51,663 bases of DNA from Alphaproteobacteria bacterium SS10 (lineage in GTDB: Bacteria; Pseudomonadota; Alphaproteobacteria; TMED2). How positions within the stretch are numbered: position 1 is the first letter of the stretch; the number at the start of each line of letters is the position of its first letter. The stretch spans positions 72,940-124,602 of the forward strand of contig JAHCML010000006.1 of NCBI GenBank assembly GCA_019192455.1, in the 5' to 3' direction. The notes under the pieces were generated by a model, which saw nothing but the letters and a program-made list of their open reading frames with translations, ran no database searches and was not told the origin of the DNA. The position numbers were made by a program, and so were the translations under genes. Below, piece after piece: positions 1 through 51,663 of this stretch.

Positions 1-404
1 CGGAACCCGGCGGTATTGATCACCCCCATCACCGCCATGACCGACCCATAATCAAGGGTTCGGTCACCCCGCACAAAGATGCGGATGTCTGGATTATTCT
101 CACTAACCGCGACCAGCAATGGCGCCACCCGCTCAAGTTCCACCACGGTTTCCTGAACATAGATATCGCCAGCCGCATCAACGGTTACGACGATCGGTTC
201 TTCAGGATCAGATAGGGTGTTGGCCTGGCTTTGCGGCAACTCTACCGGCACGCCCACGGTCAGGAGGGGGGCCGACACCATAAAGACGATCAGCAGCACC
301 AACATGACATCGACAAACGGTGTCACATTAATCTCTGACATCGCCGTGTAGCCGCGCCGCTTGCCGCGCCCACCTCTGGATGGTTGGTTCAACGAAGCAC
401 CCAT
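1..404 (-). CDS. tolR: TolR, biopolymer transport protein (C-terminus cut by window edge)
   Basis: Inner-membrane subunit of the Tol-Pal system, which uses the proton-motive force through TolQ/TolR to energise TolA and constrict the outer membrane at division. Reading from the ATG at 404 gives a short cytoplasmic N-terminus rich in Gly/Arg, then the ExbD/TolR motif with 'INVTPFVDVMLVLLIVFMV' forming the single transmembrane helix. The Asp in 'FVDVM' is the conserved proton-pathway residue of the family. The periplasmic part that follows (VPVELP, DIYVQ, DIRIFVRGD) is also typical. The gene begins 7 nt after the tolQ stop, so the two are co-transcribed. The window ends before the stop codon, so only about 134 residues are visible. 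Confidence 0.93.
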   Translation of the reverse strand, partial: MGASLNQPSRGGRGKRRGYTAMSEINVTPFVDVMLVLLIVFMVSAPLLTVGVPVELPQSQANTLSDPEEPIVVTVDAAGDIYVQETVVELERVAPLLVAVSENNPDIRIFVRGDRTLDYGSVMAVMGVINTAGF

Positions 405-411
405 CGGAGGT

Positions 412-1146
412 TCAGAGCTCCTCTTCCAGGGTTCGTGACAGGATCGCGCTAAACTCCGCCGAGAAGGCATCGAGGCGATCGGCATAACGCCCCAGATCAC
501 CGGCCAGCTTGTTAAACGCGATCACGGCCGGGATCGCGGCCAGCAGACCAAGCGCGGTCGCAAACAGCGCCTCGGCAATACCAGGGGCCACAACCGCGAG
601 ATTGGTGCTCTGCTCATTTGCGATAGCGGTAAAGGAATTCATAATCCCCCAGACAGTCCCAAACAGGCCGATAAAGGGGGCGGTAGAGCCGACACTGGCC
701 AGGACCTGAAGCCCCTTCTCAACCCGTTCCATCTCACGCCCGATGGTTACCGCCATCACGCGTTCAATGCGTTGCTGGACACTGGCAGCCAAGTGTCCAC
801 CCTTCTTGCCCTCAGGTGGTGGGGCATTTCGCCATTCGCGCATAGCGGCGGCGAATACCGCACTCATCGGTTCACGAGGCTTATCACCGATCCGCTCAAA
901 CAACCCATCGATGGAACTGCCGGACCAAAAATCCCGCTCAAACTTTGCAGCCTCTTGATGCAGCTTCCGCAGCTTCATGGCCTTGGTGAAGATGATGCCC
1001 CAGCACCAAATTGATGCCAGCACCAGAAGCAGCATCACCGACTTCACGACGATATCGGCGCGCCAGAACAAACCCATCATGGTGAGCTCTCCGCCATGGG
1101 CCATGGCAGCGGCGCTTTGGGCAACGGTAACGACCTCGTTTTCCAT
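412..1146 (-). CDS. tolQ: TolQ, proton-channel subunit of the Tol-Pal system
   Basis: MotA/TolQ/ExbB-family inner-membrane protein that forms the proton-conducting core with TolR. The 244 residues fit the family. A first membrane helix lies near residues 32-55. A long cytoplasmic segment follows, then two further helices near 150-175 and 185-212, carrying the family signature 'GSTAPFIGLFGTVWGIMNSF' and the 'ATALGLLAAIPAVIAFN' helix. It lies between a YbgC thioesterase (31 nt upstream) and tolR (7 nt downstream), the standard ybgC-tolQ-tolR order. TolA, TolB and Pal would be expected beyond the window edge. Confidence 0.95.
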   Translation of the reverse strand: MENEVVTVAQSAAAMAHGGELTMMGLFWRADIVVKSVMLLLVLASIWCWGIIFTKAMKLRKLHQEAAKFERDFWSGSSIDGLFERIGDKPREPMSAVFAAAMREWRNAPPPEGKKGGHLAASVQQRIERVMAVTIGREMERVEKGLQVLASVGSTAPFIGLFGTVWGIMNSFTAIANEQSTNLAVVAPGIAEALFATALGLLAAIPAVIAFNKLAGDLGRYADRLDAFSAEFSAILSRTLEEEL

Positions 1147-1177
1147 CTCTGTTCCGTAAGTTGGGGGCTAATCAGGG

Positions 1178-1705
1178 TTAGTGGGACGAACTAGTTTGGG
1201 CAAAACAAGCGGCAAAGGGGTCACGGATATCCGGCGGCAATCGAACGGGCCGACCAGCCGCGCCAACGCAGGCCAGTGTCACTGTCAGGCTCGCCAAATC
1301 CTCGCCATCCTTCTGGGCCGCTTTTATGGCATCGCCATGGCTGGAAGACGGCAGTTCCGGTGCATTGCTCGGAATTCGGACAATCTGTTGCCGCAGGGTC
1401 AACTTGGCCCCGCTTAGGCTTTCGACGGAGGTCTCCACCAGCAGGCAGTCATCCATCTCGGCGCTTTTCAGGAAATCAATCGCCAGATGCCGGGCGGCAA
1501 ACACCACGCCGGTATCAGCTTTGAGCTGGGTCTGGTCGATCCCCAAACAACGCAGAAACTCTGTACGCGCCCGCTCGGCAAATTTCAGGAAATTGGCATG
1601 GTAGACGATGCCGCCAAAATCCGTGTCCTCGTAGTACACGCGGAGCGGGAGGTAGTGGCAGCCATCGATAACGGCGCCGGTTGTCGGCAACAGCATGACG
1701 GTCAC
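1178..1705 (-). CDS. ybgC: YbgC-type acyl-CoA thioesterase of the tol-pal operon
   Basis: Hot-dog-fold acyl-CoA thioesterase. Residues 24-50 carry the YbgC signature '[16 protein letters not shown]' followed by '[11 protein letters not shown]'. Asp29 aligns with the catalytic Asp18 of the E. coli enzyme. At 175 residues it is longer than usual (about 135-150) because of an extra segment at about residues 112-136, between 'LRQQIVRI' and '[11 protein letters not shown]', rich in Ser, Pro, Asp and Lys; this looks like a surface loop between two beta strands. The start codon overlaps the ruvB stop by 4 nt (ATGA), which supports this start and translational coupling. In the family the substrate is acyl-CoA, possibly for phospholipid metabolism at the division site. 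Confidence 0.9.
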
Positions 1706-2778
1706 GGGGTCTTCTCATCCCCGTTGGTAAACAAATCCGCCGATGCCCGGCTCTCGATATCCGCCGGGGCCGGCAGACCCAGATAGCGGTAGCCGCTGGC
1801 ACTTAAGCAGCGACCACGTGGCGTCCGCTGAATCAGCCCCTGCTGCAGCAGGTAGGGCTCAATCACCTCTTCAATAACATCGCGCTGATCGGCAAGCGCG
1901 GCGGCCAAGGTTTCGGCGCCAACTGGCCCACCGCCATATTTCTCGGCAAGGCAACTTAGGTAACGGCGGTCCATCGCGTCGAGGCCCTGGGCATCAACCT
2001 CAAGGCGTTGCAGGGCACGGTCTGCGGCGGCACGATCCACCACCTCAACACCATCCATGACGGCAAAGTCCCGAACGCGTTTCAGTAGGCGACCGGCAAT
2101 ACGCGGCGTGCCACGGGCTCGCTTCGCAACCTCCAACGCGCCCGCATCATCCATAGCGATCCCAAGCTTGGTGGCGTTGCGAGAGACAATGGTGGCCAAC
2201 TCTTCATCGGCATAAAATTCAAGGCGCAGCAGGATGCCAAATCGGTCCCGCAGCGGGTTGGTCAACAACCCAGCACGCGTCGTTGCACCAACCAGGGTAA
2301 AGGGCGGCAGATCAATGCGAACGGATCTCGCGGCTGGTCCCTCACCGATGATCAAATCCAGCTGGAAATCCTCCATCGCTGGATAAAGCACCTCCTCAAC
2401 CGCTGGGTTCAGTCGGTGGATCTCATCAATAAAGAGAACATCCCGCGCCTCAAGATTGGTGAGAATGGCGGCAAGGTCACCGGCTTTTGAGAGCATGGGG
2501 CCAGAGGTCGCCCGGAAACCAACACCAAGCTCCCGGGACACGATCTGCGCCAGGGTGGTTTTGCCGAGACCAGGCGGCCCATGGAACAGCGCATGGTCCA
2601 ACGCCTCTCCCCGTTGAGCGGCAGCACCAACAAAGACGGACAGGTTCTCACGCAGCTTTGCCTGGCCAACGAAATCGGTCAGGCGCTCAGGGCGTAGGCC
2701 ACCGTCAACGGCGCGCCCATCCTCGATGTCGCCATCCTGGGGATCGCCTGCCACTAACCTTTCGACGTTATCGCTCAT
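1702..2778 (-). CDS. ruvB: RuvB, Holliday junction branch-migration ATPase
   Basis: Hexameric AAA+ motor that with RuvA drives branch migration of Holliday junctions. 358 residues, normal length. Walker A 'GPPGLGKT' lies at residues 67-74 and Walker B 'LFIDEIHRL' at about 115-123. The '[19 protein letters not shown]' sensor region and the C-terminal winged-helix segment ([11 protein letters not shown]) are all present. Gene order ruvC-ruvA-ruvB is intact, with 10 nt between ruvA and ruvB and a 4-nt overlap with the thioesterase gene downstream. Nothing unusual. Confidence 0.97.
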
Positions 2779-2788
2779 GCGCCCTTAC

Positions 2789-3439
2789 TCATGCTGGTGC
2801 GAGCTCCTTAAGGCTGGCCCGGATGAGGTCATCGATTTTTGCCCCCTCGCCCAGGCTCTGCTGGGCCTTCAAGGCTGCGCGGTGGGCATCCGACCGGTCA
2901 TAACCAAGGTTGGCAAGGGCTGAGACGGCATCATTCACCGCATTTGGGGCAGCATCCGCCACCGGTGCGGCTGCCGCTGGCATCGGTGTGACCACGGCAC
3001 TGCTACCCTTGGTGGGCGTTAAGGCGCTGCCGACCAGCTGCGGGATCTTATCCTTAAGCTCCGAGACAATGCGCTGGGCCAGCTTGGGGCCGACACCGTC
3101 GGCACGGGTAACCGCGCGCTTATCCTCGGAAGCAATCGCTGTGGCCAGATCATTGGTTGAGAGCGCGGATAGGATATTGAGCGCAACCCGACCGCCAACC
3201 CCCTGAACCTTGGTCAGAATTTCAAAGGCTTGCTGCTCTTCCGCCGTCGCAAAACCAAACAGGGTGACCGCATCCTCACGCATTTGCAGGTGGGTCGTCA
3301 GCTTCGCCGGTTGGCCCACGCCACCCAGCTGGCCAAGAGTTCTGGATGAGGCCTGAACCGTAAAGCCGACGCCGCCCACATCGATCACGGCGGTATCTGA
3401 GAAGATGGCGGCAATGGTGCCATTCAACGAGGCGATCAT
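2789..3439 (-). CDS. ruvA: RuvA, Holliday junction DNA-binding subunit
   Basis: Tetrameric Holliday-junction-binding protein that loads RuvB. 216 residues. The N-terminal OB fold begins 'MIASLNGTIAAI'. Helix-hairpin-helix DNA-binding repeats are visible as 'TKVQGVGGRVALNIL' and 'RADGVGPKLAQRIVSEL'. An Ala/Pro/Val-rich flexible linker (about residues 145-165) precedes domain III, 'AVSALANLGYDRSDAHRA', which contacts RuvB. It starts 3 nt after the ruvC stop. Confidence 0.96.
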   Translation of the reverse strand: MIASLNGTIAAIFSDTAVIDVGGVGFTVQASSRTLGQLGGVGQPAKLTTHLQMREDAVTLFGFATAEEQQAFEILTKVQGVGGRVALNILSALSTNDLATAIASEDKRAVTRADGVGPKLAQRIVSELKDKIPQLVGSALTPTKGSSAVVTPMPAAAAPVADAAPNAVNDAVSALANLGYDRSDAHRAALKAQQSLGEGAKIDDLIRASLKELAPA

Positions 3440-3442
3440 AGC

Positions 3443-3997
3443 TTAGACAGCTCCCGCAATTGCTTGGGCAGCGCGTGCGGTCGCGCCCCGATGATGGGCA
3501 TGGCAAATGGCGACAGCCAGGGCGTCAGCCACATCCGATGCCGTGCTGGCGGGACCAAAATCAACGCCAGGAAGCAGGGTCTTAACCATGTGTTGGATCT
3601 GGGTTTTATCAGCATGGCCAGCACCAACCACGGACTTCTTAACCAGGTTTGGCGCGTATTCCGCAACGGAGAGCCCGGCATTGGCGGGCGCCAAGAGTAC
3701 AACACCGCGCGCCTGCCCTAGTTTCAGGGTCGCCGCCGGGTTCTTGTTCACGAAGGTTTCCTCAACCGCAGCTTCATCCACCGTGTAATCGTTGATGAGC
3801 TTAAGCAAAGCATCGAACAGGGCACTGAGCCTGGAGGCCAGCGACCCATCAGTTGGCGGCGTGATTGCCCCCGCAGCAATGTAAGAAAGCCGATTACCCT
3901 CTGCCGACACTATGCCCCAACCAGTCCGGCGAAGACCCGGATCCAGGCCGAGAATACGAACCGGCCCAGTTGCAGAAGCGGTGGCGGAGTTGGTCAA
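3443..3997 (-). CDS. ruvC: RuvC, Holliday junction resolvase
   Basis: Dimeric endonuclease that resolves Holliday junctions. 184 residues. The acidic catalytic residues of the RNase H-like fold are recognisable: Asp19 in '[14 protein letters not shown]', the Glu pair in '[12 protein letters not shown]', and the C-terminal '[16 protein letters not shown]' with its two Asp. The start overlaps the stop of the upstream yebC-family gene by 4 nt (ATGA), so yebC and ruvCAB are probably one transcript. Confidence 0.96.
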
Positions 3998-4743
3998 GAG
4001 GCGAGCCGTTCCATCACCTCATCGGCGATGTCGAAGTTTGCGGAGACGTTTTGGACATCGTCATTGTCGTCCAACACGTCCAGCAGCTTCAACAAAGTCG
4101 CGGCCTGATCCTCATTCACAGGGATGGTATTTTGCGGAACCCAAGCAAGACCAGCCTGTTGCGGCTCACCCAGACTTTCCACAAGCGCCTCACGAACAGC
4201 GGCGAAGTCCTCAACCGGGGTTGTAATCTCGTGGGTTTCGTCGGTCGATTCGACGTTATCGGCCCCGGCTTCAACCGCCGCCTCAAACACCTGATCGGCA
4301 TCACCGACACTGGCCGGATACATAATCTGGCCGACCCGATCGAACATGAAGCTGACCGAGTTGGTCTCACCCAGCGTGCCACCATGTTTGGTGAAGGCAG
4401 AGCGGATTTCCGCTGCTGTCCGGTTCCGATTATCGGTTAGCGCCTCAATGATGACCGCAACGCCGCCCGGGCCATAGCCCTCATAGCGCATCTCGTCATA
4501 GCTCTCGCCATCACCATCGCCGCTGCCGCTCTTGATGGCGCGGTCGATCCGCTCATTCGGCATATTGGCCTGTTTCGCGGCTGCAATCGCGGTGCGCAGC
4601 CTTGGGTTCATGTCGGGATCGGGCATCCCACTTTTCGCCGCGACAGTGATCTCACGGGCGATTTTGGTGAACAGGCGCGCACGCTTTGCGTCTTGGGCAC
4701 CTTTGCGGTGCATGATGTTTTTAAATTTGGAATGGCCGGCCAT
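3994..4743 (-). CDS. yebC: YebC/PmpR family protein (TACO1-like)
   Basis: 249 residues beginning '[20 protein letters not shown]', the invariant start of the YebC/PmpR/TACO1 family. Members have been described as DNA-binding regulators and, for some bacterial and mitochondrial homologues, as factors that help translation of difficult sequences. The sequence alone does not say which applies here. The middle '[20 protein letters not shown]' and '[18 protein letters not shown]' segments are typical. It is the first gene of the leftward yebC-ruvCAB-ybgC-tolQR run, as in many proteobacteria. Confidence 0.95.
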
Positions 4744-4868
4744 GGCGTGTGTTCGTCTCGTCAGCTAGCGGGAACGGAATTTCAAATCAGTGAGCCATGG
4801 GTGTAGCGCAGCCTTAAACAGATTGGTAGTGATGGTGCGCTGCAAACTCTTGGCTACCCTCAGTACCT

Positions 4869-5378
4869 ATGCGCCTAAAGTTCGAAGATATGACCGTGCT
4901 TGTCGCCGATGACAGCCCGACCATGCGCGCATTGCTGAAATCCGCCTTGGAGAGCTTCCGGGTGAAACAGGTGCTGGTTGCACATGATGGCGATCAGGCG
5001 TTCCAACTGTTTAAAGAGAGCTGGGCCGATCTGGCGATTGTCGATTGGAACATGGGGCCGACCAACGGCATTGAGTTCGTCCGCCTACTGCGCAACAGCC
5101 CAGAGAGCCCTAACCCCTACATTCCAGTGATGTTGGTGACCGGCCATGCGGATGCCGAGCGGATTAGTGAGGCCCGCGATGCCGGTATGACGGAAATCCT
5201 GTCAAAACCCATCGCGCCTAAGACACTAATGCAGCGGATTGAGCTGGTGTTTAGCAACCCGCGCACCTTCATCCGGTCCAGTGATTATTTTGGCCCGGAT
5301 CGACGTCGGCGCAGCGGTGGGTTCAAAGGCGTAGATCGGCGGACCAAGCCTGGCGATATCGACGACGAAACCCGTTAA
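4869..5378 (+). CDS. Single-domain response regulator with Arg-rich tail
   Basis: 169 residues. Residues 8-125 form a CheY-like receiver: the acidic pocket Asp14/Asp15 ('VADDSPTMRALL'), phospho-acceptor Asp59 ('AIVDWNMGPTNG'), Thr91 ('VTGHAD') and Lys113 ('SKPI') are all present, so it should be phosphorylatable. There is no output domain. The last 40 residues are a basic tail, 'SSDYFGPDRRRRSGGFKGVDRR', a type of extension I recall from alphaproteobacterial receiver proteins. No histidine kinase is nearby, so its partner is unknown. It is divergent from yebC. Its 3' end overlaps that of the convergent ymdB-type gene by 4 nt. No convincing Shine-Dalgarno precedes the ATG at 4869; an internal ATG at residue 8 would shorten the first strand, so the longer form is preferred. 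Confidence 0.88.
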   Translation: MRLKFEDMTVLVADDSPTMRALLKSALESFRVKQVLVAHDGDQAFQLFKESWADLAIVDWNMGPTNGIEFVRLLRNSPESPNPYIPVMLVTGHADAERISEARDAGMTEILSKPIAPKTLMQRIELVFSNPRTFIRSSDYFGPDRRRRSGGFKGVDRRTKPGDIDDETR

Positions 5379-6220
5379 GCAGGGGCCGCTGCGGTTGCCC
5401 GCCAGCTGTCATCAGGGATAGCTGGTTGAAGCTGCCCACCCATCCGGATCGGGGTTACCCGCTTGGCCAGACCGGTTGCGTCATCTGTCTCTAGCAGCAA
5501 ACCACAAATCGTTGCCTCACCAGTCGCAGGCTCGGCCCGCTCGGTCGGTAGGCGCTGGGTAAAGCGGGCTGTTGAGCTGCTTTTGCGCATGCCGATCACA
5601 CTGTCATAATCCCCGCACATGCCAGCATCGGTCTGATAAGCCGTCCCACCAGGGAGTATAAACAAATCGCTCGTCGGCACATGGGTATGGGTGCCCACGA
5701 CAAGGCTGACCCGACCATCGAGATGATGCCCCATGCCCATTTTCTCGGACGTTGCCTCACCATGAAAATCAAGCAGCACGGCGTCGATATTGCGGCCTAG
5801 TTCGTAGCGCTCCAAAAGGCGGTCCAGGGCGGCAAAGGGGCTATCATTTAGCTCCATAAACAGCCGCGCGATGGCATTGATCACCATCACCTGGCGGCCA
5901 TCACTAAGCTTAAAGATACTGAAGCCACGACCCGGCGTTCCAGCTGGGAAATTCAGCGGCCGCAAAAGCCGCTCATCCCCATCGATATGATTAATGATCT
6001 GCCGTTGGTCCCAAACGTGGTTGCCGGTGGTGATGCAGTCCACCTCAGCATTGTACAGGCTTGAGCAGATGTCTGGCGTAATGCCGAAGCCGTGGGCCGC
6101 GTTCTCACCATTCACCACGACGAAGTCGAGGCCGTATCGGGCGCGCAGGTCAGGCACGGCGTTCAGCACCGCATCGCGGCCGCTCCGCCCCACCACATCA
6201 CCCAGAAACATAATTTTCAT
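5375..6220 (-). CDS. YmdB family metallophosphoesterase
   Basis: 281 residues starting 'MKIMFLGDVVGRSGRDAV', matching the YmdB (TIGR00282) family of calcineurin-like metallophosphoesterases. Metal ligands are visible: Asp8 in 'FLGDVVG', Asn/Glu in 'VVVNGENAAHGFGI', 'TTGNHVWDQR', 'DFHGEATSEK' and 'GTHTHVPTSD'. In Bacillus, YmdB hydrolyses cyclic nucleotide 2',3'- or 3',5'-phosphates; here that activity is inferred from family membership only. It begins 12 nt after the 5-formyltetrahydrofolate cyclo-ligase gene and belongs to the same leftward transcript. Confidence 0.92.
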   Translation of the reverse strand: MKIMFLGDVVGRSGRDAVLNAVPDLRARYGLDFVVVNGENAAHGFGITPDICSSLYNAEVDCITTGNHVWDQRQIINHIDGDERLLRPLNFPAGTPGRGFSIFKLSDGRQVMVINAIARLFMELNDSPFAALDRLLERYELGRNIDAVLLDFHGEATSEKMGMGHHLDGRVSLVVGTHTHVPTSDLFILPGGTAYQTDAGMCGDYDSVIGMRKSSSTARFTQRLPTERAEPATGEATICGLLLETDDATGLAKRVTPIRMGGQLQPAIPDDSWRATAAAPA

Positions 6221-6232
6221 GGCTTGCCCGCC

Positions 6233-6844
6233 TTAACCGTCAGCTTTCGAAGCGAAGGACATAGCCCCCTGATCCGTAACAATCCAGTCAAGCGGCACAT
6301 CATGCGGCTCGCGCGGCAAATCTTCGCCTTGCTGCGCATGGTGGGCGAGGCCGATCAGCGTAACCGGCCCCAGCTTACGAAGCTCGGGCACGGTTCGATC
6401 ATAAAAGCCGCCCCCCATACCAAGTCGGAAGCCATGTTGGTCAAATGCCAGCATGGGGATTAGTAAGGTATCGGGCAGCAACTCCGGTGCGTCCGGCTCA
6501 GGCTCGTAAACCGGGAGGTCGCCCTTGATCATCTCGGTGTCCGGTGTCCAACGCCTGAAGATCATGGGGCGCTCGCGCGCGACTACTACAGGCAGGGTGA
6601 TCTGATGACCGGCGGCGATAAGGCCAGCCATAATAGGCCGGGAGTCTATCTCGCCCCGGATAGGCCAATAGCCAGACACGACCCGTGGCCCATCCCAGCC
6701 AGCAACGAGCTCTAATAGATTGGTGGTCAACGGCTGGACCACCGCTTCCATATCCAAGTCAGCACGAACCGCGCGCCACGTTTTACGGAGCGCGATCTTC
6801 TCGGCGATAGGATCTGAATTGGGAGGAGGTGCGGAGGGTGCCAC
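6233..6844 (-). CDS. fau: 5-formyltetrahydrofolate cyclo-ligase
   Basis: Converts 5-formyl-THF plus ATP to 5,10-methenyl-THF, returning this storage folate to one-carbon metabolism. 203 residues. The N-terminal 'KIALRKTWRAVRADL' supplies the usual basic ATP-binding segment. The C-terminal 'LLIPMLAFDQHGFRLGMGGGFYDRT' is the conserved glycine-rich nucleotide/folate site of the family. It starts 24 nt downstream of the 6S RNA, the same arrangement as ssrS-ygfA(fau) in E. coli, so it is probably made from 6S read-through transcripts. Confidence 0.93.
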   Translation of the reverse strand: MAPSAPPPNSDPIAEKIALRKTWRAVRADLDMEAVVQPLTTNLLELVAGWDGPRVVSGYWPIRGEIDSRPIMAGLIAAGHQITLPVVVARERPMIFRRWTPDTEMIKGDLPVYEPEPDAPELLPDTLLIPMLAFDQHGFRLGMGGGFYDRTVPELRKLGPVTLIGLAHHAQQGEDLPREPHDVPLDWIVTDQGAMSFASKADG

Positions 6845-6868
6845 GTGAACCGTCGACTTGATCTTTAT

Positions 6869-7037
6869 CCTCTAGCGGCCAAACCAACTAGGTGGGTACC
6901 GCGGCCCAAGCAAACGATTTGTCTGCTGGACTTTTAGCTGGGCCAGAGCCCGGCCAGTGGCGGTTCCCGCGATAAAAGATATCGCCCCTGGGATATAGCA
7001 GTCTAACGCGAGCCGCAGCGCGACCCTCCGCTAGAGG
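6869..7037 (-). ncRNA. ssrS: 6S RNA (ssrS), regulator of RNA polymerase
   Basis: The 197-nt space between zapA and the 5-FCL gene contains a long rod-like fold on the minus strand. The 5' arm CCTCTAGCGG (plus 7028-7037) is perfectly complementary to the 3' arm CCGCTAGAGG (plus 6869-6878), giving a 10-bp closing stem for a molecule of about 169 nt. Further inner complementarity (for example GCGATA with TATCGC around 6969-6984) fits the long hairpin with central bubble of 6S RNA. The position zapA-6S-fau is the conserved location in proteobacteria. In the family, the RNA mimics an open promoter and binds sigma-70 RNA polymerase in stationary phase. Ends are estimated from the stem; mature ends could differ by a few nt. 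Confidence 0.85.
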
Positions 7038-7042
7038 TATAT

Positions 7043-7375
7043 TTAGTCTGCTTGTAGGCTATCAGCAATCGCCGCGACACGGCGGGTCAGATATTCCACA
7101 GCTTCAATCGCCTGCCCGGCCTGATTATCAGCCTCGGCTTTGTCCGCTTTAGAGGGACCATCACCACCGGTTCGGCGCTCTTCAAACAACTCATCAGCAA
7201 CCATCAAGGTGGTTAGGGCCATGATGATGCTGTCGCTGCTGCCCGGCGCCGCATTGGCGATCTGCTGGGCCCGACTATCGACAAAGGTGGCCAGCTCTTG
7301 GACCCGCCCCTCTTGCCCGTCATCACAAACGATTGGGTACTTGCGGTGATTGATTGAGACCTCAACCCTAGCCAT
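7043..7375 (-). CDS. zapA: Cell division protein ZapA
   Basis: FtsZ-ring-associated protein that cross-links FtsZ filaments. 110 residues. The N-terminal globular part 'VEVSINHRKYPIVCDDGQE' and 'VQELATFVDSRAQQIAN' is the ZapA signature, followed by a helical coiled-coil C-terminus (about 55-108) used for dimer and tetramer formation. The start overlaps the end of the upstream small coiled-coil gene by 8 nt, and the 6S RNA begins a few nt after the stop. Confidence 0.94.
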   Translation of the reverse strand: MARVEVSINHRKYPIVCDDGQEGRVQELATFVDSRAQQIANAAPGSSDSIIMALTTLMVADELFEERRTGGDGPSKADKAEADNQAGQAIEAVEYLTRRVAAIADSLQAD

Positions 7376-7583
7376 TGGCCGCCTCCTTCAACAGATCCTC
7401 GACCTTCGCAATTCCAGCATCGACGCGGAGTTTGAGGGCGCTCAAATCATCCTTCAACGCGGGATCGGCTGCGGGCTCTTGCTCACGCGCAAGCTCACGG
7501 GCGGCTTGCTGCTTGGCATTGGCTTGCAGGCGGTCCAGCTCTCGATCGAGCGCTTGCAACGCGGTTCTGAGGTCTTGGCTCAT
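7368..7583 (-). CDS. Small coiled-coil protein upstream of zapA (DUF4164-like)
   Basis: 71 residues from the ATG at 7583 (MSQDLRTALQALDREL), almost entirely heptad-patterned helix (about residues 4-66), with no membrane segment. A frame open further upstream would add 17 residues rich in Pro/Ser. The inner ATG is preferred because the helix starts there and AAGGGT lies just upstream. Small coiled-coil genes of the DUF4164 kind commonly sit directly before zapA in alphaproteobacteria; the 8-nt overlap with zapA suggests a shared role in division. Function not established. Confidence 0.8.
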   Translation of the reverse strand: MSQDLRTALQALDRELDRLQANAKQQAARELAREQEPAADPALKDDLSALKLRVDAGIAKVEDLLKEAANG

Positions 7584-7895
7584 GAAAATGACCCTTGGGC
7601 GGATAAACTTTTCAGGCGGCGAGGAGACGCACACCGATTGATCCCTGTTTTAATCATTCCGCCGACGATTTGAAGGGCTCTCCACAGGGTTTTGCGATTC
7701 CCCTGTTGATTCATTGAAGAATTACTTGGCTATGACGCTGAAACGGGGCGGAAATGCGGTCGGCGGTGGTTGACCAAAGGCCCACCAATCTGCATGTTCC
7801 GACCAACTTTTTGATACCGAGTCCGATAACCGGTATTGAAAAGCCTTATTGCCCGATCTGCCCATCCATCTCAGACCAGCAAAGAGCAGCACCAC
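7584..7895. other. Divergent intergenic region between the zapA unit and tkt
   Basis: About 310 nt without a credible gene; it must carry promoters for both directions. Two small inverted repeats are visible: ACAGGG/CCCTGT (7684-7689 and 7701-7706) and ATACCG/CGGTAT (7814-7819 and 7831-7836, 11-nt spacer). I could not pick a sigma-70 -35/-10 pair with confidence. A frame opening at 7836 reaches into transketolase, but the true transketolase start is placed at 7896. Confidence 0.6.
7814..7836. promoter_or_regulatory. Inverted repeat upstream of transketolase, possible operator
   Basis: ATACCG and CGGTAT arms of 6 bp are separated by 11 nt, centred about 70 nt before the transketolase ATG. The symmetry and spacing would suit a dimeric transcription factor (the LysR-type T-N11-A pattern is one option), but there is no regulator gene next to it. 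This is a pattern observation only. Confidence 0.25.
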
Positions 7896-9914
7896 ATGTC
7901 CACAGCCAGCGCGACGGCCGAGCCGCAAACCGCCACCCAAGCCACTGCCGCGCATGAGGATATGGCCAACGCCATCCGCTTCCTATCCATGGATGCCGTG
8001 CAGGCCGCAAACTCTGGTCACCCTGGCATGCCAATGGGCATGGCCGATGTGGCAACGGTTCTGTTTACCAAGTTCCTTAAGTTTGACGCGAGCCAGCCTG
8101 AATGGCCCGACCGTGATCGCTTCATCCTGTCGGCTGGCCATGGCTCGATGCTGATCTACAGCCTCCTCCACTTGACGGGGTATGAGGCCTTCCCATTGGA
8201 AGAGATTAAGAAGTTCCGCCAAATCGGCGCCCGCACTGCTGGCCACCCAGAGGTGGAGCATGATGCCGGGATCGAAACCACCACTGGTCCACTGGGTCAG
8301 GGTATCTCAAACGCCGTTGGTTTCGCGCTCGCTGAGCGGATCATGAACGCCCGGTTTGGTGACGATCTGGTCGATCACCACACCTATGTCATCGCCAGTG
8401 ATGGCGACCTTATGGAAGGCATCAGCCACGAGGCATGCTCAATGGCGGGTCACCTCGGCCTCGGCCGCCTCATTGTTCTGTTTGATGACAATGAGATCAG
8501 CATCGATGGCCCAACCTCGCTCAGCTTCTCAGACGACATCACCAAACGGTTTGAGAGCTATAACTGGGATGTTCAGACGGTCGACGGTCATGACGCTGCT
8601 GCCATCGAGGCCGCCATCGCCGCCGCGAAGAAAACTGACAGCCCCTCAATCATTCGCTGCCGCACCCAAATTGGTTATGGCTCACCGAACAAGGCTAACA
8701 CCTCCGGTGCCCACGGTGCCCCGCTGGGCGATGATGAGATTGCGGCCACCCGCTCTGCCCTTGGTTGGGGTCACGAGCCCTTTGTCGTGCCGGATGATGT
8801 GAAGGCCAGCTGGGCTGCCGCAGGTAGCCGTGGTGCCGCTGATCGTGATGCCTGGCAGGCTCGCCTCGCCGGTTCCGCCAAAGGCAGTGAGTTTGAAGCT
8901 GCCGTTAGCGGCGATCTGCCTGCAGCGCTGACCACCACGATTGCAGAGATCAAGAACAAGGCCGTTGATGAGAAGCCATCGCCGGCGACGCGCGCTGCGT
9001 CTGGCCAGGTTCTGGAAGCTATCCTCCCGGTGGTGCCAGAGATGGTTGGCGGTTCAGCCGACCTAACAGGCTCAAACAATACCAAGACCAAGGATGGTGG
9101 CATTCTAAGCCGCGACAACTACGCTGGTCGTTACATCCATTATGGCATTCGTGAGCATGGCATGGCCGCGGCGATGAATGGCATGGCGCTACATGGCGGG
9201 GTTATCCCCTATAGCGGCACCTTCCTCGCCTTCTCCGATTACAACCGCCCATCCCTGCGCCTCGCCGCGCTGATGGAACAGCGGGTCATCCAGGTGAAAA
9301 CCCATGACAGTATCGGCCTTGGTGAAGATGGCCCAACTCACCAACCGGTTGAGCATCTGGCCGCTCTGCGCGCCATTCCTAACCTGCTGGTGTTCCGCCC
9401 TTGCGATCTGGCCGAAACGGCAGAAGCCTGGGAAGCCGCACTGAGTGCCAAGAAGAGCCCATCCATCATGGCGCTTACCCGTCAGGGTCTGCCGATGATG
9501 CGGGTTGAGAAAACCGATGAGAACCTGACCGCCAAAGGCGCTTACATCCTGCGCGAACCTGCAGAAGCACCAAAAGCGGTGATCGTCGCAACCGGGTCCG
9601 AGGTTCATCTGGCGGTTGAAGCCGCAGAAGCCCTGGCGGCCGAGGGCGTGCCAGTGCGCGTTGTCTCAGCCCCATGCTTCGACCTCTTTGACCAACAGGA
9701 TGATGCCTATAAGGCCAGCGTCCTTGGCAAGGGCCTGCCCCGCGTTGGTATTGAGGCGGCAATCGGCTTCGGCTGGGAGCGGTATCTTGGCGAGAACAGC
9801 AAGTTCATCGGCATGAACAGCTTCGGCGCCTCCGGCCCTTACAAAGAACTCTACAAGCATTTCGGTATTACGGCAGATGCCGCCGCCCAAGCGGTGCGTG
9901 ACCTGCTGGCCTAA
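7896..9914 (+). CDS. tkt: Transketolase
   Basis: Thiamine-diphosphate enzyme of the pentose phosphate pathway that transfers two-carbon units between sugar phosphates. 672 residues from the ATG at 7896 (MSTASA). '[28 protein letters not shown]' corresponds to the TK N-terminus (longer than needed to identify it). The TPP motif '[13 protein letters not shown]...DDNEISIDG', the pyrimidine-domain '[13 protein letters not shown]' and '[18 protein letters not shown]' are intact. The frame is open 20 codons further upstream, but that stretch ([11 protein letters not shown]) has no counterpart in the family. GAPDH follows 53 nt later in the same direction, so a central-carbon operon is likely. Confidence 0.96.
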
Positions 9915-9967
9915 CAATCAGAACAACATCCATCTAACGCTGCTGACAGGGAGCATTGAGTAAGAAT

Positions 9968-10972
9968 ATGACGACTAAAGTCGCAATTAACGGTTTTGGC
10001 CGGATTGGCCGCCTGGTTCTCCGCGCCGCTTTTGAGAGCGGTCGCAAAGACATCGAAATCGTTGGCATCAACGACCTCGCAGATGTCGAAACCAACGCCC
10101 ACCTGCTGAAGTATGACAGCGTGCATGGTCGCTTCTCCGGCACCGTAACCACCCAGGGTAATGCCCTGATCGTGAACGGCCACGAAATCACCGTGACCCA
10201 AGAACGCGACCCAGCAGCCCTGCCATGGGGCGAGATGGGCGTGGATGTGGCGATGGAGTGCACCGGCATCTTCACTAAGCGCGATGCCGCTTCTAAGCAC
10301 CTGGAAGCAGGCGCCAAGAAGGTACTGATCTCGGCGCCAGCGTCTGATGAGGATCTCACCGTTGTTTACGGCGTGAACCATGACAAGCTGACCGCTGAGC
10401 ATAAGATCGTCTCGAACGCGTCATGCACCACCAACTGCCTGGCGCCCGTCGCCCATGTGCTGCACAACGCCATTGGCATCGATCACGGCTTCATGACCAC
10501 GATCCACAGCTACACTGGCGATCAGCGGACCGTCGACACCATGCATAGCGACAAACACCGCGCCCGCGCTGCTGCCGTCTCCATGATCCCAACCTCAACC
10601 GGTGCAGCGAAAGCAGTCGGCAAGGTGCTACCGGAGCTAAATGGCAAGCTGGATGGTACCGCGATCCGCGTCCCAACCCCGAATGTCTCGCTGGTGGACT
10701 TTAAATTCCGCGCTTCACGCGACACCACGGTTGAAGAGGTGAATGCCGCGATCGTTGAGGCCGCCAATGGCCCACTGAAAGGTGTGCTTGGCACCTATGA
10801 TGAGCCGCTGGTCTCCATCGACTTTAACGGCGACCCCCATTCTTCTGTCTTCGCTGTAAACGAGACCAAAGTCATGGAAGGCAGCTTCGTTCGCGTCATG
10901 TCTTGGTATGACAATGAGTGGGGCTTCTCCAACCGCATGTCTGACACGGCTGTGGTTCTAGCTTCTAAGTAA
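9968..10972 (+). CDS. gap: Glyceraldehyde-3-phosphate dehydrogenase, type I
   Basis: Oxidises glyceraldehyde-3-phosphate to 1,3-bisphosphoglycerate with NAD(P). From the ATG at 9968 the protein is 334 residues and begins with the standard '[16 protein letters not shown]'. An in-frame TTG at 9956 would add four residues, but AGGGAG lies only 2 nt from it. The active-site Cys153 ('[12 protein letters not shown]') and His180 ('[10 protein letters not shown]') are present. 'GINDLAD' after the Rossmann strand fits NAD preference. Codon choice looks strongly biased, as expected for a highly expressed gene. Transketolase lies directly upstream. The convergent DotI-like gene ends only 7 nt beyond the gap stop, leaving no room for a hairpin terminator. 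Confidence 0.96.
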
Positions 10973-10979
10973 GCCAGCC

Positions 10980-11603
10980 TTAACCAGGCCCTGGAACGGC
11001 GCTCTCATCGGGCAGGAAGTTCAGGCTATCGATTGCGATACCCTGAGGATACTGCTCGAGGGGGCGGCGGATAATACGGGCATGGGCAACCAGACCGCGG
11101 TCCAGGCTGCGGTCTGATGATTCCATCACCACCATCAGGGGAACGGCGACCCGCCATTGATAGGTCGCGGCCTCAACCCCCTTGCCGATAATCACAGGAT
11201 CGCCATTCAAACTTGGCGTGACCGTGAACCGTCCCGATTGCATCATCTGGACAACTTCCAACCGCTCCAATGTGTGGTTGAACAGGGTCCACCCGTCGGG
11301 GGTGAAGTACCCCTCCAAATCTGCCAGTTGGTTATGGAAGGTTCGGGCATCAAAGGTGACTGATGCCGCCATCACCTCTGCTGCGTAATCCAAAATGTAA
11401 TCGTCGTTATGGCCAGGTGCCGCCATGCGATCACGGCGCAAATCTTCAACATTTGGTGGGGGCGGTCCATAGATGCCGCCGCGCTGATGGATAACCATCG
11501 CGGCCACGCCCACGATGATTACGGTCACCAGAATGGTCAGCCCAACATAGAACTTACCATCCGTATTTTTGCGCTCTAACGGGTCGTCCATATCGCGGTC
11601 CAT
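10980..11603 (-). CDS. DotI/IcmL-family inner-membrane protein
   Basis: 207 residues from the ATG at 11603; a GTG at 11633 could add ten. One membrane helix lies near residues 20-40 ('FYVGLTILVTVIIVGVAAMV'), leaving the rest periplasmic. That domain follows the DotI/IcmL/TraM pattern: 'AAEVMAASVTFDARTF', then 'YFTPDGWTLFNHTL', 'GDPVIIGKGVEAATYQWRVAVPL', ending 'QGIAIDSLNFL'. In Legionella, DotI is part of the inner-membrane complex of the Dot/Icm type IVB secretion system. The next gene upstream is a second, more divergent copy. No other dot/icm gene is in the window. Family assignment is from remembered motif patterns. Confidence 0.72.
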   Translation of the reverse strand: MDRDMDDPLERKNTDGKFYVGLTILVTVIIVGVAAMVIHQRGGIYGPPPPNVEDLRRDRMAAPGHNDDYILDYAAEVMAASVTFDARTFHNQLADLEGYFTPDGWTLFNHTLERLEVVQMMQSGRFTVTPSLNGDPVIIGKGVEAATYQWRVAVPLMVVMESSDRSLDRGLVAHARIIRRPLEQYPQGIAIDSLNFLPDESAVPGPG

Positions 11604-11680
11604 CGCAGAGTGTGGCAGCGCGTCAGACGCCACTGCGCAGGGTTATTGTACCATAGGCCGGTTAATAAGCCGGAACGCGC

Positions 11681-12232
11681 CTAACCAGAGTTAGCCGCCG
11701 TCTCTTCCCCGTTCACTATTCTGATGCCCCTAATTTTAATGCCCTGAAGCGCCTCAGGATCTGGGCTACGGGAGACATCAAACTGCAAACGGACTGGAAA
11801 GCTGATGCTGTTAGCCGCGAATTCGATCTTGAGCTCGGTGTTATGCTCAAACTGCCAAGAGTAGCGGCCATCTAGCACACCAAAGGCCACATATTCCGGC
11901 GGTTCATTCAGCGTGAATGAGAATTGGGCATTGGTGGATCGCAGATAATCGATTGCCCGGGCCTGCTGCAGGATGCCGACATAGTCGCGGTAACCATCGA
12001 TGGTGAACAGCGGCTCTGCTTCCTGCAGAACGATACTGAAATCCTGGGAGTTCATCGGCAAGCGTTGCTCAAGTACCGTTAGGAGCCATCGCATCACATT
12101 CACCGGCGGCCGGTCGACGACTGAGAAATCATCCCGAGAGTCGGGGACATCTTCCAAAAAAATGGGTGTCATGACGCCGACAACAATAATGAAGCCAACC
12201 ACCATGAGGCCGCGTTTTACCAGAACTGACAT
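11681..12232 (-). CDS. Second, divergent DotI/IcmL-like (DotJ-like?) membrane protein
   Basis: 183 residues. A signal-anchor helix spans about residues 8-25 ('GLMVVGFIIVVGVMTPIF'), followed by a periplasmic domain. Its layout parallels the neighbouring DotI-like protein: a helix ('MRWLLTVLEQRL'), 'EPLFTIDGYRDYVGIL' in place of the YFTxxGW segment, 'FGVLDGRYSWQFE' in place of the GxYxW strand, and a closing 'QGIKIRGIRI'. The cytoplasmic tail is very short, as in DotJ/IcmM, the shorter DotI homologue of the Legionella complex. It is first in a two-gene leftward unit, 77 nt before the chosen start of the DotI-like gene. Confidence 0.55.
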   Translation of the reverse strand: MSVLVKRGLMVVGFIIVVGVMTPIFLEDVPDSRDDFSVVDRPPVNVMRWLLTVLEQRLPMNSQDFSIVLQEAEPLFTIDGYRDYVGILQQARAIDYLRSTNAQFSFTLNEPPEYVAFGVLDGRYSWQFEHNTELKIEFAANSISFPVRLQFDVSRSPDPEALQGIKIRGIRIVNGEETAANSG

Positions 12233-12401
12233 GGTCTAATCTTGCCGTCACACCCTCAAAGCCAGGGAAATTGGCTGTCTGGCAGCGATGGATGCGCCCC
12301 AATAACCAACAGGCTGGCTCAATTTGTTCTGATGAGGATAGCGGATAACGGGCCGTCACCGCCGTACTAATTCTCAGACGCTAATGGAGACGGGTGTTCT
12401 G

Positions 12402-14066
12402 TTACGAACCCGCATCATCAAAATCCATGCGAACAAGGTCACTGCGGGTTGAGAGCATCTGCATCAACCGGCGGTAATCGACCTTGGCGTCCTGATGCCG
12501 TTCCATCGGTAAACGGTCCACCACGACGATGCCGGAGATACCGGTCATACCAATCACTTCCTGCAAGCTATCCAGCTCAAGCGACGCCGCACTCTCAATC
12601 ACCAGAAGGCTGCGACCGTCATGATCGACGCAGGCAAGCTTACGGAGGCCAAGCTGGCATCGGGCCGCCGCCTCAACCGCCAGCGGATAGGTTGTGCCGA
12701 GCTCATCTTCCATCCTGGCCAGACAACGGCCAAGCAGCCATAGGCGGCCTTGAGGATCAAGGGTGCCAGCATCGCCAGTACGGTGCCAGATACGACCATC
12801 AACAAAGACTTTGGTCTCACTCTCAGCCCGGCCATTTACATAGTTGGTCACCATGTGATCACCGGTGACCAGGACCTCACCGACCTCACCGACCTCAAGC
12901 TGATAAGCGCGGAACTCTGCTTGTGAAAACGGCCCCATGGGCATGCCGTAATCATCCGGCAAGATGGCGACCTGAACCTCTGGGATCGGCTTACCCACCA
13001 GAACACCGCGACCGACGGAGGTGGCCAATCGGTCCGCCGCTATCGTATCGGCATAGGCCAGCTCAGCAATCGGCTCTACCTCTGGATGCCCGTAGACAAT
13101 ACGAAGGCTGCCGCCCTCCAGCTGTTGATCCAGCTTCTGGGCAATATCCGGATAAATCGGGCCGGTAACAATTAGATCATCGAGACCAAACACGGCGTCA
13201 TCGGCACTCTCAACCAGCTGCCCCGCAAGACCCGGGGAAACGACCATTCGAGAGATGTAACGATCACGTTTGTGGCGATCCAAGGTGCCCTCGAACGGTG
13301 TGTCGAGCGACGGCTTGGGCTGCTGTACGACACTTACTTGGGCCAAGGCTGCGAGGCTGGCCGCATCTTGCCGGCGAAGCATCACGGTGGGAATGCCAAG
13401 CGCCAGATTACTCAATCCAACTGAGGGCACATCTGTCGCAACAATAGAGGTCTTAAGCGGCGCCAGAACGGCAGACATGGCGCCATGCTGCTCCAGTATC
13501 TGGCCGTGGGTGCGAACCACGCCGACAGGCTGCCCCGTCGGACCTGGCACGAAGGAAACAATCGCTGGCTCTTCCAGGGATAAAGTCTCAGTAGCCGCCA
13601 CCTCCGACTGAAGTGCGCGACGCCAACTGGTACCCCGAAGGCCCCAGCCATTGGTTCGAAGCTTCGCCGGAACCTTGCGCAAATGCGGGTTCTTTGACTG
13701 ACGGCGAAGTGTGGTCGATGTTCCAATAACCGCAAGCGGCTTTAACTCTTGGCAAGCGGCACGCACCGTACTGCGTAGATTGTGGGGGTCGGCAAAGACG
13801 GCAATCGCGCCAATCCGGATCACCGCAAGTAGCGAAATGTAGAGCTGAAGAGAGAGCGGCTGAAGGATCAGAACCGCATCACCAGAACCAATGTCCTGGG
13901 CGCGCAACCATCCGGCAATAGCGGCGGATTGCTGATCGATTTCACCGATGCTGATCTGGCGCTGATGCTTACCATCTACTTCCAAAAGGGCGATGTCGGC
14001 ATCGTCACTAAACCCGCGCAGCAGCAGGTCCGCAGCATTTCGGATCCGCAAGTCAAAGAAGGTCAC
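12402..14066 (-). CDS. ANL-superfamily acyl-CoA-synthetase-like protein with degenerate P-loop
   Basis: 554 residues with the layout of an AMP-binding (ANL) enzyme. The N-terminal part is typical ('QSAAIAGWLRAQDIGSGDAVLIL'). The phosphate-binding A3 motif, normally TSGSTGxPKG, reads 'VPGPTGQPVGVVRTHG' (about residues 174-189): two Ser/Thr positions are Pro and the Lys is Val. Later motifs are better kept: 'YGHPEVEPIAEL' retains the Glu of YGxTE, 'IWHRTGDAGTLD' the TGD Asp, 'LWLLGRC' the hinge Arg region, and 'DAKVDYRRL' the C-terminal catalytic Lys. It may be an enzyme with altered ATP handling or a non-catalytic relative. It lies downstream of the TPP-enzyme gene, across a 256-nt gap with strong inverted repeats. 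Confidence 0.7.
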   Translation of the reverse strand: MTFFDLRIRNAADLLLRGFSDDADIALLEVDGKHQRQISIGEIDQQSAAIAGWLRAQDIGSGDAVLILQPLSLQLYISLLAVIRIGAIAVFADPHNLRSTVRAACQELKPLAVIGTSTTLRRQSKNPHLRKVPAKLRTNGWGLRGTSWRRALQSEVAATETLSLEEPAIVSFVPGPTGQPVGVVRTHGQILEQHGAMSAVLAPLKTSIVATDVPSVGLSNLALGIPTVMLRRQDAASLAALAQVSVVQQPKPSLDTPFEGTLDRHKRDRYISRMVVSPGLAGQLVESADDAVFGLDDLIVTGPIYPDIAQKLDQQLEGGSLRIVYGHPEVEPIAELAYADTIAADRLATSVGRGVLVGKPIPEVQVAILPDDYGMPMGPFSQAEFRAYQLEVGEVGEVLVTGDHMVTNYVNGRAESETKVFVDGRIWHRTGDAGTLDPQGRLWLLGRCLARMEDELGTTYPLAVEAAARCQLGLRKLACVDHDGRSLLVIESAASLELDSLQEVIGMTGISGIVVVDRLPMERHQDAKVDYRRLMQMLSTRSDLVRMDFDDAGS

Positions 14067-14184
14067 GCCGCCGCCTCTCGATCCACCATGCCTCTTGTCA
14101 AAACGCCTCTCGCTTAGAAGTCGCCCGACGCCACATAAAGCGGCTGATCAGGCCAATTCAAGACAGGCCACCGGTGTGATCGGT

Positions 14185-14251
14185 TGGTCATGCATTCCCC
14201 AAAACCATGACCATTGGCCCTCATCCCTCAATGCATATTGGGGCAATGGTC
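14185..14251 (-). other. Overlapping inverted repeats in the leader of the ANL gene
   Basis: Inside the 256-nt gap 14067-14322, the segment 14206-14220 can pair two ways. With 14185-14192 it forms an 8-bp perfect stem (TGGTCATG/CATGACCA). With 14241-14251 it forms an 11-bp stem with one bulge (GACCATTGgCCC/GGGCAATGGTC). The stems share bases and exclude each other. On the minus strand this lies downstream of the TPP-enzyme gene and about 120 nt before the ANL start. It could be an attenuator, a terminator with an alternative fold, or processed mRNA. No long U-run follows, so a classical terminator is not clear. Confidence 0.45.
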
Positions 14252-14322
14252 CGGGCTTGTCACCCGACTTCTTAGAATGCTCTCGACACTTAACCCGATA
14301 CCGCCTCAATTAGAACAGCAGA

Positions 14323-16056
14323 CTAGCGCTGCGCCCTAACGCCGGTGCCACGTATCTCTGACAGGGTTTGGCGGGTTGTGATCGCTTCCGGATCGATGAT
14401 CAACTCAAGCAAAGCCGCCTTGCCGCTGTCTTTTGCGGCCGCAAATGCCGGGGCAAAATCTTCGGTTCGCTCAACCTTCTGGCTGAACCAGCCATAGCTC
14501 TTGGCAAGGGCGACAAAGTCTGGGTTCACCAAGTCGGTGGCAATCACACGATCAGGATACTCGCGTTCCTGGTGCATGCGGATGGTTCCGTACATGCTGT
14601 TATTGACCACGATCAGGATCGGGGCCGCATCATATTGGCTGGCGGTACCAAGCTCGGCCATCGCCATCTGGAAGCAACCATCACCAACGACAGAGACTAC
14701 CGTCCGCTCAGGGTACACGATGCTGGCTGCAACGGCCGCCGGTACGCCGTACCCCATGGCACCGCTGGTCGGTGCGGCCTGGGTACGGAAGCCGCGATAC
14801 TGGAAGTGACGGTGCAGCCAGGCTGTCGAGTTGCCAGCGCCATTACAAACAATGGCATCCTCAGGCAGCACCTCATTCAGATGCGCAACCACCGTGGACA
14901 TGTTGAGCGGGCCTGGTGCATCCCGCTCAGCAATGTTTTCAAGATAATCCGCATGCCGTTCGGCGGCCCAATCTGACCAAACCGGATTGGCGACCGGGGC
15001 TTGGGCGGCCAGCGCTTCCGCCGCCAGGGACAGGCCACTTTGAATGGCAAGATCAGGCTGATAGACGCTGCCAAGTTCCATATCGCTTGGGTGGATATGG
15101 ATCATCGGCTGTTGGGATCGGGGTGGCACGATGCGGGAATAGCCGCCGGTGGTCATCTCGCCAAGGCGCGGCCCCATGACCAAAAGCAGATCACTCTCCA
15201 TCACCGCCTTACCAAGCTTCGGGTTGATGCCAATACCAACATCACCAGCGTAGTTCGGGTGACGGTTATCGAACCGGTCCTGTGCCCGGAAGCTGCAGCC
15301 AACTGGTAGTTTGTTTGCCTCGGCAAAGCGGGTGATCGCGGCGACGCCCGCGTCGTCCCAGCTCGGTCCGCCAAGGATAACAAAGGGCCGCTCCGCCTTG
15401 GCCAACATAGCCATCGCTTGTTCAATCTGGCTTGCCTGCGGTCCAGCCAGTGTGGTCGCGGCGGGCAGTACCGGGCGGCGTGGCTTGTCATCGTCACTCA
15501 GCGTGATCAAGTCGCTGGTCAGGTCCTCAGGCAAGGATAGCACCACCGGGCCCGGACGACCGGATTGGGCCGTGTGGAATGCCCGGGCCATGTACTCAGG
15601 AATCCGCTCAGCATGGTCGATTTCCGCCACCCATTTGGCGAGAGGCCCAAAGGCCGCTTTGTAATCGACCTCCTGGAACGCCTCACGGTCCTTCATCTTC
15701 CGCCCGACCTGGCCGATTAAGACGACCATTGGCGTACTATCCTGCATGGCAGTGTGAATGCCGATGCTGGCATGGGTAGCCCCCGGCCCCCGGGTGACCA
15801 TGCAAACCCCGGGCTTGCCGGTAAGCTTGCCATAGGCTTCAGCCATGTTGGCCGCGCCATTCTCAACCCGCGCGATGATGAAGCGCAGCTTATCCTCAAC
15901 CGGGTACATGGCGTCCAGGACGCCCAGATAGGACTCGCCAGGCACCCCAAAGATCGTGTCGACCCCATGGGTAATCAGCTGTTCAACAAGGATCTCGCCG
16001 CCTGTCGTGGTTTTGGCCGCCTGTGGGGGTGTCGGGGTCAGCATGGGCTTGGTCAT
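14323..16056 (-). CDS. Acetolactate-synthase-like thiamine-diphosphate enzyme
   Basis: 577 residues with three domains of the ALS/pyruvate-oxidase family. The N-terminal pyrimidine-binding domain has catalytic Glu65 ('ARVENGAANMAEAYG') and 'TRGPGATHASIGIHTA'. A central FAD-fold-like domain follows. The C-terminal TPP domain has 'SVVGDGCFQMAMAELGTA' and 'VVNNSMYGTIRMHQERE', the GDG-x-NN motif. 'GRKMKDREAFQEVDYKA' is typical of the large uncharacterised TPP subgroup rather than IlvB proper. No regulatory IlvH/IlvN subunit gene is adjacent, which argues against branched-chain biosynthesis. It begins 2 nt after the DUF6285 gene. The substrate is unknown; 2-keto acid decarboxylation or ligation is the family chemistry. 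Confidence 0.85.
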   Translation of the reverse strand: MTKPMLTPTPPQAAKTTTGGEILVEQLITHGVDTIFGVPGESYLGVLDAMYPVEDKLRFIIARVENGAANMAEAYGKLTGKPGVCMVTRGPGATHASIGIHTAMQDSTPMVVLIGQVGRKMKDREAFQEVDYKAAFGPLAKWVAEIDHAERIPEYMARAFHTAQSGRPGPVVLSLPEDLTSDLITLSDDDKPRRPVLPAATTLAGPQASQIEQAMAMLAKAERPFVILGGPSWDDAGVAAITRFAEANKLPVGCSFRAQDRFDNRHPNYAGDVGIGINPKLGKAVMESDLLLVMGPRLGEMTTGGYSRIVPPRSQQPMIHIHPSDMELGSVYQPDLAIQSGLSLAAEALAAQAPVANPVWSDWAAERHADYLENIAERDAPGPLNMSTVVAHLNEVLPEDAIVCNGAGNSTAWLHRHFQYRGFRTQAAPTSGAMGYGVPAAVAASIVYPERTVVSVVGDGCFQMAMAELGTASQYDAAPILIVVNNSMYGTIRMHQEREYPDRVIATDLVNPDFVALAKSYGWFSQKVERTEDFAPAFAAAKDSGKAALLELIIDPEAITTRQTLSEIRGTGVRAQR

Positions 16057-16058
16057 CC

Positions 16059-16490
16059 TTACGCGTCGGTCGAAGAAGAGTTGTCGTCATCCGCTTCATC
16101 GGGCTCAAACTGCTCAAGGAAGGCGGGATTTGTAATGGCTAGCTCAGCGGCCAGCAGTTCACGGAACTGGTCTGTAATGCCTGGGTGATGGTCAAAACGG
16201 CCACGGCGAATGGCATCGGCGACATTGGCCGCCAGAAGCGTTGCATCGGGCGGCCCACCCTGGTCGCTTCTAGGGATCGGCAAGGCAGCAGCGGCGGCCC
16301 ATTCACCATAAAGTGCAGCCTGTGCCCGGCGCACGGCGGGGTACTGCGCCTGATACCGGCGCACAATGGCCAAGGCATTGGCAGCCATGAGCGTTGGATA
16401 TCGGTTAATCGCTGGCGGCTTGTTCAGCACCTTCTCAAGCAAGGTGAGGCGCGCGAGCTCTAACAGGCGGTCGGTATCGATATGGATCAT
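16059..16490 (-). CDS. DUF6285-type protein, partner of the APH-like kinase
   Basis: 143 residues, mostly helical, soluble, with an acidic Asp/Ser-rich C-terminus (EPDEADDDNSSSTDA). Recognisable features are 'NRYPTLMAANALAIVRR' and 'NVADAIRRGRFD'. It resembles the small family (DUF6285, from memory) that usually accompanies the ACAD10/11-type phosphotransferase. It overlaps the upstream kinase gene by 4 nt (ATGA), consistent with a stoichiometric partner. Function not established. Confidence 0.7.
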   Translation of the reverse strand: MIHIDTDRLLELARLTLLEKVLNKPPAINRYPTLMAANALAIVRRYQAQYPAVRRAQAALYGEWAAAAALPIPRSDQGGPPDATLLAANVADAIRRGRFDHHPGITDQFRELLAAELAITNPAFLEQFEPDEADDDNSSSTDA

Positions 16491-17575
16491 GCGGCCGCCC
16501 CCGTAATCTCATCGATCTGATGGATCATGTCATAGGCCGTCTCAAGCGCGATTGGTCCGGTCAGCGCCAGTTCAAGCGACGCCTCACCACCTGCATCGGT
16601 TCGCTGCCCTTGCTGAAGCGCGATGATGCCCCAGCGGATAAGGGCCATAACCTCCCAATAGGGAACAAGATTAGGATCGATGCGGTGCGCCAGGCCAAGC
16701 TGCGCTGCCATCTCATCATAGCCAGCATAAAGTGCTTCACGACTGCCAAGACCACCTGCTTCCCGATCCCGGCGGCCAAAGCGCCAACAGCGGGCCATGA
16801 ACCAGCCCACATCTTCCATCGGCGCAGACCAGCTGGCGAACTCCCAATCCAGAATCGCAGAGAGTTGGGTGCCATCCACCAGATAGTTTCCGGTGCGGAA
16901 ATCAGCATGGACCAGGCAAGTCGGGGCATTCTCTGGCATATTCCGCTCAAGCCAGCGGAGCCCCCATTCAAGGGCTGGTTGCGGCTGATCAATCGCATCT
17001 AAGAAGCCACGGTAGAGAGTTAGGCGCGCGGCCAAGGCCGTGCTCGGTGGCACAGGCAAAAACTCCAGCCCTACCGCGAGTTCATGGTCCGGTGTGATCT
17101 GATGAAGCTTGGCCAATTCACCGCCCAGGCTGTGGACCAGTGCGTCGCCAGCATCACCGACGAGCTGGGGGTCACGAACCAGTTTGCGGCCCAGCGCTTC
17201 CCCCGCAACCTTGCCCATTAGGGCAAAGGGCTGGCCAATCACGCCACGATCAGCGCAACCTAGGACAGGCTCCGGCACGGTCACACCAGCTGCATGGGCA
17301 GCCTTTAAGACTTCAAATTCTTGTAATCGGTTGATGCTGACATCGACGGCAGACTGCGCATCGGTCCTGAGCACCAGATAGTGACTGCCAGGGTGTTCGC
17401 CGCCTGTCGCTTTAGCTTCAAACGCGATGTTCTGCTGGATCGCACCGCCACTCAGCGGCTCAATCCCTGATATCTCAACCCGAGTGGCGCCCCAGGCATC
17501 CACCAGATAGGCAGAGAGGGCCGCGCCCAGCCTGGCTGGGTCACGAAGCGTTTTGAATGCTTTATCGCCGCTCAT
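16487..17575 (-). CDS. APH-fold phosphotransferase (ACAD10/11-like kinase family)
   Basis: 362 residues from the ATG at 17575; a GTG at 17608 would add 11. Protein-kinase-like aminoglycoside-phosphotransferase fold: N-lobe 'IEPLSGGAIQQNIAFEA', catalytic loop 'CLVHADFRTGNYLVDG' (HxDxxxxN) and metal-binding 'LSAILDWEFASW' (DWE). Relatives fused to acyl-CoA dehydrogenases (ACAD10/11) phosphorylate 4-hydroxy-acyl-CoA during catabolism of hydroxylated fatty acids. A similar hydroxyacyl substrate is plausible here, but no dehydrogenase gene is adjacent. First gene of the kinase-DUF6285-TPP enzyme unit. No clear Shine-Dalgarno at either start. Confidence 0.83.
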   Translation of the reverse strand: MSGDKAFKTLRDPARLGAALSAYLVDAWGATRVEISGIEPLSGGAIQQNIAFEAKATGGEHPGSHYLVLRTDAQSAVDVSINRLQEFEVLKAAHAAGVTVPEPVLGCADRGVIGQPFALMGKVAGEALGRKLVRDPQLVGDAGDALVHSLGGELAKLHQITPDHELAVGLEFLPVPPSTALAARLTLYRGFLDAIDQPQPALEWGLRWLERNMPENAPTCLVHADFRTGNYLVDGTQLSAILDWEFASWSAPMEDVGWFMARCWRFGRRDREAGGLGSREALYAGYDEMAAQLGLAHRIDPNLVPYWEVMALIRWGIIALQQGQRTDAGGEASLELALTGPIALETAYDMIHQIDEITGAAA

Positions 17576-17722
17576 AAATCGCAATCGACAGTGTTTAGGG
17601 CCGGTCACCGCACTGGACAGTGCGAGTTCGTTATGGAACGTTACCGGCGATTTTTCCAGGGCTGCTATCGCCAGTGTGAGCGGTATCTTCTCATCGCGGC
17701 TCTGTTCCCCACCCTATAACCG

Positions 17723-18307
17723 ATGGTGTCGACCATGATCCGTTGCCCGTCTTTCATCTCAACCGCCGGGCTTTTTGCACGCCGGGCTGCAATTCTACTT
17801 GGGAGCTTGTTGATCCTCATGACCTCTACCGATGACGCCCAGGCCGTTGATCCTGAAAACACCCTGCTGCTCGATCTCAAAAGCGGCCAGGTGACGATCC
17901 AACTGCGCCCTGACCTGGCACCACGCCACGTTGACCGGATTAAAGAGCTGACCCGCCAGAACTTCTACAACGGTATCGTTTTCCACCGCGTCATTGATGG
18001 CTTCATGGCCCAGACTGGTGACCCAACCGGCACCGGCACTGGCGGCAGCGGCATCAAACTGCCGGCTGAATTCACCGACACCAACTTCGGTCGCGGTACG
18101 ATTGGCATGGCCCGTACCCAGGACCCAAATAGCGGCGATAGCCAATGGTTCATCTGCTTCAATAACTGCAGCTTCCTGAACGGTCAGTACACCGTTTGGG
18201 GCCAGGTTATTGACGGTATGGAGCATGTCGATGCCATCACCCGCGGCGAGCCGCCCGCGGATCCTGACGAGATCGTCAAACTGCAAGTTGCAGCCGACGC
18301 TGAGTAA
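17723..18307 (+). CDS. Periplasmic cyclophilin-type peptidyl-prolyl isomerase
   Basis: 194 residues. An N-terminal hydrophobic stretch, 'AAILLGSLLILMTS', ending around 'DDAQA', looks like a secretion signal with cleavage near residue 41. The mature domain is a cyclophilin: 'DLAPRHVDRIKELTRQNFYNG', the catalytic Arg and Phe in 'FHRVIDGFMAQTGDPTGTG', 'IGMARTQDPNSGDSQWFI' and 'LNGQYTVWGQVI'. It would catalyse cis-trans isomerisation of prolyl bonds in exported proteins. An internal ATG at codon 5 is an alternative start. A hairpin follows about 90 nt downstream. Confidence 0.92.
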   Translation: MVSTMIRCPSFISTAGLFARRAAILLGSLLILMTSTDDAQAVDPENTLLLDLKSGQVTIQLRPDLAPRHVDRIKELTRQNFYNGIVFHRVIDGFMAQTGDPTGTGTGGSGIKLPAEFTDTNFGRGTIGMARTQDPNSGDSQWFICFNNCSFLNGQYTVWGQVIDGMEHVDAITRGEPPADPDEIVKLQVAADAE

Positions 18308-18709
18308 CAGCTGAGAAGCAAGCCGAAGCGACCTCAGTTTTGATGTCGCATCGGTTTGTTTGCATACCAATGTTGCGAAAAAAGCGCACCCCGGGGCCGC
18401 CTACCTGAATGGTAAGGCGGCCTTGTTATGTCAGCTTGAATGTACGGCTTGAACTAGCTAACAACTTGGCGTTGTGCCGCCATAGCTGCGGGTTTCGCGC
18501 TTTTGCAGGCACCGCCAAGATGACCAACCAGCTAGCCATACGGCTGCGGTGTAGCGACAAAACCACGTCGCAGAAGCGCCACAGACCAAAGAGCCATAAG
18601 GCACAGGGCAAGTTGGACACTGCTTTTAACCGCCAAGAACGGCAAAAAAGAACACCGAGCCCGGATCGAGCATGAAGGGCCAACAGGTTTTGAAGGGGAG
18701 GCACGGCAA
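18308..18709. other. 402-nt intergenic region with terminator, before the DUF1302 operon
   Basis: Contains the cyclophilin terminator (18395-18428), then about 280 nt that must hold the promoter of the downstream operon. Frames open here on both strands are short, basic and unlike known proteins. An A-rich stretch (18640-18655) precedes the strong ribosome-binding site GAAGGGGAGG at about 18691-18700. I could not fix a -35/-10 pair. Confidence 0.6.
18395..18428 (+). terminator. Hairpin terminator after cyclophilin gene
   Basis: GGCCGCCT (18395-18402) pairs with AGGCGGCC (18415-18422), extended by ACC/GGT with one bulged A around the loop. It is followed by a short T-containing tract (TTGTT), so it is a moderate intrinsic terminator. 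Confidence 0.6.
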
Positions 18710-20608
18710 ATGCGCAAGCGCATGACCGAGACTTTATTCGACAGCACGGCTCTCAAGCCATGCACCTACGCTGCAGCACTCGCAACCGGCACGTTCCTGG
18801 CGATGACCGCTGTCACCCCAGCCCAGGCTGAATCGTTTACCTATTACGGTTACGACATCGCCTTCGACACGACGGTTACCGCTGGTAGCTTGTTCCGGGT
18901 TGAAGATCGCGATCCCGATCTGATCGGTGTTGCCAATGGCGGTAACTACCTGTCGATCAACGGTGACGACGGTAACCTCAACTACGATACCGGTCCGGTC
19001 TCCGTGGCACTTAGCGTGAACCACGAGCTTGAGATCCAGAAAGACAACTACGGTGCGTTCTTCCGCGTTGGCTATTTCTACGACTTCCTGAATGCCAATG
19101 AGGACAACACCCAATTCCGTGACCTCGATGACGATGCGATCAACCGCATTGGTCGCGATATTGATCTGTTCGATGCCTATATCGATGCCAGCTACGACAT
19201 CGAGGGCACCCTGGTTGATATCCGCCTTGGTAACCAGGTCCTGAACTGGGGTGAGAGCACGTTCATCCAGAACGGTATCAACGTCATTAACCCAATCGAC
19301 GTTAGCCGCCTGCGCGTTCCTGGCTCCCAGATCCGTGACGCCCTGACGCCAGTGCCGATCATCGACATTAATGTCGGCCTCACCGACAACTTCAGCATTG
19401 AAGGTTTCGCACAGTTCCTTTGGGAAGCGACCGAGCCAGAAGCGCTGGGTACCTTCTTCAGCACCACTGACATTGCGTCACCTGGTGCGAGCCAGGTCTT
19501 CCTCGGCTTCGGTAACCCGCTGGTTCCAGATATCGAGCAGTCAGTTGTGACGCCAGTGACCCCGCTGGGTTCACGCGCCACCCGAACCTCAGACAACAAC
19601 CCATCTGACCTTGGTCAGTTTGGTCTTGCCGCTCGTTACTTCTCACCTGAGTTGAACGACACTGAGTTCGGCCTCTACTACATCAACTATCACAGCCGCC
19701 TACCACTGATCAGCGCCAACACTGGCTCGATCACTGACCTGCTTGGCGTGACCGCTGATAACTATGCCGATGGCACCCAGTACTTCCTGGAGTATCCAGA
19801 GGATATCTCACTCTTCGGTGCGAGCTTTAACACCACCCTGGACCGCCTTGGTCTTCGTGGCCTGTCCCTGCAGGGTGAATACTCCCTGAAAATCGATCAG
19901 CCGCTGCAGGTCGATGACGTGGAACTGCTCCAGGCAGCGGTTGCCCCAGGTGCCGTTGCTGGTGCTTGCTCCGCTGACCCAACTTCAGCGTCTTGTCAGG
20001 ACACGATTGCCGCGTTCAACACCAACCAGATCATCAGCGATCTTGGTGGTATTAGCCTCGGCAACTTCCAAGACTTCTTCGATCAAGACATCTCTGGTTT
20101 CCGTAACTTCGATGTCTCGCAAGCTCAGATCACTGCAACCCAGCTGTTTGGCCCCAACCTTGGTGCTAACCAGGTGGTCCTGCTTGGTGAGGCTGGCTTC
20201 ACCTACATCCACGACTTCCCATCTGCTGGTGAACTTCGTTTTGAGGGTCCAGGCACGGTTGTCGGCGGTAACCCAGTGCTCGCTGGCCCAGAGGGCTTCG
20301 TCACTGACGGCTTCGGCGACCAGTTCTCTTGGGGTTATGTCCTGGCAGCCCGCGCTGACTACCTGAACGCAATTGGCCCGGTGAATATCTCACCGACCAT
20401 GTCGTTCTCTCACAACGTTGGCGGTACCACGCCAGCCCCACTTGGTAACTTCGTTGAAGACCGGATGGCTGTGAGCGTTGGCTTCACTGCCACCTACCAA
20501 AACCAGCTCGCTTTCTCAGCGCAGTACACGAACTTCTTCGGCGGTGGGGATCAAAACCTGCTTCGTGACCGTGATTTCGTCTCTGTCTCACTGAGTTATT
20601 CTTTCTAA
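18710..20608 (+). CDS. DUF1302 family outer-membrane protein
   Basis: 632 residues. A signal peptide ends near residue 40 ('MTAVTPAQA-ESFTYYGYD'). The mature protein is rich in alternating beta-strand pattern, Asn, Asp, Gly and aromatic residues, and ends in 'FVSVSLSYSF', an outer-membrane barrel C-terminus with terminal Phe. Segments such as 'IRLGNQVLNWGESTFIQNGINVINPIDVSRLR' identify DUF1302 (part of this is the family hallmark). In Pseudomonas and relatives DUF1302 and DUF1329 genes are adjacent and often near an MMPL transporter, as here. The strong ribosome-binding site GAAGGGGAGG and biased codon choice (proline mostly CCA) suggest an abundant protein. A pore for hydrophobic compounds is inferred, not shown. 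Confidence 0.88.
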   Translation: MRKRMTETLFDSTALKPCTYAAALATGTFLAMTAVTPAQAESFTYYGYDIAFDTTVTAGSLFRVEDRDPDLIGVANGGNYLSINGDDGNLNYDTGPVSVALSVNHELEIQKDNYGAFFRVGYFYDFLNANEDNTQFRDLDDDAINRIGRDIDLFDAYIDASYDIEGTLVDIRLGNQVLNWGESTFIQNGINVINPIDVSRLRVPGSQIRDALTPVPIIDINVGLTDNFSIEGFAQFLWEATEPEALGTFFSTTDIASPGASQVFLGFGNPLVPDIEQSVVTPVTPLGSRATRTSDNNPSDLGQFGLAARYFSPELNDTEFGLYYINYHSRLPLISANTGSITDLLGVTADNYADGTQYFLEYPEDISLFGASFNTTLDRLGLRGLSLQGEYSLKIDQPLQVDDVELLQAAVAPGAVAGACSADPTSASCQDTIAAFNTNQIISDLGGISLGNFQDFFDQDISGFRNFDVSQAQITATQLFGPNLGANQVVLLGEAGFTYIHDFPSAGELRFEGPGTVVGGNPVLAGPEGFVTDGFGDQFSWGYVLAARADYLNAIGPVNISPTMSFSHNVGGTTPAPLGNFVEDRMAVSVGFTATYQNQLAFSAQYTNFFGGGDQNLLRDRDFVSVSLSYSF

Positions 20609-20643
20609 CGGCTGATTATTGCCGTATACGTCAACGAGTTAAG

Positions 20644-20671
20644 CCGGCAGGGGTGATCAACACCCCGCCGG
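20644..20671 (+). terminator. Intercistronic hairpin between DUF1302 and DUF1329 genes
   Basis: CCGGCaGGGGTG (20644-20655) pairs with CACCCCGCCGG (20661-20671) with one bulged A and a 5-nt loop: a strong stem of 11 bp. It is followed by TCTTGTCATTATT, a weak U-tract. Between two genes of one operon it probably acts as a partial terminator or protects the upstream mRNA, giving more DUF1302 than downstream products. Confidence 0.55.
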
Positions 20672-20753
20672 TCTTGTCATTATTAAGTTGGTCTAAAACC
20701 GATCAACGGGGTGCAAAACAGCCCCTGCTAAAACGCCTCTGGGAGGGAAATAT

Positions 20754-22121
20754 ATGATTCGGCGCAGCCTTTTGACCGCTGCTGTGGCACTGAGTGTCGG
20801 CTTCAGCTTTGGTCTTCCAACCAATTTCGCCAATGCTGACGGCCATAGCTTCAGCGATTCCGATCTCGGTGGTGCACTGACCCCAGTTGGCGCGATCCGC
20901 GCAGGCAATGAGGACGGATCGATCCCTGAGTGGACCGGCGGCGTCACTGAGCCACCAGTCGACTACTCCGCTGGCGGCCACCACACCTTCCCATTTGAGA
21001 AGGGTGAGCCACTCTTCACCATCACCGGTAGCAATGCTGACCAGTATCGTGACCTCCTCACCGAGGGCCACTATCAGATGCTGCAGCAGTATCCATCCTA
21101 CAGCATGCCTGTTTATGAGACCCACCGTACGGCGGCTTTCCCACAGCGCATCTATGACGAAACCATGGCCAATGCGGCACGCGGTCAGCTGTCCGAAGAT
21201 GGTAACGGTGTTCTTGGCGCCAAAGAGGGCTTCCCGTTCCCAGTGCCAGAGACTGGCCTAGAGGTTATTTGGAACCACCTGCTGCGCTTCCGTGGCGTCG
21301 CGTTTGAGCGCCGTGTTGGTCAGGCCAACCCGACCGCTGGTGGCGACTACACGATGGTTTTCATTGAGGAACAAACCTTCCTGCCATACTCGCAACCAGG
21401 CGGTAATGGCGGCGATAACATCCTCGCATACTTCCAACAGTTCGTTGTGGAGCCTGCCCGCCTCGCCGGTGAGGTTCTGCTGGTTCACGAGACCCTGAAC
21501 CAGGTTGCCGTGCCACGCCAGGCTTGGACCTATAACCCAGGTCAGCGTCGTGTGCGTCGCGCGCCAAACGTTGCGTATGACAATCCAGGGACGGCGGCTG
21601 ATGGCCTGCGTACCACGGATAACTTCGACATGTTCTCCGGTGCGCCAGACCGCTATCAGTGGGAGCTGGTTGGCCGCAAAGAAATGATCGTGCCGTACAA
21701 CGCTTACGCGCTGCACGCTCCAGGTGTCGACTATGATGAGATCATCAAAGCTGGCCACCTGAACCCAGACTACCTGCGCTATGAAAAGCACCGGGTTTGG
21801 GTTGTCGAGGCCACCCTGAAAGACGGCATCTCCAATATCTATTCCCGTCGTACCTTCTATATCGATGAGGATAGCTGGAACATCGTCTCAATCGACCACT
21901 ATGACAGCCGCGGTGACTACTGGCGCCTGTCTGAGAGCCATGGCCTGAACTATTATGATGTCCCGGTTTACTACAACACCGTCGACATCGTTCATGACCT
22001 GCAATCTGGTCGTTACACCGCCATTGGTTTCAACAACAATGAGTGGATGATCCGTTACGGTCAGGACTACAGCCGCCGTAACTTCACACCAGAACAGCTG
22101 CGCCGCTCGGTTCGTCGATAA
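20754..22121 (+). CDS. DUF1329 family periplasmic protein
   Basis: 455 residues. Signal peptide 'RRSLLTAAVALSVGFSFGL', with cleavage near 'NFANA-DG' at about residue 28. The mature start 'GGALTPVGAIRAGNEDGSIP' followed by 'WTGG' is the DUF1329 hallmark. 'YNPGQRRVRRAPNVAYDNPG' and 'GRKEMIVPYNAY' are also typical. The family is often described as having a LolA/LolB-like fold, which would suit carrying a lipid across the periplasm between the MMPL transporter and the DUF1302 barrel; that role is inference. It has the ribosome-binding site GGGAGG 8 nt from the ATG. Codon use is strongly biased like its upstream neighbour. Confidence 0.88.
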   Translation: MIRRSLLTAAVALSVGFSFGLPTNFANADGHSFSDSDLGGALTPVGAIRAGNEDGSIPEWTGGVTEPPVDYSAGGHHTFPFEKGEPLFTITGSNADQYRDLLTEGHYQMLQQYPSYSMPVYETHRTAAFPQRIYDETMANAARGQLSEDGNGVLGAKEGFPFPVPETGLEVIWNHLLRFRGVAFERRVGQANPTAGGDYTMVFIEEQTFLPYSQPGGNGGDNILAYFQQFVVEPARLAGEVLLVHETLNQVAVPRQAWTYNPGQRRVRRAPNVAYDNPGTAADGLRTTDNFDMFSGAPDRYQWELVGRKEMIVPYNAYALHAPGVDYDEIIKAGHLNPDYLRYEKHRVWVVEATLKDGISNIYSRRTFYIDEDSWNIVSIDHYDSRGDYWRLSESHGLNYYDVPVYYNTVDIVHDLQSGRYTAIGFNNNEWMIRYGQDYSRRNFTPEQLRRSVRR

Positions 22122-22143
22122 CCACTTGATAAGGGGTTAATCG

Positions 22144-23208
22144 ATGACGCAGAGCTGGTTTAACCGGCAGTTAGATCGCGTTGTGATGGCCAGCCCGGAA
22201 ATCCCGGGCTGGCCATTGCGCCCTCTGGCGATCGCCTTATTGGCAACCGCGATGCCTGTGGCCGCATTGGCTGAAGGGCCCGTGCTTGAGCCCACACCGG
22301 TGCCAGCCTTAATCGCACCGCTAGCGGATCAAGTGACCGCCATTGATGCCCTATCGATCCAGAACGATGCCGGCGCTGAATTGATCGTCGCCGTTGGGGA
22401 TCGGGGCCAGATTCTAAGATCAAATGATTTAGGTGAGAGTTGGGAGCAATCTGTCAGCCCCGTCTCAACCTTGCTTAGTGCAATCGACCGCACACCCAGC
22501 GGCCGCCTGATCGCCGCCGGCCACGATGCCGTCATCCTTACGAGCGATGACGATGGCGCCAGCTGGCAGATCGTGTTCCGTCAGCCCGACTGGGAACAGC
22601 CGATCCTGGATGTCCACATGCTGGATGATGCCCAGGGGTTTGCCATCGGTGCCTATGGCTTGTTTCTAGAAACCAAAGATGGCGGCGAGAGCTGGGAACA
22701 ACGCTTCGTCTTCGATGGTGACAGCCATCTCTATGACAGCGTCCGCCTCCCCGATGATACGCTGATGATTGTCGGAGAGTTCGGCACAATCCTCCGTAGC
22801 CGCGATGTCGGCGAGAATTGGGAAGAGCTTGAGAGCACGCCTTATGGCGGCACCTTCTTCGGCATTCTGGCGCCGCCAGCAGCCGCCACGGACGAGCCCA
22901 TTCTAGCCTTCGGCCTCCAAGGCAATGTGTTTGCCACGAACGATCAGGGCGATAGTTGGGAGCGGGTCCCGACCGGTGTCAGCAATGGCTTCTATGGCGG
23001 TGTCTGGGCCGAGGGCCAGGCACCGATCCTAATCGGTCATGGCGGTATGCTGCTGTTTGATGATCAGCCAACAGCAGATTTTAATTGGCGCGCCGTTGTG
23101 CGTGAGGCGAGAAAGCCGCTGGCCGGTGGCCTGCCGCTTTCTGATGGCACCCTTCTTATCTATGGCGAGACCGGGCTTACCCGCCTCCCCGCCGATGGCG
23201 GCAGTTGA
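22144..23208 (+). CDS. Ycf48/BNR-repeat beta-propeller protein
   Basis: 354 residues with an N-terminal membrane/signal segment around residues 22-43 ('LRPLAIALLATAMPVAALAEG'). Five Asp-box/BNR repeats (S/T-x-D-x-G-x-S/N-W) are visible: 'SNDLGESWEQS', 'SDDDGASWQIV', 'TKDGGESWEQR', 'SRDVGENWEEL' and 'TNDQGDSWERV', giving a propeller related to the photosystem II assembly factor Ycf48/Hcf136. In non-photosynthetic bacteria such proteins accompany DUF1302/DUF1329/MMPL genes and presumably act as a periplasmic scaffold for that envelope complex. It starts 22 nt after the DUF1329 gene and ends 10 nt before the transporter ATG. Confidence 0.87.
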   Translation: MTQSWFNRQLDRVVMASPEIPGWPLRPLAIALLATAMPVAALAEGPVLEPTPVPALIAPLADQVTAIDALSIQNDAGAELIVAVGDRGQILRSNDLGESWEQSVSPVSTLLSAIDRTPSGRLIAAGHDAVILTSDDDGASWQIVFRQPDWEQPILDVHMLDDAQGFAIGAYGLFLETKDGGESWEQRFVFDGDSHLYDSVRLPDDTLMIVGEFGTILRSRDVGENWEELESTPYGGTFFGILAPPAAATDEPILAFGLQGNVFATNDQGDSWERVPTGVSNGFYGGVWAEGQAPILIGHGGMLLFDDQPTADFNWRAVVREARKPLAGGLPLSDGTLLIYGETGLTRLPADGGS

Positions 23209-23218
23209 GGGGTAAGTG

Positions 23219-25573
23219 ATGACCAGCATGACTGACCGTATTCAGGCCTTCATCTTTAACCAGCGCCTCGCAATCCTGGCTTTGTTTGCCCTGCTAACCC
23301 TCGTCATGGGTTTTCAAGCAGCCCAGCTGCAGGTTGATGCCGGTTTTGAAAAGCGGCTGCCGATCACCCATAGCTATATGGATACCTTCCGGCAGTATCA
23401 GGAAGATTATGGCGGCGCGAACCGTATCCTCGTTTCGGTCCGTGCGGTCGATGGCGATATGTTCACGCCAGAGTTCTTCACCACGCTGCAGAAGGTGACA
23501 GACGAGGTCTACGCGATTGATGGCGTTGACCCTGCGCGTGTCACCTCGATCTTCACGCCAAATGTCCGGTTTATTGAGCTGATCGAAGACGGTTTTGCCG
23601 GCGGTAACGTCATCCCTGCCGACTTCCAGCCAACCCAAGAGTTCCTGGATATCGTTCGGGAAAACATCCTGAAGTCAGGTCAGGTAGGCCGCCTAGTCTC
23701 CAACGATTTCACAGCGGCCATCGTCAGCGCCAACCTGGTTGATCGCGACCCACGAACGGGTGAAGCCCTAGATTACATCGCGGTGGGCAAGTCACTTGAG
23801 GCACAGATCCGCGACCAGTTCCAGACCGATGACATTCAGATCGATATCATCGGCTACGCCAAGGTTGTGGCGGATATCGCCGAGGGGGCCCTCGGCGTTG
23901 CCTTCTTCTTTATGATCGCCTTTATGATCACGGCCGTGCTGGTCTATGGCTACTGTAAGTCGTCACGGATCACCCTGCTGCCCCTGATCTGCTCCCTCGC
24001 CGCTGTTGTTTGGCAACTTGGGCTGCTTGCCAGCTTTGGCTACGGCATCGATCCGCTGTCCATCCTGGTCCCATTCTTGGTCTTCGCTATCGGCGTCAGC
24101 CATGGCGTGCAGATGATCAATGCTACCGGTGCGGAGATTATGGAGGGTGCCGATGAGATGACCGCGGCGCAGAACTCTTTCCGCCGCCTACTGATCCCCG
24201 GTGCCGTTGCCCTGCTTAGCGATACGATTGGCTTCTTAACCATTCTGTTGATCGATATTCCGATGATTAAAGAGCTGGCGATCGCCGCCAGTATCGGTGT
24301 CGCCGTTATCATCATCACCAACCTGCTGATCCTGCCGTTGCTTCTCTCCTACATGCGGCGCGGCAAGTCTTACGTCGCAAAGGTGGAGAAGGCCGCAAAA
24401 TGGAAACAGCCGGTTTGGAAGGCGCTCTCATGCCTGGCGACACGTAAGGTTGGCCTTATTGTTGTCGGCGTGGCTGCGGTTGTCTTTGTACTCGGTTGGC
24501 AGGGTAGCCAGGCTCTTAAAATTGGTGACCTGCAGGCCGGCGTGCCTGAACTGCGCCCCGATAGCCGCTACAACCAGGACACCCGTGACATCATCGAACG
24601 CTATGCCATCGGCGTGAACCTGCTGCAGGTGATCGTTGAGGCGCCCGAGAATGGCTGCATCGATTACGGTGTGATGAGTGCGCTGGACCGCTTTGAATGG
24701 TCGATCCGTAATACAGAGGGCGTGCAGTCCACCATCTCCCTCGCTGGCGTGATGAAGACCGTCAATGCCGGTTGGAATGAGGGGCACCCAGCCTGGCAGG
24801 TACTGTCCCGAAACAGCCAGGTCCTGGTCCGCGCTGTCCGCCCCGTTGAAACCTCGACGGGCCTGCTGAACGCAGAATGCTCAGTGATGCCGGTGCTGAT
24901 CTTCACCGAGGATACCCGCGCCGTCACCATCGACCGGATCATTGATGCGATTGATGCCTATATCGATGAGCACCCAGATGACCCGCTGACCTACCGGCTA
25001 GCGACCGGCAATGTTGGTGTGACCGCGTCGGTTAATGATGTAGTTGAAGCGGCCCAAGGCCCAATCCTGCTTTACGTCTATATCGCGATTATCGCGCTTT
25101 GCCTGGTCATGTTCCGGTCGATCCGGGCCACACTGTGCACCGTGTTGCCGCTGACCTTGGTGTCGGTGCTTTGCTACACCCTGATGGCGCAGCTTGGTAT
25201 TGGTTTGAAGGTCTCGACCTTGCCTGTGGCAGCGCTCGGGGTTGGCATTGGGGTCGATTACGGGATCTATATCTTCTCCCGCCTCCTCTACCACATGCGT
25301 AATGGTGAGGCCTTGCGCCCAGCCTATGAGCATACGCTGCGTGAGACGGGCAGTGCGGTGATCTTCACCGGCCTTACCTTGGCCCTTGGTGTTATGACCT
25401 GGGTATTTAGCGACTTGCAATTCCAGGCCGATATGGGCTTGTTGCTGGCGTTTATGTTCTTGGTCAACATGATCGGCGCTATTGTTGTCCTGCCTGCCCT
25501 GGCTGCCCTGGTTTACCCACCAGAGGGCCTAGCCAAGAAGGCTGAAGCACCAACGGGCGCCGCAGCCGCTTAA
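23219..25573 (+). CDS. MMPL/RND family transporter
   Basis: 784 residues from the ATG at 23219, spaced 5-6 nt from GAGGGGT; an adjacent GTG at 23216 is less likely. It has two RND-type halves: a single helix near the N-terminus, a periplasmic domain, a cluster of about five helices (residues 222-385, including 'FLVFAIGVSHGVQMINA'), and a repeat of the same plan with 'VAALGVGIGVDYGIYIFSR'. This is the hydrophobe/lipid-exporter branch (MMPL, COG1033), not the multidrug AcrB type, and no membrane-fusion protein gene is nearby. By context it would move a hydrophobic substrate with DUF1329 and DUF1302 as periplasmic and outer-membrane partners. Direction is unproven. Confidence 0.9.
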   Translation: MTSMTDRIQAFIFNQRLAILALFALLTLVMGFQAAQLQVDAGFEKRLPITHSYMDTFRQYQEDYGGANRILVSVRAVDGDMFTPEFFTTLQKVTDEVYAIDGVDPARVTSIFTPNVRFIELIEDGFAGGNVIPADFQPTQEFLDIVRENILKSGQVGRLVSNDFTAAIVSANLVDRDPRTGEALDYIAVGKSLEAQIRDQFQTDDIQIDIIGYAKVVADIAEGALGVAFFFMIAFMITAVLVYGYCKSSRITLLPLICSLAAVVWQLGLLASFGYGIDPLSILVPFLVFAIGVSHGVQMINATGAEIMEGADEMTAAQNSFRRLLIPGAVALLSDTIGFLTILLIDIPMIKELAIAASIGVAVIIITNLLILPLLLSYMRRGKSYVAKVEKAAKWKQPVWKALSCLATRKVGLIVVGVAAVVFVLGWQGSQALKIGDLQAGVPELRPDSRYNQDTRDIIERYAIGVNLLQVIVEAPENGCIDYGVMSALDRFEWSIRNTEGVQSTISLAGVMKTVNAGWNEGHPAWQVLSRNSQVLVRAVRPVETSTGLLNAECSVMPVLIFTEDTRAVTIDRIIDAIDAYIDEHPDDPLTYRLATGNVGVTASVNDVVEAAQGPILLYVYIAIIALCLVMFRSIRATLCTVLPLTLVSVLCYTLMAQLGIGLKVSTLPVAALGVGIGVDYGIYIFSRLLYHMRNGEALRPAYEHTLRETGSAVIFTGLTLALGVMTWVFSDLQFQADMGLLLAFMFLVNMIGAIVVLPALAALVYPPEGLAKKAEAPTGAAAA

Positions 25574-25574
25574 C

Positions 25575-26420
25575 ATGCCCTTATCCATCGTTCCGACCGG
25601 TAAACGCTGGCGCTATGTGCGCCTGGCGTTGGAGGCTGTTTTTGGCCATGGCGGCGGGTTCTTTATCCCCTATCGCTATGCGGGCGCGGTTGATGATCAA
25701 AAGCCATTAGGCCAGCCGATCCGCCAACTCTTCACCGCTTCGGAGACCGATACGGGCGAGCATCTAAAGCGGATAGCGGCGTTGGCTGAGGATTTATCGG
25801 CAATCGGTGTTGATGCCGCTGCACCTGCCCCACGCTGGAACCAAAGCTGGTTTCCCGGCCTTGATGCCGCTGCCTATTACGCGATGATCCGGTACCGGAA
25901 GCCAAAGCGGATCATTGAGGTTGGCTCCGGCCACTCAACGCGCTTCGCCCTGCAGGCGATCAGCGACGGCGACCTCGAGACCAAGATTGATGCAATAGAC
26001 CCGGCGCCGCGAGCCACCCTGGCAAATGCACCGGATCTCCCGATTACCTGGCACGGGACCACGGTTGAGAAGTTTGGGCCCGCACCCGCCCTAGAGCCAG
26101 GTGACATCCTGTTCATCGACAGCAGCCATATCCTGATGCCCGGCAGTGATGTGGATGTGCTGTTCCATGATTGGTTACCCAGCCTGCCGCCCGGGGTGGT
26201 GATCCATATCCACGATATCTTCCTACCTGAAACCTACCCGGCAGAATGGCAATGGCGCGGCTATAACGAGCAACCACTGGTTGCCGCGCTGATTGGCACC
26301 AATGCCTACCGCATCCTGTTTGCCAGCGCCCATGCCCGGGCCACCATGGCAACACAGCTGCCAGCGCTGCACCTGCCCGACGGTGCGATTGAAAGCTCGC
26401 TTTGGCTTGAAAAGTACTGA
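25575..26420 (+). CDS. Class I SAM-dependent methyltransferase
   Basis: 281 residues. The SAM-binding Rossmann motif I is 'IIEVGSGHSTRFALQA' (about 114-129), followed by an acidic strand end ('KIDAIDPAPRA'). 'GDILFIDSSHILMPGSDVD' and 'VVIHIHDIFLPETYP' resemble the Methyltransf_24 group found in lipid and polyketide modification. It starts 1 nt after the transporter stop, so the product is made with the export system and may modify the exported molecule. Substrate unknown. Confidence 0.82.
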   Translation: MPLSIVPTGKRWRYVRLALEAVFGHGGGFFIPYRYAGAVDDQKPLGQPIRQLFTASETDTGEHLKRIAALAEDLSAIGVDAAAPAPRWNQSWFPGLDAAAYYAMIRYRKPKRIIEVGSGHSTRFALQAISDGDLETKIDAIDPAPRATLANAPDLPITWHGTTVEKFGPAPALEPGDILFIDSSHILMPGSDVDVLFHDWLPSLPPGVVIHIHDIFLPETYPAEWQWRGYNEQPLVAALIGTNAYRILFASAHARATMATQLPALHLPDGAIESSLWLEKY

Positions 26421-26437
26421 GTGAGTGGCACTCTCAC
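26421..26437. promoter_or_regulatory. GTGAG-N7-CTCAC palindrome, possible TetR half-region
   Basis: Directly after the methyltransferase stop codon, GTGAG (26421-26425) and CTCAC (26433-26437) form a palindrome related in sequence to the stronger 26488-26507 site. It could be a second operator for the adjacent TetR gene. Confidence 0.4.
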
Positions 26438-26440
26438 CCA

Positions 26441-26472
26441 CATGTTTGAACCGATTGTCAGGTTCGGGCATG
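26441..26472 (+). terminator. Wobble-containing hairpin after the methyltransferase gene
   Basis: CATGTTTGAACC (26441-26452) can pair with GGTTCGGGCATG (26461-26472) over 12 bp if three U-G wobbles are allowed, with an 8-nt loop. No U-run follows, so it is a weak or Rho-assisted terminator at best. Confidence 0.35.
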
Positions 26473-26487
26473 GTGCCCCCATCGCAT

Positions 26488-26507
26488 GTGAGTAAGCACT
26501 CACTCAC
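26488..26507. promoter_or_regulatory. TetR-type operator palindrome upstream of the TetR gene
   Basis: A 20-bp palindrome, GTGAGT-N8-ACTCAC, 30 nt before the TetR ATG. Length and symmetry are typical of operators of TetR regulators that repress themselves and the genes downstream. The same GTGAG/CTCAC half-sites recur at 26421-26437. Confidence 0.6.
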
Positions 26508-26536
26508 ACACCTTCTACAGCCGGTGGAGGCCTAAG

Positions 26537-27136
26537 ATGTCTGATCCTTACGAGACCCGCGCCCGGATTAACCAAGCAGCACTCAACCTGTTCGCCGAGC
26601 AGGGTGTTGAGGCCACCACGACTAAGGACATCGCGAAAGCGGCAGGCATCGCCGAGGGCACGATCTACCGCCACTATGTCAGCAAGGACGATCTGGTCTG
26701 GGATTTGTTCTCGACCAACTATGTGGGCTTTGCCGACCGGTTGGATGCCCTAGCCGCGGAGCATTCAGGCCTAAAGTTTAAGTTGTTGGTCGTTATTCGC
26801 CATTTCTGTGAGCTGTTTGATAATGACCCAGCGCTCTACCGCTTCTTGCTGCTGGTTCAACACCGCAACCTGCATCGCCTTAAGGCTGGCACCAGGACCC
26901 CGGTGCTGGCGATGAGTGACATCATCGCGGACGCCATGCAGGCAGGCGAAATTCCGGAGCAGGATGTGAATCTCGCTACCGCCTTTGTCCTGGGCATCGT
27001 GATGCAACCGGCTACCTTCCATGTCTATGGCCGCCTGGGCGGCAAGATGGTCGATCATGTGCCAGCCCTGGCCAACGCGGCCTATAACGCCCTCGGCGGT
27101 AAAGCGGCCCAAGACAGCGCTGAAAACGCGGCCTAA
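26537..27136 (+). CDS. TetR/AcrR family transcriptional regulator
   Basis: 199 residues. The N-terminal helix-turn-helix is clear: 'RINQAALNLFAEQGVEATT', 'KDIAKAAGIAEGTIYRHYV', 'SKDDLVWDLF' (residues 9-55). The remaining helical domain would bind a small ligand, for fatty-acid-type members an acyl-CoA. The ribosome-binding site GGTGGAGG is well placed. It is followed after 11 nt by the LplT-PlsC-Aas gene, and a palindromic operator lies just upstream, so autoregulation and control of the lipid-salvage gene are likely. Control of the upstream DUF1302-MMPL operon is possible but not shown. Confidence 0.9.
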   Translation: MSDPYETRARINQAALNLFAEQGVEATTTKDIAKAAGIAEGTIYRHYVSKDDLVWDLFSTNYVGFADRLDALAAEHSGLKFKLLVVIRHFCELFDNDPALYRFLLLVQHRNLHRLKAGTRTPVLAMSDIIADAMQAGEIPEQDVNLATAFVLGIVMQPATFHVYGRLGGKMVDHVPALANAAYNALGGKAAQDSAENAA

Positions 27137-27147
27137 GGAAGAATAAG

Positions 27148-30100
27148 ATGACCGATAAGATCACGCATGACATCGATACAGCTGAGGTTGTGGAAACTGG
27201 CGCACGACCATCCCTTTGGTCCGTCCTGAAGACAAAGCGGTTCCTGCCCCTGTTCCTTACCCAGTTTCTGGGGGCCGTGAATGACAACATGTTCAAGCAG
27301 GCGATCACCCTGCTGATCTTGTTCAACCTAGCCACCAGCGATGGCGCTGGCGGGCTCGCCGTGGTTGCGGGCACGGCGCTGTTTATCCTGCCCTACCTCT
27401 TATTCTCCGTCCTAGCCGGGCAATTGGCCGACCGGTTTGATAAGGCGAAGATCACCCGCACCCTCAAAATGACGGAGATCGGCGCCGCACTGGTTGGCAT
27501 TGTCGGGCTGGTTACCACCAGCATTCCGATCCTGATGCTGGCACTATTCCTCTTTGGCCTACAATCCGCCCTATTCAGCCCATCGAAATACGCCATGCTG
27601 CCCCAGCACCTGCGTGATGATGAGCTGGTGTCGGGCAATGCGCTGCTTGAGGCCGGGGCCTTCACCGCCATCATCACCGGCCTGATTATTGGCGGCTTAC
27701 TCTTGCTGACGCCGATGCCAACCCTGGCCATCGCGATTGCCACCCTGGCAGTCGCCGGTGTGGGTCTGGCCGCCAGCTTCGCGATCCCAACGGCACCGAG
27801 CCAAGCACCAGCGCCGCCAGCCCTGGATGGCTGGAAACCAAAGGCAATCTGGGCGCAGCTTCAGGAAGCGGCAGCCAAACCCCAGCTTTTCTATCCAATT
27901 CTCGGCATTGCCTGGTTCAACCTGCTGGGCGGGGTCCTGTTGGCCCAACTGCCGGTGCTGGCAAAAGCTGAGCTCGGCGCGTCTGAGACCATGACGACGC
28001 TGCTGTTCGTTGCCTTCACAATTGGTATTGGCGGTGGCGCCCTGCTTACGGACAAGCTGCTGAAGGGTCGTATTACCGGTCAATGGGCGCCTGTAGGCCT
28101 GATCATCGTGACCCTGTTCATGCTGGATCTGGCAATCATTGCCGACTATCCGCATGCGTTACTGGCAGGCATTGGCGATGCGAGCGTGTTCGCAACGATC
28201 CTGGCCAGCCCACAGAGCTGGCGCCTGTTCATCGACCTGATTGGCATTGCTGTCGGTGGTGCCCTGTTTGTCGTACCGCTCTACGCCATGCTTCAGCATA
28301 AGGCGAGTGATGAAGAGCGCGCCCGCATCATCGCGGCCAGTAACGTTATGGCCGCCCTATTCATTGTGGTTGGTAGCGGTGTTGCCGCCGCCCTTATGAC
28401 CCTTGGCGTGAATGCTGGGGTTGTGCTGGCAGCCCTCGCCATCACCAATATCTTCGCTGCTGGCTATGCCGTGCGCCTGGTTCCAACGCTGCTGGTACGG
28501 CCCGTATTCCGCACCTTGCTGCAGCTACTGTTCCGTATGCGGGTTAATGGTGTGGAGCGGTTGGATAAGCTTAAAGGGCCCGGTGTCTTTGTCGCCAACC
28601 ATGTCTCCTACATTGACGGGATTATTCTGGCCGCCAGCCTACCTGGCCGCCCGGTTTTTGCCGTCCACACCCATGTCGCTGAGAAATGGTGGGCCCGTCC
28701 CTTCCTGGCGCTGGTCGATTTCAAATCGCTGGATCCAACCAACCCCCTCGCGCTTAAAGCGTTGATTGAGGAGGTTAAGGGTGGCCGCTCCATCGTCATC
28801 TTCCCAGAGGGGCGGATTACCCAAACCGGTGCCTTGATGAAGGTATATGAGGGTCCAGGCCTAATTGCCGAACGTGGTGGCGTACCGCTGGTCCCAATCC
28901 GGATTGATGGTCCGCAATTCAGCAAGTTCTCCCTGCTTAAGGGCAGCATGCCCCAAGTCTGGTTCCCACGAGTGACCGTGACGATCGAGCAGCCCATCCA
29001 TCTGGATATTCCAAGTGATGTGAAAGGTCGCGCCCGCCGTGAGCAGACCGACTTAGCGCTCTATGACGCCCTGGCCGACCTTAGCTTCAAGGCCTCAAAC
29101 CGCCATACCGACATCTATGGCGCCCTAACCTTTGCTGCACGCCGCTTTGGCATGAAGTCGGAGGCTGTGGGCGATATTGAGATGCCATCCATGCCCTATC
29201 GTCGGCTAATCGCCGGTGCCGAGGCCCTGGGTGCCAAACTTGCCAAGCTCGCCGACAAGGGAGAGCGGATTGGCGTGATGCTGCCAACCAGTATTGGCGG
29301 GGTGGTGACCTTTATGGCGCTTCAAGCCTATGGGCGCGTTCCGGCCATGTTGAACTTCACCGCTGGTGCTGGCGGCATTCTAAAGGCGACAGAAGCGGCC
29401 ACGGTAACCAGGGTGCTGACCTCCCGCCGGTTCATTGAGAAGGCCAATCTGGAAGAGCTGGTCGCCGGTATCGAGCACAAGCTTGAGCTGATCTATCTCG
29501 AAGATATCCGCCCAAGCATCGGCACGCTCGATCGCCTTTGGGCCCTAACGAAGACGTTCTTCACCAAATGGGTGTGCCGTGCGCGCAAAATTGATCCCGA
29601 TGCGCCCGCGCTCGTGCTCTTCACCTCCGGCTCTGAGGGGGCACCGAAGGGTGTTGTGCTGAGCCATAGCAACCTGCTGTCGAACTGTAAGCAGATTGCA
29701 GCCCGGGTGGACTTTACCCAGCGAGACAAGGTGCTGAACGCCCTGCCCATGTTCCATAGCTTTGGGCTGACCGGTGGCACGCTGCTGCCGCTTGTATCTG
29801 GCGTTCCGACCTTCCTCTACCCATCGCCCCTGCACTACCGCGTGGTGCCTGAATTGGCCTACAGCTTTAACGCAACCATCATGTTCGGCACCGACACTTT
29901 CCTCAGTGGTTATGCCCGTATGGCTCATGTCTACGACTTCTATGCCATGCGTTATGTCTTTGCCGGTGCCGAGCGAGTGCGCCCGGAAACCCGCCGCACC
30001 TATATGGAGCAGTTCGGCACTCGGATCTTCGAAGGCTATGGCACGACTGAGACCGCACCTGTGATTGCGGTGAATACACCGATGCACAATCGCCCTGGCA

Positions 30101-30660
30101 CCGTTGGCCGTCTGCTGCCCGGCATGCGCTACAAACTGGAGCCGGTTCCAGGCGTTGAGGAAGGCGGCCGCCTTAAGGTTGCCGGCCCGAATGTCATGCT
30201 GGGTTATCTCAAGATTGATAAGCCAGGCCAGCTTGAGGCAGCAGAGCCAGGCTCAGATGAGAACACCCGCTGGCACGATACCGGCGACATTGTCGAGGTG
30301 GATGCTATCGGCTTCATCACGATTAAAGGTCGGGCCAAGCGCTTTGCCAAAATTGGTGGTGAGATGATTTCCCTGGCCGCTGTCGAGGCGCTAGCAGAAA
30401 CAGCCTATCCAGAGATCCAGACCGCCGTTGTTAGCCAGGCCGATCCGTCAAAGGGTGAGAAACTGATCATCTGCGTCGCCGGTGAGAAGCTTGATCTCGC
30501 CAAACTGCGTAAAGCAGCGAAAGAACAGGGGCTGCCAGAACTGGTGGTGCCAAAGGACCAACTGGTCATGGAAGAACTGCCACTGCTTGGCACCGGTAAG
30601 ATCGATATGGTCAGCCTGAACAAGCTTGTTGCGCAGGAACGTGAACTAGAACCCGTATGA
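27148..30660 (+). CDS. LplT-PlsC-Aas fusion: lysophospholipid transporter / acyltransferase / acyl-ACP synthetase
   Basis: 1170 residues with three domains. Residues about 20-440 form an MFS transporter like LplT ('LPLFLTQFLGAVNDNMFKQ', 'GQLADRFDKAKI'). Residues about 450-650 are a PlsC acyltransferase with motif I 'NHVSYIDG' (near 482) and 'IFPEGRIT' (near 552). The C-terminal AMP-binding acyl-ACP/CoA synthetase has the P-loop 'LFTSGSEGAPKGVVLSHSN' near 825, 'EGYGTTETAPV' and 'WHDTGDIVEVD'. Together they would take up lysophospholipid, activate a fatty acid and re-acylate, the job of separate LplT and Aas proteins in E. coli. Such full fusions are known in other proteobacteria. Ribosome-binding site AAGGAAG. 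Cotranscribed with the TetR gene. Confidence 0.93.
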   Translation: MTDKITHDIDTAEVVETGARPSLWSVLKTKRFLPLFLTQFLGAVNDNMFKQAITLLILFNLATSDGAGGLAVVAGTALFILPYLLFSVLAGQLADRFDKAKITRTLKMTEIGAALVGIVGLVTTSIPILMLALFLFGLQSALFSPSKYAMLPQHLRDDELVSGNALLEAGAFTAIITGLIIGGLLLLTPMPTLAIAIATLAVAGVGLAASFAIPTAPSQAPAPPALDGWKPKAIWAQLQEAAAKPQLFYPILGIAWFNLLGGVLLAQLPVLAKAELGASETMTTLLFVAFTIGIGGGALLTDKLLKGRITGQWAPVGLIIVTLFMLDLAIIADYPHALLAGIGDASVFATILASPQSWRLFIDLIGIAVGGALFVVPLYAMLQHKASDEERARIIAASNVMAALFIVVGSGVAAALMTLGVNAGVVLAALAITNIFAAGYAVRLVPTLLVRPVFRTLLQLLFRMRVNGVERLDKLKGPGVFVANHVSYIDGIILAASLPGRPVFAVHTHVAEKWWARPFLALVDFKSLDPTNPLALKALIEEVKGGRSIVIFPEGRITQTGALMKVYEGPGLIAERGGVPLVPIRIDGPQFSKFSLLKGSMPQVWFPRVTVTIEQPIHLDIPSDVKGRARREQTDLALYDALADLSFKASNRHTDIYGALTFAARRFGMKSEAVGDIEMPSMPYRRLIAGAEALGAKLAKLADKGERIGVMLPTSIGGVVTFMALQAYGRVPAMLNFTAGAGGILKATEAATVTRVLTSRRFIEKANLEELVAGIEHKLELIYLEDIRPSIGTLDRLWALTKTFFTKWVCRARKIDPDAPALVLFTSGSEGAPKGVVLSHSNLLSNCKQIAARVDFTQRDKVLNALPMFHSFGLTGGTLLPLVSGVPTFLYPSPLHYRVVPELAYSFNATIMFGTDTFLSGYARMAHVYDFYAMRYVFAGAERVRPETRRTYMEQFGTRIFEGYGTTETAPVIAVNTPMHNRPGTVGRLLPGMRYKLEPVPGVEEGGRLKVAGPNVMLGYLKIDKPGQLEAAEPGSDENTRWHDTGDIVEVDAIGFITIKGRAKRFAKIGGEMISLAAVEALAETAYPEIQTAVVSQADPSKGEKLIICVAGEKLDLAKLRKAAKEQGLPELVVPKDQLVMEELPLLGTGKIDMVSLNKLVAQERELEPV

Positions 30661-30732
30661 TTAAGATGCGTGCTATATGTATCGGGCATAATTTTCAACG
30701 CGCTCTAGACGCACCGAAACGGCTTTAAACAC

Positions 30733-31017
30733 ATGATCACTTGGGTAGACATTTATCCACTTACCACCGGGAACATCATTCTTATCATCAGGCAGCCGAT
30801 GCCGCCTGAGGGTGAGCTGACCGTTGTGGTGAAGAAAACCGGCTTCTCAATCTACTGCGAGAAGGAACAGATCGGCGAGATTGAGAATGTCGACCCCGAT
30901 ATCTTAAAGGCGCTAGCGGCGAGCGAGCTGCTCGGCATGTTGGAATGGCCTGAGGGTGGTGAAGAGCCCGATTATCTTGATCGCTATGCAAAAGTTGTCG
31001 ACAAAACCGCGGCGTAA
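30733..31017 (+). CDS. Small soluble protein of unknown function
   Basis: 94 residues, acidic, no signal or membrane helix. The N-terminal half alternates like beta strands ('GNIILIIRQP', 'GELTVVVKKTGFSIYCEKE'). The C-terminal half is helical ('PDILKALAASELLGMLEWP'). The one Cys is at about residue 50. No Shine-Dalgarno is evident before the ATG. It stands alone, 72 nt after the LplT-PlsC-Aas gene. I do not recognise the family; the even composition and absence of overlapping better frames suggest a real gene. Confidence 0.6.
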   Translation: MITWVDIYPLTTGNIILIIRQPMPPEGELTVVVKKTGFSIYCEKEQIGEIENVDPDILKALAASELLGMLEWPEGGEEPDYLDRYAKVVDKTAA

Positions 31018-31223
31018 AGCGACTGCAGCAAAGCGCAGAAAAACCAGCCAAAACAAAGGCTAAAATGAAAAGCCCTAGTGAAACTGGTCGACACCTAAGC
31101 CCATGCGTAGCAAATATTCGAAACGCTAAATTAGGCACTTTCTTAATGTGCCCGTACAGTCTTTAATAGGGATAACCGATCATCTGCAGGGGTGCAGGGA
31201 TCACGTAGATTTGGGGGTTTAAA

Positions 31224-32039
31224 ATGGTTGCACCAGCTCTTATTTGGGGCGCTCGTATCGCACTTCCGGCCATTGCACGTGTTGGCGGACCGCTGCTCGC
31301 GCGGGTCGGAACCGGTTTACGTGGTGCCCTTGGTTTTGCGGCCAAACGACCTGTCACGACCTTAGTTGGCGCTGAACTCGCCACCGGCGGTGCTGTTAGC
31401 GACGCCATCCTTCCGGAAATGCCAAATATGGGTGAGATGGCCAGCAGTGCTGGCAATTGGCTCACCGGCACAACGGCCGGCAACCTGACCATGGGTGCTG
31501 GCGGCCTGTTCCTTGCCAGCCGTCTGTTTGGCGGTGGCGGCGGCGGTGGTGGCATTGGCGGCATGCTGAATAAAGTTGGTGGTATTGCCGCCGTTGGTGC
31601 TGCAATTGCCCCGATCTTCATGGCTGAGAACGGCATGGGCCGCGCCATGGAAGGTTTCCAGAATGTCTTCCGCGGCATTGCTGAGGGCTCCATGCGGGGC
31701 GATTGGTCTCAAATGCATCGTGGCTTCGGTCAACTTGGCGGTGTCTACAGCGAAGGCTTCGGCAACATTGGTGATCGCCTTGGCCTTGGTGGTGATAACA
31801 GCCCATCTGCTGGTCCTGCAGGCGCCGCTCTTGCGGCCGCTGGTGTGACCCGTGTTGGCCGTGATGCACCGGCAGCCCTTACAGAAACCGGTCTAGGCAT
31901 GGATAGCCCCGCCGCAGGTGCAGGCGACCTTGCAGCGGGTGAACAAATTATCGCTGGTGTTGAGGGGGCAGAAGCCCAAGCAGCAGAGCGTCGTGCCTCT
32001 ATCGGCCAAATGCGCCGGGAAGCACGTCACGGCGGCTAG
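31224..32039 (+). CDS. Gly/Ala-rich hydrophobic protein of unknown function
   Basis: 271 residues. The N-terminal half is strongly hydrophobic and Gly/Ala-rich: amphipathic 'MVAPALIWGARIALPAIARV', a run of eight Gly at about 103-110, and a membrane-like stretch 'GGIAAVGAAIAPIFMAENG' at about 119-137. A segment 'GFQNVFRGIAEGSMRGDWSQ' follows, then an Ala/Gly tail ending in basic 'RRASIGQMRREARHGG'. No signal peptide of the usual kind. It is followed by an intrinsic terminator, so it is a monocistronic unit with about 200 nt of upstream sequence. Composition is reminiscent of secreted or pore-forming proteins. Codon use resembles the well-expressed genes of the window. Function unknown. Confidence 0.65.
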   Translation: MVAPALIWGARIALPAIARVGGPLLARVGTGLRGALGFAAKRPVTTLVGAELATGGAVSDAILPEMPNMGEMASSAGNWLTGTTAGNLTMGAGGLFLASRLFGGGGGGGGIGGMLNKVGGIAAVGAAIAPIFMAENGMGRAMEGFQNVFRGIAEGSMRGDWSQMHRGFGQLGGVYSEGFGNIGDRLGLGGDNSPSAGPAGAALAAAGVTRVGRDAPAALTETGLGMDSPAAGAGDLAAGEQIIAGVEGAEAQAAERRASIGQMRREARHGG

Positions 32040-32066
32040 TTTGATCCAGACAAACTGAGTTGAATG

Positions 32067-32094
32067 AAGGGGCTGTTCAATCAGTCCCTTTTTT
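32067..32094 (+). terminator. Intrinsic terminator after the Gly/Ala-rich gene
   Basis: AAGGGGCTG (32067-32075), loop TTCAAT, then CAGTCCCTT with one G-U pair, followed by a run of six T. It is a good Rho-independent terminator for rightward transcription. On the other strand it lies 10 nt beyond the stop of the leftward permease gene and could serve it less well. Confidence 0.8.
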
Positions 32095-32103
32095 CATGCC
32101 TGA

Positions 32104-33288
32104 CTACCGGTAGGGATCAGCCGCATCCCGTAAGCCATCGCCAAGGAAGTTAAAGGCAAGAATGGCGATGATAACCGGTACCACTGGCAGCATTAGCCAG
32201 GGGTATAGGACCACGATGTTGATGTCCTGGGCTTCGGTCAGCAACACGCCCCAGCTATTGATCGGTGGCCGCAAGCCGAGCCCGAGATAGCTAAGCGCTG
32301 TTTCGCCAAGGATCATGCTGGGGATCGCCAGGGTCGCCGAGGCAATGATGTGGCTCGAGAAGTTGGGCACCAGATGCTTGAAGATGATCCGCCGGGGCCT
32401 AGCACCCAGCAGCCTAGCGGCGCTGGCAAAATCTTCCTCACGCAAGGCCAGTAGTTTTGAGCGCACGGCTCGTGCAAGGCCAGTCCAGTCGATCAGACCT
32501 AAGATGATGGTGATCGAGAAGAAGACGAGGATGGGACTCCACGTCACCGGTACCGCAGCGGACAAGGCCATCCATAGCGGCAGTTCAGGCAAGCTGCGGA
32601 TCGTCTCAATCACCCGCTGCACAATGCTATCGACCCAGCCACCGAAATAGCCTGCCAAGCCACCGATCAGAATGCCGAGGAATAGGCTAACCGCAATTCC
32701 GATAAGGCCAACGGTCAGGGATATCCGGGCGCCATAGATGATACGGGAGAGCACATCACGGCCCAGCCGATCAGTCCCCAGCAAGAACATGGTGCCGTCC
32801 ACAGCGGGGCAAACCAAATGGCCCGATGCTTCAAACAGGCCCCAGAACTGATAGCTATCGCCGCTACAAAAGAACCTTAAGGGCTGCACCTTCTCGGAGT
32901 TCGGGGTGTAGACGCGCTGCAAGTTCTCCATGTCGAGGGTCTGGTCATACCCGTAGACAAAGGGCCCAACAAAGCTCCCCTCATGGAAAAGGTGTATGGA
33001 TTGCGGCGGGGCCAGCACATGCTTGCTGTCCCGCGTATCCTGCGCATAAGGGGCCAGGGGTTCAGCAAAGGCCGCCATCAGATACAGCAGCAATAAAATG
33101 AAGGCTGAGAAGATGGCCAGCCGATGCTGCTTAAGCTTCAACCAGACGAGGCGCCACTGACCGGCAAACGCCAGGTCATCATGCATGTTCGTGTCACGCT
33201 CTGCCTGCCCAGGATCAAAGGCCTCATCACTCACCACATGGGTGGTGGCATCCAGGCTGGGCGGAAGGGTCGTTGCCTTGGCGACCAT
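32104..33288 (-). CDS. ABC transporter permease, DppC/YejE-like, with periplasmic insert
   Basis: 394 residues, longer than usual (about 300-340). N-terminal cytoplasmic tail of about 50 residues, then first helix 'IFSAFILLLLYLMAAF'. An extra periplasmic stretch follows (about residues 82-165) with two Cys ('FFCSGDSYQFWG', 'LVCPAVDG'). The standard BPD_transp_1 core comes after it: 'LLGTDRLGRDVLSRIIYGAR', five helices and the ATPase-contact EAA loop 'AARLLGARPRRIIFKHLVPN'. It shares one base with the upstream permease gene (TGATG), so they are translated together. It is the last gene of the glycosyltransferase-importer unit. Confidence 0.9.
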   Translation of the reverse strand: MVAKATTLPPSLDATTHVVSDEAFDPGQAERDTNMHDDLAFAGQWRLVWLKLKQHRLAIFSAFILLLLYLMAAFAEPLAPYAQDTRDSKHVLAPPQSIHLFHEGSFVGPFVYGYDQTLDMENLQRVYTPNSEKVQPLRFFCSGDSYQFWGLFEASGHLVCPAVDGTMFLLGTDRLGRDVLSRIIYGARISLTVGLIGIAVSLFLGILIGGLAGYFGGWVDSIVQRVIETIRSLPELPLWMALSAAVPVTWSPILVFFSITIILGLIDWTGLARAVRSKLLALREEDFASAARLLGARPRRIIFKHLVPNFSSHIIASATLAIPSMILGETALSYLGLGLRPPINSWGVLLTEAQDINIVVLYPWLMLPVVPVIIAILAFNFLGDGLRDAADPYR

Positions 33289-34286
33289 CAGCGAACCACC
33301 CCGCCGCCAACCCGAATTCGCGGGTCGAGCAGCGCCAACAGAATGTCTGAGATAAAGACACCGATGACCGTCAACATGGCCAAGAACATCAGGAAGGAGC
33401 CTGCCAGGAACATATCCTGGCTCTGCAACGCCTTAACCAAAAGCGGCCCGGCGGTCGGCAGTGACATCACGACCGATACAATGGCGGCACCTGACACCAC
33501 CTGCGGCAGCAGGTTGCCAATGTCAGCCACGAAAGGGTTCAAGGCCATGCGCAGCGGATATTTGACCAGCAAACGCGCCTCGCCCATGCCCTTAGCCCGG
33601 GCGGTGGTCACGTAGTGCTTGCGAAGCTCATCCAACAGATTGGCCCGCAACCGGCGGATCATTGCCGCCGTACCTGACGTCCCGATGACAACCACCGGCA
33701 CCCATAGATGAGCCAGCACGGACAAGGCCTTATCAACGCTCCATGGCTGATCCAGATACTGCGGGTCCATCAATCCGCCAATTGAGGTGCCAAACCAAAC
33801 ATTGGCGAGGTAGAGCAGCACCAAGGCAAGAAGGAAGTTCGGCGTCGCAAGACCGATAAAACCAATAAAGGTCAGGCCGTAATCCCCCACACTGTATTGA
33901 TGGGTCGCGGAATAGACGGCGATTGGGAACGACACCAACCAAATGAAGATGATCGTGGCGAAGTTCAGAACGAAGGTGAGCAGCAGCCGGTCGCCCAATA
34001 CATCGGCCACCGGCAGGTTGAACTCAAAACTATGGCCCAAATCACCTTGCAGCAGGCCGGTGACCCAATTCCAGTATTGGATATATAGCGGCTTATCGAG
34101 GCCGTACTCGGCGCGCAGAAACTCAATCTGTTGCTGGGCGGTGCTATCACCCTGGGCCTGCAATTCGGCCAATTGGGCCGTCAGGTAATCCCCCGGGGGC
34201 AATTGGATCAGGGTGAACACCAGGATGCTGATCGCAATCAGCGTCGGGATCATCACCAGTAATCGACGAATTAAGAAGTTCAGCAT
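33288..34286 (-). CDS. ABC transporter permease, DppB/YejB-like
   Basis: 332 residues. First helix 'RRLLVMIPTLIAISILVFTLIQLPPGDY' belongs to the DppB/OppB family (identifying part: 'LIQLPPGDY'). A periplasmic helical segment ('LRAEYGLDKPLYIQYWNWV') and a five-helix core with the EAA loop 'TTARAKGMGEARLLVKYPLRMALNP' region follow. Partner of the following permease in a heterodimeric peptide-type importer. The 122-nt gap before it, after the binding-protein gene, holds alternative hairpins. Confidence 0.92.
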   Translation of the reverse strand: MLNFLIRRLLVMIPTLIAISILVFTLIQLPPGDYLTAQLAELQAQGDSTAQQQIEFLRAEYGLDKPLYIQYWNWVTGLLQGDLGHSFEFNLPVADVLGDRLLLTFVLNFATIIFIWLVSFPIAVYSATHQYSVGDYGLTFIGFIGLATPNFLLALVLLYLANVWFGTSIGGLMDPQYLDQPWSVDKALSVLAHLWVPVVVIGTSGTAAMIRRLRANLLDELRKHYVTTARAKGMGEARLLVKYPLRMALNPFVADIGNLLPQVVSGAAIVSVVMSLPTAGPLLVKALQSQDMFLAGSFLMFLAMLTVIGVFISDILLALLDPRIRVGGGVVR

Positions 34287-34322
34287 TGCCCATGCCGGTC
34301 TAAAGCGCCCATCACGACGGCG

Positions 34323-34362
34323 CCTAATTGCCCATTAGGTCTACCCGCGACAAAGGGCAATT
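34323..34362 (-). other. Alternative hairpins between binding-protein and permease genes
   Basis: AATTGCCC (34326-34333) is a perfect match for GGGCAATT (34355-34362), 21-nt loop. The same bases can instead take part in CCTAAT-TGCCC-ATTAGG (34323-34339). Hairpins after binding-protein genes often set the excess of binding protein over permease by mRNA protection or partial termination. Confidence 0.45.
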
Positions 34363-34408
34363 GCCAGCCAGCAAATGCGCTGGGCCATCACAGGCACTTC
34401 ACGATTGG

Positions 34409-36436
34409 CTAATTTGCCCGCTGGGCAAAGCTGCGGCCAGGTTGGGGAAGGTCTGTCACCGAGACGGCATCATCACGGTAGAACAGATCCATGCGGTGAA
34501 CACCAAAATAGCCACCCGGATCCCAGTTATAGAGGGCATCACGCGGCACGTTCTTCAGATGGTCGGCGATCACCACCGGCTGCGGCACCTGGGAAATTGT
34601 GCCGATGGTGAACACACTCTCGGCAAACACCTGCTGCATCTCTTCCCAGACGGCGACATGACGCTCGTCATCGGTGGTTGAGCTCCATTCCTTATAAAGC
34701 TCAAGCAATCGCTGAGCCTCAGGCAATGACGGCGCCTCACCAGACTCACCATGGGTCTCATAATACTGTCCCCAGGCAGGCCATTGAAGGTGATCCTGGC
34801 GCACGGGGGCAAACTCAGTCGGCGCCATGCTTGCGGTTGGTAAGCCGTTATCGAGGCCGGTCCAAACCGACATCAACGCCTCACCGCCATAGACGCGGTT
34901 GCGGAACAACTCCCGCTGGCTCGGCCGGGTAATCAGATTAATGCCAAGCTTGGCGTAGCTATCGCGGATCAACAGCAAGACATCGCTCTCAAGCGTCGAC
35001 TCCCCGGCGCTCTCAACAATGATCTCCATGGGTTGACCATCAGATAGCAGCCGGTCGCCCGTATTAGGGTCACGGCGAAGTCCCGCCTGGTCGAGCAGCT
35101 TCCCAGCTTTGGCGAGATTGAACTCGGCATAAGCCTCGGCGAAGGCGGGGTTATAGAGTGGGCTTTGCGGCAGCGTGCCGTTCGCCGTTGCTTTGCCCAG
35201 GCCAAAGAAGATGACCTGATTGATCTCCTCCCGATCAATGGCGAGGGACAGGGCGCGCCGAACCCGCACATCCTGAAACGCTTCACGCCAGGCTGGATCC
35301 TTCGCCGTCAGGTTGGGGTAAAGCGCCAGTTGCGAGCCACGGCCATTGGACCAAAGGGCAACGTCATAGCCTTGGGCGCCCGCGCTCTTCTTTAACAACG
35401 CATAGTCTTCAAACCTCAGATACCGGGCCTGCAGGTCACTCTCCCCCGCCGCCACCTTGGCCGGTATCAACTTCGCATCAGCGATGGTAAAGACCACCTC
35501 ATCCAGATAGGGAAGCTGTAGGCCCCGGCTATCAACACGGTGGAAATAAGGATTGCGGCGGAACACCTTACGGGTGCCGATGCCGGCCTTATCCAAGATC
35601 CAGGGCTGCAACACCGGTAGGTCCGGGTTCTCGTTCTTATAGGCCTTGCTGACCCCATTGAAGAGTGCGGCCCAACTGCGCTTACTCGCAGCATCGACGC
35701 GCTGTTGAAGCTGACCCGGGTCAGCATAGTCAGCGTGAAACGACTTCAGATAGTGCGATGGCATGTAGAGGTAGAGCGGGGAAGCCGCTGCCAACTCATG
35801 CATCAGCATTGGGTTAGGCGTCGACCAGGTGAAGCGGACGGTGGTCTCGTCGAGCACCTCAAAGCTCGGCAGCTCACCCTTCATCCGCATGACCGGCGGC
35901 GGCCCACTTGGGTTCACCTCTTCGTTCAGCGCCACATCTTCCCAGAAAAACCGGAAATCCTCGGCCGTGAATGGCGCACCATCTGACCAGCGATGGCCGG
36001 GCCGCAGATGGAAAGTGAAGATGCGGTTCTCTTCAACCTCGAGCCGCTCAAGGATGTCTGGCTGCAGCTCGAAATCGGCGTTGTAGCCAATCAAGCGGGC
36101 ATAGCCATAAACCACCATCTGGCGCACATCCTTATCGCGCGACATCAGCATGGTAAGACGACCGCCAGACTTGCCTGGCTCACGACCCATCGCCGCCATA
36201 TCGGTAACATGTGGCGTCGCTGGGACACGTTCAGCGACAGGTGGCAGCAGACCAGCGGTGACCCGCTTGGCCAGGCTTGGTGGTTCGATCAAGTCAGACG
36301 GTGAGGTTGCAAACGCCGTTTGGGCGCCAAAGGGCAGTGCGGCGATCACGCTAAGAGCAAGCGCGGCGGCGGTTTGACGGAACATGTTAAGGCCGCTGCT
36401 TGGGACAGGTGCGATCAAGCCGAATTGTCCTGTCAT
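34409..36436 (-). CDS. Peptide-type ABC transporter substrate-binding protein (SBP_bac_5)
   Basis: 675 residues. A secretion signal lies inside the first 43 residues ('RQTAAALALSVIAALPFGAQTAFA'). The ATG at 36436 overlaps the upstream ATPase stop by 4 nt, while an inner ATG at 36385 (MFRQTAA) gives a more usual signal length; either is possible. The mature part is family-5 extracellular binding protein: 'ILERLEVEENRIFTFHLRPGHRWSDGAPFTAEDF' is the hallmark region, followed by 'VRRALSLAIDREEINQVIF'. It resembles YejA-like proteins more than short DppA proteins in length (about 600 or more). Ligand unknown; peptides, glycopeptides or opine-like compounds are all handled by this family. Confidence 0.9.
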   Translation of the reverse strand: MTGQFGLIAPVPSSGLNMFRQTAAALALSVIAALPFGAQTAFATSPSDLIEPPSLAKRVTAGLLPPVAERVPATPHVTDMAAMGREPGKSGGRLTMLMSRDKDVRQMVVYGYARLIGYNADFELQPDILERLEVEENRIFTFHLRPGHRWSDGAPFTAEDFRFFWEDVALNEEVNPSGPPPVMRMKGELPSFEVLDETTVRFTWSTPNPMLMHELAAASPLYLYMPSHYLKSFHADYADPGQLQQRVDAASKRSWAALFNGVSKAYKNENPDLPVLQPWILDKAGIGTRKVFRRNPYFHRVDSRGLQLPYLDEVVFTIADAKLIPAKVAAGESDLQARYLRFEDYALLKKSAGAQGYDVALWSNGRGSQLALYPNLTAKDPAWREAFQDVRVRRALSLAIDREEINQVIFFGLGKATANGTLPQSPLYNPAFAEAYAEFNLAKAGKLLDQAGLRRDPNTGDRLLSDGQPMEIIVESAGESTLESDVLLLIRDSYAKLGINLITRPSQRELFRNRVYGGEALMSVWTGLDNGLPTASMAPTEFAPVRQDHLQWPAWGQYYETHGESGEAPSLPEAQRLLELYKEWSSTTDDERHVAVWEEMQQVFAESVFTIGTISQVPQPVVIADHLKNVPRDALYNWDPGGYFGVHRMDLFYRDDAVSVTDLPQPGRSFAQRAN

Positions 36437-38310
36437 GCCCTCGCTCTCACAAAATGGTTATCTGCCACTGATATCAGCCCGGGTTGGTGCTGTTGGTCAA
36501 TGGTAAACGGCTCTGGCCAGGCTTCTGGCTCACTTTGCCCACCATCGCGGATCTTCTCAAAATCCAACTTCCGATCCAGGCGCGGCTCCGGTACCGCGGC
36601 CAGCAAGGCCTTGGTGTAGGGGTGGGTTGGATTGTTAAACAGCGCATCCCGATCCGCGACCTCAACCAGATTACCACGGCACATAACGGCGATCCGGTCA
36701 GCCACGTAATCAATCACCGCAAGATTGTGAGAGACGAAGAGATAGGTTAGGTCCAGCGCCTTCTGCAGGTCCTTCAACAGGTTCAGGATTTGCGCCTGAA
36801 CTGAGACGTCCAGGGCAGAAACCGGCTCATCACACAGCAGTAGTTCTGGGTGCAGTGCTAGAGCACGCGCCACCCCGATACGCTGGCGCTGACCGCCAGA
36901 GAAGCTGTGTGGGAACGCCGATAGCTTACGGGAGTCGAGGCCAACCAGATGCATCAACTCAACTGCTCGCTCTCGCCGCCAGGCCTGGTCACCCACCTCC
37001 TGCACCAAGAATGGCTCAGTCAGAATCTCTGAAACCGGCATGCGGGGATTGAGCGATCCAAACGGGTCTTGGAAGACGAATTGGATCTTCTTGCGAAGGT
37101 CGTTTCGGCGCCACTGGTTCTCATCGAACCGGGTAACGTCGAGCGCCTTATCCGCCGCGGCGTGGTAGCGGACTGTGCCAGTGTCGGCATGTTGTGCGCC
37201 CACAATGATCTTGGACAGGGTGGTTTTGCCGCTGCCGCTCTCCCCCACTAGGCCCAGGCACTCACCCTTACGCAAGGTAAGGTCGATACCGCGTAGGGCT
37301 TTGATCCCCTCACCCGCCTTAAGTGGGTAAGTTTTCTCAACCCCCTTAATCTCAAGCAACGGCGCTCCACGCGGCACCGGTTGCGGTTTATGGGTTTCGC
37401 TATCGACCTCGGCGGCCTGCTGACCGGCCAGGGCGCGACTGACCTCAATCGGCCGAAGTGGCTGGAGGCGTTTATCCCGGTCGGCACCAATGGTTGGAAC
37501 AGCGCGGAATAAGGCCTGCAGATAGGGGTGGGAGGCATTCTGGAACACCTGATCAACCGGCCCACGCTCCATAATCCGGCCGCGATAAGCGACGACGACA
37601 TAATCCGCCATATTCGCAACCACCCCCAGATCGTGGGTGATCATCAGGACCGACATACCGAACTCGCCCTGCAAGTCACGGATCAATGTCAGAATTTGCG
37701 CCTGGATGGTGACGTCCAGGGCGGTGGTTGGTTCATCCGCGATCAGTAAGGCCGGTCGGTTGATCAGCGCCATCGCAATCATGGCCCGCTGGCGAAGCCC
37801 ACCGGATAGCTCAAACGGATACTGGCTGAGCGATTGGCGCGGATTTGGAAACCCAACCCGGTTTAACATCTCCTCTGCGGCCTCAAGGCAGGCCGCGCGG
37901 CTCATCTTGCCATCCTCACGGGCATGGAGGCGAAGCACCTCACCAATCTGATCACCAATGGTGTGCAGCGGCGATAGGGACGTCATCGGCTCCTGGAAGA
38001 TCATGCCAATACGATCACCACGCAGCGCCCGAAGCTGGGATGATTTAGGCGACAAAGCCGCCATATCGATGGGCGGCTCATCAGCCCCTTTGTCGAAAAA
38101 CAGAACCTGGCCGCGCTCAATATTCGCGGTGGCAGGCAATAGCCGCATGATCGTGTTGGCTATGACAGACTTGCCGGAACCACTCTCCCCCACCAGGGCC
38201 GTGACCTTGCCGGCTGGGATTGGGAAGGTCACCCCGTCGACCGCCTTTGTGTCTCCCTCCAAACCCGAGAAGGAGACAGCAAGGTCATGAATCTCAACGA
38301 TATTCGACAT
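36433..38310 (-). CDS. Fused double ATPase of peptide-type ABC importer (DppD-DppF / YejF-like)
   Basis: 625 residues from the ATG at 38310 (MSNIVEIHDL); an upstream in-frame ATG at 38391 would overlap the previous gene. Two complete ABC ATPase domains are present. The first has Walker A 'ALVGESGSGKS', 'LSGGLRQRAMIAMAL', 'LLIADEPTTALDVT'. The second has 'GLVGESGSGKTTLSK', 'FSGGQRQRIGVARAL', 'LLCDEPVSALDVS'. Each is followed by the oligopeptide-family C-terminal extension ('ASHPYLQALF', 'PTHPYTKALL'). Such fusions are characteristic of YejF-type systems. It starts 10 nt after the deacetylase-like gene and ends in overlap with the binding-protein gene. Confidence 0.93.
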   Translation of the reverse strand: MSNIVEIHDLAVSFSGLEGDTKAVDGVTFPIPAGKVTALVGESGSGKSVIANTIMRLLPATANIERGQVLFFDKGADEPPIDMAALSPKSSQLRALRGDRIGMIFQEPMTSLSPLHTIGDQIGEVLRLHAREDGKMSRAACLEAAEEMLNRVGFPNPRQSLSQYPFELSGGLRQRAMIAMALINRPALLIADEPTTALDVTIQAQILTLIRDLQGEFGMSVLMITHDLGVVANMADYVVVAYRGRIMERGPVDQVFQNASHPYLQALFRAVPTIGADRDKRLQPLRPIEVSRALAGQQAAEVDSETHKPQPVPRGAPLLEIKGVEKTYPLKAGEGIKALRGIDLTLRKGECLGLVGESGSGKTTLSKIIVGAQHADTGTVRYHAAADKALDVTRFDENQWRRNDLRKKIQFVFQDPFGSLNPRMPVSEILTEPFLVQEVGDQAWRRERAVELMHLVGLDSRKLSAFPHSFSGGQRQRIGVARALALHPELLLCDEPVSALDVSVQAQILNLLKDLQKALDLTYLFVSHNLAVIDYVADRIAVMCRGNLVEVADRDALFNNPTHPYTKALLAAVPEPRLDRKLDFEKIRDGGQSEPEAWPEPFTIDQQHQPGLISVADNHFVRARA

Positions 38311-38320
38311 AAAGGATGGA

Positions 38321-39091
38321 TCAGTGCTCGAGAGGCTGGCGCCAGCGAATAGCCGGGTGGTCCGTGGTGACGGCGAGGAAGCGCTCAACAAATTGCCATA
38401 CCTCGGCGCTATGCACCAAATGATGGGTCATCAAACCGATTTGTGTGGTTGTGACCCTGTCACCAATTCGCGCCGCTTTCAGGCGTTCAATGATCGGCGC
38501 CAAGGCAGTTGCCGCCCCGGTATAGGCACGATCGTCCCGCCAGTTGATAGGGTCGCAATGAACATTCAAGCGCGCCAAACCATCGGGTAGCTCAACATCC
38601 GGCTGATCGGCAAAACAAGACAGCGCCGCAAAATCTAAACCGGGCAAGGCATCAACAACATCGGCATTAATACGGTTCCATGGCGGAACCAACATCGATA
38701 AGCGCGATGGGTGATTGCGCGGCATCAGATCATCAAGGATAGCCTGCCCACGTCCAATTCGATCAATGACCGCCGCAGCGCCCAAACCACCGCCAAGCTC
38801 AATTTTCTTCTGACCAGGCGGCGCGTTATTGTCATGGGACAGGCCATGCTGTGCGCAATAGAGATGGGGCGTATCAGCGACCTGTTGAACCAGGCCGGGT
38901 TGCAGCCGCGCCGGGATAACCGCAAGGACCAGTTGGGCTGCAAACTTTTGGGATAGCCCAGTCAGGCGGTCTAAGGCTTTGCTACACTCCACAGCATCAT
39001 CATCCCGCCACCAAAAACGAGATGTCAGCCCAGCGCTGGACCAGGCGTCGAGTTCATCGACAAGCGCGGTCCAGGCGGCATCCTCTTCCAT
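38321..39091 (-). CDS. Polysaccharide deacetylase-like (NodB-fold) protein
   Basis: 256 residues. The N-terminal 'RFWWRDDDAVECSKAL' (about 25-40) is the metal-binding DD motif of a NodB-like deacetylase subgroup. 'HLYCAQHGLSHDN' supplies the H-x3-H-type ligands, and 'LSMLVPPWNRINADVVDAL' the family's PPWNR strand. No signal peptide, so it is probably cytoplasmic and acts on a lipid-linked or nucleotide-linked sugar made by the neighbouring glycosyltransferases. It sits 4 nt after one glycosyltransferase and 10 nt before the ABC ATPase. Confidence 0.82.
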   Translation of the reverse strand: MEEDAAWTALVDELDAWSSAGLTSRFWWRDDDAVECSKALDRLTGLSQKFAAQLVLAVIPARLQPGLVQQVADTPHLYCAQHGLSHDNNAPPGQKKIELGGGLGAAAVIDRIGRGQAILDDLMPRNHPSRLSMLVPPWNRINADVVDALPGLDFAALSCFADQPDVELPDGLARLNVHCDPINWRDDRAYTGAATALAPIIERLKAARIGDRVTTTQIGLMTHHLVHSAEVWQFVERFLAVTTDHPAIRWRQPLEH

Positions 39092-39095
39092 GGGA

Positions 39096-40265
39096 TCAGG
39101 ATGCGATTTTATCGAGGATGAAGGCTGCCGTCTTACCAGCGCCGTCGAGCGATAGTTTAGGCGGCGGGGAGATTACGGTGCCCCGCTCCCATAGTGCGTT
39201 GATCGCCTCGGCTAGTTTCTCAGGCGTCAGGTTATCCGCCTTCTGAACCGCAACCAGTCCATGGGCTGCCAGCTTCTCGGCGCGTACCCGCTGCTCCGTC
39301 TCCTGCCCCTCATCATACGGGACGGCGAGCCCACGGCGGCCAGCGATGATCCACTCCATCACCGTGTTATATCCTGCCTGACCAATGCTAAGGGCGGCCC
39401 GCGCATGCAGGATGGCCATATCGGGTCTAGCCCGCTCAATCAGGATACCCTCCGGCGCATGGTCCATCAGACGACCAATATCTGGGCCTGGCATTGCCGG
39501 ACCACAGATCAGGTGCCAACGACGATCGGCCAGGATCGTATGCGACTTCGCCGACATGGCACAGGCCAGCAGGTCATAGCCAACGGCACCACCACCGGCG
39601 GAGACGATGACCTCTTCACCTGGCTCGTTGAATGCGCTGACCACGGGTTGCAGGCTGCGCTGATCAACCACAAAACCGGTATAGGTCAAGCGATTGCCAT
39701 AGGTGGGATCAACCGGGAAGCTATCCTCCAGGCGCATGAAGTTTGGATCACCATGAACCAAGATATGGTCGATATGTTGGCTCAACTGATCAGCGATCCA
39801 TGGCAGCCGGTCTTCCTTTGCAGGCGGCACAAGTACGTCGCGAACTGAGCTAATAGTCACCGGCCGATCATCCCAGCCAGCAATCTCTTCCAAGAGCGGC
39901 TCAAGCTCAAAGCGGAAGCCACGGCGACCGAAGGGGTAAAGCTCAAGCACCAGGGCGGCAGGGCGAATACTCTTCACCAGGGCAATTAACCGACGCCGGC
40001 GTGCTGACAGATACTCTTCGGTTACTGGTTCACCGTCAGGGTCACGGTGGTCGTTGAAGTCTCTCTCGTTAATGCCAATGGCTGGCAGTTGCTCAACCCG
40101 GCAATTCGGCACCATGGCCGCCATGTCATTGGTACCGCCATTAATCACCACCACCTCAACATCGAGACGCTTACCCGCCTTTGCCGTTGCCTCTGCAAGG
40201 GCAGCGGTTCGGTGGACATGGCCCATGCCGAGAAGGTGTTGAATGTAGAAGGCGACAGTTGTCAT
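39096..40265 (-). CDS. GT-B glycosyltransferase, COG4671-type (first of two)
   Basis: 389 residues from the ATG at 40265 (MTTVAFYIQH); the frame extends to a TTG at 40304 that overlaps the previous gene by 4 nt. N-terminal Rossmann half 'FYIQHLLGMGHVHRTAALAEA' has the glycine/histidine loop of MurG-like GT-B enzymes. The C-terminal half has 'VSAGGGAVGYDLL', 'RARPDMAILHARAALSIGQAGYNTVMEW' (nucleotide-sugar-binding region) and 'VPYDEGQETEQRVRAEKL'. It resembles the predicted glycosyltransferases of COG4671, which occur with deacetylases and GT4 enzymes in alphaproteobacteria. Donor and acceptor unknown. Confidence 0.8.
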   Translation of the reverse strand: MTTVAFYIQHLLGMGHVHRTAALAEATAKAGKRLDVEVVVINGGTNDMAAMVPNCRVEQLPAIGINERDFNDHRDPDGEPVTEEYLSARRRRLIALVKSIRPAALVLELYPFGRRGFRFELEPLLEEIAGWDDRPVTISSVRDVLVPPAKEDRLPWIADQLSQHIDHILVHGDPNFMRLEDSFPVDPTYGNRLTYTGFVVDQRSLQPVVSAFNEPGEEVIVSAGGGAVGYDLLACAMSAKSHTILADRRWHLICGPAMPGPDIGRLMDHAPEGILIERARPDMAILHARAALSIGQAGYNTVMEWIIAGRRGLAVPYDEGQETEQRVRAEKLAAHGLVAVQKADNLTPEKLAEAINALWERGTVISPPPKLSLDGAGKTAAFILDKIAS

Positions 40266-40300
40266 GGAAAATCTGGTCTGGGCGCGGAAGGCGCTCTGGC

Positions 40301-41476
40301 TCAAAAGCCAAAGCTGCCGAGATCAGGCCCCTCGCCCGAGATGGTGAGGCCGTGAAGCGCTTCATCTAAACGATCTGCGGCTTCATTCAAGCCATGATTC
40401 TCCTGCACGTTCTGGAATGCAGCATGGCCGAGAGCGTGGCGACGCTCTGTATTGGTCAAAAGCTCACGCACGGCGGCGGCAAATGCATCGGTGTCACGGG
40501 GCGGGGTAATCAGGCCGGTTTCATTGTTCAAGACAATGTCGGTGACACCGCCAAAGTCACCGGCCACCACCGGAACACCGGTCGCCTGCGCCTCAAGCAG
40601 GCTCATGCCATAAGCCTCATTGATCGCTGGCCAGACATAGGCGTCGGTGGCGCTGTGCAGAACCACCATCGTGTCGGCTGACGCCTCGCCGATTGGCACG
40701 ACGCGGGTGCCCAGCGGACGCATGGCGGTCAGCACCTGCGGGCGGGCGGGACCATCGCCAGCAATGATCAGTCGGAAATCGAGGTCATCCAGCTGCTGTA
40801 GCGCTTTTGCGAGTTCACGGTAGGATTCAAGCTTATCCCCTTCCCGCATCATGCCAGCGGCGAGCAACCATGGCGGCCCCGGGTCAATACTGAACCGCCG
40901 GGCCAGCACATTGCGGGCACTACCACCACGGCCACGTGCCATGGCAAATGGCGTAACATCGAGGAATGGCCGCAGGATCATCATCCGATTGGGATCGGAG
41001 AGCAGCGGCATGACGCATTCAGTATCCGCCGTGTTGAGCCCAACCACCATCGCAGCCTGACCAAGCGCCTCGGCAACTGCATTGTGCCCCATATCCCAGG
41101 CCCCATTAGCCTGTTTTGGCGCATAGGAGGCTTCAGCCACCACATAGGGAATGCCCATGGCCTGACAGTAGCCTGGACCAATCCAATCGGGTGCCTTGTG
41201 ATAGAGGTGGTAGGTGAACCAAAGACTTGGGCGGAGCTCCGGACGCAGCATCTCTGTACGCTGAATAAGCCGGGTTGCCGTCGTCACCCCAACATCACGC
41301 AGACGGGTTTGGCGAATGTAGTCACCGGCGCCATCGCGGCTAGAAAACTTTGATGCGACCTGCACTGTATGACCGGCGGCCTCCAGCGCTTTGATAAGCA
41401 GCTGGGCCATCATCCGGTCACCGGACGGTTTCGGATCGTCCGGTGCCTTCATCGGCGCGTAGAAGGCAATTCTCAT
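40301..41476 (-). CDS. Family 4-type glycosyltransferase
   Basis: 391 residues beginning 'MRIAFYAPMKAPDDPKPSGDR', a usual GT-B start. The C-terminal donor-binding half has 'WLLAAGMMREGDKLESYRELA', 'FRLIIAGDGPARPQVLTAM' and 'YVWPAINEAYGMSLLEAQAT' (the E-x7-E motif), the hallmark of retaining GT4 enzymes. It overlaps the upstream GT4 gene by 4 nt. It probably builds a glycan with the three other transferases in the unit. Confidence 0.88.
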   Translation of the reverse strand: MRIAFYAPMKAPDDPKPSGDRMMAQLLIKALEAAGHTVQVASKFSSRDGAGDYIRQTRLRDVGVTTATRLIQRTEMLRPELRPSLWFTYHLYHKAPDWIGPGYCQAMGIPYVVAEASYAPKQANGAWDMGHNAVAEALGQAAMVVGLNTADTECVMPLLSDPNRMMILRPFLDVTPFAMARGRGGSARNVLARRFSIDPGPPWLLAAGMMREGDKLESYRELAKALQQLDDLDFRLIIAGDGPARPQVLTAMRPLGTRVVPIGEASADTMVVLHSATDAYVWPAINEAYGMSLLEAQATGVPVVAGDFGGVTDIVLNNETGLITPPRDTDAFAAAVRELLTNTERRHALGHAAFQNVQENHGLNEAADRLDEALHGLTISGEGPDLGSFGF

Positions 41477-42783
41477 AAGGCTGGTTTTGGTTCTGCCTTA
41501 CCGGCCACGGGGGATTCCGTAGCATTTGGGAGCTCGGTGTCTGTCACCAGACATTCTTGCATCAGTTGTAGGAGTGGGGACAGACAATGGTCAAAGGTGA
41601 ATTCGGTTTCGACGCGTTGTAACACCGCCGTGCCCATGCGCTCCCGCAGCGCCACATCATTGGCCAACCCTGTGATAGCAGCAGCGAAAGCCGCAGGATC
41701 ATTGGGCTCCACAAGCCTGCCGGTCTTGCCGTCTTCGATAAACTCTGGAATGGCACCGACATTGGTCGCCACAGCTGGTAGGCGCTGTGACGCGGCTTCC
41801 ATCAGGACATTTGGCAGCCCATCGCGATCTCCTGAGCCAGTGATTCTGCTCGCCAAAAGAAACAAGTCAGCAGCCTGACAGAGTGAAGTCACCGTCGATC
41901 TCGGCTGCGGCCCATGCCATGTGATGCGATCACTAAGCCCAAGAGATTCAGCTAACGCCTTAAGACTATTGGCCTCATCACCGCCCCCCACATGGTCCCA
42001 GCGCCAATCCAGGTCAGTGGGTAACTGGGCCAGGGCTTCTAGGATGGTATCCAGCCCCTTCTTCTTAACCGCGCGCCCAACGGTAAGTAGCCTCAAGGTA
42101 GCGTCATCACGCTTTTCTGGTGGCGTTGGCATCTCCGCCAGATCTAGCCCGTGATAGACAAGATGCACCCGCTCCGGTTTCTCAGCCAGATTGCGCAGAT
42201 GGCTGACATTGCCAGCGGTGCAGGTGACGGTCCATTTGGCGTCATCAAGCTTCTCTGCCAACTCCCAATCGGGCGAGGTGTAGATGTCCTTCGCATGGGC
42301 AGACACTGAGAAGTCTAGGCCCCGCATAATCGCGGCATAGCGGGCCACGGAACACGGTGTATGCAGAAAATGGGCGTAGATCAGATCTGGGTCATCGCCC
42401 AGCTCTGCCGCCATAACCAGGGCTTGTCCAAACCGGCGAACGCGATTGGCCGTGCGATCCCGGTCGAGGTCACGCCGCCAAAGCGAGATAGCCCGTCGAT
42501 AACCAGGCATACGCCGGGCCTTCAACCAGCCACGTAACACCCTGACCGGCTCCTGGTAGAGATACTCAGGTAGGTAGGTGATGGCGGCCTTGATCCGTTC
42601 GTGCACCGGGTGACGATAAGGATCAGTTGGGTGACGAAGGGAGATCAGATGTAGCGTTGCACCCGCCTTCTCCAACCCCTCAAGCTCTTGGGCAATAAAG
42701 GTTTCGGAAAGCCGCGGATAGCCTTTCAGCACGACGGCCAAGCGTAAGCCGTCTAACGGCTTAGAAGATGAGATTGGGGGCAT
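41473..42783 (-). CDS. Family 4-type glycosyltransferase
   Basis: 436 residues. N-terminal half: 'RLAVVLKGYPRLSETFIAQELEGL', typical of exopolysaccharide GT4 enzymes, and 'FSVSAHAKDIYTS'. C-terminal half: 'LRLLTVGRAVKKKGLDTILEAL', 'DRITWHGPQPRSTV' and 'LPNVLMEAASQRLPAVATNVG' (E-x7-E region). 29 nt separate it from the COG4671-type gene upstream. The downstream GT4 gene overlaps by 4 nt. Confidence 0.9.
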   Translation of the reverse strand: MPPISSSKPLDGLRLAVVLKGYPRLSETFIAQELEGLEKAGATLHLISLRHPTDPYRHPVHERIKAAITYLPEYLYQEPVRVLRGWLKARRMPGYRRAISLWRRDLDRDRTANRVRRFGQALVMAAELGDDPDLIYAHFLHTPCSVARYAAIMRGLDFSVSAHAKDIYTSPDWELAEKLDDAKWTVTCTAGNVSHLRNLAEKPERVHLVYHGLDLAEMPTPPEKRDDATLRLLTVGRAVKKKGLDTILEALAQLPTDLDWRWDHVGGGDEANSLKALAESLGLSDRITWHGPQPRSTVTSLCQAADLFLLASRITGSGDRDGLPNVLMEAASQRLPAVATNVGAIPEFIEDGKTGRLVEPNDPAAFAAAITGLANDVALRERMGTAVLQRVETEFTFDHCLSPLLQLMQECLVTDTELPNATESPVAGKAEPKPAL

Positions 42784-42812
42784 CGGTTGGCGTAGCCGAA
42801 TTCGGACCAGAC

Positions 42813-44048
42813 TTACCGGCCAACGGCGCGGATTGGGGACATGAGTTTCTGGCCCTTATCATCATCGCCGTCAAACCAACTATCGAGGATATCGCCCATG
42901 CGGCCCAGACCGTCGAGCATACCAGGCACCGCTTGTGATGATGGGGCTGGTTGATCAGCCAGACCACGGATTGCATCCACCATGATCTGGGCATCACGCT
43001 TATTGCCATTGCCCGGCAATACGCGGGCCAGGCCAAGCTCTGCCGCGCGGTTTGCTCGGATCGTTTGCTCAAGCCTTGGCACATCGCGAGGGACAATCAC
43101 CGCTGGCTTATCCAAGGACAGCACCTCACAGAAGGTGTTGTAACCACCCATGCAAACAACGCCGACGGATTGCGCCATCAGCTGCTCCATATGGGCATCA
43201 AAGCGGGCAATCGTAACCTTAGGAAGCCTAGCCACCCGACGGAGGAAGCTGTTCCAAACCCGGGTCTTAATAAACGGGCCGGTCACAATATGGGCGCGGC
43301 ACGGCAGGTCACCATCATGCTCATAGGCCTTGAGGACCCAATCGATTAGCACATCGCCATCGCCGCCACCGCCGGCCGTGACCAGCACAAACGGGTCATC
43401 CATTGAGTTACGGCGCTGACGGGTGACACCGCTCGGCACCCGCCGACGCAGATAGCCAAGATAGTCAGTACGCTCGCGCAGCCGCTCACTGAGCTGGATA
43501 CCCTGCATTGGGTTGTAAATCTGCTCTAGGCCATAAACCCAGAGGTCGTCGTAGTAGCGCTCAAGCGCGGCGACGGCGCCCTTGCGCAACCATTCGGCGC
43601 GCACCCGTAGGGGCTCGTCCAGAATATCGCGAACGCCTAAGACAAGGCGGGTGTCGCCGTCTTTGAGCATATTCAGGGTTGGCTCAATCTCACCCCGAAG
43701 GCCCAGCGGTTCTTTATCCACGATAAAGACATCAGGTTGGAAGAACTCAGCCGTGTGCTGAATGATCGAGGCCCGCATGGCCACCGTCTCATCAATGTTC
43801 AAATGCTCATTGAGGGAGACATACTCACCATTGCGCAGCTTGATCACACCGGGCACCCGAACGAAGTCGACACGGGTTCGGAAATCAAAGCTGCCGATAA
43901 TCGGTGAGCCGGAGATGATCAGCACCGACACATCTTTGCGTCGCTCAACCAGCGCATGCGCGATCGCCCGGGTTCGGCGGAGATGGCCGAGCCCGAAGGT
44001 ATCGTGGCTATACATTAAGACGCGTTTACGCGGCTTCTGGGGCGACAA
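42813..44048 (-). CDS. GT-B glycosyltransferase, COG4671-type (second)
   Basis: 411 residues beginning 'KRVLMYSHDTFGLGHLRRTR', a MurG-like glycine/histidine loop. The C-terminal half has 'VLVTAGGGGDGDVLIDWVL', 'VGVVCMGGYNTFCEVLSLDKPAVIVPR' (donor-binding region) and 'EQTIRANRAAELGLARVL'. It is a paralogue in type of the 39096-40265 gene but clearly divergent. First gene of the leftward unit; the promoter should lie in 44049-44212. Confidence 0.83.
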   Translation of the reverse strand: MSPQKPRKRVLMYSHDTFGLGHLRRTRAIAHALVERRKDVSVLIISGSPIIGSFDFRTRVDFVRVPGVIKLRNGEYVSLNEHLNIDETVAMRASIIQHTAEFFQPDVFIVDKEPLGLRGEIEPTLNMLKDGDTRLVLGVRDILDEPLRVRAEWLRKGAVAALERYYDDLWVYGLEQIYNPMQGIQLSERLRERTDYLGYLRRRVPSGVTRQRRNSMDDPFVLVTAGGGGDGDVLIDWVLKAYEHDGDLPCRAHIVTGPFIKTRVWNSFLRRVARLPKVTIARFDAHMEQLMAQSVGVVCMGGYNTFCEVLSLDKPAVIVPRDVPRLEQTIRANRAAELGLARVLPGNGNKRDAQIMVDAIRGLADQPAPSSQAVPGMLDGLGRMGDILDSWFDGDDDKGQKLMSPIRAVGR

Positions 44049-44212
44049 GTTCTAATCACCAAAGTTGCAGGACGGCCAAAACAGAGGCTTGGCCGAAACA
44101 CAGAATGTGTTGCGCCGCGCCATAGCACGTCAAGCAACTAATGGTAAGCAGATCTTGAATTCAGCAGAAACGCTGGATTTACGGCTAATTTCGTGTCGGA
44201 TGGGGCGCGGTT

Positions 44213-44719
44213 CTAGGCCGCATCCTTGGCATTCGCTGCCTGTTCTAAGGCATCCATACCCGCCTGAAGGCGCAGCAAGCTGTCCGAAAAATCACCCAAA
44301 TCAACGCCATCATCTTCACGCTGACGCTGTAATTCGATAGCAAGTGTCTCTATCTGCGCCGCTAGGAGATCTAGACCAGCGGCAACATTCGGCGTCTGGT
44401 TATCTAGATCAACGCGCACTGGCAGTGCCCCACCGCCAACATCGAGATCCGTTGCATCAAAAATCTGATCGCAGAGCTGCGCCAAAGATTGCTGACGGGT
44501 TTCTAACGCCTCAATCACGGCGTCGGCCCGGCGGACCGTGGCTACCAGGCGGCTTCCTGCTTTAGTCGCATGAGCCAGCATACGGCGCTCAAACCGGTCT
44601 AGCTTGGCGATGTAGGACACCATCTCACGAGCTGAGGCCTCCATCTGCCGCACAACCATATCGATATGCGCTGCTGTAATCGGATCCTGTCCCGTTGCTC
44701 CCGTCTGCTCTTCAGCCAT
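44213..44719 (-). CDS. Coiled-coil protein of unknown function
   Basis: 168 residues from the ATG at 44719 (MAEEQTG), preceded by GAAAGGGCGGTGGG; the frame is open to 44785. It is acidic, soluble and largely helical. Heptad-like runs include 'MVVRQMEASAREMVSYIAKLD', 'ADAVIEALETRQQSLAQLCD' (about 75-95) and 'LAAQIETLAIELQRQREDD'. No catalytic motif. It is divergent from the next gene (44863), with 143 nt between starts. I do not recognise the family; a structural or adaptor role is only a guess. Confidence 0.65.
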   Translation of the reverse strand: MAEEQTGATGQDPITAAHIDMVVRQMEASAREMVSYIAKLDRFERRMLAHATKAGSRLVATVRRADAVIEALETRQQSLAQLCDQIFDATDLDVGGGALPVRVDLDNQTPNVAAGLDLLAAQIETLAIELQRQREDDGVDLGDFSDSLLRLQAGMDALEQAANAKDAA

Positions 44720-44862
44720 GGCCCACCGCCCTTTCATCGCTATCTTGATGACAGGGCCAAACATCGGGGTCCCACCATCGTCCAAGGCAAGAATGGCGAT
44801 GACTGCCTAACTTTGGCTTAATGGCTTCAGATAACCCGACATGACCGTGAATTGAGGCTGAC

Positions 44863-45753
44863 TTGCTCAACGCACCAATCCCAGACCCGGCTTCAGCAGA
44901 TAGCCCTGCATCCAGCAGGCAGGCAGACGCTGCCGATCCCCTCGAGCTTGCGGCCAACCTTTACCGGGTCACCATTAACCGGCTGGCAATTGAAGCGAGG
45001 ACGGTCAACAACCCGGAATATGATGACGACGTCGGGGTCCGGTTAACAAAGAATGATTGGGACCAGGCGGCAGACAGTATCGCTGCCCATATCGACGCAG
45101 TGCTCAACAATGGTGATCAAGCCGCGATCGAGGGTGCTGGGCATCTGCTTAAGGTTGCGGATCCATACAATCGACCAGATCTCAGTGATGATAGCCGTGA
45201 TCGATGGCGCCAGCTGGAATTCGCGGTTGAAGAGGCACGGTCCGGCACAGGCAAAACTAAGCCACCAGCCACGCTGCTACCATTGCTGGAGTTTTACGCT
45301 GGCCTGGTCCGAATTGATCGGACGGTCGCGCACTACTACGACGCAACGCGATACGAGAAGGCAATCAATTGGTCGATTGGTATTGGTGCGGTCCTTCTTG
45401 TCATGGCTGTGGCCACCGCTGCAGCAAACGGGTTCAAAGATTTCAACTGGGGAAAGGTGCCAAAAGAGGGGTCACTGGGCGTGCTCTGCGGCTTCGCCTT
45501 AGGGATCCTCCTAGATATTCGACGGCGTCATAAGACACGACAATTAGTTCAGGAATGGGGCGAACGGTTTGGTTGTGATCTTCGTGATCTTCGCTGGCGG
45601 CGCCTGCCGTGTTTTGTCGACCGGGTAAGGCAGGAACTAAGACGCCTCGGCGGTGATGAGTATGCGGAAATGGATGCCGATACGTTGGAAGCGGCGGTCG
45701 ATAAGCTGCTGATAGAACGCGGCTACCACAGGACGCTCGCGACAAAACCCTAA
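44863..45753 (+). CDS. Two-helix membrane protein of unknown function
   Basis: 296 residues from a TTG at 44863 (GAGG lies 8 nt upstream; no in-frame ATG is near). Residues 25-165 are soluble and mostly helical, with 'YDDDVGVRLTKNDWDQAADSIAAHI'-type acidic segments. Two membrane helices follow: about 169-189 ('NWSIGIGAVLLVMAVATAAAN') and about 203-217 ('SLGVLCGFALGILLDI'). Then comes a basic C-terminal domain ('RRRHKTRQLVQEWGERFGCD') ending in a short helical region. Both large parts are probably cytoplasmic. Family not recognised. Confidence 0.65.
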   Translation: MLNAPIPDPASADSPASSRQADAADPLELAANLYRVTINRLAIEARTVNNPEYDDDVGVRLTKNDWDQAADSIAAHIDAVLNNGDQAAIEGAGHLLKVADPYNRPDLSDDSRDRWRQLEFAVEEARSGTGKTKPPATLLPLLEFYAGLVRIDRTVAHYYDATRYEKAINWSIGIGAVLLVMAVATAAANGFKDFNWGKVPKEGSLGVLCGFALGILLDIRRRHKTRQLVQEWGERFGCDLRDLRWRRLPCFVDRVRQELRRLGGDEYAEMDADTLEAAVDKLLIERGYHRTLATKP

Positions 45754-45917
45754 GCCGTGATCACAAATTCGGCCTTTAGGCGCCATTTCAGGCAAGACAA
45801 CGCAACCCGCTATTGATCCGGCCCGTCAACGCGCTTAGCTGTTGCGGTGCAACACTTCTTCCCGCGGCGCCTATCGACCATCCTCAGCTGCGCCGCCTGC
45901 CTTCCTAGGAGACACCC

Positions 45918-46706
45918 ATGACCGATCTTTCCGGCAAGAATGCCGTCATCACCGGCTCGACCAGTGGCATCGGCCTCGGCATCGCGACCGAGCTTGCCAA
46001 GGCAGGCGCCAATGTCATGCTGAACGGCCTTGGCGATGCCGCCGAGATTGAAGCAACCCGCGCTAAGCTTGAGGCTGATACCGGGGTTAAGGTGCTGTTC
46101 GATGGCGCCAATATGCTGAAGCCCGACGAAATCGCGGGCATGGTGAAAACGGCCCAGGACCAGCTCGGCTCGGTTGATATCCTGGTGAATAATGCCGGTA
46201 TTCAGCACGTCTCCCCGGTTGAGGATTTCCCAAATGAGAAGTGGGAAGCGATCATCGGCATCAACATGTCCTCCAACTTCTACGCCATTAAGGCCGCCGT
46301 ACCAGGCATGAAGGAGAAGGGTTGGGGCCGCGTTATCAATTTGTCCTCCGCCCACGGCCTGACCGCCTCCCCGTTCAAGGCAGCCTATGTCGCAGCAAAG
46401 CACGGGGTTATTGGCCTGACCAAAACCATCGCGGTTGAGCTGGCACAGCATGGCATTACCGCCAATGCGATCTGCCCCGGCTATGTGCTGACCCCACTGG
46501 TTGAGGCGCAAATCCCAGACACCGCCAAGGCACGCGGGATTACCGAGGAAGAGGTCAAGCGCGACGTCCTGTTGGCGGCCCAGCCGACCAAGGAATTCAC
46601 CACGGTTGAGCAGATCGGTGCGACCACCGTTTTTCTCTGCTCCAAGACTGCCTGCAACATCACCGGCCATGCCCTGACCATGGATGGCGGCTGGACCCAG
46701 TACTAG
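45918..46706 (+). CDS. bdhA: 3-hydroxybutyrate dehydrogenase
   Basis: Short-chain dehydrogenase that interconverts 3-hydroxybutyrate and acetoacetate with NAD, the step after polyhydroxybutyrate depolymerisation. 262 residues. Cofactor loop 'TGSTSGIG' at 12-19, 'NNAG' at 91-94, catalytic Ser144, Tyr157 and Lys161 ('SSAHGLTASPFKAAYVAAKH'). The C-terminal 'TGHALTMDGGWTQY' is specific to BdhA. 'ANAICPGYVLTPLVEAQI' also fits. Clear ribosome-binding site (CTAGGAG). The patatin gene follows after 12 nt, a pairing common in alphaproteobacteria. Confidence 0.95.
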   Translation: MTDLSGKNAVITGSTSGIGLGIATELAKAGANVMLNGLGDAAEIEATRAKLEADTGVKVLFDGANMLKPDEIAGMVKTAQDQLGSVDILVNNAGIQHVSPVEDFPNEKWEAIIGINMSSNFYAIKAAVPGMKEKGWGRVINLSSAHGLTASPFKAAYVAAKHGVIGLTKTIAVELAQHGITANAICPGYVLTPLVEAQIPDTAKARGITEEEVKRDVLLAAQPTKEFTTVEQIGATTVFLCSKTACNITGHALTMDGGWTQY

Positions 46707-46718
46707 GAAACCCGGCTG

Positions 46719-47753
46719 ATGCCAAAACGCGGCCGCAACGCCAAAACCGTCAACCTCGCCCTACAAGGTGGCGGTGCCCATGGCGCCTTCACCTGGGGTG
46801 TCTTGGACACCCTGTTGGCCGATGATCGCCTGTCTATTGAGGGGATTAGCGGTACCAGTGCGGGTGCCATGAATGCAGTTGTGATGGCCGATGGCTATCA
46901 GCGGGCCGGCGCCGATGGTGCCCGTGAGGCGCTTGAGGCGTTCTGGACCGAGGTTAGCCGACAAGCCGCCTTCAGCCCGTTACAGCGCAACCCGCTTGAG
47001 CAGCTGTTTGGCACTAGCTGGAACCTCGATAGCTCCCCTGGCTTTGTTGCCTTTGATCTATTGAGCCGGGTGGCCTCGCCCTATGATTTGAACCCGGCCA
47101 ACATCAACCCGCTGCGCGACCTGCTGCGGGAGAATATCGATTTCGACCGGGTTCGTTGCTGCTCTGATTTCAACCTCTATATCACAGCCACCAATGTTCA
47201 TACGGGCCGAGCCAAGGTGTTCCGCAAGCATGAATTGGGCGTCGAACAGGTGCTCGCCTCCACCTGCCTGCCACAGATGTTCCAGGCGGTAGAGATCGAT
47301 GGCGTGCCCTATTGGGATGGCGGGTTTATGGGTAACCCGGCGCTCTGGCCCTTCTTCTCAGAATGTCAGAGCAACGACATCCTGATCGTTCAAATCAACC
47401 CGATTGAGCGGAAGGAAACACCGAAGACGGCGCATGACATCAATAACCGAATGAATGAGATCACCTTCAACTCCAGCCTACAGCGGGAGTTGCGCGCGAT
47501 CGATTTCGTCGGACGGTTGATCGAAGATGGCCGCCTAACCGACAACCGGAAATACGAGAAAATTCTGATCCACCGGATCTATGACGAGGATGCCTTCGCC
47601 GAGCTCAATGCATCCAGCAAGCTCAACGCCGAATACGATTTCCTGAGGCACCTGTTTGAGATCGGCAAGCACAAGGCCGAGACATGGCTGGACGCCCATT
47701 ACGACGATATTGGCCAGACATCGACCGTCGATATTAGAGCGATGTTTGAGTAA
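46719..47753 (+). CDS. Patatin-like phospholipase / esterase
   Basis: 344 residues. Oxyanion-hole 'LALQGGGAHGAFTWGVLD' (14-30), nucleophile Ser47 in 'GISGTSAGAMNA', and catalytic Asp200 in 'YWDGGFMGNP' complete the Ser-Asp dyad. Cytoplasmic, no signal. The link to bdhA suggests release of acyl or hydroxyacyl groups from storage polymer or lipids, but substrate specificity cannot be read from sequence. The 3' end is 12 nt from the convergent queH stop. Confidence 0.93.
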   Translation: MPKRGRNAKTVNLALQGGGAHGAFTWGVLDTLLADDRLSIEGISGTSAGAMNAVVMADGYQRAGADGAREALEAFWTEVSRQAAFSPLQRNPLEQLFGTSWNLDSSPGFVAFDLLSRVASPYDLNPANINPLRDLLRENIDFDRVRCCSDFNLYITATNVHTGRAKVFRKHELGVEQVLASTCLPQMFQAVEIDGVPYWDGGFMGNPALWPFFSECQSNDILIVQINPIERKETPKTAHDINNRMNEITFNSSLQRELRAIDFVGRLIEDGRLTDNRKYEKILIHRIYDEDAFAELNASSKLNAEYDFLRHLFEIGKHKAETWLDAHYDDIGQTSTVDIRAMFE

Positions 47754-47765
47754 CCTAAGGAGGGC

Positions 47766-48473
47766 TTAGCTAGCCTCTTCCTCATCACCGTAGAACTTCA
47801 CGCCAAGCTTAATTTTCTCGCGGCCTTGGGCCATGCGGTGCTTGTTCGTATCGCGGAGGGAGTAGACACAGCCGCAATACTCTTGCTGATAGAAGTTCTC
47901 TTCCTTGGAGAGCTCAATCATCCGGTTGGCACCGCCGCCCTTGCGCCAGTTGAAAGTCCAATAGCTTAGGCCGTCATATTTGGCCGCCGCCCGTTCACCG
48001 CAATCATTGATCTGCTTCATATTCTTCCAACGGGAGATACCAAGGGAAGAGGTGAAGACATCAAAGCCATTCTCCACCGCCCAAAGGGCTGAACGCTCAA
48101 ACCGCATATCAAAGCAGGCGGTGCAGCGGATGCCGCGCTCGGGCTCCCATTCCATGCCCTTAACCCGCTCAAACCAGTTGTCGGTGTCGTAATCCAGATC
48201 GACAAAGGGCACGCCGAGCTTATCGGCGAAGCGCTTATTCTCATCCTTGCGGAGCTCATACTCCTTCTTCGGATGAATGTTCGGGTTGTAGAACAGCACG
48301 GTGTAATCGATGCCGGATCGAGTGATCTCACTCATCACATCAACGGCACAAGGCGCGCAGCATGAGTGCAGCAGGATGTTTTTGGACCCACCTGGTGCTT
48401 CCAGGATTGGGCGTTCATCCGCATCGGTGCCATCCGTCTTTGGCACTTGATTGCTGTTATCGGTCTGGTCCAT
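47766..48473 (-). CDS. queH: Epoxyqueuosine reductase QueH
   Basis: 235 residues from the ATG at 48473 (MDQTDNSN), with AAAGAGG 8-9 nt upstream; an open frame to 48554 is Arg-rich and unlike the family. QueH (former DUF208) performs the last step of the queuosine tRNA modification using an iron-sulfur cluster. The cysteine motifs are all present: '[14 protein letters not shown]' (Cys38, 39, 42), '[14 protein letters not shown]' and '[12 protein letters not shown]', as is '[18 protein letters not shown]'. It stands alone, convergent with the patatin gene. Confidence 0.93.
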
Positions 48474-48579
48474 TACCCGGCCTCTTTCCCCATCGGGGCA
48501 AGCTCGTCGCACGTGCCTATCACCATACCGGGATAGGTGGTACGCTTGTCTCAATCAGATCAAACACTTGGCTTAGCCA

Positions 48580-49422
48580 ATGCTCGATATCTTCGCCGAT
48601 TTTGCAGCACAATTCTACGAAGCAGCCACATTATCCGGCGTGTTCGCGTGTCTTCTACTCTGTTTCAAAGTGAGATTGAACCGGATTGATGCTGTCGCCC
48701 TTGCGCTACTCGGCATTGCGGGCAATGGCCTCTATCACTTTGTCCTGCTGGATCAGTTGCCGCCTGAGGTGAACCTAAACGTGCCACGGGTGATCATGAT
48801 GATCGGCGGTATGGCGGCCCTGGCACTCGTTCTCTTGGTCAGACGACCGCGCAGCTTTGATCGCATTATGATCTTAACCTCCAGTGCGGCTCTCTTCCTG
48901 GTGACCCTGGTTAATCACCTGATCCTGGTCGAGGTGATTATGGAGCAGCGCTTCACCCATCATATCGACGACCATGTTGCCGCCTTCACCGCCGAGCGAG
49001 AGTATGGCCCAGCGCTCCAGCAATACTGCGAGAAGGGCGGATTTGAGTGCATCATCCTACCCCGACGGGCCGATAACTCCCTCGCACCGCATGATCATCA
49101 AATTCCTATCGTGACGCCGGTTGAGACCAACTCACCGCACCACGTCCTTGCCGGCCGGGTGGTTGACCCGGTGAGCAACGCGCAGATCGCCTTGGTAGTT
49201 AACTACCCTGGCACCACACTGCTTGTGCGCGATGACAGCGTGGCAGCACAGCTTTTCTACGATGCCGAGTTCTGGTTCCGGATGGCTCTTCTGACCTTCA
49301 TGTGCCTCTGGAGTGCGGGCATGGTCATCCTAACCCGCCATCACCGCGCGGTTAGACAAGGCGATGTAAATGCCGAAGAGCCCATCACGACCGGCCAAAC
49401 CGGTGGGTTGGTCAGCCCATGA
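48580..49422 (+). CDS. Five-helix membrane protein of unknown function (first of a paralogous pair)
   Basis: 280 residues. Four predicted helices lie in the first half (about 14-30, 37-57, 71-88, 96-118), then an extracytoplasmic domain of about 110 residues, and a fifth helix at about 232-252 before a short cytoplasmic tail. The loop contains 'YCEKGGFEC' (Cys150 and Cys157), matching 'YCDRAGVTC' in the next gene, so the two proteins are paralogues. No kinase, methyl-accepting or GGDEF domain is attached. The stop overlaps the next start by 4 nt (ATGA). Family not recognised. Confidence 0.75.
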   Translation: MLDIFADFAAQFYEAATLSGVFACLLLCFKVRLNRIDAVALALLGIAGNGLYHFVLLDQLPPEVNLNVPRVIMMIGGMAALALVLLVRRPRSFDRIMILTSSAALFLVTLVNHLILVEVIMEQRFTHHIDDHVAAFTAEREYGPALQQYCEKGGFECIILPRRADNSLAPHDHQIPIVTPVETNSPHHVLAGRVVDPVSNAQIALVVNYPGTTLLVRDDSVAAQLFYDAEFWFRMALLTFMCLWSAGMVILTRHHRAVRQGDVNAEEPITTGQTGGLVSP

Positions 49423-50204
49423 TCGATCCGGCACCACTGGCCAAGTTTGCTAGCGTGCTTGAGGTGACCTTCTGCCTGTTGGTGCACCTGCTGCTATTCA
49501 GCTATGTGGTGCAGTTCTTAACCGCGCGCGGTTGGAAACTGGCGCGCCATTGGCAGGTTGCTGGGGTCTTAGTAGCCGCTATCGGCATCAGCACCGCACA
49601 CCAGTTCGGCTTTGGCTTGGCCTATGGCATGTTCCCATTTTCCAATGCCCATATATTGCTGCCCTGCCTGTTGGCTCTCATCATTGTGGTGGTGGATATT
49701 GCGCGACCACAAAACATGAGTTTTGAGCGTGTGCTGTCGATTGCCGCGGTCATTGTGATCTCAATCAGCGCTGGCTTCGGCCAGTTCATGCTGAAGCAGA
49801 TGCTCTATGAGAGCGAGATCAATGATCTTAGTGCCGCCCATGGCAGGGTGATGGCGGGCTTTATTGGAAAGCCAGGCGCCTTCGAAACCTACTGCGACCG
49901 CGCTGGCGTCACTTGCAGCATCAATGTCTGTGATGCTAGCGCATCGGAGCTGACAACCAGCGCTGTAAGGAACGACAGCCTGATGCTCTCAACATGCCAG
50001 GACGGCCGGTCCTATGAACTTGAGGATCAACGCTCAGTTACCGAGATTACAGCGAGATACCAAGCGCTGTTCCATGGCTGGATGACACTGATCTTATTGT
50101 GCTGGGTCAGCCTATTTGGTGTTGCCTGGCTCTTGCATCTGCGCTTTGCCTTTGCCGATCGACGGCTCACCACCTCCCCGGTTAGCGCTGATCAATCGGC
50201 GTAA
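49419..50204 (+). CDS. Five-helix membrane protein of unknown function (second of a paralogous pair)
   Basis: 261 residues with the same plan as its upstream neighbour: helices at about 13-34, 46-68, 76-94 and 104-126, an extracytoplasmic loop of about 90 residues, and a last helix at about 217-240. 'YCDRAGVTC' (Cys159, Cys166) keeps the C-x6-C spacing, and 'SFERVLSIAAV' matches 'SFDRIMILTSS' at the start of helix 4. A third and fourth Cys occur in the loop (CDAS, TCQD). The last 23 nt overlap the end of the convergent prpC gene. Family not recognised. Confidence 0.75.
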   Translation: MIDPAPLAKFASVLEVTFCLLVHLLLFSYVVQFLTARGWKLARHWQVAGVLVAAIGISTAHQFGFGLAYGMFPFSNAHILLPCLLALIIVVVDIARPQNMSFERVLSIAAVIVISISAGFGQFMLKQMLYESEINDLSAAHGRVMAGFIGKPGAFETYCDRAGVTCSINVCDASASELTTSAVRNDSLMLSTCQDGRSYELEDQRSVTEITARYQALFHGWMTLILLCWVSLFGVAWLLHLRFAFADRRLTTSPVSADQSA

Positions 50205-51309
50205 CCGGACGCTGCGCCACGCCATTATAGGCCGAGAGTGGGCGCACCAAGCGGTTGGCCGCCAGCTGCTCCATCACATGCGCCGCCCAACCGGTAATCC
50301 GGCTCATCACAAAGATCGGCGTGAACATGTCGATGTCGAAACCCATCAGGTAATAGGACGGGCCGGCCGGGTAATCGAGATTGGGGTGAATGCCCTTCTC
50401 CTCGATCATAATCTTGGACAGGACAGCCTCGATATCGACCCATTTGGTCTCGCCCTTATGCTCGGCCATATCGACGAAGGCTTGGTGCATGGTGGGCACC
50501 CGGCTGTCCCCGTTCTTGTAGACCCGGTGGCCAAAGCCCATGACCTTCTTCTTGGTCGCCAGCGCATCGCGCATCCAGGCCTCTGCCTTATCCGCCTCCT
50601 CAATCTCGAGCAGCATATGCATCACCGCTTCATTGGCACCGCCATGGAGCGGGCCTTTCAATGAGCCAATGGCACCGGTCACCGACGCATAAATCTCAGA
50701 CAAGGAGGAGGCGATGGTGCGCGCGGTAAAGGTTGAGGCGTTAAAGCTGTGCTCAGCGTAGAGGATCATCGAGATGTCGAAGCATTTCAGCGTCGCGGCA
50801 TCCGGTACCTCACCAAAGCACATATGGAAGAAGTTATCGGCAAAGGGCAGATCAGCGCGCGGTGCAATCCGGTCTAGGCCCTTACGGAACCGATAGTCGG
50901 TTGCGATAATCGTCGGGATGCGGGCCAGCAGGCGGATCGATTTCTCAAGCAGCGCATCCGGCTCATTGTTCCAGCAATCGGCATCTTCCATGCCCAGGAA
51001 ACTGACACCGGTCCGCACCGTATCCATCGGGTGCGCATCCTTTGGAAACTTAGAGATGACCGTGACGAGATCATCAGAGATCTCACGCTCCGACCGTTCT
51101 TGCTTGGTGAACGCTTCCAGCTCCGCCGCGTTGGGCAGCTCACCTTTCAGCAGCAGGTAGGCCGTCTCTTCAAAGTTGGAATGCTCGCACAGATCCTGCA
51201 CCGCATAGCCGCGATAGGTCAGCGAGTTCGTCTCGGCCATCACTTTGGAGATCGCGGTCTCGTCAGCCACAACACCGTCAAGGCCACGGCGGATTTCGGT
51301 ATCGGTCAT
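50182..51309 (-). CDS. prpC: 2-methylcitrate synthase
   Basis: Condenses propionyl-CoA with oxaloacetate in the methylcitrate cycle. 375 residues, the short type of citrate-synthase fold. Catalytic residues His222 ('LKGPLHGGANEAVM'), His261 ('VMGFGHRVYKNGD') and Asp312 ('HPNLDYPAGPSYY') are present. The N-terminal 'LDGVVADETAISKV' and 'LTYRGYAVQDL' favour PrpC over housekeeping citrate synthase, as does the prpB gene 36 nt upstream. Confidence 0.93.
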   Translation of the reverse strand: MTDTEIRRGLDGVVADETAISKVMAETNSLTYRGYAVQDLCEHSNFEETAYLLLKGELPNAAELEAFTKQERSEREISDDLVTVISKFPKDAHPMDTVRTGVSFLGMEDADCWNNEPDALLEKSIRLLARIPTIIATDYRFRKGLDRIAPRADLPFADNFFHMCFGEVPDAATLKCFDISMILYAEHSFNASTFTARTIASSLSEIYASVTGAIGSLKGPLHGGANEAVMHMLLEIEEADKAEAWMRDALATKKKVMGFGHRVYKNGDSRVPTMHQAFVDMAEHKGETKWVDIEAVLSKIMIEEKGIHPNLDYPAGPSYYLMGFDIDMFTPIFVMSRITGWAAHVMEQLAANRLVRPLSAYNGVAQRPVTPIDQR

Positions 51310-51345
51310 TAAGTGTCTCCTTAAGGCGCTTTTCGCCCCTATCTC

Positions 51346-51663
51346 TTATTCGGCTGCTTTGCCGCCCTGGTTATTGGCCAGGTCAAAATTGAAAATGCCG
51401 GTGTCGAACTCGTTGTAATCCTCATAATGGATCACCTCGTATAGGCGGGAGCGCGGCTGCATCATCGGCACCACATTCTCTTGCGTGCCCTCTTCCAGAA
51501 TTTGGGTGAGCCCATCCTCAATCGCCTTCATAGCGAGGCGAAGGGTGGTCACTGGATAGATCACCATGTTGTAGCCGAGATTGGTCAGCTCCTCGGTCGT
51601 GTATAGGCGCGATTTGCCGAACTCGGTCATGTTGGCGAGCAGCGGCACATCAACGGCATTACG
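51346..51663 (-). CDS. prpB: Methylisocitrate lyase, C-terminal part (cut by window edge)
   Basis: About 105 C-terminal residues are visible; the gene starts beyond the window. 'PLLANMTEFGKSRLYTTEEL', 'GYNMVIYPVTTLRLAMKA' and 'SRLYEVIHYEDYNEFDTGIF' match PrpB of the isocitrate-lyase superfamily, which cleaves 2-methylisocitrate to pyruvate and succinate. It precedes prpC in the same direction with a 36-nt gap, forming the propionate-degradation operon. Confidence 0.93.
   Translation of the reverse strand, partial: RNAVDVPLLANMTEFGKSRLYTTEELTNLGYNMVIYPVTTLRLAMKAIEDGLTQILEEGTQENVVPMMQPRSRLYEVIHYEDYNEFDTGIFNFDLANNQGGKAAE

Follow-up and report, generated by a model that had tools for sequence, protein, structure and literature searches.

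Two tail-less DotI/IcmL-like proteins encoded apart from the type IVB secretion genes of an alphaproteobacterium

Why should an alphaproteobacterium encode two relatives of DotI/IcmL side by side, next to gap and a gene for an AMP-binding enzyme? The question is raised by a window of 51,663 nucleotides (the whole stretch of DNA that was analysed) from Alphaproteobacteria bacterium SS10, in which no other secretion gene besides these two was recognised. An earlier note on this DNA had described two adjacent leftward genes whose products, here P1 and P2, carry one helix each, and the open reading frames and predicted helices agree with that description:

10980..11633, minus strand: P1, DotI/IcmL-like protein of 217 aa, predicted single-pass, GTG start
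11478..11558, minus strand: predicted membrane helix of P1, residues 26-52 (AlphaFold/DSSP)
11022..11423, minus strand: periplasmic VirB8/NTF2-like domain of P1, residues 71-204 (PF11393 positions 43-176; Foldseek and VIA-align to 3WZ4/3WZ5)
11681..12232, minus strand: P2, divergent DotI/IcmL-like protein of 183 aa, ATG start
12158..12226, minus strand: predicted membrane/signal-anchor helix of P2, residues 3-25 (AlphaFold/DSSP)
11729..12100, minus strand: periplasmic VirB8/NTF2-like domain of P2, residues 45-168 (PF11393 positions 51-174; VIA-align Z 18.1 to 3WZ5)

Codons 11 and 15 of P1 are ATG and possible alternative starts, and its helix reaches a Kyte-Doolittle maximum of 2.85 from residue 30. 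In P2 a short signal-anchor (Kyte-Doolittle 2.53 from residue 8) leads straight into the periplasmic domain; the protein is almost devoid of an N-terminal tail, and the second gene is thus indeed shorter on the cytoplasmic side, as had been noted. Both proteins look membrane-anchored, with no signal-peptide cleavage site found by eye. A gap of 47 bp separates the two genes, the gap gene is convergent to P1, whose end lies 7 bp away, and the gene for the AMP-binding enzyme lies 169 bp upstream of P2. That gene opens a leftward run (12402-17608 of the window) which continues with a thiamine-pyrophosphate enzyme, a short DUF6285-like ORF and an aminoglycoside-phosphotransferase-like protein, these last three products being named by eye only.

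P1 and P2 are genuinely related to DotI, which is an inner-membrane component of type IVB secretion systems (T4BSS). The assignment to the DotI/IcmL/TraM family was borne out by HMM search, in which P1 scored 78.9 bits (E 4.3e-22) and P2 43.5 bits (E 3e-11) against Pfam PF11393 (T4BSS_DotI_IcmL), both passing its gathering cut-off of 27.7 bits. By the NCBIfam rule neither is a canonical DotI, since their scores against the DotI equivalog NF038072 (84.1 bits for P1, 34.8 for P2) fall below the 175-bit cut-off. Searches using sequence only matched both to the DotI crystal structure 3WZ4 (E 5.7e-13 for P1, 3.3e-6 for P2). The AlphaFold models, with mean pLDDT of 80.9 for P1 (above 90 across most of the domain) and 83.6 for P2, fit the DotI periplasmic domain in 3WZ4/3WZ5: in Foldseek P1 gave a TM-score to target of 0.90-0.93 with an rmsd of 1.2-1.3 Å, P2 gave 0.84-0.88 with an rmsd of about 2.1 Å (3.1 Å for one chain), and VIA-align to DotI structures gave Z 22.0 and 18.1, respectively, although the fold result depends in part on the family call because the input alignments consisted mostly of canonical DotI relatives, which favours a DotI fold; the sequence matches are independent of this. 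A search of a genome-contig collection with P1 returned no relative, and a search of a viral-contig collection with a DotI alignment returned none.

The earlier note had presented the pair as standing without a type IVB cluster, which holds for the window but not for the genome. Whole-genome searches found a T4BSS cluster on contig C3 (about 1.503-1.520 Mb) with its own canonical DotI, and we therefore rejected the reading of P1 and P2 as orphans. The cluster holds DotI, DotH, DotG, a DotF-like protein, DotN, a DotO-type protein, DotD, DotC and DotB. Round its DotI lie DotH, DotG (TrbI), DotD, DotC, a DotB-type ATPase, TcpQ, a secretin and PilO, and NCBIfam recognised DotN (137.7 bits, cut-off 100), weak DotF, weak TraQ and pilus proteins. 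The DotO call was made from place and size for a 1050-aa protein that has no Pfam or NCBIfam match; related clusters have strong matches to it at the equivalent position. At a second secretion site on C3 (0.70-0.71 Mb), 0.8 Mb off, lie DotA/TraY, matched in two pieces within one open frame, and a TraG/TraD-type coupling ATPase; a 374-aa neighbour at this site is a probable DotM, judged from position and N-terminus. PF11393 occurs three times in the genome (P1, P2 and the canonical DotI on C3), DotH once, on C3 beside that DotI, and P1/P2 are not adjacent to dotH/dotG. The machine is present, then, with its genes spread over at least two loci and P1/P2 at a third, and since DotA and the coupling ATPase lie so far from the main cluster, dispersal is usual in this genome. 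These loci support the first of the two alternatives that the earlier note had offered, namely that the secretion genes are scattered.

P1 and P2 differ from canonical DotI in lacking its N-terminal tail and linker. In a profile alignment, the columns of the DotI tail motif RNEFYRDGYR have an occupancy of 1.0 in canonical DotI and are empty in both P1 and P2, and the linker motif YFATTxDGRL is not conserved in either. In Legionella DotI, residues Y97 and Q102 are needed for secretion, with a weaker requirement for R98 (PMC4454188). When these ring positions were mapped by alignment (Legionella DotI numbering), the genome's own DotI was found to carry F/R/Q, nearly the Legionella set, P1 F/H/A and P2 F/S/Q; R98 and Q102 are together kept in neither P1 nor P2. 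Such partial keeping of the ring residues argues that the two proteins do not simply copy the contacts of DotI. The missing tail also overturns the earlier likening of P2 to DotJ/IcmM: DotJ is described as the conserved N-terminal region only (PMC4454188, PMC11338181), whereas P2 keeps the periplasmic domain without the tail, which is the reverse.

Dispersed proteins of this kind recur in relatives. Among named genomes, the canonical DotI of SS10 is closest to those of Micavibrio and of uncharacterised Alphaproteobacteria drafts, at 38-46% identity among the matches listed (80 loci). At least one extra PF11393 match away from the canonical copy was present in 46 of the 48 Micavibrio-type genomes; these extra copies match the family mostly from about position 31-54, as compared with 43 for P1 and 51 for P2, and in one profile their RNEFYRDGYR columns are empty while those of the canonical proteins are full. 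Of 42 dispersed proteins, 31 have an N-terminus that a rough pattern test marked as signal-peptide-like, but some of these N-termini are plainly membrane anchors, so that fewer than 31 are truly secreted. A UbiB-type kinase, COQ9, GapR and acetyl-CoA synthetase recur in the 23 dispersed-copy neighbourhoods that were read, which differ from the surroundings of P1/P2 with gap and the AMP-binding enzyme. In one Micavibrio genome (L197, 3861-11156), for example, the DotI-like gene lies beside COQ9, a UbiB-type kinase, a GapR-like gene and acetyl-CoA synthetase, an arrangement found in many relatives. All-against-all BLAST joined the AMP-binding enzyme of the window with the Micavibrio-type neighbour, and we discarded this as synteny: the neighbour is an acetyl-CoA synthetase with ACAS_N and AMP-binding_C, both of which Pfam did not find in the window enzyme, and the resemblance is one of superfamily only. 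The adjacent gene of 209-220 aa in Micavibrio-type loci was likewise rejected as a P2-like partner, because it is COQ9. Other arrangements were met within clusters: one alphaproteobacterial genome has four DotI-like genes in tandem right before DotH (L041, 8230-11149), and in genome G171 a 120-aa DotJ-shaped protein, matching profile positions 4-72 only, lies directly before DotI (L020, 816-1178).

Do such proteins occur where the machine occurs? In a class survey of 385 genomes, PF11393 was found in 16, of which 15 have DotH, the exception being an 84%-complete draft. In the order of genome G136 (142 genomes), PF11393 was found in 138 and DotH in 132 (93 of 98 high-quality genomes), and a type IVB system is close to universal in this order, the Micavibrionales, Micavibrio aeruginosavorus ARL-13 included. 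The genome paper of this epibiotic predator reportedly saw no sign of either type III or type IV secretion. Ten genomes of the order are DotH-negative (G436, G454, G465, G476, G484, G495, G533, G536, G545 and G571), and four of these (G454, G495, G533 and G536) also lack a canonical DotI, their PF11393 matches being weak and of the dispersed type only. We considered G533 as a natural case of T4BSS loss with the dispersed gene kept and rejected it, because most machine genes are present: the 756 kb that were read (about 41% of 1.855 Mb) hold DotO, DotN-type, DotB, DotC, DotD, three DotA-like proteins, DotL and DotM. The three DotA-like proteins stand in tandem (L243, 7501-16247) and measure about 920-1010 aa each. 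The end of contig C9 truncates a repeat-rich gene scored by a DotF-type profile, and DotI-DotH-DotG of this genome may sit in the assembly gap at the contig end.

The phylogenetic evidence on the origin of P1 and P2 points in more than one direction. A tree of the periplasmic domain placed both with the dispersed proteins of Micavibrionales (97/83), on a thin basis of 141 columns and 90 rows in which both are long branches. AU tests rejected neither a grouping of P1 and P2 alone (p 0.55) nor one that joins P1 to the canonical DotI of the genome (p 0.56), and the profile scores are split, P1 scoring slightly higher with the canonical profile (62.6 vs 55.3 with the dispersed) and P2 with the dispersed (45.8 vs 31.5 with the canonical). 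A recent local tandem duplication that gave rise to the pair was rejected, since the similarity between P1 and P2 amounts to only about 18 bits.

On balance we favour, with moderate confidence, the reading that P1 and P2 are tail-less accessory subunits of the VirB8 type that serve the organism's own T4BSS and are encoded in trans. Within T4BSS, DotI corresponds to VirB8 (PMC4454188). The R388 T4SS has 24 VirB8 in its arches and inner-membrane complex, four per asymmetric unit, with tails bundled on VirB4; one of these tails touches VirB4 sparsely, and the periplasmic domain of the fourth copy points outward (PMC9259494, PMC11294453). This sparse contact and outward-pointing domain make arch positions without a tail conceivable. 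The canonical DotI from the main cluster would then use its N-terminal tail to link the ring of periplasmic arches with the ATPase layer in the cytoplasm and, by analogy with the type IVA system, P1 and P2 would fill or decorate further positions of the ring that need no tail. The analysis itself supports the homology, the predicted fold, the absence of the tail, the scattered T4BSS and the recurrent dispersed tail-less paralogues in T4BSS-bearing relatives; physical incorporation of the two proteins, their stoichiometry and any effect on secretion are inferred. Several observations count against a role in the arches. P1 and P2 lie outside the secretion loci, with neighbours (gap and the AMP-binding enzyme) that suggest no link; neither keeps both R98 and Q102; many dispersed copies in Micavibrio-type genomes look like secreted rather than anchored proteins, which would be an unusual state for a subunit fixed in a ring; and four DotH-negative genomes have dispersed-type PF11393 matches, although the one that was read, G533, keeps most T4BSS genes.

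These same observations bear on other explanations. A DotI fold taken over for a periplasmic or envelope function independent of the machine, in line with the second alternative of the earlier note, for example as a small-molecule- or peptidoglycan-binding NTF2-like domain, would accord with the stable housekeeping neighbourhoods (UbiB, COQ9, GapR) and signal peptides of many Micavibrio-type copies, with the lack of conservation of ring residues R98, Q102 and W113 in dispersed copies, with the exported IcmL-like proteins in L. pneumophila culture supernatant (PMC12239567) and with the dispersed copy carried by the DotH-negative G454, G495 and G536. We nonetheless consider it unlikely, given that PF11393 and DotH almost always went together in the class survey and that the DotH-negative G533 keeps DotO, DotN-type, DotB, DotC, DotD, DotA, DotL and DotM matches.

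Replacement of DotJ, with P1/P2 taking over the stabilisation of canonical DotI that DotJ provides in Legionella, strikes us as quite improbable: none of the genes beside the DotI on C3 was recognised as DotJ-type, and related genomes have in-cluster DotI pairs, as in Coxiella (PMC11338181), yet DotJ consists of the N-terminal membrane region only, exactly the conserved region that P1 and P2 lack, and a DotJ-shaped protein does exist beside DotI elsewhere (L020). That the pair is what is left of a second T4BSS or conjugative element, otherwise mostly lost, seems very unlikely. DotI/TraM-type genes do occur on alphaproteobacterial and other plasmids, and identity between P1 and the canonical DotI of the genome is just 30%; however, the genome has one DotH, the window holds no other recognised secretion gene, both frames are intact with domains well formed in the AlphaFold models, the GC is 0.573 and 0.527 in the two genes and 0.578 in the window as a whole, the mutual similarity of P1 and P2 is as low as given above, and no plasmid match to P2 was found.

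A wider idea can be put forward tentatively, and we hold it to be somewhat doubtful: some T4BSS arches may be hetero-oligomers of a tailed canonical DotI and of tail-less, anchored or secreted paralogues encoded elsewhere, which would provide chemically different ring positions. Were this true, hetero-oligomeric arches would characterise this organism as well as the Micavibrio-type systems found in predatory Alphaproteobacteria. The recurrence of dispersed tail-less DotI copies suggests more kinds of arch subunit in some T4BSS than in the Legionella model, and these copies offer targets for knock-out by which the idea can be probed. Pseudomonas putida kills bacteria with a T4BSS (PMC9519443), which makes the T4BSS a candidate for prey attack in Micavibrio.

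How, then, do P1 and P2 compare with known systems? With DotI/IcmL of Legionella and TraM of R64 (PDB 3WZ4, 3WZ5 and 3WZ3) they share the single N-terminal helix, the periplasmic fold and PF11393, and they differ from these in lacking the tail and linker, in lying outside secretion loci, in scoring below the NCBIfam cut-off and in their incomplete ring residues. The VirB8/TrwG arch proteins of type IVA systems have the NTF2-like periplasmic domain in common with them (Z about 11-15), but carry a tail and are only about 10% identical. DotJ/IcmM is also a DotI paralogue in the same genome as DotI, of which it retains the N-terminal part only, so that P1 and P2 are its complement. The next closest fold after DotI and TraM is the IcmL-like lpg0120 of L. 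pneumophila (PDB 5CNL; Z 18.7 for P1, 16.3 for P2), likewise a DotI-fold paralogue additional to DotI, with about 20% identity to P1 and 10-13% to P2; we found no report of its function. Two IcmL-like proteins have been detected in L. pneumophila culture supernatants (PMC12239567) and dotI is duplicated in Coxiella (PMC11338181). Together with lpg0120, these cases mean that extra DotI-type proteins as such are already known. The dispersed proteins of Micavibrionales share with P1 and P2 a PF11393 match that mostly starts at about 31-54 and coexistence with an in-cluster canonical DotI, but are usually encoded by one gene beside COQ9 and often have a signal peptide. What is new is this tail-less dispersed class in Alphaproteobacteria, together with the P1/P2 pair.

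Follow-up and report, generated by a model that had tools for sequence, protein, structure and literature searches.

A candidate family of five-helix inner-membrane proteins with a conserved loop cysteine pair in an alphaproteobacterial genome and on Pseudomonas plasmids

Two overlapping genes of Alphaproteobacteria bacterium SS10 raise the question of whether their products are related to each other, whether they belong to any known protein family and what the cysteine-bearing loop that both contain might do. The genes lie on the forward strand of the window, by which the whole analysed stretch of 51,663 nucleotides is meant here. Gene A (P0001; 48580..49422, +) encodes 280 and gene B (P0002; 49419..50204, +) 261 amino acids. 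Both reading frames are present as an earlier note on this DNA had described them, and so is their 4-nt overlap, an ATGA at 49419..49422 (+) in which the ATG of B starts at 49419 and the stop codon of A occupies 49420-49422. The pair is flanked by a divergently oriented queH and a convergent gene for citrate/2-methylcitrate synthase, neighbours which give no hint of function, and a promoter and terminator scan was uninformative.

Kinship of A and B and relatives in the same genome

The common topology that had been claimed for A and B could be reproduced. At a Kyte-Doolittle cut-off of 1.4, five hydrophobic segments are found in A (residues 15-33, 39-57, 68-86, 103-121 and 233-251) and in B (13-31, 47-65, 77-95, 105-123 and 221-239), which gives both the same plan of four helices, a loop of 111 (A) or 97 (B) residues and one further helix; at the lower cut-off of 1.2 a sixth weak segment appears within the loop of A. 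Based on the charges (positive-inside rule), the loop between helices 4 and 5 is predicted to lie outside in both proteins. Likewise, S-F-[DE]-R ahead of helix 4 is common to both (S92-F-D-R95 in A, S101-F-E-R104 in B). A carries H113 within helix 4 and W244 within helix 5, and B has Q122 at the position of a His in most other members of the family. The 4-5 loop contains C150-x6-C157 in A (codons at 49027..49050, +) and C159-x6-C166 in B (49893..49916, +).

As the earlier note had stated, A and B are strongly diverged (identity of about 21%). Their similarity is low but above chance: the local score of 64 (mean of window shuffles: 38.3) was equalled by four of 300 shuffles, and none of the 300 attained the global score. 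By itself this pairwise evidence would be thin. B, however, matched a profile of all other members (leave-one-out) with an E value of 4.4e-6, a score which was reached by none of 500 shuffles, and the proposed paralogy is upheld. One might still argue that A and B have merely converged in hydrophobic composition and share the motif by chance, as their identity is low, as B scored just E 0.024 (met by one of 496 shuffles) against a profile of the seven plasmid sequences only, and as B as single query matched nothing but itself, both in its own genome and among 58 genomes (own included). This idea is countered by the leave-one-out profiles, by the shuffling tests and by the plasmid copies, which were detected independently, and it is considered highly improbable. 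For A it is already refuted at the level of sequence comparison: against the plasmid-only profile, E values (stated for 3000 sequences) were 1.8e-12 for A, 1.9e-18 for P0003 and 1.8e-25 for P0005, with none of 500 shuffles attaining the score in each case.

Three more C-x6-C relatives are encoded elsewhere in the same genome, all family sites lying among chromosomal-looking ORFs. P0003 on contig C5 was matched in a search with A (E 4.9e-4), P0005 on contig C6 by a two-member profile of A and P0003 (E 1.1e-4) and P0020 on contig C9 by a 13-row profile of own-genome and plasmid members (E 1.0e-7). P0020 scored E 0.17 against the plasmid-only profile (0/456 shuffles) and 1.9e-7 in the leave-one-out comparison, which no shuffle attained. 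Judged by these scores, B and P0020 appear as clear members only if members from their own genome are included in the profile. P0005 has no sister gene, and P0020 overlaps an upstream gene of a different kind by 4 nt. P0020 is also flanked by two proteins (L126:659-1273 and 2164-3204) whose C-terminal parts look alike by eye and for which Pfam gave no match at E 0.01. The gene of P0003 shares 14 nt with that of P0004 (L002:501-1127, -, contig C5), a protein of 209 residues with five helices that lacks both the loop domain and the Cys pair. By eye, P0004 retains S-I-D-R, one Trp and F-H-R-R-R; its profile scores are weak (plasmid-only E 0.37, met by 3 of 498 shuffles; leave-one-out 0.004 to 0.61), and it was left out of the member count. 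It is possibly a membrane-only remnant of the C-x6-C family.

Relatives on plasmids and searches for known families

Further relatives, annotated as "hypothetical protein", could be found on plasmids of Pseudomonas, Stutzerimonas and Vibrio. When 72,556 plasmid records were searched by tblastn, P0003 matched hypothetical proteins of 128 (E up to 1), with 6e-5 as the best E value listed and 56-69% of the query covered in the first ten matches; at the same threshold P0005 matched 94, among them Vibrio (4) and FeN3W (E 4e-6). A and P0020 as queries gave no match among these records. P0010, a copy from P. aeruginosa, matched 134 plasmid records, 133 of them with at least 80% of the query covered; as these comprise 214 places in all, many records must carry two copies. 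Except for one Stutzerimonas record, all 134 belong to Pseudomonas. In separate searches, one Rhizobium plasmid record was counted as well. The Pseudomonas megaplasmid proteins WP_019484903.1 (pR31014-IMP), WP_011922830.1 (pQBR103) and WOF81687.1 (FeN3W) are homologous to A and have S/T-x-D-R, a helix 4 with F-H, C-x6-C, a helix 5 with W and a basic tail, but they are only 18-23% identical to A and plasmid-borne. The annotated gene on pMPPla107 (P0018; L119:5845-6429) comprises just the loop and the last helix, and as the tblastn match of P0014 on this plasmid comes in two pieces, a disrupted gene or a wrongly annotated start is possible. Phage records gave no match with P0014 at E up to 1, and no relative was found in viral contigs with A or P0010.

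The statement of the earlier note that no known family can be recognised still holds. In a Pfam scan of the 14 members (E up to 1) none attained a cut-off, a result that counts against an enzyme or transporter of a known kind; Cache, PAS and other sensor profiles are likewise without a match. The highest-scoring candidate that was examined, Tmemb_14 in the Vibrio member P0016 (E 2.5e-4, 22.1 bits, below the cut-off of 24.8), covers helices only and was judged to be a chance match, as were the further Pfam candidates below the cut-off: Holin_9 in P0016, DUF4131 and Oxidored_q2 in P0020, DUF7471 in P0013, DUF3158 in P0014, DUF6185 in P0003 and Lipoprotein_15 in P0008. NCBIfam, searched with seven of the 14 members (P0001-P0003, P0005, P0006, P0008, P0010) and P0004, gave nothing above chance; the rejected candidates were, for B, a YcgN cysteine cluster (E 0.14) and TC0500 (0.25), for P0005 a lipoprotein signal peptidase (0.052) and for P0010 two matches (0.041, 0.1). 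PHROGs, searched with P0001-P0005 (four of the 14 members and P0004), returned a match for P0004 alone (E 0.07), again nothing above chance. PADLOC gave no match for nine of the 14 members, and the best E value in a PDB sequence search with 4- and 13-row profiles was 0.28. Searches of open PMC texts returned no paper whose entry names these proteins, and none for the accessions or locus tags of plasmid copies.

Other genomes were searched with profiles as well. With the two-row profile, the only match among 385 genomes of the class was the own genome; the four-row profile at E up to 0.5 matched 27 of 385, and in each of the 26 besides the own genome the match was only partial. At phylum level the four-row profile matched three of 398 genomes at E 0.005, the two besides the own one both partially (G610: E 2.9e-4, profile positions 44-119; the G600 match contains stop codons), and the 13-row profile two of 398, namely the own genome and a stop-containing stretch at E 0.009; two further genome sets gave 0/16 and 0/7 with the four-row profile. 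As these samples are small parts of each group, the counts do not imply absence from the groups. A search of genome contigs with the two-row alignment gave 107 stretches, none of which was confirmed. Synteny baited with queH (best 80 of 568 confirmed stretches) was equally unproductive: the best locus (L030) has other neighbours, and a four-member profile had no match among the 4908 ORFs (stop to stop, at least 100 aa) of those 80 loci. A regular-expression motif scan of foreign loci yielded mostly wrong-frame high-GC noise and was discarded. RuvB of this genome is at most 76% identical to the matches listed among 288 other class genomes, and a genome search favouring genus and family returned same-class genomes only. 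The source lineage thus looks isolated among the genomes compared.

Conserved residues and the predicted loop domain

The C-x6-C pair in the loop before the last helix is present in all 14 members examined and absent from P0004. As the plasmid copies were collected by overall similarity and not by their cysteines, this is a fair test of the motif, although the 14 members are not all independent, P0006 and P0017 being closely related. Homologues without the Cys pair, which the earlier note had named as a refuting observation, were thus not encountered among them. Of the YC-x6-C that had been pointed out for A and B, the cysteines therefore stand, whereas the preceding Tyr is no family feature. 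In P0005, P0020 and P0016 these two are the sole cysteines. In a 13-row alignment (without P0018) both Cys and a Trp in helix 5 are invariant (13/13). The Arg of S-x-D-R occurs in 12/13, the motif being absent from P0020, and P0005 lacks its Asp. Eleven of the 13 rows have a His in helix 4, ten of them 18 residues past the Arg before this helix and P0020 15 residues past the aligned Pro. A His in helix 5, 8 residues past a Phe near the periplasmic start, is found in 8/13, whereas A, B, P0020, FeN3W_B and the Vibrio member are without it; the same number of rows (8/13) has both His. Chains end 9 to 36 residues past the last hydrophobic segment, and in a tree of the members two of ten inner branches are well supported. 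Going by their sequences, A and B both belong to an undescribed inner-membrane protein family, which has no name in the libraries searched.

An AlphaFold2 model of B from a two-sequence alignment reached a mean pLDDT of 62.8, with a low-confidence transmembrane part. For the 10-residue blocks from 131 to 220, pLDDT was 85, 81, 87, 88, 62, 71, 84, 88 and 78. Within residues ~103-251, from helix 4 to helix 5 (49725..50171, +), the loop is modelled as a compact alpha/beta domain in the order helix-helix-four strands-helix: helix 102-147, helix 152-162 (with C159), strands 165-170 (with C166), 179-184, 187-194 and 197-203, and helix 204-250. As C159 lies in a helix and C166 in a strand, the cysteines would connect this helix with the first of the strands. 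For A the model is of low quality (mean pLDDT 50.9); its elements follow each other in a similar way (helices 93-138 and 143-153, strands 157-161, 202-209 and 212-217, helix 220-265). Foldseek found nothing significant in the PDB (best E 0.086) or BFVD (best 0.099); VIA-align matches with Z up to 8.9 were set aside, as they are largely long-helix proteins aligned to low-confidence helices.

Gene partners and possible functions

The 4-nt overlap had led to the proposal that A and B form a heterodimer. Two clear overlapping family pairs are known from this analysis, the one in the window and the tandem pair P0013/P0014 on FeN3W (14-nt overlap, C-x6-C in both), and the pair on contig C5 (14 nt) is a doubtful third. 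In both clear pairs one member, B or FeN3W_B, lacks the helix-4 and helix-5 His at the aligned columns, a pattern that counts in favour of a heterodimer. Against an obligate heterodimer, five loci (P0005, P0020, the second P. aeruginosa copy, the Vibrio copy and the pMPPla107 copy) are single and have no multi-helix neighbour gene, and on pQBR103, pR31014-IMP, pPlaYM7902A and P108 the family gene overlaps by 7 or 11 nt a gene for a protein of ~300 residues (L112:5537-6448, L113:5638-6516, L114:5537-6442 and L118:6536-7447) in which no segment exceeds the helix cut-off. The tree does not discriminate between one old duplication and other origins of the pairs. Homologues are thus not always paired, and as tandem pairs are not the rule, an obligate heterodimer is unsupported and appears improbable; a heterodimer at the window locus is possible, but does not reflect a rule of the family.

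On the four Pseudomonas megaplasmids the non-membrane protein of ~300 residues, which, unlike in the window, adjoins the family gene (e.g., on pR31014-IMP and pQBR103), is a likely direct partner. Two of these partners (P0007, P0011) were scanned and matched no named family. An annotated DUF3150 protein is encoded upstream at all four sites, and no open PMC text was found that joins DUF3150, plasmid and Pseudomonas. A passage of a paper on a megaplasmid family (Nat Commun 2020; PMC7070040) gives 261 orthologous groups as the core genome of 15 megaplasmids.

The reading that is tentatively preferred is that of a disulfide-clamped periplasmic binding or sensing domain which is coupled via helices 4 and 5 to cytoplasmic partners. 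The Cys pair is conserved and, by predicted topology, periplasmic, and its position argues for a structural disulfide first. This disulfide would tie the helix leaving membrane helix 4 to the first strand of the compact domain, which would be held between helices 4 and 5 and may bind a periplasmic ligand or partner. A signal could then pass through helices 4 and 5, with the common His in the former and the Trp in the latter, to the cytoplasmic S-x-D-R loop and the basic tail as putative docking site. In the window and on FeN3W the partner docking there would be the other membrane copy, on the four megaplasmids the helix-less protein of the overlapping next gene. Judging from the conserved residues of both helices and from the cytoplasmic S-x-D-R loop, the membrane part would be more than an anchor. 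Membrane receptors with periplasmic Cache/PAS-type domains also hold an alpha/beta domain between two membrane helices. The likeness of the family to them is one of predicted secondary structure, i.e., of the order of elements, with neither a sequence match nor a significant fold match, and in contrast to such receptors the family chains have no room past the last helix for a kinase, cyclase or chemotaxis output domain.

Two other functions have to be weighed against such a binding or sensing domain. A rather unlikely one is that of a membrane thiol-redox or cofactor protein, in which C-x6-C cycles between dithiol and disulfide, electrons are exchanged with a quinone or haem that the two His in helices 4 and 5 bind, and the tandem B copy is a degenerate subunit. 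It would account for the Cys pair in every member examined, for the two His at similar predicted depth in those eight rows that have both and for their joint absence from B and FeN3W_B in the two clear tandem pairs. Genes of the thioredoxin system are found in the vicinity of two megaplasmid copies (on FeN3W, L115:9395-10988, trxB and peroxiredoxin genes at 2.6 and 3.6 kb; on pMPPla107, L119:3864-4181, trxA at 1.7 kb), but such proteins are normally cytoplasmic and two neighbourhoods may be chance. The helix-5 His is, however, missing in five rows, A and B among them, and FeN3W_B has a His one turn earlier within helix 4. DsbB and VKOR are multi-helix inner-membrane thiol oxidases with periplasmic cysteines, a CxxC and a second Cys pair. 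The family resembles them in its helices and predicted periplasmic cysteines, yet CxxC occurs in none of the 14 members, and no DsbB or VKOR match was obtained in Pfam (14/14) or NCBIfam (7/14 scanned).

Slightly less probable again is a membrane protein of plasmid transfer or host interaction, e.g., an accessory of a thin-pilus or type IV transfer system or an exclusion factor, with the chromosomal copies as relics of integrated plasmids. Besides the occurrence of a relative on 134 plasmid records, several of the neighbourhoods read on eight of the plasmid records would fit: on pQBR103 the block has annotated parAB on one side and a pilus/type II secretion-like operon on the other, on pR31014-IMP the gene is followed by a HerA/TrwB-type ATPase (beside it are sub-threshold SprT-like and HD matches) and on FeN3W pilV is found ~4.4 kb beyond the family gene. 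For the copy on the Vibrio plasmid and that at the second P. aeruginosa locus, by contrast, no transfer gene is annotated within 6 kb, and the ORF lists of the four own-genome sites, three of which were judged mostly by the first 45 residues per ORF, contain no recognisable transfer or pilus gene. In our estimate, a binding or sensing domain hence ranks before a redox or cofactor role, and this before plasmid transfer.

A bolder extension, which is quite improbable as it stands, would be a new periplasmic redox or ligand sensor common to Pseudomonas megaplasmids and an isolated alphaproteobacterial lineage, in which a cofactor-bearing copy (with the helix-4 and helix-5 His) works with a cofactor-less copy or a cytoplasmic partner and the Cys pair serves as the switch. 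The plasmids that carry the family include those of human P. aeruginosa isolates and also pQBR103 of P. fluorescens SBW25, and the conserved C-x6-C, helix-4 His, helix-5 Trp and S-x-D-R are direct targets for mutagenesis.
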